Assembly (NCBI GenBank): GCA_004297985.1
Contig: SCRA01000012.1
Coordinates: 1 to 55,507, forward strand
DNA: 55,507 bases
Direction of reading: 5' to 3'
Source of the DNA: a bacterium
GTDB lineage: Bacteria > Vulcanimicrobiota > Vulcanimicrobiia > Vulcanimicrobiales > SCRA01
Made by a program: the position numbers and the translations under genes. A model generated the notes under the pieces. The model had not been told where the DNA came from, searched no databases, and was given only the letters and a program-made list of their open reading frames with translations. Below are positions 1 to 55,507 of the stretch, piece by piece. Within the stretch, counting starts at the first letter, position 1. Every line of letters starts with the position of its first letter.

Positions 1-118
1 CTTCGTTCTTGAACCGCGTTACCAGAGCGTGGCCAACGCGTGTCTCCATCGCTCGGGCTATCTCTGCAGCGAGCTCAGGGTTGGAATTGCCGCTGAAGAG
101 CAACGGTTTCTGAGTCAT
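1..118 (-). CDS. prs: Ribose-phosphate pyrophosphokinase, N-terminal fragment (cut by window edge)
   Basis: The minus strand from an ATG at 118 reads 39 open codons to the window edge. The start resembles PRPP synthetase N-termini: [15 protein letters not shown] corresponds to the family pattern LFxxNxxPELAxxIA, followed by GHALVTRF where the family has G(x)3VxRFSDGE. The enzyme makes PRPP from ribose 5-phosphate and ATP for nucleotide, His and Trp synthesis. A good Shine-Dalgarno (GGAAAGAGG) lies 6 bases upstream. The gene is divergent from uvrB across about 124 bp. Only the N-terminus is visible, and the residues after RF (KNE rather than SDGE) differ from the commonest form, so the family call is likely but not certain. 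Confidence 0.75.
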
Positions 119-242
119 CGAGAGCCTCTTTCCAAACCAAGCGGGGTGTGTCCTGGTCCATGCCTGCGGTCGTTTGCGAGTGCCCCAAAGCGACGAGGCC
201 CCCGCCGAACGTCGGCGAAGCACCGTTGACGCCGTGGCCACA

Positions 243-3539
<3,297 letters not shown>

Positions 3540-3542
3540 TGG

Positions 3543-4961
3543 CTAGTCGTAGCCGGCCTCGATCCCACGCTCCCCTTCCAAGATCGGGACGGGCCTGGGG
3601 CGCGGCGGCGAGAGGGTAAGCGGCTCACGCTCCCACCATGCGTCGAAGTGGAGCTTCGCCGCCGTCAGGGCCACGCGCATGCCCCAGCCGCAGATCCAGG
3701 CCAACGGGACGCCGAACAGGCCCAGCCCCGCCGCACGAATGAAGATCCACGCCAACGGCAGCACGACCAAACTCGTGGTGGTCCCCACGATCATGGAGAA
3801 GCGTGTGTCGCCCGCGGCGCGGATGGCCGAGATGCCGATGACGGCGTAGCCCTTGAGCGGCATCGTCAGCATATAGAGCGCCATCGGTCCGGCAGCGATT
3901 GCGGCCAGCTCCGGCTGGAGCGTGAGAACGAAGGCGATCGGCCACGCCAGGAGCGCGAGCCCGGCTCCGCAGATCAGGCAGGCGATCGTCCCCAAGCGCA
4001 TCGCCCGTGTGTGGAACCAGCGTGCTCCTGCGCGGTCGCGCGCACCTAAACGTTGGCCGATCACCGTCTGCGCGGCATATCCGAACGGGCCGGGGAGTGC
4101 GAAGCTCAACTCGGCGACCACGTTGATGGCGCGCAACGCCGCCACATAGGCAACGCCCAGCGGGGCCACGAGGCCCACCATGATCAAGTCCGGCGCGAGC
4201 ATGGCAGCGAGGAAGGCCACCTCGGGAAGCGCCAGTACCACGCTCTGGCGCGCCAGCCGCCAGTCGATATCGAGCCGCTCGAGGATCTTCAAGTCGGAAC
4301 GGTGCTTGACCAGGAAGACGCAGTAGGCAAAGCCCGCGCACTCCGCCAACAGCGAGGAGATGCCCGCGCCGACGATGCCGAACGGATGGTGCGTGCCGAT
4401 GCCTAAGGCGAGAACCGCCAGCAGCGGCAGGTGAACGGCGTTGATGACCACGAGCACGTGCACCGTGGGCTTGGCGTCACCCGCCACGCTGAGCGCCGAG
4501 AGCGTGACGATCTCGTAGGCGATGAACAGCATGGTGAGCGCACGCAGCGTGAGGTAGAGCGCGCCTTGATGGAGCACCGGCAACGGGCCGATCAGCGCGC
4601 GCAGCATGGCTTCGCCGCCGATGACGGTGGCGGCGATGAAGACGGCCGCTAGAGCGAACGGCGCCACCGACGAGGCTCGAACCACGCGGCCGAAGCCGGA
4701 GTAGTCGCGTGCGCCGATGTATTGGGCACCCAGGATCGAGAGCCCCGCGCGCATGCCGTAGACCAGCGCGATCATCATGGCGAAGATCGCCGTCGCGGCG
4801 CTGAGGGCGGCCAGCGGCTCGCGGCCGAGCGCGCCAACGGCGATGGTGTCACCGATGCCGAGGAGCTGATCGGCGATCAGCGCGACGATCTGCGGCACAA
4901 CCAGGTGCCCCACGACGCCGCGCAGGTCGCGATGATCGATCACGTCGTCGCGAGGAGTCAC
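3543..4961 (-). CDS. MATE family multidrug/Na+ antiporter
   Basis: This 472-residue, very hydrophobic protein has about twelve predicted membrane segments and the MATE layout: an N-terminal helix with PQIVALIADQLLGIGDTIAVGALG, then GAQYIGARD after the second segment, and a related second half (FALPGPFGYAAQTVIGQRLGARDR). MATE proteins export cationic drugs or metabolites in exchange for H+ or Na+ at the inner membrane. The start is GTG at 4961; a second GTG six codons on is possible. The gene is divergent from the alpha-mannosidase (50 bp gap) and convergent with uvrB. The substrate cannot be read from the sequence. Confidence 0.88.
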   Translation of the reverse strand: MTPRDDVIDHRDLRGVVGHLVVPQIVALIADQLLGIGDTIAVGALGREPLAALSAATAIFAMMIALVYGMRAGLSILGAQYIGARDYSGFGRVVRASSVAPFALAAVFIAATVIGGEAMLRALIGPLPVLHQGALYLTLRALTMLFIAYEIVTLSALSVAGDAKPTVHVLVVINAVHLPLLAVLALGIGTHHPFGIVGAGISSLLAECAGFAYCVFLVKHRSDLKILERLDIDWRLARQSVVLALPEVAFLAAMLAPDLIMVGLVAPLGVAYVAALRAINVVAELSFALPGPFGYAAQTVIGQRLGARDRAGARWFHTRAMRLGTIACLICGAGLALLAWPIAFVLTLQPELAAIAAGPMALYMLTMPLKGYAVIGISAIRAAGDTRFSMIVGTTTSLVVLPLAWIFIRAAGLGLFGVPLAWICGWGMRVALTAAKLHFDAWWEREPLTLSPPRPRPVPILEGERGIEAGYD

Positions 4962-5011
4962 CTTCGAGCGTTCGAGCAGGGCGGGCGGGGGCCTTTGCGA
5001 ATGGCGGCATC

Positions 5012-7471
5012 GTGAAGGTTACGTTTACAGTAGAGGGCGGTGATGAGACGGCGATCCTCCGCACGCGCCTCGAGCGTGTGCCGAGCGGAGCGATTCTGCT
5101 CTATCGCTGGCCCAGCGGGGCGTTGCTGCGCCAGGACGGCGAGATACGGGGCGCCTTCGACCGCGAGCATCGCGCGGTGACTCTGCGCGGGAGTGAGGGC
5201 GGCAGCGACCTGACGCTCGAAGTGGAACGCCATGGTCTGCCGGGAAGCGGCCTGCCCTCCGGCCCTGGACTGCGTTGGCGATGGATGCAGCGCGAGCGCG
5301 CGATCCCTCTGCACGGGCGCGTGATCGTGGCCGGCAACGGCGAAGCCGCCGATCCGCCGCGGCTGACGGCACCTGCAGCCATAGGCCACGCCCATCTCGA
5401 CGTCGCCTGGCTGTGGACGACGACGCAGGCGCGCCGAAAGTTCGTTCGCACGCTCTCCAATCAAGCACGCTATCTCGAAGACGATCCGAATTACGTCTTC
5501 GCGCAGTCGCAGCCGCAGCTCTGTGCGTGGCTGGAGCACGACGACGCCGCGCTCTTCGCCAACGTGCGCACGCTAGCGGCGAAACACCGCATCGATGCGA
5601 GCGTCGCCGCGATGTGGGTGGAGCCTGACTGCCACGCCGCTAGCGGAGAGTCGCTCTTGCGCCAGCTCGTCCTGGGGCGGCGCTACGCGCGCGAGGTGCT
5701 GGCCACGGAAGCGGAAGTCTGCTGGCTCCCCGACACGTTCGGCTTCCCCTCTACGCTCCCGATGCTGCTGCAGCATGCCGGTGTGCCGTACTTCTACACG
5801 ACGAAGCTGCGCTGGAACGAGCGCACGCGCTTCCCGTACTCGCGCTGGTGGTGGGAGAGCGACGACGGCTCGCGCGTGCTGGCGGTGCTAGGCGCATCGT
5901 ACGAGGGCGCCCCGACGGCGGACCGCGTGGCCGAGGCGCGCATCGACGAGACGCCGCTGGTGGTTGGGTACGGAGACGGCGGCGGCGGGCCGACGAGGGG
6001 AACGCTGGCACGCGTGCGCGAGGCCGGCCTCCCGTGGTCGAGCGCGGCCGCGTGGTTCGCCGGTGTCGCAGCGCGTGACGGCGCCCGCCTGCCAACGTAT
6101 CGCGATGAGCTCTATCTGGAGTGCCATCGCGGCACCTACACGTCCAACGCCCTGCTCAAAGCCGAGAATGCGGCGCTCGAGTTTGCGATCGGCAACGCCG
6201 AGGAGCAGACGGCGTGGTGCGCTTCGTTCCGCGTGGCCCAGTCGATGCTGCGCGAGAACCGTAAGGACCTCGATGCGGCGTGGCGGGTCCTGCTCACCAA
6301 TCAATTCCACGATCTGCTCGCCGGGACATCGATCGGCGCGGCGACGGAGGAGGCGCTGGAGGGGTACGCGCAGGCCCGCAAGCACATCGAGGCCTCGCTC
6401 ATGCGGTGCAACGCCGTGCTTCCGCGCGGGGGGCAGGGCCTGCCCTCACGCGGCGTCGAGATCTCGGCGCCGCTGCGCGAGGGCCGAACCTGGCTGCTCG
6501 ACAACGGGCTCGTGCGCGCGCGCATCGACGACGAAGGTGCCGTGATCGCATTGGAAGCCGGCGGGCGCAACGTCGTTCGCCGCGCCAATGTCTTGCGCGC
6601 CTTCGTCGACCGCCCCAAGACGTGGGAGGCCTGGAACCTCGACGCCGACTACCGCCGTCAGCCGCGCGAGCTGGGCCCAGCCTCCGTCGAAGGCGTGCGC
6701 GACGGTGTGGTGGTGCGCCGCGTACTCGGCGATTCAGAGATCGTCCAACACCTCTCGCTCCAGCCGGGAGAGTCATGGCTGCGCGTGGGGATGCGTATCG
6801 CATGGCACGAGCGGCGGACGATCCTGCGCGTTGAACACACCTTCGAACAGGATGATGAGCGCGCGCTCTTCGGCCAGCCGCACGGTGTGCTGACGCGCCC
6901 GGTGCGCCCGACCACGGAGGCGGAACGCGCCAAGTTCGAGGTACCCGGCCAGCGCTTCTGCTCGGCGGCGGGTTGCGCCGTCTTCGCCACCGATCGCTAC
7001 GGCTGGAGCCTTGGGTCCGGCGCGGCGGGGGGCGTGGAAGTGGGACTCTCGCTCCTGCGCGGCACCACGTGGCCCGATCCCGATGCCGATCTCGGCGAGC
7101 ACGTGCTGGAGTACGCGCTCGTGCCGCACGGTGGAGCCTCCGTCGGCGAGCTGGAGCGAGCTTGGCGTGAGTTCTCCGAGCCGCGCCGCCCGCACATGGT
7201 CAAGTGCGAAGCACCGAACGTGCTGATTGCCGCCGTCAAGCTCGCCGACGACTGCAAGGGGGTGATCGTGCGCCTGCGCGAGTGCGACGGCGTAGCGGGA
7301 GACGTGCCGCTCGAAGTCGCCACGCGCCCGCTTGGCGCCGAGCTGGTCGACGCGGAGGAGCGTTCCGTCGACGGCGGTGAGCTGACGCTGGAGGACAGGT
7401 TGATGCGCGTCCCGCTGCGTTCCTACGGCTTGGCCAGCGTACGCGTTCGCTTCCCGATCAAGGATATCTGA
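5012..7471 (+). CDS. Glycoside hydrolase family 38 alpha-mannosidase
   Basis: The protein has 819 residues. After an N-terminal beta domain of about 120 residues comes the GH38 catalytic core: the zinc-binding motif AIGHAHLDVAWLW, the segment WVEPDCHAASGESLLRQ, the nucleophile motif WLPDTFGFPSTLP with the catalytic Asp, CHRGTYTSNALLK, and NQFHDLLAGTSI with a further zinc ligand His. A large C-terminal beta-sandwich follows. The enzyme releases alpha-linked mannose from glycans; there is no signal peptide, so it should be cytoplasmic. The start is GTG at 5012, which gives the natural MKVTFTVEGG N-terminus. Two bases separate it from the downstream HlyD-like gene, suggesting one transcript with the export operon, though a functional link is not obvious. 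Confidence 0.93.
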   Translation: MKVTFTVEGGDETAILRTRLERVPSGAILLYRWPSGALLRQDGEIRGAFDREHRAVTLRGSEGGSDLTLEVERHGLPGSGLPSGPGLRWRWMQRERAIPLHGRVIVAGNGEAADPPRLTAPAAIGHAHLDVAWLWTTTQARRKFVRTLSNQARYLEDDPNYVFAQSQPQLCAWLEHDDAALFANVRTLAAKHRIDASVAAMWVEPDCHAASGESLLRQLVLGRRYAREVLATEAEVCWLPDTFGFPSTLPMLLQHAGVPYFYTTKLRWNERTRFPYSRWWWESDDGSRVLAVLGASYEGAPTADRVAEARIDETPLVVGYGDGGGGPTRGTLARVREAGLPWSSAAAWFAGVAARDGARLPTYRDELYLECHRGTYTSNALLKAENAALEFAIGNAEEQTAWCASFRVAQSMLRENRKDLDAAWRVLLTNQFHDLLAGTSIGAATEEALEGYAQARKHIEASLMRCNAVLPRGGQGLPSRGVEISAPLREGRTWLLDNGLVRARIDDEGAVIALEAGGRNVVRRANVLRAFVDRPKTWEAWNLDADYRRQPRELGPASVEGVRDGVVVRRVLGDSEIVQHLSLQPGESWLRVGMRIAWHERRTILRVEHTFEQDDERALFGQPHGVLTRPVRPTTEAERAKFEVPGQRFCSAAGCAVFATDRYGWSLGSGAAGGVEVGLSLLRGTTWPDPDADLGEHVLEYALVPHGGASVGELERAWREFSEPRRPHMVKCEAPNVLIAAVKLADDCKGVIVRLRECDGVAGDVPLEVATRPLGAELVDAEERSVDGGELTLEDRLMRVPLRSYGLASVRVRFPIKDI

Positions 7472-7473
7472 TC

Positions 7474-8646
7474 GTGGGCCACGTGCGTGCTTTTGGGCGG
7501 AAACCGGTGCCGGCGGTGATGCTGGCGGCGTTCGCGGCCGTCGCAAGCGGGTGCGCCGGGGGCACCGGCCATACATACGGCGGCACTCTGCAGGCCGTCT
7601 CGGCGACGGTGGGGAGTATGGTTGGCGGACGCGTAGCCGCCGTGTCGGTGTCCGACGGCCAACGTGTCCGCGCTGGAGAGGTCATCGTGCGCTTCGATGA
7701 CGCCGCCCAGCGCGCCGAGGTGTCGATGGCGCAAGGGCAACTCGCGCAGGCGCGCGCCGCCCTCTCGGAGCGGCTCCACGGCTCGCGCCAAAGTGACGTC
7801 GAGCGCGTCGCGGCTCTGGCCGCGCAGGCGCAGGCCACCTACGTCAAGACGCAACGTTCCGGGACGCACACGATCGAGGCGGATGAACAGCGCGTGCGCG
7901 AGGCGCAGGGCAATGTCTCGGGCGCGCAGTCCTTGTACGAGCAGCGGCGCCGCGACGACGCGCGCCAGCGCACGCTGTACGTCCACGGCGCAATCTCCGC
8001 ACAGGCGCGCGATGCCTCTACGGCGGCTCTCGCCTCGACGAGCGCGGCCTTGACCTCCGCGCAGGCGCGCCTCGCCGCGGCACGCGTTGCGCTCGACGAC
8101 GATCGTACGGTAAACGTACCGCGTGGGACCGCCGCGGCATTCGAATCCTATCGGGCCGCGCAGGCACAGTTGCGCACGCTCCAAGAGGGCGCGCGTCCGG
8201 AGGAGATTGCGCAGGCACGCGCCGCCGTGACGGTGGCCGAGGGCGGGGTAGCCGCGGCGCGCGAACATCTCGAGGAGACGGTTGTGCGCGCTCCGGCGGA
8301 CGGCGTGGTCTCGGCGCTCGATCTCCACGTAGGCGATCTCGTGGCGGCGGGCATGGGCGTGGCCACCGTCGACGAGGCCGGCGACCCCTTCGTGCGCATC
8401 TATGTACCGCAGCGTACGCTGGGAGCGCTGAGCGTCGGGCGGAGCCTCGACGTGCGCGCCGAGGGCCTTGGCGGGCGCGTTTTCGAGGGCGTCGTCGAGC
8501 AGATCGATCGGCAGGCGCAATTCACGCCGCAAAACGTCCAGACGGCGGAAGAGCGCGCCAGCCTCACCTTCGGCGTGAAAGTGCGCGTGCGCGATCCCGG
8601 ATACGTGCTGCGCGGCGGCACGACCGCCGAGGTTGCCGTGCCATGA
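7474..8646 (+). CDS. HlyD/membrane-fusion-type lipoprotein of an ABC-2 exporter
   Basis: This 390-residue periplasmic adaptor has a hydrophobic N-terminus ending in a lipobox-like AVASGC (Cys27), so it is probably a lipoprotein. A lipoyl/barrel-sandwich half (GGRVAAVSVSDGQRVRAGEVIVRFDD) follows, then a long Ala/Gln/Arg-rich coiled coil (about residues 85-260), the returning half (ETVVRAPADGVVSALDLHVGDLVAAGMGVATV) and a beta-barrel domain. Such proteins connect an inner-membrane ABC transporter to the outer envelope, which implies a diderm host. The start is GTG at 7474. Its stop overlaps the start of the ATPase gene by 4 bases, so the three genes are translationally coupled. Confidence 0.92.
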   Translation: MGHVRAFGRKPVPAVMLAAFAAVASGCAGGTGHTYGGTLQAVSATVGSMVGGRVAAVSVSDGQRVRAGEVIVRFDDAAQRAEVSMAQGQLAQARAALSERLHGSRQSDVERVAALAAQAQATYVKTQRSGTHTIEADEQRVREAQGNVSGAQSLYEQRRRDDARQRTLYVHGAISAQARDASTAALASTSAALTSAQARLAAARVALDDDRTVNVPRGTAAAFESYRAAQAQLRTLQEGARPEEIAQARAAVTVAEGGVAAAREHLEETVVRAPADGVVSALDLHVGDLVAAGMGVATVDEAGDPFVRIYVPQRTLGALSVGRSLDVRAEGLGGRVFEGVVEQIDRQAQFTPQNVQTAEERASLTFGVKVRVRDPGYVLRGGTTAEVAVP

Positions 8647-9584
8647 GTGCCGGGGCCATCACGATCGACGGTCTGAGCAAGCGCTACGGAGAGAAGACGG
8701 TGGTGCGCGCGCTCGACCTGCGGGTGGCGCGCGGCGAGATCTTCGGCTTCCTGGGACCCAACGGCAGCGGGAAGTCCACCACCATCAAGATGCTCTGCGG
8801 TCTCGTGCGCCCGACGGACGGGCACGCCAGCGTTCTGGGCTTCGACGTCGCGCGCGAGACCGAGCGCGTGCGCCGCGTCATCGGCTACATGTCGCAGTCG
8901 TTCTCGCTCTACGGCGACTTGACGGTCGAGGAGAACTTGGAGTTCTACGGCCGCGCCTACGGATTGGCGCCGGAGCGCCGGCGCGAACGTAAGCGCGAGG
9001 TCGTCGATCTGGTAGGCATCGAGCCTTTCGTGCGCTTCCGATCTGCGACGCTCTCGGGAGGCTGGAAGCAGCGCCTGGCGCTCGCCTGCGCGCTCCTGCA
9101 CGAGCCAGCCGTGGTCTTTCTCGACGAGCCCACAGCCGGCATCGATCCCGTGGCGCGGCGCGACCTGTGGAACCTGCTCTTCGCCTTGGCGGAACGCGGC
9201 GTCACGCTCTTCGTCACCACGCACTACATGGACGAAGCGGAGCGCTGCTCGCGCCTGGGCTACATCTACGACGGCGAGCTGGTCGCCGCGGGCACGGAGG
9301 AGGAGCTGCGCCGCCTGCCCGGCGTCGACCCTCCGGATGCCGCACGCTACAGCGTGGCGGCCGAGGAGATCATGCTAGCCTATGCCGCCGCGCGCCGGCT
9401 CCCCTACGTGCGCGACGTGACGATCTTCGGCCGGCAGTTGCACGTGCTGACGGAAGCCGGCGTTGCCCCCGAGCGTCTGCGCGCCGATCTCGCTCCCGTG
9501 ACGGAGATCGGTGAGATCGTGCGCATTGCGCCCTCGCTGGAGGACATCTTCCTGGTACTCACGCGGGGACGCGAAGCGCGGTGA
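8643..9584 (+). CDS. ABC transporter ATP-binding protein (ABC-2 / multidrug type)
   Basis: This 313-residue ATPase has Walker A GPNGSGKST (residues 38-46), a Q-loop (GYMSQSFSLYGDLTVEEN), signature LSGGWKQRL, Walker B VVFLDEPTAG and the H-loop (FVTTHYMDEAE). This is the pattern of ATPases that energise ABC-2 exporters for drugs or other amphipathic molecules (YbhF/CcmA/NodI-like). A C-terminal extension of about 80 residues (ILTEAGVAPERL-type regulatory tail) is typical for the group. The start is ATG at 8643, overlapping the adaptor gene, and the stop overlaps the permease start by 4 bases. Confidence 0.95.
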   Translation: MSAGAITIDGLSKRYGEKTVVRALDLRVARGEIFGFLGPNGSGKSTTIKMLCGLVRPTDGHASVLGFDVARETERVRRVIGYMSQSFSLYGDLTVEENLEFYGRAYGLAPERRRERKREVVDLVGIEPFVRFRSATLSGGWKQRLALACALLHEPAVVFLDEPTAGIDPVARRDLWNLLFALAERGVTLFVTTHYMDEAERCSRLGYIYDGELVAAGTEEELRRLPGVDPPDAARYSVAAEEIMLAYAAARRLPYVRDVTIFGRQLHVLTEAGVAPERLRADLAPVTEIGEIVRIAPSLEDIFLVLTRGREAR

Positions 9585-10699
9585 GCGGCGCCTTCGCGGT
9601 GCGCGGCTTCGGCGCCATCCTCTACAAAGAGATGATCCACGTCTCGCGCGACCCGATCACTCTCATACTGGCACTGGCGCTCCCCGTCGTGCAGATGCTG
9701 ATCTTCGGTTACGCCATCAACACGAGAGTCCAGCACATCTCCTCTGCCTATCTCGACGAGGATCGCGGAGCGATCGCCGTGCGCGCGCTGGATGCCTTCC
9801 GCGCCTCCCAGCAGTTCGATCTGCGCTACGCGGCGCGCTCGCGCGCCGAGCTCGAGCGGCTCATCGTCGCCGGCCGCGTCCGCGCCGCCTTCGACATCCC
9901 GCCCAATGCCACAGCGGATCTGCGCGCGGGGAAGACGGTGCGCATCCAAGTGTTGATCGACGGCTCCGACTCCACCGTGGCCCAGCAGGCGTACGCCGCA
10001 GCCACGGCCGTCGGCGCGCAGCTCGCGCGTGAGGCGCGGGGCGGCAGTGCGCCGCCGCTGGTGGAGGTGCGCCCGCGCATGCTCTTCAACCCGAGCCTGC
10101 GCAGCGCGAACTTCTTGGTTCCCGGCTTGATCGGCGTGATCATGCAGCTCATCACGATCTTCCTCATGGCGCTCTCGATCGTCGGCGAGCGGGAGCGTGG
10201 AACGCTCGATCAAGTGCTGGTGACGCCCATCGGCGCGGGCGGATTGATCCTGGGCAAGATCGTGCCCTACGTGGCGATCGGCTTCGTCGACTTCCTGCTC
10301 GTGCTGCTTGCCATGCGCTGGGTCTTCGGCGTCACGGTCGCCGGGAATCTGGGCTTGCTCCTGCTGCTGGGGCTGGGCTTCATGGTGGCGGCGCTGGGGA
10401 TGGGCCTGTGGATCTCCAGCATCGCGCAGACGCAGGTCCAAGCCATGCTGCTGACGTTCGCCGTGACGATGCCCTCGATTCTGCTCTCGGGTTTCTTCTT
10501 CGAGCGCGAATTGATGCCGCTGGTGATGCAATGGGTGGGCTACGCCATCCCGCTGACGTTCTTCCTGGAGATCCTGCGCGGCATCATCCTGCGCGGCGCG
10601 GGACTGGACGTTCTCTGGCCCTCGGTGGCCGGGATGCTTGGGTTGGGCGCGGTGCTGATCGTGGCGGCGACGCTGCGCTTTGCACGCCGCTCGTCGTGA
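9581..10699 (+). CDS. ABC-2 type transporter permease (YbhS/YhhJ-like)
   Basis: This is a 372-residue integral membrane protein. It has an N-terminal membrane helix (ITLILALALPVVQMLIFGYAI), a soluble extracytoplasmic domain of about 140 residues, and a cluster of five C-terminal helices with the ABC-2 signature region GERERGTLDQVLVTPIGAGGLILGKIVPYV. It forms the membrane channel of the exporter with the preceding ATPase and the HlyD-like adaptor. The start is GTG at 9581, overlapping the ATPase stop. The transported substrate is not evident; in related systems it is a drug or hydrophobic metabolite. Confidence 0.93.
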   Translation: MSGAFAVRGFGAILYKEMIHVSRDPITLILALALPVVQMLIFGYAINTRVQHISSAYLDEDRGAIAVRALDAFRASQQFDLRYAARSRAELERLIVAGRVRAAFDIPPNATADLRAGKTVRIQVLIDGSDSTVAQQAYAAATAVGAQLAREARGGSAPPLVEVRPRMLFNPSLRSANFLVPGLIGVIMQLITIFLMALSIVGERERGTLDQVLVTPIGAGGLILGKIVPYVAIGFVDFLLVLLAMRWVFGVTVAGNLGLLLLLGLGFMVAALGMGLWISSIAQTQVQAMLLTFAVTMPSILLSGFFFERELMPLVMQWVGYAIPLTFFLEILRGIILRGAGLDVLWPSVAGMLGLGAVLIVAATLRFARRSS

Positions 10700-10752
10700 G
10701 CGCACCGTTCGAGAACAGAGGAGTGCCCAGCGGGCGGGCGATATACCGGGGG

Positions 10753-11466
10753 ATGATCCGCGGCCTGGTCTTCGATCTCGACGACACCCTCTGCGACGAC
10801 ACCAGCTCCTACCACGCGGCCGCGCTCGATGCGGCGCGCGAGCTGGCGCGCGAGCACACGATCGACCCGATCGTCCTCAAGGAGGCCTACATTCGCGAAG
10901 CCGACGGCTTCTGGCAGCGCCTGACGCCAGAGGAGCTGGGCAAAAGCATCGGCGGTTTGCGCGAGCGCATGTGGGCCGCGGCACTCGCCGACGTAGGCAT
11001 CACCGACTGCGCGGTAGCACGGCACGCTGCCGAGCTCTACAACGCGGCACGCAAAGGCAACCTCGCCCTCTTTCCCAGCGTGGATCAGCAGTTGGAGCAC
11101 TGGCGCGCGAGCTATCGGCTGGCGTTGTTGACCAACGGGTTCTCCGAGACGCACCGCGAGAAGATCGCGCTGCTGGAGATCGAGCCGTACTTCGACGCCA
11201 TCCTGATCGCCGACGAAGTGGGAATGGTCAAGCCCGACCCGCGCGTCTTCCTCCATGCTTGCCGGCGCATCGGCACCGTGCCTCAACAAACGGTGATGGT
11301 TGGGGACCGCTATGAGCGTGACATCGTCGGCGCCATCGAGGCCGGGCTGCGCACCATCTGGGTGAACGTGCGCGGCGAGTCCTTGCCGGCTGGTCGGCCG
11401 CGGCCCGACGCGGTGATCGGCGCCATCGCGGAATTGGACGCCGAGTTGGCACGGTTGCCGGCGTGA
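10753..11466 (+). CDS. HAD-superfamily hydrolase (subfamily IA, YjjG-like)
   Basis: The 237-residue protein has all four HAD motifs: motif I GLVFDLDDTLCDD with the nucleophile and general acid Asp residues, motif II LLTNGFSE, motif III Lys in GMVKPDPRVF, and motif IV VMVGDRYERDIVGA. The cap is alpha-helical, as in YjjG/haloacid-dehalogenase-like nucleotide or sugar phosphatases, so the reaction is probably phosphate-monoester hydrolysis in the cytoplasm. I chose ATG 10753; an in-frame GTG 24 bases upstream, preceded by AGAGGA, is an alternative. The stop overlaps the next gene's GTG (GTGA), implying coupling to the membrane protein that follows. Confidence 0.9.
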   Translation: MIRGLVFDLDDTLCDDTSSYHAAALDAARELAREHTIDPIVLKEAYIREADGFWQRLTPEELGKSIGGLRERMWAAALADVGITDCAVARHAAELYNAARKGNLALFPSVDQQLEHWRASYRLALLTNGFSETHREKIALLEIEPYFDAILIADEVGMVKPDPRVFLHACRRIGTVPQQTVMVGDRYERDIVGAIEAGLRTIWVNVRGESLPAGRPRPDAVIGAIAELDAELARLPA

Positions 11467-12281
11467 GGGCGCTCTTCGGGCGGAGCTGGAGCCTTTATCG
11501 CGAGAATCCCGTCCTGGCAGTCCCGGCGCTCTTGCTGCAGCTTCTGGGCCTGGTCTGGGTCTTCACCGCCTCGCTCGCGCGCCAGCCGGACCACGATCTC
11601 GCACGCGCTGCGATCGTTCTTGCGCTCTCGTTGGTATGGTTGGCGGCTTACTTCGTCGCCGGAAACTACCTGACGGCCGCCGCCTTCGGAATGAGCGCGT
11701 CGGCGTGGCGCGTCGACGTGGCGACGCTGGCGGACGGCGCGGCGACGGGGTCGCGCCGTTGGTGGCCGCTTGGCACGCTGTGGTTCCTCGTAGCGGCGAT
11801 CTCGATACCCGCCGTTGTCGCGGCCTATCTACTCTTTGTCTCGGCGGTGCCGAGCGAGCCGATGCGCCGCGCGATCATCGAGCACCCCTCGCCGGCCGTT
11901 CGTGTGGGCCTCGTCGTCGTCGGGCTGGCGTTCTGGTTCTTCACCATCTACACGGTTCCGGCGATCGTCCTCGGTGGGCGCAGAGCCTTCGACGGCTTCA
12001 CGCGCAGCATTGTGCTGGCATCCGGGCGCGCGCGCGAGACGGTGGTGATGCTGATCCCGCTGGCCGTCGTGGGCGGTCTGCTCTTCCTCGGGAGCAGTGC
12101 GCTCGACGGCGCACTGAAGCACCGAGCGCTGGCCGAGACGCTCTTCCAGTTCGCCGACGCCGCCGTGGAGGGGCTGTGGGGTGCCTACGTGACGCTGGTC
12201 GTCTCGGGGAGATTCCTGGAACTGGAAGGCGGCTCCCAGCAAGGCCTGCCTGCTGAAACCCTGCGGCCCTTGTACGAGTAA
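11463..12281 (+). CDS. Hypothetical six-helix membrane protein (YciC/GPDP-anchor-like)
   Basis: The 272-residue protein begins SWSLYRENPVLAVPALLLQLLGLVWVF and contains roughly six hydrophobic helices separated by short amphipathic stretches. The arrangement, with a 'WxLYRxNP' opening and repeated PAVVAAYLLF and PAIVLGG segments, resembles the membrane domain family found in YciC and in the anchor of glycerophosphodiesterases. It is of unknown function. The start is GTG at 11463, overlapping the HAD gene. The next gene codes for a similar protein, so the two may be ancient tandem duplicates. I assign no function. Confidence 0.7.
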   Translation: MRALFGRSWSLYRENPVLAVPALLLQLLGLVWVFTASLARQPDHDLARAAIVLALSLVWLAAYFVAGNYLTAAAFGMSASAWRVDVATLADGAATGSRRWWPLGTLWFLVAAISIPAVVAAYLLFVSAVPSEPMRRAIIEHPSPAVRVGLVVVGLAFWFFTIYTVPAIVLGGRRAFDGFTRSIVLASGRARETVVMLIPLAVVGGLLFLGSSALDGALKHRALAETLFQFADAAVEGLWGAYVTLVVSGRFLELEGGSQQGLPAETLRPLYE

Positions 12282-12326
12282 CCCTCGAAGAGCGTTGTTG
12301 CTCCCCTCGCCAGCACGGAGGCTATT

Positions 12327-13028
12327 GTGGTCGAGTCCACCGCCAGCGTCTTCTCTCGCTCTTGGCAGATCCTCAACCGCAATTGGATCATCGTCGTCCC
12401 CGGCCTCGTCGCCGGCGTGCTCGCCGGCGTCGTCCGCACCGTGCTTGGACCGCATTACGTCGTCGGCTCGGATGGTGAGTGGCACGTCGTCGGCAGCGGT
12501 CTCTTCTTCACCGACCTCGCCTTGCTGATTCAGTTCGTCCTCTTCGTGGCGTCGGTGACCTACACGACGGGTATGGCCGGTGCGGCTTGGCGCACCGGTA
12601 CCACGGCGCTGGCCGACGGTACGACCGCCTTCGAGCGCGATGCCGGCAAGGTCGTGGTAGCGCTGATCGCGCTGGTGGCGCTGGGCGTCGTGGCGATGAT
12701 CCTCAGCATTCCGACCTTCGGCCTCGCGATGCTGGCGTTCATCTTCTTCGTCATCTATACGTTCCCAGCGGCGGTCATCGGAGAGATCCCCGGCATCGAG
12801 GCGATCAAGGAGAGCGTTCGCATCGCAAAGCGCCGGAGCAGCTCCACGCTGACGATGATCGTCGCCATCGCGATCATCGGGGTCATCGTTGGGATCGTGA
12901 GCAACCTCCTTCACTTCGTACCGCTCCTGGGTCCGATCGCCGGCGGCTTGATCGGCGGCGCCGCCTCCGCCTACTTCACGCTGGTGGTGGCCGGAGAGTA
13001 TCTGGAGCTCAAAGCCTCCGGCGCGTAG
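12327..13028 (+). CDS. Hypothetical membrane protein, paralogue of the upstream gene
   Basis: The 233-residue protein starts with GTG at 12327 (VFSRSWQILNRNWIIVVPGLVAGVLAGV) and has about five or six membrane helices. The opening 'SxWxIxxxNWxxxVPxL' matches that of the preceding gene, and both have a central FxIYTxPAxVxG motif (here FFVIYTFPAAVIGEIPGIEAIKES; upstream FFTIYTVPAIVLGGRRAFDGFTRS). That supports a shared fold and tandem duplication. It lies 45 bp downstream and probably shares the transcript. The function is unknown; membrane organisation or transport of a small molecule is conceivable but unsupported. Confidence 0.7.
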   Translation: MVESTASVFSRSWQILNRNWIIVVPGLVAGVLAGVVRTVLGPHYVVGSDGEWHVVGSGLFFTDLALLIQFVLFVASVTYTTGMAGAAWRTGTTALADGTTAFERDAGKVVVALIALVALGVVAMILSIPTFGLAMLAFIFFVIYTFPAAVIGEIPGIEAIKESVRIAKRRSSSTLTMIVAIAIIGVIVGIVSNLLHFVPLLGPIAGGLIGGAASAYFTLVVAGEYLELKASGA

Positions 13029-13059
13029 AGGACCTGCCGTGGCATAGCCCGACAGGCCC

Positions 13060-14568
13060 CTAGGCGTTCATTCGGCGTACCAGCGCCACCAGCGGAATCG
13101 CCGCAACGACTGGGATCGCCAGGATCAAGAAGAGATCGCGGAACGTCAGCGCATATGCCTGCTGCTGTACCAATGCGTAGAGCGCAAGCGTGACTCCGTG
13201 GGTCATGCCGCCATGCTGGGCGGCCATCCGCGCGACCGAGACGTGGTGCAGATTGACGGACGACGCCGCCGTCTGCCACCAGAAGGCGAGCCTGCGATCC
13301 TGGAGCGTGGTCATCACGGCGATGCCGACGGTACCGCCGATCTGCACGCTCAGATTGAGGAGCGCCGAGCCGTAGCCCAGTTGCGGCGGCGGCAGCGAGC
13401 GCAGGGCGATGAGGCCGATCGGCGTCCACAGGAAGGCGAAGGAGACGCCGACCAGCATCATCGCCACCACGAAGTTTCCTGAACCGCTGTGCGCCGTCAC
13501 GTTGCGCGCGACGGCCAGCGTGCCCCAGGTGAGAAAGGCGAAGCCGATGCCTGCCACGATGCGCGGCTCTACCAGCCGGCGCTGGAGCGCCGCAGCCACG
13601 AACGGCGTGAGCGCGGCCGTCGCCGCCGCGCGCACGAAGAGTACCAGGCCGGTGAGGGTGGCCGTGAAGCCGAGCACGTTCTGCAGATAGAGCGGCAGGA
13701 GGAAGAGCGAGCCGAAGAGGTTGGCGCCGATGGCGAAGCCCAGCAGGGAGCCGACGGCGACATTGCGGTGGCCCAGGATGCGAAGGTCGAGCACGGGGTG
13801 CGCCGCGCGCAAGCTGTGCACGACGAAGGCGGACAGGCCGACGATCGCCCAGATGCAGGCGAGCGCGATCCCCGGCGCGTCGAACCATTCCTTGATCTCG
13901 CCGCGCTCGAGAAAGTACTGCACGGATGCCAAACTGCTGACCAGCAGGACGATGCCGGTGACGTCGACGGGGCGCGAGGTCTGCGGCGGCGACTCCTTGA
14001 GCATCAGGGCCAGCACGGTTGCACAGAGCACGCCGATCGGCAAGTTGATGAAGAAGATCAGCGGCCAGTTGAATTGATCGGTGAGCCAGCCGCCCAGCGT
14101 GGGTCCGAGCGCGGGACCCACGACGGCGATCAGCGCGAAGATTCCCTGCGCCGAGGCTTGTCGCTCGCGCGGCAGCGTGGAGATCAGGATCGCTAGGGAG
14201 GTGGCCACCAAGCCGCCCCCGCCGAGACCTTGCAGGACGCGTGCGGCCAACAGCGTCGGCAGCGTGTGCGAGAGGCCGCAGAGGAGGCTCGCGGCCGTGA
14301 AGCCGACGATCGAGGCGACGAAGTAGCGGCGGCGGCCGAAGCGGATGGAGAGCCACCCGGTCAGCGGGATGACGCCGACCGCCGCCAGCGAGTAGGCCGT
14401 CACGACCCAGCCGATCTGGTCGAAGGTGGCGCCGAGATTCCCTGCGATGACGGGCAGCGCAACGTTGACGATCGTGGAGTCGAGGAACTGCATCACGGCC
14501 GCGAGGCTGACGCAGCCGATGATCACGACCATCCGCAAGCCGTGCTCGACGAACGTGTCCTCGTTCAC
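13060..14568 (-). CDS. DHA2-family MFS drug exporter (EmrB-like)
   Basis: This 502-residue protein has 14 predicted helices and the DHA2 signatures: MQFLDSTIVNVALPVIAGNL in helix 1, GWLSIRFGRRRYF in the first cytoplasmic loop, and GPALGPTLGGWLTDQFNWPLIFFINLPIGVL (motif C plus the characteristic helix 6 sequence of EmrB/QacA). It exports hydrophobic compounds using the proton gradient. The start is GTG at 14568, 15 bp after the stop of the 2OG oxygenase gene. It therefore probably forms the last gene of the NCS1-niaR-oxygenase-MFS operon. Confidence 0.93.
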   Translation of the reverse strand: MNEDTFVEHGLRMVVIIGCVSLAAVMQFLDSTIVNVALPVIAGNLGATFDQIGWVVTAYSLAAVGVIPLTGWLSIRFGRRRYFVASIVGFTAASLLCGLSHTLPTLLAARVLQGLGGGGLVATSLAILISTLPRERQASAQGIFALIAVVGPALGPTLGGWLTDQFNWPLIFFINLPIGVLCATVLALMLKESPPQTSRPVDVTGIVLLVSSLASVQYFLERGEIKEWFDAPGIALACIWAIVGLSAFVVHSLRAAHPVLDLRILGHRNVAVGSLLGFAIGANLFGSLFLLPLYLQNVLGFTATLTGLVLFVRAAATAALTPFVAAALQRRLVEPRIVAGIGFAFLTWGTLAVARNVTAHSGSGNFVVAMMLVGVSFAFLWTPIGLIALRSLPPPQLGYGSALLNLSVQIGGTVGIAVMTTLQDRRLAFWWQTAASSVNLHHVSVARMAAQHGGMTHGVTLALYALVQQQAYALTFRDLFLILAIPVVAAIPLVALVRRMNA

Positions 14569-14583
14569 GGCCGACGGCCTCCG

Positions 14584-15408
14584 TCAGTCGGCCAGGCCGA
14601 GCGCCCGCCGCAGGCCACGTACGATCGGGCGCACCGCGCGCGGTGCGAGTGCCTCGATACGGCGTAGAAACTGGCGCGCGCGTGCCCCCGCGCGCTCCTC
14701 CGGGCGCAGTTGGAAGAGGGTATTGTGCTCCTCCTCCGTCTGCGACTCTGAACGGTGCGGCGAGTAGTAGTACGAAGCCAGCGACTTGCGCGTCACGCCC
14801 GCAGGGAGATGGAGCTGCTTGTATCCGTGGTAGGCGCGGTCGTGCGTCTCCATGATCACGCAGCGATTGACGATCGGGACGACGAAGGCGCGGCGCTGCG
14901 ACATATCCTGTGCCCAGAGCTCGAGGCATCCGCCCCAGCGCTCGTGCCACTCCCGGTTGAGGTAGATCAGCACGTTGAGGCGGCGGTAGATTCCAAGCTG
15001 CGGGTGGAGGTTGAAGTCGGCGTGGATATCGAGAAAGCTGCCGTCGGGTCCCTGGTGCAGACCGCCGCCGTGCAGTTCGGGGTCAGCGCGCAGATCGGCG
15101 ATCCCCGTCATCGTCTCGAGCCAGCGAATGAAGCGCGGGGAGCGCAAGTCGGCGAAGATCGCTTGGAAGACAGGGTCGAGTCGCTCGATGCGCTCCTCGG
15201 CGTTCTTTACTTCGGCCAAGCCCTCGAAGGCGATCTCCATCTGCTCGGGCGAGGGAAAGGCGCCAACGGCGCGCTGGGCTGCGTCGTCGTGCAGCAGATG
15301 CTCGATGACGACGTGGCGGATCGGATCGCCGACCGCGAAGGTTGCACGAATCTGCTCTCTCTCGCGCTCCAAGCGTTCGAAGTCGACGGCCGGGAGGGTG
15401 GTCTCCAT
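14584..15408 (-). CDS. 2OG-Fe(II) oxygenase (prolyl 4-hydroxylase-like)
   Basis: The protein is 274 residues. The double-stranded beta-helix core is recognisable from FLDIHADFNLHPQLGIYRRLNVLIYLN (the HxD iron ligands) and GGCLELWAQD, then VIMETHDRAYHGYKQLHLPAGVTRKSLASYYYS, with the distal His ligand and the Arg that binds 2-oxoglutarate. Family members hydroxylate proteins, peptides or small molecules using O2 and 2-oxoglutarate. The start is ATG at 15408, 27 bp after the niaR stop. Its position between niaR and an exporter suggests co-regulation by niacin status, but the substrate is unknown. Confidence 0.85.
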   Translation of the reverse strand: METTLPAVDFERLEREREQIRATFAVGDPIRHVVIEHLLHDDAAQRAVGAFPSPEQMEIAFEGLAEVKNAEERIERLDPVFQAIFADLRSPRFIRWLETMTGIADLRADPELHGGGLHQGPDGSFLDIHADFNLHPQLGIYRRLNVLIYLNREWHERWGGCLELWAQDMSQRRAFVVPIVNRCVIMETHDRAYHGYKQLHLPAGVTRKSLASYYYSPHRSESQTEEEHNTLFQLRPEERAGARARQFLRRIEALAPRAVRPIVRGLRRALGLAD

Positions 15409-15435
15409 GGGCGCCCGATTCGGCGCTCGCGCAGA

Positions 15436-15972
15436 CTAGGCCTCGACGAGAAAGCCGAGCGCGCGCAACACCGCCTTCGCCTCTTCGAGCGGGCGCTCGG
15501 AGAGTGCCTCGATCGTGTGCAAATGGAGGCCGTCGGTCAACTCGGAGAGCAGGTGGGCACCGCGCCTTTCGCGCTCTTGGATCCACTCGTCGACATCGCG
15601 TATCGAGGAGAGGTTGAGCTGGCCGCGCAGCTCGCCGTAGAGAGAATGCTCGACGACCACGTCGACCACGCGCACGCCGCACTCGACCAGCGCGCGCAGC
15701 TCGCGCTCGGTCTGCGTGGGATCGTGCCGCGAGGCTACCACCGCGCGCAGCCCGGGATGGCCTTGAGCGGGTGACATCACGTAGCCTTGCGGTGTAGCGA
15801 AGACGCAAGCCCCTGCAGCGCGTAGGATCGCGATGTCGGCCACCACGATCTGCCGGCTCACGCCCAGCAGCGCGGAGAGTTCGCTGCCTCGCGTCGGCGC
15901 GGAGGCCGCCTCCAACTCGGCAAGCAGGCGTGCGCGCCGCTCCGTGCCGCCCAGCGCGCGATGGCCGCTCAT
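15436..15972 (-). CDS. niaR: NiaR-type niacin-responsive transcriptional repressor (HTH + 3H domain)
   Basis: The 178-residue protein has an N-terminal winged helix (LLAELEAASAPTRGSELSALLGVSRQIVVADIAILRAAG) and a C-terminal 3H domain with its conserved histidines (SRHDPTQTERELRALVECGVRVVDVVVEHSLYGEL, then GLHLHTIEA). In Firmicutes and Thermotogae, NiaR binds nicotinic acid and represses NAD-precursor genes. The start at 15972 overlaps the stop of the NCS1 permease by 4 bases, so permease and repressor are translationally coupled. The 32-bp palindrome at the operon promoter (17359-17390) is the obvious candidate operator, making this an autoregulated unit. Confidence 0.88.
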   Translation of the reverse strand: MSGHRALGGTERRARLLAELEAASAPTRGSELSALLGVSRQIVVADIAILRAAGACVFATPQGYVMSPAQGHPGLRAVVASRHDPTQTERELRALVECGVRVVDVVVEHSLYGELRGQLNLSSIRDVDEWIQERERRGAHLLSELTDGLHLHTIEALSERPLEEAKAVLRALGFLVEA

Positions 15973-17339
15973 CGTTGAGCGGTGCTGCCGCCAGCGGTGC
16001 CGCCGCGCAGGAGTGCGTAAGCGATGCCCGCTGCCAGGAACGAGACGTAGTAGCTGAAATCAGCGCCGCCCCAGCGCGCGGCCAGCGGCCCGGTGTAGAG
16101 AGGCGTGGCGATGAACGGCGTGGAGAGCGCGATGCCCAACGCGTAGCTCGCCACTGCCCCCCAGCGAATGCCCGCGTCCGGCGCTCCCTCCGGCACCGCG
16201 GCACGTCGTACGACGAAGAAGTCGACGAAGAGGATCGCCAGCCAAGGCGTCACCCAGTAGCCCAGCAGCAGCAAGAAGTGTTCGTAGAACGACGAGAAGT
16301 GGCCGGAGCCGTAGAGGCTGAGCGCCAGGCCCACGGCGCCGGCGGCCACGGTGAGCACGGCGCGCGAGACGGGGATGTCCAGCGAGCGCGCGGAGAGCGC
16401 GTTGGAGTAGAGGTTGAGCGCATCGGCGGCGGTGCCGCCCAAGATCACCGCTACCACGGCGACGGCGCCGAAGCCGCCCATCACGGCGTGCAAGCTGGCG
16501 ATGGGATTGCTCGCCGCCGCCCCCGCGAGAATCGCGACGACCGCGCCCAGGACCTCGAGCCAGAGCGACGAGACTACTGCGCCCAAGAACGTCCAGCCCA
16601 CGACGGGCCCCACGCCGGTGGTTCTCGGCAGGTACCGCGAGTAGTCGGAGGCGTAGGGCGCCCAACTGGCGATGTAGGAGAACGCGGCTGAGAGCACGAT
16701 CGCGAAGAGCGTGAGGGGCGCGGCATGGGGCAGTGGATGCCATGCCGCGACGGCGCCGGCGTGACCGGCAGCGATGATCGTGGTGATCAGGAAGAGCACC
16801 CCGAGCATCACGGACATGATCCGTTCGTAGAGGTGGATCATGTTGTGGCCGAAGATCGTCAACAGCACTTGGACGGAGGCGAGGATGAGCGCCGCCACGG
16901 GGAACGAGACGCTGGGCCACAGGAGCTGCAAGCCGAAGGCGCAGAGGATGTTGTTGATGGTGAACCAGCCGATGGTGCTGATCCAGTTGAGGGCGCCGGG
17001 CAAGTAGCCGCCGGTGCGCCCGAAGGCCCAGCGCCCGGCGACCATCTGCGGCTGGCCGGTACGGGGGCCCATCGCCGAAGCCAGCGCCAAGAGCGCGCCG
17101 CCCACCACGTTGCCCACGACTAGCGCCGCGACGGTGGCGCCCAACGAGAGTCCGAGACCCACGGGGAGAAAGCCGAGCGCGAAGTCGGCGATGGTCAAGT
17201 TCGCACCGAGCCAGAGTGGGAAGAGGTGGGCCGGTCGGCCGTGGCGCTCGCGTTCGGGGATGCGCTCGATGCTGTAGGGCTCGACGGTGAGCACTCGCTC
17301 GCCGTAGGCCGGGGCTGAGGGGGCGGCTGCTGGCTGCAT
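15969..17339 (-). CDS. NCS1-family permease (cytosine/purine/allantoin type), probable niacin-related transporter
   Basis: The protein has 456 residues from ATG 17339 and about twelve helices. NCS1 features include the PLWLGANLTIADFALGFLPVGLGL opening, the GPRTGQPQMVAGRWAFGRTGGYLPGALNWISTIGW stretch of helix 3, and ASWAPYASDYSRYLP in the substrate-binding region. NCS1 proteins import nucleobases, hydantoins or vitamins with Na+ or H+. I chose ATG 17339 because the promoter (-35 17369-17374, -10 17347-17352) places +1 at about 17340; longer in-frame starts at 17348 and 17381 fall within or upstream of the promoter. Co-transcription with niaR suggests nicotinate, nicotinamide or a related pyridine as substrate, which is an inference. 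Confidence 0.87.
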   Translation of the reverse strand: MQPAAAPSAPAYGERVLTVEPYSIERIPERERHGRPAHLFPLWLGANLTIADFALGFLPVGLGLSLGATVAALVVGNVVGGALLALASAMGPRTGQPQMVAGRWAFGRTGGYLPGALNWISTIGWFTINNILCAFGLQLLWPSVSFPVAALILASVQVLLTIFGHNMIHLYERIMSVMLGVLFLITTIIAAGHAGAVAAWHPLPHAAPLTLFAIVLSAAFSYIASWAPYASDYSRYLPRTTGVGPVVGWTFLGAVVSSLWLEVLGAVVAILAGAAASNPIASLHAVMGGFGAVAVVAVILGGTAADALNLYSNALSARSLDIPVSRAVLTVAAGAVGLALSLYGSGHFSSFYEHFLLLLGYWVTPWLAILFVDFFVVRRAAVPEGAPDAGIRWGAVASYALGIALSTPFIATPLYTGPLAARWGGADFSYYVSFLAAGIAYALLRGGTAGGSTAQR

Positions 17340-17346
17340 GCTCCTC

Positions 17347-17374
17347 ATTGTAGTCAAGACTGCTGTCTTGTCAA
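17347..17374 (-). promoter_or_regulatory. Sigma70-type promoter of the NCS1-niaR operon, giving a leaderless mRNA
   Basis: On the minus strand a perfect -35 TTGACA (17374-17369) is followed after 16 bases by TACAAT (17352-17347), five of six matches to the -10 consensus. The expected +1 is about 17340, directly next to ATG 17339, so the transcript should be leaderless or nearly so. The -35 lies in the centre of the 32-bp palindrome, so a bound repressor would exclude RNA polymerase. Confidence 0.8.
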
Positions 17375-17390
17375 TTGACAAGACAGCAGT
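17359..17390. promoter_or_regulatory. Perfect 32-bp palindrome, candidate NiaR operator
   Basis: Sixteen bases (ACTGCTGTCTTGTCAA) are followed by their exact reverse complement without a spacer. The half-site carries TGTCTTG, resembling the TGTC-containing half-sites I recall for NiaR-type regulators. The palindrome covers the -35 of the permease-niaR promoter, the usual place for a repressor site. It lies 19 bp from the end of ilvE on the other side. It could in addition act as a hairpin at the end of ilvE transcription, but it has no U-run. Confidence 0.75.
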
Positions 17391-17409
17391 CGGACCTGGC
17401 TACGCTCCG

Positions 17410-18363
17410 CTAGGCAATCGTGCACCAGCGCGCGGCCTCGGGCCCTTCGGCGCGCACCGCCTGGTCGTAGGCTTGCTGGAGCCGTGCCGTCACCGGTGCC
17501 TTAGCGCCGTATGGGATCATCGTTCCGTCGATCTCACGGACGCCCGTGACCTCGGCGGCAGTTCCGGTGATGAAAACTTCGTCGGCGCCCAGCAGATCCT
17601 CGAGCGCGAAGGGGGCGACGCGGGTCTGGATGCCTAAGCGCTTCGCGAGGTCCAGAACCGTGCCGCGGGTGATGCCGGGGAGGATGTCCTCATCGGCGTC
17701 ATTCGTGTGGAGCACCCCTTGCTTGGCGAAGAAGACGTTGTCGCCGGAACCCTCGGCGATACGCCCGAACTTGTTGCGCATCAGGGCCTCGTCGTAGCCT
17801 TTCGACATCGCCTCGCTCATCGCCAAGACGCTATTGGCGTAGTGTCCGCTGGCTTTGACGGTGCTGGGCACCGACTCCGAGGGCGACTTCTGCCATGTCG
17901 AGACGGTCAGCCGGACGGTTGGCCGCTCGTCGCCGCCGGAGAAGTAGCCGCCAAGCGGGCGGACGGCCACCATCACGTGGGTGGGGGCGTGGCTGTAGGG
18001 GGCCAGCGAGAGGCCGCCGGCGCCGAACCAGGCCAAGGGGCGGATGTAGCACTCACCGATCCGATTACTGCGGACGGTCTCGACCACCGCCTCGCACAGC
18101 TGCTCTACCGTGTAGGGGACGGCGAGGCGGTAGATGGCGGCGGAGCGGAGGAGGCGTTCCATGTGATCGCGCAGGCGGAAGACGCTGAGGCCGCGATCGG
18201 TCTTGTAGGCGCGCAGGCCCTCGAAGACGCCGCTGCCGTAGTGGAGCGCGTGCGTGAAGGGATGGATCTCCACGTCCGCCTGATCCACGATCTCGCCGTC
18301 GTACCAGTAGAGCGGGGCGACGTCGACGGCCGGCTGGGGTGGCTTCGGTTGGGCCATGGCCAC
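17410..18363 (-). CDS. ilvE: Branched-chain amino acid aminotransferase (class IV, PLP)
   Basis: This 317-residue enzyme performs the last step of Val, Leu and Ile synthesis. Class IV signatures are present: [12 protein letters not shown] near residue 45, the PLP lysine in [11 protein letters not shown] (Lys170), [24 protein letters not shown] and [17 protein letters not shown]. The start is GTG at 18363, supported by a perfect AGGAGG seven bases upstream; an ATG two codons later is less well placed. Upstream lies an attenuator with a leader peptide, antiterminator and terminator, so expression should rise when charged branched-chain tRNAs are scarce. The gene is divergent from uvrA. Confidence 0.96.
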
Positions 18364-18381
18364 GGTTGCTTCCTCCTGATG

Positions 18382-18416
18382 AAAAAATGAGCGGCCCCTC
18401 CGGTGAGGGGCCGCTC
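18382..18416 (-). terminator. Attenuator terminator upstream of ilvE
   Basis: On the minus strand a perfect 12-bp GC-rich stem (18416-18405 with 18400-18389, four-base loop 18404-18401) is followed directly by six T residues (18387-18382). It sits 19 bases before the ilvE start codon, so it must be conditional. The 5' arm and loop can alternatively pair with 18454-18462 (exact 9-base complement, CCGGTGAGG with CCTCACCGG), which would dismantle this hairpin. Confidence 0.93.
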
Positions 18417-18453
18417 GCACTTTCGATTGCTGGGTTCGTTACGCGCGCGCCAA

Positions 18454-18475
18454 CCTCACCGGCTTCTCGAGAAGC
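18454..18475 (-). promoter_or_regulatory. Antiterminator strand and protector hairpin of the ilvE attenuator
   Basis: On the minus strand GCTTCTCGAGAAGC (18475-18462) is self-complementary and is followed by CCGGTGAGG (18462-18454). The latter is the exact complement of the 5' part of the terminator (18408-18400). The leader-peptide stop codon (18458-18456) lies inside this strand. A ribosome that finishes the leader covers it and lets the terminator form; a ribosome stalled earlier, on the Val/Ile/Leu codons, leaves it free to pair and antiterminate. Confidence 0.85.
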
Positions 18476-18521
18476 TGCTAAGCAAAATAATAACGGGAAG
18501 AGGCGCGAGCGAACGATACAT
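18456..18521 (-). CDS. ilvE leader peptide (21 aa) with branched-chain amino-acid control codons
   Basis: A 22-codon reading frame on the minus strand from ATG 18521 to TGA encodes a peptide whose middle reads [12 protein letters not shown]. It thus has Leu, Val, Ile, Ile, Leu, Leu in a run, the amino acids made through IlvE. It sits just upstream of mutually exclusive antiterminator and terminator structures and about 90 bp before the ilvE start, the exact arrangement of classic ilv/leu attenuators. A promoter (18531-18559) lies immediately upstream, leaving a 5' UTR of only a few bases. The peptide itself probably has no function apart from sensing aminoacyl-tRNA supply. Confidence 0.88.
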
Positions 18522-18530
18522 GTACCCGCA

Positions 18531-18559
18531 AAAGTAGCACGCGGCGCCGTGGCTGTCAA
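18531..18559 (-). promoter_or_regulatory. Promoter of the ilvE leader transcript
   Basis: On the minus strand a consensus -35 TTGACA (18559-18554) is separated by exactly 17 bases from TACTTT (18536-18531), a weak -10. The predicted +1 (about 18524) is only a few bases before the leader-peptide ATG at 18521. It lies in the 257-bp region shared with the divergent uvrA gene. Confidence 0.65.
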
Positions 18560-18620
18560 TGACCGGCACGGTAAACCCCGGAAGGCCAATAGGGTCTACG
18601 ATAGAAGCGTGCAGGTTCCG

Positions 18621-21617
18621 ATGATCGAGCAGAAGCCCCCAGTTCCCGCCAAGCCCCGCGCCCTCGATGCCATTGTCATCAAGGGTGCGCGCGAGCACAA
18701 TCTCAAGAATATCGACTTGATCATGCCGCGCAACCGGCTGATCGTGATCACGGGGCTCTCGGGCTCCGGCAAGTCGTCGCTGGCTTTCGATACCATCTAT
18801 GCCGAGGGGCAACGCCGATACGTCGAGTCGCTCTCGTCGTATGCCCGGCAGTTCCTAGGGCAGATGGAGAAGCCGGACGTCGACTACATCGAGGGGCTCT
18901 CGCCGGCGATCTCCATCGATCAGAAGTCTACCTCCAAGAATCCGCGCTCGACGGTGGGAACGGTCACGGAGATCTACGACTATCTGCGCCTGCTCTTCGC
19001 GCGCATCGGGAGGCCGCATTGCTACACCTGCGGGCGCCCCATCCAGGCGCAGACGGCCGAGCAGATCGTCGATCAGATCCTGGCCCTTCCGGAAGGGAGC
19101 CGCCTGCAACTGCTCGCGCCGGTGGTGCGCGGGCGCAAAGGCGAGTACGCCAAGCTCTTCGAGGAGGTCTCGAAAGAGGGCTTCGCGCGCGTGCGCGTCG
19201 ACGGCACGGTGCGCGAGCTGCGTGAGAAGATCGAGATCGACAAGAAGCGCAAGCACGACATCGAGGTGGTGGTCGATCGCCTGATCATCAAGCCGGACGT
19301 CCGCAAGCGCCTCACCGATTCCGTGGAGACGACGCTGCGCCTCTCGACGGGCATCGTGGAGGTGCTGGTGCAAGACTCCAAGGATGCTCAGGAACGCGAG
19401 CTGCTCTTCAGCGAGTCGTTCGCCTGCGTCTACTGCGGGCTCTCCTTCGAGGAGATCGCGCCGCGGCTCTTCTCGTTCAACTCACCCTACGGCGCCTGTA
19501 CCGCGTGCAGCGGTTTGGGCGTGAAGATCGAGATCGATCCCTGGAAGGTGATTCCCGACCGTACGAAGTCGATCGCCGATGGAGCGATCGTGCCGTGGAG
19601 CAAGAGCTTGGGGACGGGAAAGTTTCCCTCGATCAACCCCTACTATCTCCAGCAGTTGGAGCGGGTGCTCGCCAAGCGCCGCTTCAAGATGACCACGCCC
19701 ATCGAGAAGATGCCGGACGACGTGGTCGACCTCATCCTCTACGGAACGGAGGCGCGCGAGAAGTTCACCTACACTTCAAAGCGCGGGCAGTCGTGGAGCT
19801 ACGAGACCTCGTTCGAAGGCGTGGCCAACAACCTCCAGCGGCGCTATAGCGAGACGTCCAGCGACTACGTGAAGGACGACATCGAGAAGTATATGTCCGC
19901 CTCCACCTGCGCCGCCTGCAAGGGGGCGCGCCTCAAGCCGGAAGCCCTGGCCGTGCGCATCGAGGAGCAGAACATCGACGGGCTGACGCACATGAGCGTC
20001 GAGCGGCTCGCAGTCTTCTTCACGGCCTTCCGGCCCAGCGAGCGCGAGCAGATGATCGCCAACCAGATCCTCAAGGAGATCCGCGCGCGTCTGGGCTTCC
20101 TGAGAAACGTGGGGCTGGGATATCTCACGCTGGCGCGCAGCGCTACCACGCTCTCCGGCGGCGAGGCCCAGCGCATCCGGCTAGCCACGCAGATCGGCAG
20201 TGCGCTCGTGGGCGTGCTCTACATCTTGGACGAGCCGTCCATCGGTCTTCACCAGCGCGACAACGATCGTCTGCTGGCCACGCTGAAGACGTTGCGGGAT
20301 CTCGGCAATACGCTGATCGTGGTGGAGCACGACGAAGACACGATTCGTGAGGCCGACTTCGTCGTCGACATCGGCCCCGGCGCGGGCGCTGAAGGCGGCC
20401 GCGTGCTGACGGCAGGGACACTCGAAGAAGTGATGGCCAATCCCGAGTCGTTGACGGGCGCCTACCTGCTGGGACGGCAGTTCATCGCGGTTCCCGCGCA
20501 CCGGCGTGAGCCGCGTGCCTGGCTGCGTGTGGAGAAGGCCAGCGCCAACAACTTGCGTTCGATCGACGTCGACTTTCCCATCGGCGTTTTCACCTGCGTC
20601 ACCGGCGTCTCGGGCTCCGGGAAGTCGTCGCTGGTGAATGAGGTCCTGATTCGCGCGCTCGAGCAGCATCTGCACGGGCAGCCCGCCGGTGGAACATACG
20701 GCCGCGTCAAGGGTGCGGAGGAGCTGGACAAGCTGGTAGTGATCGACCAGTCGCCGATCGGGCGCACGCCGCGGTCGAACCCGGCTACCTATACCGGCGT
20801 CTTCGACGCGATTCGCGAGCTCTACTCGCTGGTTCCCGAGGCGAAGATGCGCGGCTACACGCCGGGGCGCTTCTCGTTCAACGTGAAGGGGGGGCGCTGC
20901 GAAGCTTGCCAGGGCGACGGCGTCATCAAGATCGAGATGCACTTCCTGCCGGACGTCTACGTGCCGTGTGAAGTCTGCAAGGGGCGCCGCTACAACGCCC
21001 AGACGCTCGAAGTGAAGTACAAGGGCGCGTCGATCGCCGACGTGCTGGAGATGCGCGTCGACGAGGCGCAAGAGCTCTTCGGCGCCATCCCCAAGATCGC
21101 CAACAAGCTCAAGACCATCTGCGATGTGGGGCTGGGCTATATCAAGATGGGGCAGCCCGCCACCCAGCTCTCCGGCGGCGAGGCCCAGCGTGTGAAGCTG
21201 GCGACGGAACTCTCGCGGCGTTCCACGGGGCGCACCTTCTACGTGCTCGACGAGCCGACGACGGGCCTGCACTTCGCCGACATCCACAAACTGCTCGAAG
21301 TGCTCCAGCGCTTGGTTCAGACAGGGAACACGGTGCTGGTGATCGAGCACAACCTCGACGTGGTCAAGACGGCCGACTACGTGATCGATCTCGGTCCCGA
21401 AGGCGGGGACCGCGGCGGGACGCTAGTGGCCACGGGGACGCCGGAGGAAGTGGCGGCCGATCCCACCTCGTTCACCGGCGAGTACCTGCGCGTGGTGCTG
21501 GCCGATCCGCGGGCGCGCCGCAGAACGGATCGCGCGCGCAGCGAGGAGCTGCAGCACGAGAACATGCGCGTCCTCGACGAGCTTGCCGACGGCGAGCGCG
21601 CGGCCGTCGGCGACTAG
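18621..21617 (+). CDS. uvrA: Excinuclease ABC subunit UvrA
   Basis: UvrA is the damage-sensing ATPase of nucleotide excision repair and loads UvrB on lesions. The 998-residue protein has the expected order: first P-loop [17 protein letters not shown]- and UvrB-binding insertions, zinc motif [28 protein letters not shown], signature [13 protein letters not shown], Walker [17 protein letters not shown], then a second P-loop [21 protein letters not shown]...CEVCKGRRY zinc finger, [15 protein letters not shown] and [12 protein letters not shown] roughly 40-residue basic tail follows. I chose ATG 18621; an in-frame GTG at 18609 sits 7 bases after a TACGAT hexamer and could be a leaderless start. 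No LexA box was seen upstream, unlike imuA. Confidence 0.97.
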
Positions 21618-21619
21618 CC

Positions 21620-22426
21620 TCATGCCTCGGGGCGCTCGATCAGATAGACCACCCGGCAGATACGCCGCTCGGCACCGAGGCGCTCGGTGGTCGCCAGAAA
21701 ACGCTGTCGCGCGTCATAGCCTTCGTCGCCCTCGAGCTCGCGCAGAGCATCGGCGTAGGTAGTCCGCGCGGTATGCCAGCGGCGCGCCACCGCCGTAGCG
21801 TTGGCCGTCACGTCCTCGCACCAGCGCAACTGGAAGCCGGCCTCGGTGATGCAGCGGTCGTCGTAGCCCACGGGGACGTAGACGAACGCCGGTGAGGCGC
21901 TGCGCTCGGCGATCTCCGCGGCAGTGACGGGGCCGGCCACGACGACGGGATCGGTGAAGAGTACGCGACCACCGGGCTTGAGCACGCGCCGCCAGTCGGC
22001 CATGGAGCGCGCCCGGTTGGCGAGATAGTTGATCGCGTCGATGCAGATGACGGCGTCGAACGTGCCGCCGTCGTACGGCAGGCGTGCGTTGGCGTCGGCG
22101 CAGTCGAAGGTTGCACGGGCGCTCACCCCCAGCCGCTTCGCCTGCACGTGCGCGGCGCGCACGCGCCGCTCCTCGAGATCGATGCCTATCGCACGACAGC
22201 CGGTTATGGAAACCATGTACAGCGTGGGGCCGCCGGTGCCGCAGGCCACCTCGAGCACGCGCGAGCGTTCGCTCAGGCCCAGCCATGTGATGAAGACCGC
22301 ATGCTCGTCGACGGTAAGCCAGCGCCGTTGCCCGATGTCCTGGCCGTAGGTGTGAACGCGAATCGCTTGGTAAATAGGGCTTTCGGCGTGGCTGTCCGCG
22401 GCTTGATCGAAGTCGGATTCATCCAT
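21620..22426 (-). CDS. SAM-dependent class I methyltransferase
   Basis: The 268-residue protein has the Rossmann SAM-binding motifs: motif I VLEVACGTGGPTLYM, the acidic residue of motif II in AIGIDLEERRVRAA, DCADANARLPYDGGTFDAVICIDAINYL (motifs III/IV) and RVLKPGGRVLFTDPVVVAG. It resembles small-molecule methyltransferases of the UbiE/sterol-methyltransferase-like group. The substrate is not identifiable. It converges with uvrA, with two bases between the stops, and lies downstream of the esterase gene with a 24-bp gap, so those two could share a transcript. Confidence 0.87.
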   Translation of the reverse strand: MDESDFDQAADSHAESPIYQAIRVHTYGQDIGQRRWLTVDEHAVFITWLGLSERSRVLEVACGTGGPTLYMVSITGCRAIGIDLEERRVRAAHVQAKRLGVSARATFDCADANARLPYDGGTFDAVICIDAINYLANRARSMADWRRVLKPGGRVLFTDPVVVAGPVTAAEIAERSASPAFVYVPVGYDDRCITEAGFQLRWCEDVTANATAVARRWHTARTTYADALRELEGDEGYDARQRFLATTERLGAERRICRVVYLIERPEA

Positions 22427-22450
22427 CGGCCAGCCATATACCCACGTGCG

Positions 22451-26376
<3,926 letters not shown>

Positions 26377-26390
<14 letters not shown>

Positions 26391-26847
26391 TCGCCGGCTC
26401 GCATTCCACGGGGAACTTGACCGAGTTGGCGATGAAGCACTTGACGTGCGCGTCGTGGTGCAGGGTGCGCGCCCGCGTCAGGTCGGCCCCTGCCTGCACG
26501 GTGATCTGAGGGCGCAGGGTGACGCGCGCGAAGCGGCCGCCTCCGTCGCTCTCCTCGATCATCACACCTTCGGCGGCGTCGACGTAGCGCGTGACGACGA
26601 TGCCGGCCTGCGCGCAGAGGTGGAGATACCACAGCATGTGGCAGGAGGAGAGGGAGGCCACGAGCAGATCCTCGGGGTTGTAGCGCGTGGCGTCGCCGCG
26701 AAAGTGCGGATCGGAGGAGGCGAGGATCGGCGGCTTGCCGGCGGCGGCGATCTCGTATTTTCGTTCGTAGGCGCGGTATGACGAGGTCCCTGTGCCGGTG
26801 TTGCCCGTCCATTCGACGGTGGCGGTGTAGCGATGCTCGCGTGCCAT
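26377..26847 (-). CDS. OsmC-family peroxiredoxin-like protein
   Basis: The 156-residue protein has the OsmC/Ohr architecture: an N-terminal beta sheet (YTATVEWTGNTGTGTSSYRAYERKYEIAAAGKPPI), the first redox Cys in NPEDLLVASLSSCHMLWYLHLCAQAG, and the second in KCFIANSV. OsmC/Ohr proteins reduce organic hydroperoxides with thiols. The DPHFRGDATRYNPEDLLVASLS stretch is typical of a lineage annotated simply as OsmC family. It overlaps the 3' end of the CoA-transferase gene on the opposite strand. Confidence 0.9.
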
Positions 26848-26931
26848 CGTATCGCTGGTTCATCGTCCGCGCACGGCGGCCCCTCCGTGCGGGGAGGCGG
26901 ATGCGCGCGTTTGGGCGTAGGAGAGCCACTC

Positions 26932-27960
26932 ATGCGACGCATCCTCATCACGCTTCCGCTGGCCGACTCGACGGTGGAGCGCTTACGCTCCGCGTTTCCC
27001 GCGTGCGACATCCAGGTCTGGAATGATGGCGCGCCGGCCTTCGCGCGCACGCCTTCGACGATTCCCGCGGAGATCGCGCGCACCGTCGAGGTGCTCTTCA
27101 CCTTTCGCTCCATACCCAAGCCGGAGGATGTTCCAGCGCTGCGCTGGATCCAACTGAACACGGCGGGCGGCGAGCGCCTGCTGGGCGGGCCGCTGATGGA
27201 GCGCGGCGTCGCCGTGACGACCGCCAGCGGCATCCACGCGATCCCGATGGCGGAGTACGTCTTCGCGATGGTGCTCGCGTGGTGCCGGCGTCTGCCGGAG
27301 ATGCTGGCGTGCCAGGGGCGCGCGGCATGGCCCTCGGCCGCCGAGCGCGAGCGCCTCTTCACCCCGCGCGAGATCTACGGTCAGACGCTCGGCGTCGTGG
27401 GCTACGGCAGCATCGGCCGTCACGTGGCGCGGCTGGCCAAGGCGTTCGGTATGCGCGTGCTGGCGATGCGGCGCGGCGGTGATCGTACCGGCCGAGCCTT
27501 CGCCGCCCCGGGTACGGGGGACCCCGACGGCACCCTGCCGGACCGCTACGTGGAGTTGGAGTCGCTCCATGAATTGCTGCGCGAGAGCGATGTCGTCTTG
27601 GATGCGCTGCCGCTCACCGCGCAGACGCGCAAGTTCTTCGGACGCGAGGCGTTCGCGGCGATGCGTCCGAACGCGATCTTCGTCAACATCGGCCGCGGCG
27701 CCACCTGCGACGAGGCGGCGCTGGCGGATGCGCTGCGCGGGCGGAGGATCGAGGCGGCTCTGCTCGACGTCTTCGCGGAAGAGCCCCTTCCTTCGTCCTC
27801 ACCGCTCTGGGGGCTTCCTGGCGTGATCATCAGCCCCCATGTGGCCGGCTGGGCACCCAGCTACAATGAGCGCGCCGCCGAGATCTTCGCGGAGAACTTG
27901 CGCCGCTACGCAGCCGGAGAGGCGCTGCTCAATCGCATCGACCCCGCCCGCGGCTACTAG
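26932..27960 (+). CDS. D-2-hydroxyacid dehydrogenase (NAD-binding)
   Basis: The 342-residue protein starts at ATG 26932 (GGAG upstream). It has the D-isomer dehydrogenase fold: an N-terminal catalytic half (VEVLFTFRSIPKPEDVPALRWIQLNTAGGERLL), the dinucleotide motif GVVGYGSIGRHVARLAKAFGMRVLAMRR, the Arg-containing segment VFVNIGRGATCDEAAL and the His region GVIISPHVAGWAPSYNERAAEIF. The acidic residue after beta-2 expected for NAD preference is replaced by Arg (AMRRGG), so NADP use is possible. Substrates are likely 2-keto acids; the exact one is unknown. Confidence 0.92.
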   Translation: MRRILITLPLADSTVERLRSAFPACDIQVWNDGAPAFARTPSTIPAEIARTVEVLFTFRSIPKPEDVPALRWIQLNTAGGERLLGGPLMERGVAVTTASGIHAIPMAEYVFAMVLAWCRRLPEMLACQGRAAWPSAAERERLFTPREIYGQTLGVVGYGSIGRHVARLAKAFGMRVLAMRRGGDRTGRAFAAPGTGDPDGTLPDRYVELESLHELLRESDVVLDALPLTAQTRKFFGREAFAAMRPNAIFVNIGRGATCDEAALADALRGRRIEAALLDVFAEEPLPSSSPLWGLPGVIISPHVAGWAPSYNERAAEIFAENLRRYAAGEALLNRIDPARGY

Positions 27961-27981
27961 ATTCGGCGAGAGGCTCGCGTC

Positions 27982-30034
<2,053 letters not shown>

Positions 30035-30119
30035 ATACGCAACTCTACGCGTTCGCTGCGGGAACGGCTAGGCCAAAGACGCCGGATCGTATGCGAAGTG
30101 CGCCATTCTTTACGGCGGA

Positions 30120-31148
30120 TTACATGGCCAGTGCTTCCGTCCGAGATTTGCGCAGCACATGCGTTTCACGCCAGTGAGCCGGCGGGGTTCCTTCCCAGGC
30201 GCGGAATGCGCGGACGAATGAGTTCGCATCCTCATAGCCGAGCAGGTATGCGGCCTCATTCAGCTCGAGACGAGGGTTGCCAAGGTAGCAACGTGCCAAT
30301 TGGCGGCGCGCTTCTCCGAGGACGCGCTGGAAGCTCGAGCCCTCGTCTTGCAGGCGCCGTTGAAGCGTGCGGGCGCTCATGTGGAGAGCGTCGGCAATGT
30401 CCTCGATCGCCGGTCGTCGCCCGGTAAGCCGCATCTGTATCGCCTCGCGTACGCGCTCGACGAAGCTCTGCTCGTGACGTTGTTGCTTCAATTCCTCGTC
30501 GAACTGAGGCGCGAGCATGGCCAGAAGCTCGCTATTGCGAGTAACGAGCGGTCGCCGCGCGTCCTCCGCGTGAAAGACGATCGCGTTGTGTGATGCTCCG
30601 AAGGCGACGGGGCAACCGAAGTGCGCCTTGAGGGCGTTGAGATGCGAGCGAGGCTGCACGAACTCGACGCGCAGGGGTGTGATGTGCTTGCCCGTGCCGT
30701 GTCGTGCCAGCGAGAGCAGCGATGCAAAGCAGTATTCGGTCAGCACGGGAGGCTCGGCTCCGCCGGCGAGGAGCCAGCGGAACTGGAGGGACCACTCGTC
30801 ACCGTCGATCTCATGCAGCATCTCTTCCGGACAGGAGAGCAGCTTGTAGCGCGAGATCTGCTGCATCGCCGAGCCGAGATTCGCGGTTGAGAGCGCGGCG
30901 AGAGCCATCGGGTGGAAGTGTTCCGTCTTCGTCTCCGTGCCGATCTGGAGGCCGATGGTCGGATCTTCGCTTACGTCTCCCACCGCTTGCCATAGGGCGA
31001 ACAACTCTTCGGTGGTGACGAGCACGCGCGTTGCGTCAAAGAGGCCTTGAGGAAGATCGGCGCGGCGCAAGACGGCGGGCACGCTGATGCCGAGCTCTTC
31101 CAGTTTGGTGCGAAGGCGTCCATGGACGCGAAAGTGCTTGTTCATCAT
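30120..31148 (-). CDS. AraC-family transcriptional regulator (arabinose-binding-like N-domain)
   Basis: The 342-residue protein has an N-terminal sensory domain of the OruR/ArgR-like type (RTKLEELGISVPAVLRRADLPQGLF, TVRVLVTTEELFALWQAVGDVSEDPTIGLQIG) and a C-terminal double HTH (IEDIADALHMSARTLQRRLQDEGSSFQRVLGEARRQLARCYL and AAYLLGYEDANSFVRAFRAWEGTPPAHWR). It heads the minus-strand group AraC-ADH-AKR, so it probably controls these dehydrogenases in response to a small aldehyde or alcohol. Two adjacent ATGs (31148 and 31145) could start it. Such trios are common in Proteobacteria, and with the lower GC this suggests acquisition. Confidence 0.9.
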   Translation of the reverse strand: MMNKHFRVHGRLRTKLEELGISVPAVLRRADLPQGLFDATRVLVTTEELFALWQAVGDVSEDPTIGLQIGTETKTEHFHPMALAALSTANLGSAMQQISRYKLLSCPEEMLHEIDGDEWSLQFRWLLAGGAEPPVLTEYCFASLLSLARHGTGKHITPLRVEFVQPRSHLNALKAHFGCPVAFGASHNAIVFHAEDARRPLVTRNSELLAMLAPQFDEELKQQRHEQSFVERVREAIQMRLTGRRPAIEDIADALHMSARTLQRRLQDEGSSFQRVLGEARRQLARCYLGNPRLELNEAAYLLGYEDANSFVRAFRAWEGTPPAHWRETHVLRKSRTEALAM

Positions 31149-31230
31149 CTGTATCCTAGTCTAGCAACTGCGGGGCTTCCATGGCCTGCGGAACGCGCCA
31201 GGATATATGCAAAAGACGCCACGGCGGCCC

Positions 31231-31290
31231 TCTTGAAAGCGAACGTACGTTCGATCCTGATGGGTCTCCCATGGAGCCTCTCGCCCTCGA
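31231..31290 (+). repeat. Direct repeat copy 1: degenerate duplicate of the imuA promoter/start
   Basis: This 60-base segment matches 34055-34114 at 53 of 60 positions with no gaps. It keeps the TTGAAA -35, the LexA-type box, the ATGGGTCTCCCAT palindrome and the first imuA codons (MEPLALDGR versus MESLALDRR). Its -10 position reads CCTGAT instead of TATGAT, so promoter activity is probably lost. After about 20 further bases similarity to imuA ends, so this is a truncated remnant. Confidence 0.85.
31241..31252. promoter_or_regulatory. LexA-type SOS box (GAACGTACGTTC), probably relic
   Basis: A perfect 12-bp palindrome of the GAAC-N4-GTTC form used by LexA of Gram-positive type. It lies in direct repeat copy 1, with a degraded -10 downstream and no intact gene following on the plus strand, so it may no longer control anything. 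Binding could still titrate LexA or affect araC, whose start is 93 bp away. Confidence 0.6.
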
Positions 31291-31427
31291 TGGCCGTCGT
31301 CTGGCACCACGCCCACGCCATCCCCATCGTCGGAAGGAGCTACACCACGCGCGCTCAGCGTACAGAAGCGGGGCCAAGGCCAAGAGCACGTGGCGCCGGT
31401 TATAAGGCATGGTCGCACGATAAATGC

Positions 31428-31454
31428 GGAGGGGGCGAATAATCGCCCCCCTCC
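31428..31454 (-). terminator. GC-rich hairpin downstream of the deaminase operon
   Basis: Left arm 31428-31438 and right arm 31443-31454 pair over 11 bp (GGAGGGGGCGA with TCGCCCCCCTCC, one extra C bulged) around a four-base loop. It follows the deaminase-small ORF operon on the minus strand and precedes araC. There is only a weak T-rich tail (ATTTATC), so termination may be Rho-assisted. Confidence 0.55.
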
Positions 31455-31665
31455 TGACTTTCCTTGCTATCTTCATGAAGAGCCAGTGGGCTCTTTTCGC
31501 AAGGCGAGTACCTTCAAGGCCAGGATGCCATACGCTGTCACCGATGGCTAGTAGATCAGATGGTCGACTCGCACTACGGTAAATTCACGCGGAACGGAAG
31601 ATGTAGTTTTTCCATCGCCGGTCTTAGCGAGTCGCAGAATCAAAGCTGAACAGCACGAACTGATG

Positions 31666-31806
31666 CTATTTCTTGGCCTCTTGCTCTTTCTGTTGCGGTG
31701 GGCGTGGTTTGTTCGACGCATATGCATCAAGCATGAATCCCGGGACTCCCTGCGTGTCGCGTTTGTATTGCTCGATGGCATCGGTAATCCAACTATCCTT
31801 CTTCAT
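31666..31806 (-). CDS. Small 46-aa hydrophilic protein encoded downstream of the dCTP deaminase
   Basis: The start ATG at 31806 overlaps the 3' end of the deaminase gene by 14 bases and is preceded by a strong Shine-Dalgarno (GGAGG, 6 bases away) that lies inside the deaminase's last codons. The peptide starts MKKDSWITDAIEQYKRD and ends in a Pro/Gln/Lys/Glu-rich tail (PRPPQQKEQEAKK). I do not recognise it. The overlap and ribosome site argue for real, coupled translation. In this setting it could be a partner, inhibitor or activator of the defence enzyme; this is speculation from position only. Confidence 0.6.
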   Translation of the reverse strand: MKKDSWITDAIEQYKRDTQGVPGFMLDAYASNKPRPPQQKEQEAKK

Positions 31807-33589
31807 GTGATCCTCCAGAGGATGCGCTCGCGTTGCTCGCCGCCAAGGCGGCTTGATGCTCGGCTAGGAAATCGGTAAATGGCTTCAGTTCAAGCAGCTC
31901 ATTGCTCATTGCGGCCCTTGCACTGGGAGTGTAGTAGGGCAGGGCCGGCGGACGGGTACGAAAATCGAACCTGATACGGGTACCGCGCTCCTTCTCCTTG
32001 CGGTCAACCACAACTGAGAAAAATTCGAGATATCTCGTTGGCGCTACACCGACGAAAGTACGGAATATTACCTTCTCAGTATTAGGTTGCGAGGGATCTA
32101 CAAGAATTGAATCTTTGTATAGCCGCTTAACCGCGCTCTTAGGGTAAGGCGCTAGGTACACTACTTCCTTTATCCCTGCTGCTACAATATGTCGAGCACA
32201 TTCATGGCAGGGGAATGCTGTAGTAAGCATACGCGTTCCGAGAGTTCTTACGCCGTGGCATGCGGCGCTAATAATAGCGGCTGCTTCTGCATGAACCGCA
32301 CGAACGTAGTCGATATTATCGCGCAGCAAGGCCTTGCGGAGTACGCCTTGGTCTAAGTAGTAGAGTTGTTTGATTCGTGAATCACGTAACGCTTGTGCGT
32401 CCGCCTTTTCAACGCGGCTTCCATCTGTCTCACTCGTTGAATATACTGAGTACGTAGTAGATAATGCGCCAGCGATGTCGAGCCGTTCGAGCGCATCGCG
32501 AACCATCTCCTCACGAAATTCGTCGCTCGTATCACGTGGCTGGTACACCATATCCCGACCGTGGTAAATATGATCATCTTCGAACCAGTATTGACCACCG
32601 GAAATAGGACGCGCCGTTTCATTTGTTCCAACTGCAACGAGCGAGCCATCGTCGCGCATTATTGCTGCGCCAACCTGACGCGCCATGGAGCCAGAACGAA
32701 CCTGCGACGCGCGCGCAATGAACATACCCATCTCATCTCGCGACGGCGTGAGGTAGAGATTGCCGAAGATTAACTCGATCAGCCGCGTAAGCTGTTCAAT
32801 GACCTCATGTTTTTGTTTGGTCGAATCAAGAATGAAGTCGGTTGTGTAGAACGCCTCAGCGACATCTTGGCCAAGTGAAATTCTCTTTCCCGATTCATCT
32901 TCTCCACTTTCATCCCGATTCATCAGTGTATCGATGGTGTCTCCGGTCTTATGGCTATTCGGGTCAGACTGTGTAACCAAGAACTCTCGTCGCATCTCTG
33001 GTGGCGCGTAGATACTGATGCTGATGAAGGCAGGACCGTAGATCCGCTTGAGTAGTCGAATCTCATCAGGATGTTTAAGCGAATCAATGAGGAACGCTGT
33101 TGACTGTAGCGGCTGCTGCCCTTCCTCTTGATGTGTATTCTGTTTAGAATTGGTGTTGTTTGTCTCGGGGGAATCCGGTAAGTGTAAGGCTGCTTGCGAT
33201 GGTCGCGCTTCACGGCCTTTATTTATCTCTGCTCGTCTCTTACGAAGTTGGGTGACGGCCGCAAGCGCAACGGCGTCCCCACGGCTTGGTCCTCCCTGCG
33301 GAAAGTGCGACTGGAATTTCCGTCGCATCAGATCGCCCGCGTCCATCAGACGTTTCTTGCGTGCGAGGTAAGGAGATGCATTTTCCGAAGGAGCGGTAAC
33401 GAATTCTTCAATTTGCGAACTGACGCTGATCTTTTCAACAGAGTAGTCAACCGAGCACAGCGCAGTACGTAAGCAATCCTCGACGAGCTCTCTGTCAACG
33501 CCCAGAGGAGCAACGAATGCGAAAACGAGCTCGCGGCGATCTTTCGATTCACTCGGAGTCGTTTGCATAGTCTCGCTCGCGTTAGTCAT
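31793..33589 (-). CDS. Anti-phage dCTP/dCMP deaminase (AvcD/DCD-like)
   Basis: The 598-residue protein has the two-part layout of the AvcD/DCD defence family. The N-terminal P-loop-kinase-like domain (ELVFAFVAPLGVDRELV, residues 20-35, then TAFLIDSLKHPDEIRLLKRIYGPAFISISIYAPPEMR at 164-200) lacks a canonical GKS/T. The C-terminal deoxycytidylate deaminase has the zinc motif HAE (433-435) and PCHEC (Cys461, Cys464), plus ARASQVRSGSMARQVGAAI. Known members deplete dCTP/dCMP during phage infection. I chose ATG 33589, which overlaps the MerR-like gene by 8 bases; a longer frame from 33661 lies within that gene. The gene has markedly lower GC than the chromosome, indicating transfer. No AvcI-like RNA was recognised upstream; a LexA box is present instead. 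Confidence 0.88.
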   Translation of the reverse strand: MTNASETMQTTPSESKDRRELVFAFVAPLGVDRELVEDCLRTALCSVDYSVEKISVSSQIEEFVTAPSENASPYLARKKRLMDAGDLMRRKFQSHFPQGGPSRGDAVALAAVTQLRKRRAEINKGREARPSQAALHLPDSPETNNTNSKQNTHQEEGQQPLQSTAFLIDSLKHPDEIRLLKRIYGPAFISISIYAPPEMRREFLVTQSDPNSHKTGDTIDTLMNRDESGEDESGKRISLGQDVAEAFYTTDFILDSTKQKHEVIEQLTRLIELIFGNLYLTPSRDEMGMFIARASQVRSGSMARQVGAAIMRDDGSLVAVGTNETARPISGGQYWFEDDHIYHGRDMVYQPRDTSDEFREEMVRDALERLDIAGALSTTYSVYSTSETDGSRVEKADAQALRDSRIKQLYYLDQGVLRKALLRDNIDYVRAVHAEAAAIISAACHGVRTLGTRMLTTAFPCHECARHIVAAGIKEVVYLAPYPKSAVKRLYKDSILVDPSQPNTEKVIFRTFVGVAPTRYLEFFSVVVDRKEKERGTRIRFDFRTRPPALPYYTPSARAAMSNELLELKPFTDFLAEHQAALAASNASASSGGSHEEG

Positions 33590-33827
33590 CGATTGCTTCA
33601 AGAAGCGAGAGCTGGTGTGGGATAATGTCGCCCAACTTGCGACTCGAATACTGGGCTGCACGAGCGTGACGTGCTAGTTCCTTGCAACGAGCAATGTCAT
33701 CTTCGCTGTACCGGCGACGACCTTGTGCATCCCGCATCGGCACCACTAGCCTCTCCTTCTCCCATCTTCGAAGCGTCTTGGCCGTGCGGCCCACCAGCCG
33801 GCCGACCTCCGTGATTCCGACGAACAC
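33582..33827 (-). CDS. MerR-like winged-helix regulator (81 aa)
   Basis: The short protein reads FVGITEVGRLVGRTAKTLRRWEKERLVVPMRDAQGRRRYSEDDIARCKELA, a clear MerR-type DNA-binding domain (HTH plus wing with RRYSEDDI). It is followed by a helix of about 30 residues and has no effector domain. It starts with GTG at 33827 and overlaps the deaminase start by 8 bases, so the two are translationally coupled. It probably regulates its own operon; excisionase-like roles of small MerR-fold proteins are a possible alternative. The upstream region holds TATAGA and a LexA box. Confidence 0.82.
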   Translation of the reverse strand: MFVGITEVGRLVGRTAKTLRRWEKERLVVPMRDAQGRRRYSEDDIARCKELARHARAAQYSSRKLGDIIPHQLSLLEAIDD

Positions 33828-33879
33828 CCCAGAAAATTCGTTGCCCCTGGGTACCTTGCCTATCTATAGGGGAAAATGA

Positions 33880-33891
33880 GAACATTTGTTC
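33880..33891. promoter_or_regulatory. LexA-type SOS box (GAACATTTGTTC) in the deaminase operon promoter
   Basis: This fits GAAC-N4-GTTC exactly, the same form as the imuA box 185 bp away. It lies 53 bp upstream of the MerR-like start on the minus strand. A possible -10 (TATAGA, about 33863-33868) is located so that the box covers the region where the -35 would lie, a good position for repression. Confidence 0.7.
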
Positions 33892-34054
33892 GATTTCGAT
33901 TTTCCTGGTGACTGCCAAGATCTCCTATGCTAGCTTGTGGAGGGCCTTGGGTATGGCTGGTGGAGTGTTGCAATTTCTTGTGTAAGAGTTGTGGAAATCT
34001 GGGAGCGATCGGGAGCCTTCGGTGCCCCCATTAAGCCTCTGCGCAGAGATGCGT

Positions 34055-34114
34055 TCTTGAAATCGAACATATGTTCGAGTATGATGGGTCTCCCATGGAG
34101 TCTCTCGCCCTCGA
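34055..34114 (+). repeat. Direct repeat copy 2: intact imuA promoter/start
   Basis: The intact counterpart of 31231-31290 (53 of 60 identical). It includes the functional-looking promoter, the LexA box, the palindrome ATGGGTCTCCCAT (34084-34096) and the first imuA codons. The 2.8 kb between the two copies is the low-GC deaminase island, so the repeats mark a duplication or insertion boundary. Confidence 0.85.
34057..34085 (+). promoter_or_regulatory. imuA promoter with LexA box in the spacer
   Basis: TTGAAA (34057-34062) and TATGAT (34080-34085) are 17 bases apart. The LexA-type box GAACATATGTTC (34065-34076) fills the spacer, so LexA binding would block the promoter. The predicted +1 (about 34092) is three bases before the imuA ATG at 34095, giving an essentially leaderless SOS-inducible transcript for imuA-imuB-dnaE2. 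Confidence 0.87.
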
Positions 34115-34880
34115 CCGCCGCGCCGCCTTTCACGAACTCCGTCTCCGTCTGGCGGGCCGGGAAGGCTTCGTGCCGAGCCTGGGCGAGGGGCTCCAGCCGA
34201 CCGGCCTCCCCGTCCTCGACCGCATGCTGGGGGGCGGCCTCCCCGCCGCATCGCTAGTCGCCCTCGAGGGGGCAGGCTCTTGGAGTCTGGCGGCGGCACT
34301 GCTCGCCGGGGCCACCGCCAATGGTCTGGCCGCCGCCGTTGACGACGGTAGCCTCTATCCGCCGGCATTGGCCGCCGCGGGCGCGGACCTCGACCGGCTC
34401 CTGGTTGTCCATCCACCGCAAGAGGCGCTGGCCCAGGCACGAGCCGCCGATTTGCTCTTGCGCCCCGGCAGCTTCGCGCTGGTGGCGCTGGCGGCGTCCC
34501 CGGTGGCGCACCCCGTCTGGCAGCGCTTGGCCACCCTCTGCGAGCGGGGCGGCTCCTCGCTGCTCGTGGTCGACGCCACCTCGGCGGGGCCGCAGGCGGC
34601 GGCGCCGGCCGCCGTGCGGCTGCGCTGCGAGATCGAGGAGGGGCTCTGGGAAGGGCCGGCCGGCCACCTCTGCCGCCTCGCGGGCTATCGGGTCCGCGTG
34701 GTGCTGCGCAAGCACCGGCGAGGGCGTATCGGCGGCGAGGCGCTGATCGAGATGCGTTGCGAGGGAGCCTCCGATGGCGATAGCCTGCGTCTTCATCCCC
34801 TCCTTTCCCCTGGCCGCCGCATGGAGGGAGCGAACCGCGTGCGCGACGTTGCCGGCGCAGGCGGCGGTCCTGGTGATTAA
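34095..34880 (+). CDS. imuA: ImuA, RecA-like accessory protein of the mutasome
   Basis: The 261-residue protein has the RecA-fold opening of ImuA/SulA-like proteins (LQPTGLPVLDRMLGGGLPAASLVALEGAGSWSLAAALL). The P-loop is degenerate: EGAGSWS (residues 58-64) lacks the Lys, so ATP hydrolysis is doubtful. ImuA links translesion polymerases to RecA filaments. The position directly before imuB and dnaE2, and the LexA-controlled promoter, support the call. The start ATG 34095 is fixed by the promoter. Its last 107 bases overlap the imuB start, so about 35 C-terminal residues are encoded in two frames. Confidence 0.85.
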   Translation: MESLALDRRAAFHELRLRLAGREGFVPSLGEGLQPTGLPVLDRMLGGGLPAASLVALEGAGSWSLAAALLAGATANGLAAAVDDGSLYPPALAAAGADLDRLLVVHPPQEALAQARAADLLLRPGSFALVALAASPVAHPVWQRLATLCERGGSSLLVVDATSAGPQAAAPAAVRLRCEIEEGLWEGPAGHLCRLAGYRVRVVLRKHRRGRIGGEALIEMRCEGASDGDSLRLHPLLSPGRRMEGANRVRDVAGAGGGPGD

Positions 34881-36252
34881 CCGTCCGCAGCGCGGCCAGG
34901 TGATCGCGCTCTCCGCCGCCGCGCGGACGATGGGGGCGCGGCTGGGGATGAGCCAGGTGCAGGCGGCGGCCGCGGCGCCGGAGAGTGAGGTTCTGGTGCA
35001 CGACCCCGCGCTCACCCAGCGCTGCTGGGAGGAGGCGCTGGAGGCGCTCGACGCGGCGAGCCCCGCCGTCGAGAGCCCGCGCGCCGGCGTAGCCTACCTG
35101 GATCTGCGCGGCATCCCATTGACGCTAGAACAACAGCGCGAGCGCATCGCGCGCACGCTGGGCGCCTGGCCGGCACGGGTGGGAATCGCGTCGACGCGGC
35201 TGGCCGCCTATGCCGCGGCCCGCGAGCGGCGCATCGTCGCGCCGCAGGAAGAGGCGGCCTTCCTCGCCGTGCAGCCGCTGCGTCTGCTGGGGCTGCACGC
35301 GGAGGATCAGGAGCGTTTGGCGCTGCTGGGCGTTCGTCGCTTGGGGCAGCTGGCGGCGCTCCCGGGCGGCGGGCTGGCGCGCCGCTTCGGCGCGCAGGCG
35401 CTGCGCTGGCACGCGCTGGCGCGCGGCGAGGATCGCACTCCGTTGCGCCCACGTCCGCGCCACACCACCGTCGCGGCGAGCGCGCAGGCGCAGGAGCCCA
35501 TCGATCGCATGGAGGCGATCCTCTTCGCCTGTCGCGGGCTGATCGAGCAGCTCGCCGCCGATCTCCAACGCGCCGGACGGCGCTGCGCGCGACTGGAGCT
35601 GACGCTGGAGAGCGAGCGTGGCGAGGCGCGCCGTCTGCGCTGCGAAGTGGCCTCACCGACGGCCCGCGCCGAGGTGCTGCTGGCCTTGGTGCGCGCGCGT
35701 TTGGAGGGCGTGGCGGAGGGGCGCGAAGGCGCGATCTGCGAGGCGGTGAGCGGGGCGCGCGTGGAGGCCGTGCGCGTGGAGGATGGCGGCATCCCGCTCT
35801 CGCTGCTGGCAGAGTCGCGCCCCGACTCCGAGACGCTGCAGACGGCGCTGGCGCGCGTAGCGGGCGCTTTCGGCGAAGAGAGCCTGCGCCGCGCCGAAGT
35901 GCGTGAGGCCTTTCGCCCCGAGGGGCGTTTTGCGTACGCGCCGTTCGACGCGCGCAGTGCCTTGGCGTCGGTGGAGCGGCACCGCACCGCGTCCGATACC
36001 GCGACGCAGCCTTCGGCGCATCTGCGCCTGCTGCACGAACGGCGCGAGATCGTTGTGCGCCTGCGCCGCGGCGTGCCGTGTGCGGTGGGTGATGACGAAG
36101 TCGTGGAAGTGGCCGGCCCGTGGCGCACCGCCGAGCGCTGGTGGAGCGAGGGCAGCGAGCGCGACGACTACGACGTGCAGACCGCCGCCGGCACGCTGCT
36201 GCGCATCGCGCGCGAAGGCGCACGCTGGTACGTGCTCGGGAGCTATGCATAA
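34774..36252 (+). CDS. imuB: ImuB, Y-family polymerase-like mutasome hub
   Basis: The 492-residue protein has the ImuB form of the Y-family fold: N-terminus AIACVFIPSFPLAAAWRE, PAVESPRAGVAYLDLRGI, the little-finger region and a C-terminal domain ending RRGVPCAVGDDEVVEVAGPWRTAERWWSE...DDYDVQTAAGTLLRIAREGARWYVLGSYA. The catalytic acidic residues of true Y-polymerases are not evident, as in other ImuB proteins, which act as a scaffold joining ImuA, DnaE2 and the beta clamp. The start ATG 34774 lies within imuA and has GAGGGAG upstream. dnaE2 begins 17 bases after its stop. Confidence 0.92.
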   Translation: MAIACVFIPSFPLAAAWRERTACATLPAQAAVLVINRPQRGQVIALSAAARTMGARLGMSQVQAAAAAPESEVLVHDPALTQRCWEEALEALDAASPAVESPRAGVAYLDLRGIPLTLEQQRERIARTLGAWPARVGIASTRLAAYAAARERRIVAPQEEAAFLAVQPLRLLGLHAEDQERLALLGVRRLGQLAALPGGGLARRFGAQALRWHALARGEDRTPLRPRPRHTTVAASAQAQEPIDRMEAILFACRGLIEQLAADLQRAGRRCARLELTLESERGEARRLRCEVASPTARAEVLLALVRARLEGVAEGREGAICEAVSGARVEAVRVEDGGIPLSLLAESRPDSETLQTALARVAGAFGEESLRRAEVREAFRPEGRFAYAPFDARSALASVERHRTASDTATQPSAHLRLLHERREIVVRLRRGVPCAVGDDEVVEVAGPWRTAERWWSEGSERDDYDVQTAAGTLLRIAREGARWYVLGSYA

Positions 36253-36266
36253 GAGCGAGGTGATTG

Positions 36267-36389
36267 CCCATGCTTCTCGAGAGGCCTCAAGACGCCGCGA
36301 GAGCCCTGGATGGGCGTAGCGGCGTCGCAGTGGAGGTGACTGAGCGCGCAGGAGCGCGCGCGAGGGAACGTCCTCGAGGGAAGCATGGG
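36267..36389. repeat. Palindrome-rich element 1, spanning the dnaE2 start codon
   Basis: Outer arms CCCATGCTTC (36267-36276) and its complement (36380-36389) enclose 103 bases containing further perfect stems: GACGCCGC with GCGGCGTC (36291-36298 and 36319-36326, with an inner GCCC/GGGC), a GCGCGC/GCGCGC hairpin and CGAGG/CCTCG. The 123-bp length is a multiple of three, and the unit contributes most of a 40-residue N-terminal extension of DnaE2. The initiator ATG is inside the left arm. Confidence 0.75.
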
Positions 36390-39300
36390 CAACCACCGAG
36401 CGGCTACGCGGAGCTGCACGCGTGGTCGAACTTCTCGTTCCTGCGCGCGGCGGCTCACCCTGAGGATCTCGCGGAGCGCGCCGCGGCGATCGGCTTGCGC
36501 GCGCTGGCGCTCACCGATCGCGACGGTCTCTACGGCACCGTGCGCCTCTGCCGCGCGGCGCGCGCGGCGGGCCTGCAGGGGATCGTCGGTGCGGAGCTCT
36601 CGTTGGAGGGCGGCGGCTCCCTGGTGCTGCTGGCGCGGACGCGCGCGGGGTACGCCAATCTCTGCCGGGCGATCTCCACGGCGCAGTTGCGCGGGAGCAA
36701 AGGCGATGCGCGCCTGCGCTGGGATGACCTCGACGGACGAGCTAACGATTTGATCGCCCTCTCCGGCTGGCCGCCGCCGGAGGATGCGCAGGCGTGTGCG
36801 GAGCGCCTGCGCGCGCTCTTCGGCGAGTGCGCCTACTTGGAGCTTCAGCATCATCTGCGCCCCGAGGACGCCGCGCTGGTGCGGCGCACCGTGGCGCTGG
36901 CACGCCGCCTGCGCATGCCGTACGTGGCTACCAACGGCGTGCGCTACGCCGTGCGCGAGGACCGCCAGCTCTGCGACGTGCTCACCTGCGTGCGCGAGAA
37001 GACCACGCTTGCCGCCGCCGGCACGCGCTTGGAGGCCAATGCGGAGGCTCATCTCAAGGATGCCGCGGCGATGTACCGCCTCTTCGCGCCCTATCCCGAG
37101 GCGCTCCGCGCCACGCTGGAGATCGCGGAGGCCTGCACGTTCTCGCTCGATCGGCTGGAGGGGCAGTTTCCTTCGTTCCCCGTGCCGGAGGCGTTCGAGA
37201 GCGCGCAGATCTATCTGCGTCACCTGGTTTTCCACGGCGCGCGCGAGCGGTACGGCTCTCCGCTGCCGCGCGATGTGGAGCGGCAGATCGACTACGAGCT
37301 GGGGATCATCGCCAAGTTCGATCTCGCCGGCTACTTTCTGGTGGTATGGGACATCGTGCAGGCGGCGCACCGTCTCGACGTCCTCTGCCAGGGGCGGGGA
37401 AGCGCGGCGAACTCCGCCGTCTGCTACTGCCTGGGCATCACCGCCGTCGATCCCATCCGCAGCGGCTTGCTCTTCGAGCGCTTTCTCTCCGAGGAACGCG
37501 CCGAGGTCCCCGACATCGACATCGACTTCGCCCACCAAGATCGCGAGCGGGTGATCCAGTACGCCTACGAGCGCTACGGCCGCGCCCACGCCGCCATGGT
37601 GGCCGAAGTGATCACCTACCGCGCGCGCAGCGCCATTCGCGACGTCGGCAAAGTGCTCGGCCTCTCGCTGGCCCAAGTTGGCGCGATCGCCAAAGAGTAC
37701 GACGCCCGCGAGTCACTTGCCACCGGAGAGCAAGGCGAGGGATATCCCTGGAGACCCGATGCAGACGGAGGGGAGACGGGGAATGCCAGAGAGCGGGATG
37801 AGAGGCATTCCCGCAGGGGGGATGTGAATTCGCGGCGGAGCCGTGACGGCGAGAGCCGCGAAGAGGTTCAGCGAGGGTTTTCACAGGACGTGAAAACCGG
37901 AGCGGCCCCCGGAGGAGGTGTCCCTCGTCTCGCTCTCGATCGTAGTCATGTGCCGATCGGTGGCGATATCGGCGAGCTTCTGTTCGAGCTCTGCAAGCGC
38001 ATCGAGAAGTATCCGCGGCATCTGGGCATTCACTCCGGAGGGATGTTGCTCACGCGCGATCCGCTGATCGAGGTGGCGCCGGTGGAGTGGGCGACGATGG
38101 CGCAGCGCAGCGTGGTGCAGTGGGACAAGGACGATCTCGCCGACTTGGGTTTGGTGAAGATCGACTTGCTGGGCTTGGGGATGCTCTCGCTGCTGCGCGA
38201 TGCCTTCGCCATGCATAACCGCATGCACCCGGAGCATCCGCTCGCGCTGCGCACGGTGCCGCCGGAGGATGCCCAGACCTACGAGATGCTCTGCCGCGCC
38301 GACTCGGTGGGCGTCTTCCAAGTGGAGAGCCGCGCGCAGATGGCGATGCTGCCGCGCCTGCGCCCGCGCTGCTTCTACGATCTGGTGATGCAGGTGGCCA
38401 TCATCCGCCCGGGGCCGATCCAAGGCGAGATGGTGCACCCGTTCCTGCGGCGGCGCAACGGTCAGGAGCCCGTCACCTATCCGCATCCCAAGCTCCAGCC
38501 CGTGCTCGAGCGCACGTTGGGCGTACCGCTCTTTCAGGAGCAGGGGATGCGTCTGGCGATCGTGGCCGCCGGCTTCACGGCGGGGCAGGCCGATCAACTG
38601 CGCCGCGCGATGGGCAACAAGCGCTCGCGCGAGCGCATGGCGGAGCTCTATCCCAAGCTGATCGAGGGCATGGCCTGCAACGGCATCGATCGCGAGGCTG
38701 CAGAGCGCCTCTTCCAGATGCTCCAAGGCTTCGCCGACTACGGCTTCCCGGAGAGCCATGCCGCCAGCTTCGCGCTGCTGGTCTACGCCTCGGCGTACTT
38801 GAAGCGCCACCACCCCGCGATCTTCACGGCGGCGCTGCTCAACGCGCAGCCGATGGGCTTCTACAGCACCAGCACCGTCGTCAACGACGCCAAGCGCCAC
38901 GGCATCACCGTGCGCCCGCCGCGCGTCGGCGCCAGTGCATGGTGGAGTAACGCCGTTGCCGGCGGCGTGGTGCAGTTGGGCTACCATCTCGTGCGCGCGA
39001 TCGGCGGCCGTCAGCGCGAGCGCATCGAAACGGCGCTTGCCGAAGGGCGCCCCTTCGCGAGTCTGGTGGACTTCGCGCGCCGCACCGGCCTCCCGCGCGC
39101 CGCGTTGGAGAGCCTCGCCTCGGTGGGCGCCTTCGAGCCGTGGTATCGCGACCGTCGCCGCGCGCTCTGGGAGGTGGCGGCGCTGATCGAGCGCGAGGGG
39201 CGCGGAGATCTCGGGCGCCTGATGGAGATCGAGGAGGGCGCGACGCCGCTGGTGCCGCCTAGCGCTCCCGAGGAGACGGCGCTCGATTTCTGGGGGCTGG

Positions 39301-39680
39301 GCCTCACCACGCGCCGCCACCCCATCTCCTACGTGCGCGGCCTCCTGCAGCGCCGGCGTGTGGCCAGCGCCGCGGCGCTCGCGCGCCTGCGCGACGGCGT
39401 GCGCACGCGCGTCGGCGGCCTGGTCATCACGCGTCAGCGCCCCGGTACCGCCAAAGGCTTCGTCTTCCTCACGCTGGAGGACGAGACGGGCGTGGTCAAC
39501 GTGGTGCTGAAGCCGAAGATCTACGAGCGCTTCCGCCGCGTGGCGCGACAGTCGGAGGCGCTGATCGTGGACGGCGTACTGCAGAGCGAGCAGGGCGTGA
39601 TCCACGTGATCGCCACGGAGCTCGCGCCGCTCGATCTCGAAGGCCTCACGCGCGGTACCCGCTCACACGATTTCCACTGA
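36270..39680 (+). CDS. dnaE2: Error-prone DNA polymerase DnaE2
   Basis: The 1136-residue C-family polymerase completes the SOS mutasome. It has a PHP domain (residues 47-, YAELHAWSNFSFLRAAAHPEDLAERA), the polymerase Asp motif PDIDIDF (about 414-420) and VKIDLLGLGMLSLL, GIHSGGMLLT, RHLGIHSGG, the fingers motif RPGPIQGEMVHPFLRRR and a C-terminal OB fold (TRVGGLVITRQRPGTAKGFVFLTLEDETGVVNVVL). The second His of the PHP LHxHS motif is Trp here, typical of loss of PHP nuclease. The ATG at 36270 has AGGTGA upstream and lies inside a palindromic element. A second element adds 64 low-complexity residues (about 489-552) in the palm region. Confidence 0.95.
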   Translation: MLLERPQDAARALDGRSGVAVEVTERAGARARERPRGKHGQPPSGYAELHAWSNFSFLRAAAHPEDLAERAAAIGLRALALTDRDGLYGTVRLCRAARAAGLQGIVGAELSLEGGGSLVLLARTRAGYANLCRAISTAQLRGSKGDARLRWDDLDGRANDLIALSGWPPPEDAQACAERLRALFGECAYLELQHHLRPEDAALVRRTVALARRLRMPYVATNGVRYAVREDRQLCDVLTCVREKTTLAAAGTRLEANAEAHLKDAAAMYRLFAPYPEALRATLEIAEACTFSLDRLEGQFPSFPVPEAFESAQIYLRHLVFHGARERYGSPLPRDVERQIDYELGIIAKFDLAGYFLVVWDIVQAAHRLDVLCQGRGSAANSAVCYCLGITAVDPIRSGLLFERFLSEERAEVPDIDIDFAHQDRERVIQYAYERYGRAHAAMVAEVITYRARSAIRDVGKVLGLSLAQVGAIAKEYDARESLATGEQGEGYPWRPDADGGETGNARERDERHSRRGDVNSRRSRDGESREEVQRGFSQDVKTGAAPGGGVPRLALDRSHVPIGGDIGELLFELCKRIEKYPRHLGIHSGGMLLTRDPLIEVAPVEWATMAQRSVVQWDKDDLADLGLVKIDLLGLGMLSLLRDAFAMHNRMHPEHPLALRTVPPEDAQTYEMLCRADSVGVFQVESRAQMAMLPRLRPRCFYDLVMQVAIIRPGPIQGEMVHPFLRRRNGQEPVTYPHPKLQPVLERTLGVPLFQEQGMRLAIVAAGFTAGQADQLRRAMGNKRSRERMAELYPKLIEGMACNGIDREAAERLFQMLQGFADYGFPESHAASFALLVYASAYLKRHHPAIFTAALLNAQPMGFYSTSTVVNDAKRHGITVRPPRVGASAWWSNAVAGGVVQLGYHLVRAIGGRQRERIETALAEGRPFASLVDFARRTGLPRAALESLASVGAFEPWYRDRRRALWEVAALIEREGRGDLGRLMEIEEGATPLVPPSAPEETALDFWGLGLTTRRHPISYVRGLLQRRRVASAAALARLRDGVRTRVGGLVITRQRPGTAKGFVFLTLEDETGVVNVVLKPKIYERFRRVARQSEALIVDGVLQSEQGVIHVIATELAPLDLEGLTRGTRSHDFH
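37736..37927. repeat. Palindrome-rich element 2, in-frame inside dnaE2 (192 bp)
   Basis: Terminal arms CGAGGGATA (37736-37744) and TGTCCCTCG (37919-37927) pair over nine positions with one G-T wobble. Inside are three perfect stems: GGGAATGCC/GGCATTCCC (37779-37787, 37804-37812), CGCGGC/GCCGCG (37831-37836, 37855-37860) and GGTTTTCAC/GTGAAAACC (37876-37884, 37890-37898). The segment is exactly 64 codons and encodes Arg/Gly/Asp/Glu-rich sequence absent from the conserved polymerase core. The DnaE2 sequence on both sides is normal. Confidence 0.82.
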
Positions 39681-39685
39681 CGCAG

Positions 39686-41233
39686 TTACAGCGCTGGGAG
39701 GACGCGGCGTACCCTGCCGAGCCTGCTCGTTTCGGCTGCCGCGCGCACCAGACCCATCGCCTCCGGCAACGCCTCGCAGATGTCGCCGGCCATCACCCCG
39801 CCCGGCCTACGGCGTTCGGCCACGCGCCCCGCAAGCCCGTGCCAGAAGGCGCCGGCGGCGGCGGCGTCCGTCGGCGAGAGCCCGCGTGCCAGCAGGGTGG
39901 CGATGGTGCCGGTCAGCACGTCTCCGCTCCCCGCCGTCGCCAGTGTGCTCGTTCCCACCCAGCCAAGGCGGAGGCGCATGCCGTTCTGTGCGATCAGCGT
40001 GGGTGAGCCCTTCAACACCAGCAGCGGACCGCGCGCATGCTCCTTGGCGAAGGCCCGTACGGCGCCTATGCGATCGCGTTCCACGTGCTCGCGCGCCATG
40101 CCCGTCAGGCGCGCGAACTCGCCGCTGTGCGGCGTGAGAACGGCAGGTTTCTCCGCCACTAAGTCGACGAAGCCGGCCAGCGCAACCACGCCGTCGGCAT
40201 CGACGACGTATGGGCCGTCGAGCCCCGCGCAGAGCGCATGCACAAGCGTCTGCGTCTCCTCCGTACGACCCAGACCGGGGCCGATGGCGACGGAGCCGGC
40301 ATTCGAGAGTGCGCTGAGCAGCGCGTCGATGCTCTCGGGGATCTCGCGCACCACCACTTCGACGAGGTGGGCGCGCACCACGGCAGCGACGGTCTTCGGC
40401 ACGAAGAGCGTGACGTAGCCCGCCCCGGCGCGCGCGGCGGCTTGGGCGCAGAGCACGGCGGCACCGGGGTAGTCGCCGCTGCCCGCGACGACGGCCACGT
40501 GCCCCGCGGCGTATTTGTCGACGAGCGGGGGACGCTCGGGGACGAGCTGGGCGAACGTCAGACTCTCCAACGCTTGATACGTACGTTGGTGGTCGTCGAG
40601 CAGGCGCGCCGGGAAGCCGATCTCCGAGATCCACAGCTCGCCGGCGTGATGGCGTCCTGGTTCGACGAGCAGACCGCACTTCATCGCGCCCAGCGAGAGC
40701 GTGGCGCGCGCGCGCAGTGTCACGCCCACGCACTCGCCGGTCGTGGGATCGACCCCGGCGGGGACATCGCAGGCGATGACTGGGCCCGCAAAGGCATTGA
40801 GCGCATGGATCACGTGCTCCATCCGCGGCGAGAGCGGAAGGCGGCTGCCCGTGCCCACGAGCGCCTCGATGGCGAGATTCGCGCCGTTCAGCGCAGTGGA
40901 AGGGTCGTTGGGCACAAGTGACACCGTCACGCCACGGTCTGCGGCACGTTCGACGGCGACGCGTGTGGAGATGGAGAGCTCGTGGCGCTCGTGCAGCAGG
41001 TAGAGGGTGCAGCGATGCGTGGATGCAAGCGAGGCCAGCGCCAACGCGCCGTCGCCGCCGTTATTACCCCGCCCGGCGAAACAGACGACGTGGGCACCGG
41101 GCGGAGCGTAGGTACGACAGGTTTCGGCGAGCGCTGCTCCCGCGGCGCCCATCAGCGAGGGCTCCCCGCCGGGAATCGCGGAGACGCCGGCGGCGTCGGC
41201 CGTGCGCATCTCCTCGCGTGTGAGCACGTGCAC
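39686..41233 (-). CDS. nnrD: Bifunctional NAD(P)H-hydrate epimerase / ADP-dependent dehydratase
   Basis: The 515-residue fusion repairs hydrated NAD(P)H. The N-terminal epimerase (YjeF_N) shows AGRGNNGGDGALALASLA and VIACDVPAGVDPTTGE. The C-terminal dehydratase shows YPGAAVLCAQAAARAGAGYVTLFVP, PVLTPHSGEFARLTG and TLATAGSGDVLTGTIATLLARGLSPTDAAAAGAFWHGLAG. The two-domain form is the usual bacterial Nnr protein. It converges with dnaE2 (5 bp between stops) and follows acpS on the minus strand with a 4-bp gap, a common pairing. Confidence 0.95.
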   Translation of the reverse strand: MHVLTREEMRTADAAGVSAIPGGEPSLMGAAGAALAETCRTYAPPGAHVVCFAGRGNNGGDGALALASLASTHRCTLYLLHERHELSISTRVAVERAADRGVTVSLVPNDPSTALNGANLAIEALVGTGSRLPLSPRMEHVIHALNAFAGPVIACDVPAGVDPTTGECVGVTLRARATLSLGAMKCGLLVEPGRHHAGELWISEIGFPARLLDDHQRTYQALESLTFAQLVPERPPLVDKYAAGHVAVVAGSGDYPGAAVLCAQAAARAGAGYVTLFVPKTVAAVVRAHLVEVVVREIPESIDALLSALSNAGSVAIGPGLGRTEETQTLVHALCAGLDGPYVVDADGVVALAGFVDLVAEKPAVLTPHSGEFARLTGMAREHVERDRIGAVRAFAKEHARGPLLVLKGSPTLIAQNGMRLRLGWVGTSTLATAGSGDVLTGTIATLLARGLSPTDAAAAGAFWHGLAGRVAERRRPGGVMAGDICEALPEAMGLVRAAAETSRLGRVRRVLPAL

Positions 41234-41237
41234 TGCG

Positions 41238-41600
41238 TCAGCCCTCCAAGATCACGACGGCGCAGGCGTTGCCGCGCGTGTGGGTGATGGCCACGTGGAT
41301 CTCGCGCGCCCCCGCGCGCTCCATCAGCGAGACGCTGCGCCCCGTGAAGGTCAGTGTCGGTTTCCCGCTGCGCAAGTGCACGACCCCCACGTCGCGCCAG
41401 GGGATGGCGAAGCCGAATGCTTTGCGCGCCGCCTCCTTTGCCGCGAAGAAGCCGGCGAGGCGCTCCGCGGGATAGCGCTTGCGGTACGCGTACTCCATTT
41501 CGTATGGCGTGTAGACGCGGCGGGCGAAGAGCGTCCGGCGGCGTTCGTCGAAGCGATAACGCTCCACTTCGGCCAGATCGATCCCCACGCCGAGGATCAC
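41238..41600 (-). CDS. acpS: Holo-[acyl-carrier-protein] synthase
   Basis: AcpS transfers the phosphopantetheine arm of CoA to ACP. The 120 residues contain GVGIDLAEVERYRF (metal-binding Asp), FFAAKEAARKAFG (Lys-Glu motif) and the C-terminal VAITHTRGNACAVVILE. I chose GTG 41600 (GGAG nine bases upstream), which gives the usual family length and does not overlap the divergent archaemetzincin gene; an in-frame ATG at 41654 would overlap it. It is followed by nnrD with a 4-bp gap. Confidence 0.94.
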   Translation of the reverse strand: MILGVGIDLAEVERYRFDERRRTLFARRVYTPYEMEYAYRKRYPAERLAGFFAAKEAARKAFGFAIPWRDVGVVHLRSGKPTLTFTGRSVSLMERAGAREIHVAITHTRGNACAVVILEG

Positions 41601-41639
41601 GCCGGCCGCTCCGAGAACTCCGGTCGCGCGAGGTGATGC

Positions 41640-42170
41640 GTGAGCCGAATCCACATCGTCCCGATCAACGAGATCGACCCATCCTTTCTTTCCCGGCTCT
41701 CCCTCTGTCTGGAGGAGCGCTTTCTCTATGAGTTTGTCGTCGAGAAGAGTCTAACGCTCCCGGCCAGTTCGATCAATCCTACCCGCAAGCAGTTCTTCCT
41801 CAACACGATCATCTCGAAGATCCAGGCGGCGCGCCCCGGTCCCGGGTACGTCCTCGCGCTCACGCACTTCGACCTCTACAAGACCTCGCACAACTTCATC
41901 TTCGGCGATGCCAACGAGCACGAGCAGGTTGCGGTGGTCTCTCTGCACCGCCTGCGGGCCGACTTCTACGGCGACGGGCCCGACGAGAACACGCTCTTCC
42001 AGCGCACGCTCAAGGAGTGCGTCCACGAGCTGGGCCACGCCTTCGGGCTGAAGCACTGCTACAACGCGCGCTGCGTGATGTACTTCTCCAACTCGATCTA
42101 CGACACGGACAGCAAGCTCTCGTATTTCTGCGAGAGCTGCGATCGGCGCTCCCGAGCCAAGACGCAGTAA
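41640..42170 (+). CDS. amzA: Archaemetzincin-family zinc metalloprotease
   Basis: The 176-residue protein has the defining archaemetzincin motif HELGHAFGLKHC followed by the four-Cys zinc site (HCYNARCVMYFSNS and YFCESC) and the Met-turn CVM. It is therefore a small gluzincin-like soluble protease with two zinc ions. The family is patchy in bacteria and its substrates are unknown. The start is GTG at 41640 (SRIHIVPINEID). It lies between acpS and birA genes on the opposite strand, as a single gene. Confidence 0.93.
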   Translation: MSRIHIVPINEIDPSFLSRLSLCLEERFLYEFVVEKSLTLPASSINPTRKQFFLNTIISKIQAARPGPGYVLALTHFDLYKTSHNFIFGDANEHEQVAVVSLHRLRADFYGDGPDENTLFQRTLKECVHELGHAFGLKHCYNARCVMYFSNSIYDTDSKLSYFCESCDRRSRAKTQ

Positions 42171-42178
42171 GCAGCGCG

Positions 42179-42910
42179 CTAGCGCACGACGCGCGCATCG
42201 GCAAGGGAGACCGCGCGTTCGCGTCCACCTTCGTGAACGATCAGCGAGCCGTCCGTGGCGATGCGCCGTGCGATCACGCGGCGCGGCGTGGACTCCTCGT
42301 CCAACAGCAGCTCGTACGGCGTGCCTTCCAAGCGCGCCTCGCGCTCCCAACGCCGCGCCACGGCCGTCGGGTGGTCGAGCTCGTCGAGACCGGCTGCGTA
42401 GGCGTTGAGGATGGCGTCCAGCAGGCGCGCGTGATCGACGTTGCCTGCGACGTCGGAGAGGAAGGCCGGCGTTGGAGCGATGCCTTCGAGCAGGCTCGCG
42501 TCACGCGGCCGCAAGACGTTGATGCCGCTGCCCACACCCACCCAGGCGCGCTCCCCTTCGACGCGGCTGACGCACAGGATACCGCAGCACTTGCGCCCGT
42601 CGAGCAGCAGGTCGTTGGGCCACACCAAATCGAGCGTAACGCTCGTAACGCGCGCGACGGCTTCGCGGATCGCCAGCGAGGCCCAGAACGTGACGCACCA
42701 TAGCGCATGCGGGGCCAGTGCGCGCGGCAGTGCCGTCGTGAAGGTGAGACCGCTCCCGCGCGGGGCGATCCACGTACGCCCGGCACGCCGTCCGCGCCCC
42801 GCCGTCTGCACGCCGGCGACGCGCACCAGGCCGGCTTCATCGGCTCCTAGACGTGGAGCCACGTCGTCGTTCGTGCTCCCCGTCTCCTCGACGCGCTCGA
42901 TCCGCCACAT
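42179..42910 (-). CDS. birA: Biotin-[acetyl-CoA-carboxylase] ligase
   Basis: The 243-residue protein has the BPL catalytic domain: ETGSTNDDVA, the biotinyl-AMP loop TAGRGRRAGRTWIAPRGSGLTFTTAL, the LDLVWPNDLLLDGRKCCGIL segment with the catalytic Lys, and VGVGSGINV. It attaches biotin to carrier lysines such as AccB. There is no N-terminal HTH, so it is a monofunctional (class I) ligase that does not repress transcription. It converges with the archaemetzincin gene, with 8 bases between the stops. Confidence 0.93.
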   Translation of the reverse strand: MWRIERVEETGSTNDDVAPRLGADEAGLVRVAGVQTAGRGRRAGRTWIAPRGSGLTFTTALPRALAPHALWCVTFWASLAIREAVARVTSVTLDLVWPNDLLLDGRKCCGILCVSRVEGERAWVGVGSGINVLRPRDASLLEGIAPTPAFLSDVAGNVDHARLLDAILNAYAAGLDELDHPTAVARRWEREARLEGTPYELLLDEESTPRRVIARRIATDGSLIVHEGGRERAVSLADARVVR

Positions 42911-42981
42911 GTCGGAGATGCTTCCCGCTACGCAGGCACACCCCTGGAGGGGTGCGCGCCGCCGGCGCCCAACGGCGCAAG

Positions 42982-44271
42982 GTGAGCACGCACCGCCCTT
43001 ACGTGATCCTCTCCTTCGAAGGCCCCGATCGCTACGCGCAGGCCGGTGGCTTGGGCGTGCGGGTGACGGGGCTGGCGGCGGCGTTGGCCGAGTACGGCCA
43101 CCCCACCGATCTCGTGTTCGTCGGCGACCCCTCGCTGCCGAGCGTGGAGTCGCCGCTGGCGAACTTGAGGTGGCGGCGCTGGTGCCAATGGATCTCGCAC
43201 TACCATCCGCACGGCGTCTACGACGGCGAGGACGGCAAGGTCGCCGACTATGCCGCGAGCGTACCGCGCTTCGTGGTGGAGGAGATCATCGCTCCAGCGC
43301 GCGAGGCAGGGCAGCGCGTGGTTGTCATGGCGGAGGAGTGGCACACGGCGTCCACGCTGATCGCCATCGACGCGCTGCTGCGCGAGCGCAACTGGCGCGA
43401 CGACGCCACGCTCCTGTGGAACGCCAACAACACCTTCGGCTTCGAGCGCATCGACTGGCAGCCGCTGCAGCGCGCGGCCGCGCTGACCACCGTCAGCAAG
43501 TACATGAAGCACGCCATGTGGGCGTTGGGAATCAACGCCATGGTGATCCCCAACGGCATCCCCGAGGTGCTGATCGACGATCCACCGGCCAAAGACGAGG
43601 TGCGCACGCTGCGCGCCGCGTTGGGCGAGCACGCGCCGCTCTTGGCGAAGGTTGGCCGCTTCGATCCCGACAAGCGCTGGATGCAAGCCATCGAGGCGAC
43701 CGCGGTGCTCAAGCAGTGGGGCATGAGCCCGCGCCTGGTCGTGCGCGGCGGTATGGAGCCGCACGGCAGCGACGTCTTCGCGCACGCCGTGGAGCTGGGT
43801 CTGCGCGTGGAGGACGTGAAGGTGGAGCGCAGCGAGGATCTGGCGCCGCTGATCGAGGGCCTGGGCCGCGCCGAGGGCGACGTGATCAACCTCGTCAGCT
43901 TCCTCAGCACGCGTGTTCTCTACACGCTCTACGCCGCCGTCGATGCGGTGTTAGCCAACAGCGGACGCGAGCCGTTTGGCCTGGTGGGCCTGGAAGTGAT
44001 GGCGGCGCGCGGCGTGGCCGTCACGGGGGCCACGGGTGAGGAGTACGCCGAGCCGTTCGGCAACGCGATCGTCGTGGATACGGAGGACGGGCGGGAGTTG
44101 GCGACCTACCTCGGCGCCCTGGCCCGGGAACCGCGCCTCGGTAAGATTCTGCGCAAAGCGGGGCGGCGAACGGCGCGCCGCTATACGTGGGGGCGCGTAA
44201 TCGAGGCGCTAGGATACAAGATCGCTGCCGTGGACGCCGAGATGCGCGGCCATCCATACGACCAGGAGTAA
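42982..44271 (+). CDS. Glycosyltransferase family 4/5-like protein
   Basis: The 429-residue protein has a GT-B fold. Near the start it has the donor-loop motif GPDRYAQAGGLGVRVTGLAAALAEYGHPTDLVFVG, as in starch/glycogen synthases, then LTTVSKYMKHAMWALGINAMVIPNGI and a C-terminal NSGREPFGLVGLEVMAARGVAVTGATGEEYAEPF, the nucleotide-sugar-binding E-x7-E motif. It transfers a sugar from a nucleotide donor; the acceptor is unknown. I chose GTG 42982 (VSTHRPYVILSFEG). A CACCCC/GGGGTG hairpin lies 30 bases upstream, next to an alternative in-frame GTG at 42952. Confidence 0.83.
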   Translation: MSTHRPYVILSFEGPDRYAQAGGLGVRVTGLAAALAEYGHPTDLVFVGDPSLPSVESPLANLRWRRWCQWISHYHPHGVYDGEDGKVADYAASVPRFVVEEIIAPAREAGQRVVVMAEEWHTASTLIAIDALLRERNWRDDATLLWNANNTFGFERIDWQPLQRAAALTTVSKYMKHAMWALGINAMVIPNGIPEVLIDDPPAKDEVRTLRAALGEHAPLLAKVGRFDPDKRWMQAIEATAVLKQWGMSPRLVVRGGMEPHGSDVFAHAVELGLRVEDVKVERSEDLAPLIEGLGRAEGDVINLVSFLSTRVLYTLYAAVDAVLANSGREPFGLVGLEVMAARGVAVTGATGEEYAEPFGNAIVVDTEDGRELATYLGALAREPRLGKILRKAGRRTARRYTWGRVIEALGYKIAAVDAEMRGHPYDQE

Positions 44272-44301
44272 ACTTGGGTTGGCCCGTACCTCCGTCGGGT
44301 T

Positions 44302-44760
44302 ATGGCACACGAACGTACGCTCATCCTGTGTAAAGCCGATGCCGTGGCGCGCGGTTTGGTCGGCGAGATCATCGCGCGCTTCGAGCGCCGCGGCTTCACC
44401 ATCTCCGGCTTGAAGATGCTCAAGGTGCCGGCGGAGCTGGCCAAGCGCCACTACGCCGAGCACGAGGGCAAGGGCTTCTTCAACGGCCTGGTAGAGTACA
44501 TCACGGGCGCCCCGATCGTGGCACTGGTGGTCGAGGGCGAGGATGCCGTGGAGGGGTGCCGCTCGACGATCGGCGCCACCAATCCCATCAAGGCGGCGCC
44601 GGGATCGATCCGCGGCGACTTCGGCCAGACCATCGGCCGTAACCTCGTGCACGGCAGCGACTCGCCGGGCAGCGGCGAGCGCGAAGTGGCGCTGTGGTTT
44701 ACCCCCGCGGAGCTCTACCCGCGCGACCACGATCAGAAGGAGTGGCTCGTCTCGGCGTAA
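44302..44760 (+). CDS. ndk: Nucleoside diphosphate kinase
   Basis: Ndk balances NTP and dNTP pools by transferring the gamma-phosphate via a phospho-His. The 152-residue protein shows RTLILCKADAVARGLVGEII, LVEYITGAPIVALVVEGEDAV, GATNPIKAAPGSIRGDFG and the catalytic RNLVHGSDSPGS with its His. It is of normal length. It lies 30 bp after the glycosyltransferase and 28 bp before enolase on the same strand. In a genome with a dNTP-depleting defence enzyme its dNTP-forming role is relevant, although no direct link is shown. Confidence 0.97.
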   Translation: MAHERTLILCKADAVARGLVGEIIARFERRGFTISGLKMLKVPAELAKRHYAEHEGKGFFNGLVEYITGAPIVALVVEGEDAVEGCRSTIGATNPIKAAPGSIRGDFGQTIGRNLVHGSDSPGSGEREVALWFTPAELYPRDHDQKEWLVSA

Positions 44761-44779
44761 CGCCGCGCGCGCTGTGTAA

Positions 44780-46081
<1,302 letters not shown>

Positions 46082-46084
46082 GTA

Positions 46085-46129
46085 CCCCAGGGCGGCCGGC
46101 GAAGCAAGGGAGAGCACGCCGCCCAGGGG
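46085..46129 (+). terminator. Long GC-rich stem-loop between eno and coxM
   Basis: Arms 46085-46096 and 46118-46129 (CCCCAGGGCGGC with GCCGCCCAGGGG) pair over 12 positions with a single A-A mismatch around a purine-rich 21-base loop. It starts 4 bases after the eno stop and is the best candidate for ending eno transcription, but it has no T-run, so termination is uncertain. Confidence 0.5.
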
Positions 46130-46154
46130 GGCTCTGCGGCACGCTGAAGGAGTG

Positions 46155-46170
46155 CCCTCCGGTGGGAGGG
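46155..46170 (+). promoter_or_regulatory. Hairpin sequestering the coxM Shine-Dalgarno
   Basis: CCCTCC (46155-46160) can pair with GGAGGG (46165-46170) over a four-base loop. GGAGGG is the coxM ribosome-binding site, 7 bases before the GTG start at 46178. The stem would occlude ribosome access, so translation of the CO dehydrogenase may depend on opening it. Confidence 0.6.
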
Positions 46171-46177
46171 TCGACGC

Positions 46178-47047
46178 GTGATTCCAGCGGCGTTCGAGTA
46201 TGCAGCCCCCAAGACCGTAGCGGAGGCCATCGCGCTGCTGCGCGGTGCCGACTCCGGAGGCAAGATTCTCGCAGGCGGGCAGAGTCTGGTCCCCATGATG
46301 CGCTTTCGCTTGGCCGCGCCCAACCTGCTGATCGATATCACGCGCATCCCGGAGCTGCGGATCTTCAAAGAAGAGAGCGGCTACCTGCGGATCGGCGCCA
46401 TGGTCACGCACGGCGAGCTCGAGCGCTCCGCCATGGTTGGCGAGCGCTATCCGTTGTTGGCGAGCACGGCGCGCGTGGTGGCCGATCCCATCGTACGCGA
46501 GCGCGGGACGATCTGCGGCTCGCTCGTGCACGCCGACCCCGCCGGCGACTGGGGCGCGGCGCTGATCGCGGCGCGTGCACAGGCCGTCGTAACGGGTCCC
46601 GCCGGCGAGCGGACGATGCCGCTGGACGACTTCCTCGTCGACACGTTCACGACGGCGCTGGGTGAAGATGAGATTCTCACCGAGGTGCGCGTGCCCACGC
46701 CGCCGGCACTCAGCGGCGGAAACTATCAGAAGATCGAGCGCAAGGTCGGTGACTTCGCCACCGCAGCCGTCGGCGTGCAGTTGACGTTGAGCGAACAGGG
46801 CGCGGTGGAGGCCGTGGGCATCGGCCTCTGCGCCGCGGGGCCCGTCTCGCTGCGGGCGACGGCCGCGGAGGGCATGCTGATCGGCAAGGTCTTGGACGAC
46901 GCGTCGATCACCGCCGCTGCGGCCGCCGCCGCGACGCAGGCGGAGCCGACGGCCGACACGCGCGGAGCCATAGACTACAAGCGCGACATGGTGCGCGTGC
47001 TGACCAGCCGCGCGCTGCACGCAGCGCGCGCGGCGATCCGGGCATAA
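46178..47047 (+). CDS. coxM: CO dehydrogenase FAD-binding medium subunit
   Basis: CoxM carries FAD and passes electrons from the 2Fe-2S subunit to the respiratory chain. The 289-residue protein shows the two FAD motifs of the molybdenum-hydroxylase family (AGGQSLVPMMRFRLAAPNLLIDITRIPEL and GTICGSLVHADPAGDWGAALIAA) and the C-terminal domain. The start is GTG at 46178 with GGAGGG seven bases upstream in a hairpin. It opens the operon coxM-S-L-G-F-D-E, in the same M-S-L order as the classic Oligotropha cluster. Confidence 0.96.
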   Translation: MIPAAFEYAAPKTVAEAIALLRGADSGGKILAGGQSLVPMMRFRLAAPNLLIDITRIPELRIFKEESGYLRIGAMVTHGELERSAMVGERYPLLASTARVVADPIVRERGTICGSLVHADPAGDWGAALIAARAQAVVTGPAGERTMPLDDFLVDTFTTALGEDEILTEVRVPTPPALSGGNYQKIERKVGDFATAAVGVQLTLSEQGAVEAVGIGLCAAGPVSLRATAAEGMLIGKVLDDASITAAAAAAATQAEPTADTRGAIDYKRDMVRVLTSRALHAARAAIRA

Positions 47048-47059
47048 GCGGAGGCGTCG

Positions 47060-47548
47060 ATGAGCCATCATATCGAGATCACCGTCAACGGCACGCACCA
47101 GGCGCTCGACGTGGAGCCGCGCCTGCCGCTGGTCTTCGCCCTGCGCGAGATGTTGGACTTGACGGGGACGCACGTGGGCTGCGATACCACGAGCTGCGGC
47201 GCTTGCACCGTCTTGGTGGACGGTACGCCCGTGAAGAGCTGCACGATGTTCGCCGTACAGGCCGATGGCTGCAGCGTGGAGACGGTGGAGGGCTTGGCCG
47301 CGGGCGGTGAGCTCCATCCGCTCCAGAAGGCATTCTGGGAGAACCATGGTCTGCAGTGCGGCTTCTGCACGCCGGGCATGCTGATGACGGCGAAGGCGCT
47401 TCTGGCGCGCAATCCCAGGCCCAGCGAGGTGGAGATCCGCCGCGGCATCTCCGGTAACCTCTGCCGCTGCACGGGCTACCAGAACATCGTGAAGGCCATT
47501 CAACAGGCCGCTGCCGAGCAGAGCACCGCAGCCGCCGCCGGCGACTGA
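47060..47548 (+). CDS. coxS: CO dehydrogenase 2Fe-2S small subunit
   Basis: The 162-residue protein has the plant-ferredoxin-like motif [16 protein letters not shown] and the second cluster motif [19 protein letters not shown]...[13 protein letters not shown]. The two 2Fe-2S clusters carry electrons from the Mo-Cu site in CoxL to the FAD in CoxM. The start is ATG at 47060, 12 bases after coxM and preceded by GCGGAGG. Length and all eight cluster cysteines are normal. Confidence 0.97.
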
Positions 47549-47566
47549 ACATACGAGGAGCAGCAC

Positions 47567-49921
<2,355 letters not shown>

Positions 49922-49939
49922 GCGCGGGAGGCGGATGCG

Positions 49940-50407
49940 ATGAAGATACCGATGAGTGGAGTGGAGCGCGTGGATGCCAGTCCCGATCAGGCACTGGCTT
50001 TCGTGAGCGATCCCAACCGCGTGGGGCGCTGCATGCCGGACCTCGAGGATCTGCAGGTAGCCGATGCGCGCCATTTCACGGCGACCGTCAAAGTGGGCGT
50101 GGGTCCCGTGCGCGGCCATCTCAAGATGGCGGTGGCGATCACGCCGGATCCTACGAAGCCGAACGAGCTCGATCTCGCCGTCAAAGGCAGCGGCATGGGC
50201 AGCGGTATGGACATGACAAGCCACGTGCGCGTGGCGCCGGCGGATGGCGGCGCAGCGGAGCTCCACTGGACGGCCGAGGCCGCCGTCAGCGGGCCGTTGG
50301 CCTCCGTGGGCGGGCGTTTGCTGGAGGCACAGGCGAAGAAGACCACCCAGAACATGTTCGCGGCGATTCGCACGGCGTTGCAGACGGCGGGGGCGGCCGG
50401 CGCGTGA
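49940..50407 (+). CDS. coxG: CoxG, SRPBCC-domain CO dehydrogenase accessory protein
   Basis: The 155-residue protein has the CoxG/SRPBCC fold: MSGVERVDASPDQALAFVSDPNRVGRCMPDLEDLQVADARHF, GVGPVRGHLKMAVAIT and the C-terminal GGRLLEAQAKKTTQNMFAAI helix. CoxG was proposed to recruit the CO dehydrogenase to the membrane and in recent work to bind quinone. The C-terminal Pro/Ala tail seen in membrane-anchored CoxG proteins is missing here. The gene lies 19 bp after coxL and overlaps the next gene by 4 bases. Confidence 0.93.
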   Translation: MKIPMSGVERVDASPDQALAFVSDPNRVGRCMPDLEDLQVADARHFTATVKVGVGPVRGHLKMAVAITPDPTKPNELDLAVKGSGMGSGMDMTSHVRVAPADGGAAELHWTAEAAVSGPLASVGGRLLEAQAKKTTQNMFAAIRTALQTAGAAGA

Positions 50408-51357
50408 TCGCGCGCGGGCTGGGCGAGATGCATCTGGCGGAGCTCTCGCGTCAGCTCTCCGATGCGGGCGTGCCGTTCGCGCTGGCCACGGTGATCTACC
50501 GCAGGGCTCCCGTCTCGGCGCATCTGGGCGACAAGGCGATCGTGACGGGCGAGGGGCGCATCATCGGCTGGATCGGCGGGAACTGCGCGCAGTCGGCCGT
50601 GCGGCGTGAGGCGATGGCCGTCATCGCTACGGGGCAGCCGCGTCTGCTGCAACTGACGCTCGATGGCGCGGAGTTGGCGGAGGCGGAGCGCGCGTCGGTG
50701 ACCACCGTTCCCATGACCTGTCCAAGCGGCGGCGAGGTCTCGATCTACATCGAGCCCCATGTGACCGCGCCGCAGGTGGTAGCGATCGGCGAGACACCGG
50801 TAGTGCGCGCGTTGGCGCAGTTGGCTCCCGTCTTGGACTTCGACGTGATGCTGGTGGGGGCCACGGAGCTTGCGTCGCTGGAGTTGCTGCCCATGGCCTT
50901 CGTGGTGGTGGCGTCTGCCGGGCAGTACGATGAAGAGGCGCTGCAGGCTGCACTGCGCTCGCCGGCGCGCTACGTGGGATTGGTAGCCAGTCGCCGCCGC
51001 GCCAAGAGCGTGCTGGACGCGCTGGCGTCCTACGGCGTGGCGGCCGAAGACATCGCGCGCGTGCGCACGCCGGCGGGACTCGACATCGGCGGCGTGAGCC
51101 AGGAGGAGATCGCGCTGAGCATCCTGGCGGAGATCGTGCAGGAGTATCGCGCCGCGCAGCGCGAGCTGGCGGGGCGCGTCGCGGATGGGCAGACGACGAC
51201 GGTGATCGAAGTGGCGCGCGATCCCGTCTGCGGGATGGACGTGGAGGTAGCAGGGGCGCGCCACATGGCGGAGCACGGCGGAACCGAATACTACTTCTGC
51301 TGTCCCCACTGCCGCAAGGACTTCCTGGCCGAGCCGGAGCGGTTCCTGAGCGCGTGA
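50404..51357 (+). CDS. coxF: CoxF-like XdhC-family maturation protein fused to a YHS metal-binding domain
   Basis: The 317-residue protein has an XdhC/CoxF part: N-terminal FALATVIYRRAPVSAHLGDKAIVTGEGRIIGWIGGNCAQSAVRREA, with the conserved Cys, and a C-terminal Rossmann-like domain (VVVASAGQYDEEALQAALRSPARYVGLVASRRRAKSVLDALA). To this is joined a YHS domain of about 45 residues (DPVCGMDVEV at about 273, then YYFCCPHCRKDFLAEPERFL). XdhC proteins bind and sulfurate the molybdenum cofactor. The YHS module binds transition metal or copper in other proteins. In a Mo-Cu enzyme operon this suggests one protein handling both sulfuration and copper, an inference. It overlaps coxG and coxD by 4 bases each. 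Confidence 0.92.
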   Translation: MIARGLGEMHLAELSRQLSDAGVPFALATVIYRRAPVSAHLGDKAIVTGEGRIIGWIGGNCAQSAVRREAMAVIATGQPRLLQLTLDGAELAEAERASVTTVPMTCPSGGEVSIYIEPHVTAPQVVAIGETPVVRALAQLAPVLDFDVMLVGATELASLELLPMAFVVVASAGQYDEEALQAALRSPARYVGLVASRRRAKSVLDALASYGVAAEDIARVRTPAGLDIGGVSQEEIALSILAEIVQEYRAAQRELAGRVADGQTTTVIEVARDPVCGMDVEVAGARHMAEHGGTEYYFCCPHCRKDFLAEPERFLSA

Positions 51358-52235
51358 GCGCGCCGTTCGTAGGCGTCGAGGGCGTGCAGGCGCTGCTCGC
51401 CGGCGCGGGCTACGTGGCCGACGACGGGCTGGCCTCAGCCGTTTTCTTGGCATACAGCCTCCCGCAGCCGCTGCTCGTGGAGGGCGAGCCGGGCGTGGGA
51501 AAGACGGAGTTGGCGCGCGCGCTGGCCGCAGGTCTGGAGACCACGTTCATCCGCCTACAGTGCTACGAAGGCATCGAGAGCCGCGAGGCGCTCTACGAGT
51601 GGAACTACCTCCAGCAGCTGCTGGAGATCCGCGCCCGCGAATCGGCGCATTCCGGTGAGAGTGCCGGCGGCACGAACCTCTTCACGTGGAACTTTCTCCA
51701 GCCGAGGCCGCTGCTGCGCGCGCTGCTGGAGAGTGATGAGCGCGCGGCGGTTCTGCTGATCGACGAGATCGACCGTGCCGACGAAGCTTTCGAAGCCTTC
51801 TTGCTCGAGTTTCTCTCCGACTTCGCGATCACGATTCCCGAGCTTGGGAGCGTGCGCGCGCGCGTGCCGCCCGTGGTGGTCATCACCTCGAACCGCACGC
51901 GCGAGCTGCACGATGCGCTCAAGCGCCGCTGCCTCTACCATTGGGTGGAGTATCCCACGCTGGAGCGAGAGCTGGAGATCGTGCGCCTGCGCGCGCCGGA
52001 CGTGGGGCGGGCGTTGGCGGAGGCGGTGGCGCTAGCCGTGCGGCGTTTGCGTGCCTTGGATCTCCAGAAACCGCCCGGCGTGGCCGAGAGCATCGCCTGG
52101 GCGCGCGCCGTGCGTGCCTTGGGCTATCGCGAGCTGACGCCGCACGTGGCTCGTCAGAGTCTGGGCGTGGCGATCAAGAACCGCGACGACTGGGAACGCG
52201 CGGTCGAGTCCGTGGATGCTTGGCTGGCGGGCTGA
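51354..52235 (+). CDS. coxD: CoxD, MoxR-type AAA+ ATPase for CO dehydrogenase maturation
   Basis: The 293-residue ATPase shows Walker A GEPGVGKT (residues 44-51), Walker B AVLLIDEIDRADEAFEAFLLEFL, sensor-1 VVITSNRTRELHDALKRRCLYHWVEYP and the Arg finger. The CoxD family has the insert after Walker A (YEWNYLQQLLEIRARES). CoxD is needed for adding sulfur and copper to the Mo centre in Oligotropha. The start is GTG at 51354, overlapping coxF; the stop overlaps the coxE start by 20 bases. MoxR-type ATPases work with VWA proteins, matching coxE next door. Confidence 0.95.
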   Translation: MSAPFVGVEGVQALLAGAGYVADDGLASAVFLAYSLPQPLLVEGEPGVGKTELARALAAGLETTFIRLQCYEGIESREALYEWNYLQQLLEIRARESAHSGESAGGTNLFTWNFLQPRPLLRALLESDERAAVLLIDEIDRADEAFEAFLLEFLSDFAITIPELGSVRARVPPVVVITSNRTRELHDALKRRCLYHWVEYPTLERELEIVRLRAPDVGRALAEAVALAVRRLRALDLQKPPGVAESIAWARAVRALGYRELTPHVARQSLGVAIKNRDDWERAVESVDAWLAG

Positions 52236-53517
52236 TCTCCACGATATCGCGGGGAGCTGCATACGCTTCGTGCGGCTGTTGCGCGAACGCGGCGTTCCCG
52301 TGGCGCCGGAGCAGACGGCGCGCTGGATTCGCTCGCTCGAGCTGCTAGGCGTACGGCGGCCGCAGGATCTCTACTGGTCCGGGCGCGTCAATCTCTTGAG
52401 CGCCCCGGGGCAGATGGAGACGTACGATGCGCTCTTCCGCGCGTTCTGGATCACCTTGGAGCACCCCGCGCTGAATGCGATCGACGCCCGCGAAACGCGG
52501 CGCGTGCCGCGGGGCGAGCAACGGGAGACGGCGCTCGAGGCCGGAGAGCGCGACGGTGAACCTGGTGTTGGCGGTGAGGCGTCGGGGTTGCCCCGTGGTC
52601 TGCCGGGGATGGAGGCGTGGGCGCGCATGCAGCCGGCGGAGGGGGGCGATGCCGACGACCAGACGCACGCGAACGACGAGAGCGATGCCGCACGCGGACT
52701 CTACAGCCGGCTGGAGCTGCTGCGCGAACGCGACTTCGCAGCGCTCTCGCCTGCAGAGCGCGCGGATCTGCGGGCCATGCTGCGCAGCACGCCGTGGTGG
52801 CTGCCGACCATGCGCTCGCGGCGCAGCCGCGCGGCGCGGCGCGGCGGGCGACTGGACCTGCGCGCCACGCTGGCGTCGATCGCGCGTTCGGCGGGCGAGC
52901 CCGTGGTTCTGCGCTATCGCAGACGCGTGGCCACGTGGCGCAAGTGGGTCTTCCTGTGTGACATCTCCGCCTCGATGGCGCCGTACACAGAGGCGTACCT
53001 GCAGTGTTTGCAGACGGTGGCGGCGCGCCGCCCGCGTACGGAGGTCTTCGTCTTCGGCACGCGCCTGACGCGCGTCACGCCGCATCTGCGCCGCGCGCGG
53101 ACGCCAGAGACGGGCGCCGAGCTTGCGGGCGTACGCGATTGGCACGGCGGGACGCGCTTGGGCGAGTCGCTCGAGCGCTTCTTGCGGCAGTACGGCAACC
53201 GCGGCATGGCGCATGGGGCGGTCGTCTTCGTGCTCTCCGACGGTTTGGACGAGGGCGAGGCAGGCCACGTAGAGGTGGCCGTTCGGCGCCTGCGCAGCCT
53301 GGCGCATCGCATCGTGTGGATCAACCCGCTGAAGAAGTCGCCGCGCTATGCACCCCTGGCGCGCGGCATGGCGGAGGCGCTCCCCTACCTCGACGACTTC
53401 GTCTCCGGGCACAACCTGGCGACGCTGGCGCAGGCGCTGGCGCGCGCGGAGCTCGCGCCAGCGATCCAGCCGCGGACTACGGCGTCGTCAGCAACATATT
53501 CTGGAACGTTGCGTTGA
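52216..53517 (+). CDS. coxE: CoxE, VWA-domain protein
   Basis: The 433-residue protein has a helical N-terminal region and a C-terminal VWA domain with the metal-ion-dependent adhesion site CDISASM (about residues 249-255) and LSDGLDEGEAGHVEVAVRRLRSLAHRIVWINPLKKSPRYAPLARGMAEALPYLDDFVSGHNLATLAQAL. CoxE acts with CoxD in assembling the CuSMo centre. The middle (about residues 120-160) is a Gly/Glu/Asp-rich linker. The start is ATG at 52216, overlapping coxD by 20 bases. Its 3' end overlaps the convergent lipoprotein gene by 41 bp. Confidence 0.94.
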   Translation: MLGWRADLHDIAGSCIRFVRLLRERGVPVAPEQTARWIRSLELLGVRRPQDLYWSGRVNLLSAPGQMETYDALFRAFWITLEHPALNAIDARETRRVPRGEQRETALEAGERDGEPGVGGEASGLPRGLPGMEAWARMQPAEGGDADDQTHANDESDAARGLYSRLELLRERDFAALSPAERADLRAMLRSTPWWLPTMRSRRSRAARRGGRLDLRATLASIARSAGEPVVLRYRRRVATWRKWVFLCDISASMAPYTEAYLQCLQTVAARRPRTEVFVFGTRLTRVTPHLRRARTPETGAELAGVRDWHGGTRLGESLERFLRQYGNRGMAHGAVVFVLSDGLDEGEAGHVEVAVRRLRSLAHRIVWINPLKKSPRYAPLARGMAEALPYLDDFVSGHNLATLAQALARAELAPAIQPRTTASSATYSGTLR

Positions 53518-54451
53518 CCGTGGTCATGGTCGAGTCGTTGGGGCTGGTTTCCCAAATCCACTTGTAGGGACCGAAGTTCCACCACGGATTGCCGGTGCTA
53601 CCGCTCACGTTCTGACCGGTGTACGACGCAACTTGTACGCCGTTACGATAGAGCGTGATATGGCCGGTGATGGTCGACGTCTGCGATGGAACCACGACGA
53701 TCTTCCAATCGTCCACCTCGCCTGGCGTGTACGTGCCCCTCCACACCGAAACGCCGCAGCTCTTGAAGTCCCACTGCTGAGGTCCGCCGATCACGCCGCC
53801 GTTGTCGATCCAGAACTGCGTGCAGGTGCTTCCTGTTGCGTAGGGGTTGATCTGCCAGATGAGGCTGCGCGCATCTTTGTCGTAGCCCATGCCCGGCGCC
53901 GCATCGGCCGGCGTGCCATCGATGTAGTGGAACGTCCAGGTGTACTGCTGGCCGAAGTTGAGGCGAATCATACTACCACTGCTATCCGTGGGGTTCGCCT
54001 GATTGCGACCACAGTAGCCGCCGCCCGGCGCGGGACCCTGCGAGAGCGACATGGTGAACTGCGTCCCCGACTGTACGGGGTTGCCGCATTGGTAGGTGTT
54101 CGCGGTGATCCAATGCCCGTACGTCGCATCCCCGGCCTTCCACACCACCGTGCCGCTTGATGCTGTCGTCGGTGCGGGGGTGGGCGTCGACGTTGGCGTC
54201 GAAGTCGACGTGGAAGTTGGTTTCGGGGATGCGGTAGCTGCTGCGATCGGCGCCGGCGTCGCGGTCGAGGTGGGGCTGGGCGTCGGCGTATTGTGCGGAT
54301 TGGGACCCGTATGGCGAGCGGCGGGAATCGACCCGCTGGCGGGGGAGATGAGCGGGGCAGCGCCGCCTCCCCCTCCGCAACTGGCGAGCGCCATCGCGGC
54401 CGCGGCGTAGAGCGTAAGCGTTGTTGTCCAACGAAGTGGCAAACCGGTCAT
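53477..54451 (-). CDS. Secreted lipoprotein with T/P/S-rich linker and lyase/lectin-like domain
   Basis: The 324-residue protein starts at ATG 54451 (GAGGAAGG upstream) with a lipobox LYAAAAMALASCGGGGGA. A Thr/Pro/Ser-rich linker of about 60 residues leads to a beta-sandwich domain (GTVVWKAGDATYGHWITANTYQCGN...QQYTWTFHYIDG...WRGTYTPGEVDDWKIVVVPSQTSTITGHITLYRNGVQVASYTGQN...WWNFGPYKWIWET), resembling polysaccharide-lyase/concanavalin-like jelly rolls. It is probably a surface-exposed carbohydrate-binding or lyase protein; I cannot name catalytic residues. The Cys followed by a Gly run and the TPTP linker are frequent in WPS-2-like genomes as I recall. It overlaps the coxE 3' end on the other strand. 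Confidence 0.75.
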   Translation of the reverse strand: MTGLPLRWTTTLTLYAAAAMALASCGGGGGAAPLISPASGSIPAARHTGPNPHNTPTPSPTSTATPAPIAAATASPKPTSTSTSTPTSTPTPAPTTASSGTVVWKAGDATYGHWITANTYQCGNPVQSGTQFTMSLSQGPAPGGGYCGRNQANPTDSSGSMIRLNFGQQYTWTFHYIDGTPADAAPGMGYDKDARSLIWQINPYATGSTCTQFWIDNGGVIGGPQQWDFKSCGVSVWRGTYTPGEVDDWKIVVVPSQTSTITGHITLYRNGVQVASYTGQNVSGSTGNPWWNFGPYKWIWETSPNDSTMTTVNATFQNMLLTTP

Positions 54452-54736
54452 CGAACCTTCCTCTGAGGTTGGGGGGAAAATGACGCGTGGCGCACCCGTA
54501 TGCCACCGGTCGGTTGGAGGACTGGCGAGCGTGCCTAGACCTCCCACTGGTGGCGGGCGGTTCAGTGCCTCGAAGAAGGGACCCTGTAGCCGAAAGGACT
54601 TCTCGCCGAATTGTGATCGGCGTTCGCTCGCTTTTCGTGCAAGCAGGTGAAGCACGTCACGACTTGCTCGCCGTAACGCGTAAACGGTAGGATACTCGCC
54701 CTGCAGGGCAAGTTGAGCGAAGGGACGCCCGCGCCC
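54452..54736. other. Intergenic region with palindromes, upstream of the lipoprotein gene
   Basis: This 285-bp stretch has no supported gene. It holds a nearly perfect 20-bp palindrome (54694-54713, centred on GCCCTGCAGGGC), just past the EamA stop, and a CGCCGA/TCGGCG hairpin (54604-54609, 54617-54622). The former may end eamA transcription or serve as an operator; the latter would be in the 5' leader of the lipoprotein mRNA. I tested it by eye against cyclic-di-GMP and cobalamin riboswitch consensus features and saw no match. Confidence 0.45.
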
Positions 54737-55507
54737 TTATGCCGCCGTTTGGTCGGGATCGCGATGGATCGCGACCCCGGCAATCACTAGCGCCACGCCC
54801 GCGAGCTCGATTGGGCTGAGCAGTTGGTGCAGCATCGCAGCACCGATGGCTACGGCGATGGCAGGCAACAGCGCGAGCATCAGCGCGAAGGTGGCGCGCG
54901 AGAGGCGCGCCATGGCAAGCTGATCCATCACGTAGGGAATGACCGACGAGCAGATGCCTACGCCAATGCCCGCGCCCAGCAGCAGCGGGTGCGTGAAGGC
55001 GGGATCCGCGCCGGCGAAGCCGATGGGCGTGATGACGACCAGCGCCACCAGCATCGCCACGCTCAATCGGTCGATGCCCGCGGCGCCGCCGTCGCGCGCG
55101 ATGCGGTGCCCCAGCACGATGTAGAGTATGAAGAGCGCGCAGTTGGCGAAGGCGAAGAGGAAGCCGGTCAGCTCTCCGGCGATGCGGATGTCCGTCAGCG
55201 CGTAGACGCCGCCGACGGCCAGCGCCAGCGCGGCGAGGTTGCGTGGCGTTCGCGCGCCCACCGCCGCAATCGTGATGGGGCCTAGGAACTCGATGGCGCC
55301 GACCGTGCCCAGCGGCAGGCGCGAGATCGCGAGATAGAAGCAGGCGTTCATGATGCCGAGCGCGATTCCCAGCGCGAGCAGCGTTGTCCACTGCTTGCGT
55401 GACATCCGCGCGAAGAGTTGCCAGGGGCGGCGCCAGAGGGCGAAGATGGCGGCGGCGCTGGCGATGCGCAGCCAGGCCACGCCGAGCACTTCGACGCGGC
55501 TGAAGAG
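54737..55507 (-). CDS. EamA/RhtA-family transporter (5' end outside the window)
   Basis: At least 256 codons are open to the window edge, and the reading frame (LFSRVEVLGVAWLRIASAAAIFALW) continues past 55489, so the true start is missing. The visible part has nine or so helices and the DMT pattern: LLALGIALGIMNACFYLAISRLPLGTVGAIEFLGPITIAAVGART and the second repeat ICSSVIPYVMDQLAMARLSRATFALMLALLPAIAVAIGA. This resembles RhtA, an inner-membrane exporter of Thr/homoserine. It ends RDPDQTAA. Confidence 0.88.
   Translation of the reverse strand, partial: LFSRVEVLGVAWLRIASAAAIFALWRRPWQLFARMSRKQWTTLLALGIALGIMNACFYLAISRLPLGTVGAIEFLGPITIAAVGARTPRNLAALALAVGGVYALTDIRIAGELTGFLFAFANCALFILYIVLGHRIARDGGAAGIDRLSVAMLVALVVITPIGFAGADPAFTHPLLLGAGIGVGICSSVIPYVMDQLAMARLSRATFALMLALLPAIAVAIGAAMLHQLLSPIELAGVALVIAGVAIHRDPDQTAA

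Follow-up and report, generated by a model that had tools for sequence, protein, structure and literature searches.

A family of structured palindromic repeats in Eremiobacterota with an in-frame copy inside dnaE2

The window analyzed here, a 55,507-nucleotide stretch spanning positions 1 to 55,507 of contig SCRA01000012.1 (assembly GCA_004297985.1), carries on its forward strand imuB (34774..36252; IMS and IMS_C domains by Pfam) and its downstream neighbor dnaE2 (36264..39680), an open reading frame (ORF) of 1138 amino acids with PHP, Pol III alpha, finger, HHH and OB domains by Pfam. Two copies of a structured palindromic repeat are located at this locus, one at the junction between the imuB stop and the dnaE2 start and the other inside dnaE2, the reading frame of which is open across the whole element. 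Elsewhere in the window, a spacer contains a perfect palindrome, GACTGCTGTCTTGTCAATTGACAAGACAGCAGTC (17358-17391), that is possibly the operator of a regulator.

The original prediction, made from the sequence alone, placed an unusually structured element at 37736-37927. The unusual folding is borne out by comparison with dinucleotide shuffles: the forward strand folds with an energy of -89.4 kcal/mol (shuffles, -69.2 +/- 4.1; z -5.0) and the opposite strand with -76.7 kcal/mol (z -5.0), and no shuffle equaled the native energy on either strand. The structured element is real, but its proposed ends need revision. An inverted-repeat search yields a wider paired region (37726-37937), in which the repeat itself consists, on the forward strand, of a core at 37813..37913 enclosed by a decayed 5′ outer arm (37789..37812) and a 3′ outer arm (37914..37937), both delineated by inverted-repeat search and alignment. 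The element is a repeat of roughly 150 bases lying in frame, and its supposed length of exactly 64 codons was an artefact of which ends were chosen. In the inverted-repeat search, positions 37789-37820 and 37906-37937 are 72% complementary, and a partial second copy of the 5′ arm (37726..37742, forward strand; inverted repeat and alignment) is found 63 bp, or 21 codons, upstream, its 17 nt pairing with 37921-37937 at 88%. Within the core, the fold and the covariance model define, on the forward strand, hairpin P2, TTCGCGGC-GGA-GCCG-TGA-CGGC-GAGA-GCCGCGAA (37829..37862), and hairpin P3, GGTTTTCAC-AGGAC-GTGAAAACC (37876..37898). The latter (GTTTTCAC-AGGAC-GTGAAAAC) is of a type common in other genera (L236, L251) and differs from the GC-rich P3 type that prevails in its own genome. 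A 9-bp hairpin, GGGAATGCC/GGCATTCCC, is present in the single-sequence fold but lies outside the family consensus. No clean target-site duplication was seen; a possible 7-bp ACCGGAG repeat is present at the site and may itself belong to the element.

Direct BLAST searches with the in-dnaE2 element return only the self-match, and its kinship is visible only through a covariance model. Trained on seven other repeats of the same genome, with the in-dnaE2 element left out, model R1 matches the core with 53.3 bits (E 1.5e-9 in 436 kb), compared with approximately 22 bits for background matches, and a refined version of the model, R2, assigns it 71.4 bits. This result bears on the notion that the segment reflects ordinary growth of a DnaE2 linker, with chance palindromes arising in a GC-rich gene. 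Linker length does vary in the order, from 13 to more than 80 residues, but the blind covariance-model match refutes such an account, which is further contradicted by the folding energy and by the further family members in the genome, and we assign it practically no credence.

The core of the junction copy (36275..36379, forward strand) is 89% identical to other genomic copies, with matches at five further sites of the 3.19-Mb genome, and scores 68.5 bits with R1, a value that is not blind, since this copy belonged to the training set. With its 17-nt outer stem, GGTGATTGCCCATGCTT / AAGCATGGGCAACCACC, the copy spans 36259..36395 on the forward strand according to inverted-repeat search and arm analysis, and the inverted-repeat search delimits palindrome arms of 44 nt (36241-36284 and 36372-36415). 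The junction copy is absent from both same-genus relatives compared (G002 and G003). Owing to its presence, the native dnaE2 start is out of frame in the 36245-36270 region. An in-frame ATG at 36270, located 6 nt past GAGGTGA and within the 5′ arm of the copy, is probably the new start codon, and the repeat may therefore provide the start of dnaE2.

In a 418-kb sample of the genome, the junction copy joins a nine-place family with one architecture, and the genome as a whole contains approximately 25 copies. The covariance search for relatives suggested by the original prediction yields many other copies in this genome and in others: at E<=1, R1 produces 27, 19, 13 and 3 matches across the four genomes that represent the genus, and R2 produces at least 399 matches, spread over 74 of the 149 Eremiobacterota genomes and three families of the phylum. 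Neither the window nor any copy of the element has a match at gathering score in Rfam 15, and weak miRNA-type Rfam matches reflect the long hairpin only. This repeat family of Eremiobacterota, absent from Rfam, has not been described before. The family was unmatched in plasmids and in viral contigs, the latter searched with an exact 20-base motif, and inspection of one inverted element pair (L287) revealed nothing clear in the way of an intervening gene that could denote an autonomous form. Copies recur across genera in operon spacers, namely in infB/rbfA, the ATP synthase operon, lpd/lipA, guaA/purD and imuB/dnaE2. Divergent pairs of copies, about 100-260 bp apart, are frequent (L181, L222, L226, L198, L274, L291), and in the genus of the window such pairs combine one member of each of two subtypes. 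In one genome (G001, L206), a 6S RNA gene (1261-1443) closely precedes an element copy (1501-1600).

Each copy comprises a core of approximately 100 nt with two hairpins and conserved unpaired bases, enclosed by an outer stem; the model core has 101 positions and four helices. The outer stem is followed by P2, which has an internal loop of the GGA/GAGA type and a GGAT-type loop; a linker then leads to P3, whose loop is of the AGGA type. Among 74 distinct copies, standard pairs occupy 92.4% of pair cells (64.3% when shuffled), 24 of 26 pairs display two-sided changes, and the covariation score reaches 0.601, whereas shuffled controls reach 0.134 and slid controls 0.045-0.128. Because the copies were aligned by fitting them to the model, these figures lean towards structure, but the margin is large nonetheless. 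The unpaired motifs GGAGCC..GGAT..GAGAGC, AG.AG and AGGA are conserved across genera. The fold is maintained while the sequence changes.

The two-sided changes, the conserved unpaired motifs and the recurrence of copies in operon spacers across genera would also fit a functional structured RNA, either an intercistronic mRNA element or a small RNA, with a selected fold and a regulatory role in dnaE2, such as translation pausing of the mutator polymerase. We deem this unlikely. The family is lacking in half of the genomes, sequence is not conserved in the outer arms, and the core occurs in both orientations at single orthologous sites, one of them inside dnaE2, so that a strand-specific RNA role is not general; some operon copies may still have an RNA role.

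These orientation changes, and the behavior of the arms, are evident when orthologous sites are compared. The outer stem, usually 15-43 bp long, is near-perfect in most intact copies and unrelated between sites. At one orthologous site in two species (L215/L216), flank identity is 92-94%; the arms differ greatly, yet each pair remains self-complementary. Among draft assemblies, in which mis-assembly at inverted repeats is possible for single cases, core identity at this site is 55% as is and 95% when flipped, the corresponding figures being 64% and 96% at L197/L198 and 50% and 81% in the dnaE2 genes of G068 and G069; collinearity holds on both flanks in the first two comparisons. Inside dnaE2, it is the G069 core that is inverted with respect to G068 and G070, and the arm differences between G068 and G069, as read from the sequence, are largely synonymous and compensated. 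Comparisons between genera reveal further inverted cores, at infB/rbfA and within the ATP synthase operon, and other sites keep their orientation.

Template switching is known to generate and repair perfect stems (PMC8794818), and arms that pair almost perfectly, yet bear no relation from one orthologous copy to the next, could be taken to mean that the covariation is purely mutational, generated by the template-switch correction of palindromes documented in that work, with a fold recognized by no factor. Such an origin leaves the cross-genus conservation of unpaired core positions and the copy number unexplained, and we judge it unlikely. We favor instead a family with a core that would be recognized by an enzyme acting in trans.

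Comparison with relatives also sheds light on the history of the in-gene element. The insertion-free DnaE2 that the original prediction proposed to seek by alignment is found in the sister species G003, where the linker between 'DARES' and 'LLFELCKRI' spans 8 residues, compared with 87 in this genome, and DnaE2 proteins do not conserve this region. The short connector attributed to homologous polymerases is indeed present in the same genus and in genus g5, but many relatives have a native linker of 50-80 amino acids. At this site, G003 has no trace of the element and G002 keeps its 3′ end only (AAAACCGGAGCGGCCCC..). This remnant indicates that the in-gene element most likely predates the split between this genome (G000) and G002, and was then largely deleted in frame in G002. 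Across genera, cores at the same site are often closer to paralogues of their own genome than to orthologues (L289, 0.93 vs 0.72; L239, 0.92 vs 0.62), which points to recurrent insertion or gene conversion.

Among approximately 110 copies examined, the only convincing coding hosts are five dnaE2 genes (G000, G068, G069, G070 and G060). In the last four, the copy occupies a second DnaE2 loop, located after what we take to be the third catalytic-aspartate helix. The four sense copies in dnaE2 are all read in the only forward frame that is free of stops. Three of the loci (L254-L256) were chosen for adjoining dnaE2 and fall outside the unbiased sample, which includes the window element and L228 (G069). 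Spanning ORFs outside dnaE2 proved on inspection to be spurious or to run into a downstream start (L231, before rbfA). Additional copies are found at dnaE2 ends in G000, G014 (two) and G023. With 399 copies over 2.8-Mb genomes, the random expectation is approximately 0.5 copies per 3.3-kb gene, a figure that common descent within g32 and hidden hot spots render indicative only. The same DnaE2 loops host other, unrelated in-frame repeats (CHPERSE.., CVMLSLSKHP.., NASDACANASDAC..), and therefore look permissive for insertion. In an AlphaFold model of DnaE2, residues 437-519, which span the insert, are predicted as coil with pLDDT ~25, in a weak model (11 sequences, pTM 0.43).

Several observations on dnaE2 accompany this analysis. 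Other repeat-derived peptides, comprising a tandem CHPERSECASAHV as well as CHPEEHRREA, CVMLSLSKHP, NASDACANASDAC and HPDVTAD, appear in frame in these two loops in the dnaE2 genes of G004, G083, G070 and G068 (L257, L259, L254, L255). A third loop, in the PHP domain near reference residue 69, has variable in-frame insertions (L267/L268 and relatives), with CHPEPVEGRP in G100. Two genomes, G060 and G091, encode two dnaE2-like genes each, and only one of the G060 pair carries the element.

Taken together, the segment is probably a copy of a non-autonomous structured palindromic repeat family interspersed in Eremiobacterota, spread by an enzyme in trans, renewed by template switching and tolerated in dnaE2. 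Mobility is suggested, at the level of sequence, by copy number, by absence of the element at the site in relatives and by lineage-specific subfamilies. Copies would spread as hairpin DNA, the trans-acting enzyme recognizing the conserved core, and would land mainly in short spacers between operon genes. Template switching between arms during replication would then keep the arms complementary and flip the core; this renewal of the arms and flipping is our inference from the comparisons above. In dnaE2, the element may lie in a permissive, disordered loop of the thumb region, where selection would have retained only an in-frame, stop-free copy that the polymerase tolerates and does not need. 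A broader proposition, that these are phylum-wide, self-renewing, invertible palindromes in which a template switch between the outer arms flips the core and rewrites both arms together, leaving each locus with its own near-perfect stem around a conserved core, and that dnaE2 is the only gene with loops repeatedly taking up such repeats in frame, is put forward more tentatively, as somewhat less than an even prospect.

The nature of the enzyme is where this proposal meets that of a REP or REPIN mobilized by RAYT. The repeats are palindromic, interspersed, often arranged as inverted pairs and intragenic in dnaE2, as REPs are (PMC3733652). The Y1 transposase (PF01797) is, however, absent from this genome and present in only 5 of 74 carrier genomes, compared with 16 of 75 genomes without the element, and a multi-helix core of approximately 100 nt lacking a terminal unpaired GTAG contrasts with a single hairpin of 20-40 bp. 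Barring loss of the transposase or involvement of another family, we view RAYT mobilization as very unlikely and retain a different enzyme acting in trans as the favored reading.

The family adds a structured repeat, outside Rfam, to a little-studied phylum. It also supplies natural material to separate selection from template switching as the source of compensatory changes: a given site is available for comparison in several species, with both core orientations and different self-complementary arms, even under coding constraint. Moreover, it extends an old, unexplained remark on palindromic repeats inside repair polymerase genes, pointing to several repeat families and to recurrent in-frame insertion in the same DnaE2 loops.

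The original prediction, which likened in principle a structured, REP-like element tolerated in frame to the Rickettsia palindromic elements (RPE), is well backed by the family, its covariation and the open frame. Neither outcome that would have refuted it was observed, as DnaE2 does not conserve the region and both further copies and significant folding are present, but comparison of membership criteria leaves membership in RPE or in RAYT-linked REPs unsupported. REPs of the GTAG and CGTC super-families (PMC3733652) are likewise short interspersed palindromes, mostly intergenic and often oppositely paired, with intragenic copies in repair genes including dnaE2, and the CGTC types lack a transposase. 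In contrast to the single 5-13 bp stem of a REP, the family has an outer stem around a core of approximately 100 nt that contains two hairpins and an internal loop; it has no unpaired GTAG or CGTC end tag, GTAG being internal and found in part of the copies only, its outer arms are private to each site, and it is not linked to RAYT. The CGTC REP, with a stem of 8-9 bp, a loop of 4-5 nt, an unpaired CGTC end tag and a CCA tail, was discarded as a match, given the different architecture of the family core. Rickettsia is known to have palindromic elements inserted in frame (PMC10969869), and the family resembles RPE in its length of approximately 150 bp, its palindromic nature and its in-frame, translated position within protein genes, as seen in the open frame of five dnaE2 genes. 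RPE occupy many unrelated host genes, whereas in-gene copies of this family were found in dnaE2 only among approximately 110 copies examined, and the two are further set apart by description: the phylum is different, the stems of the family are rewritten with pairing kept, and the core inverts in place. Miniature inverted-repeat elements (MITE) share a length below 500 bp, terminal inverted repeats, structure, multiple copies and the lack of an own gene, but the outer arms of the family, usually 15-43 bp, are unrelated between sites and do not constitute a shared family sequence, and neither a parent insertion sequence, in a search covering the Y1 family, nor a clear target duplication was found. 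Insertions of REPs in DnaE2 and other DNA repair genes were already reported in 2013 by Di Nocera et al. (PMC3733652); what is new here is a phylum-wide family with a two-hairpin core in an outer stem, private arms and in-place inversion.
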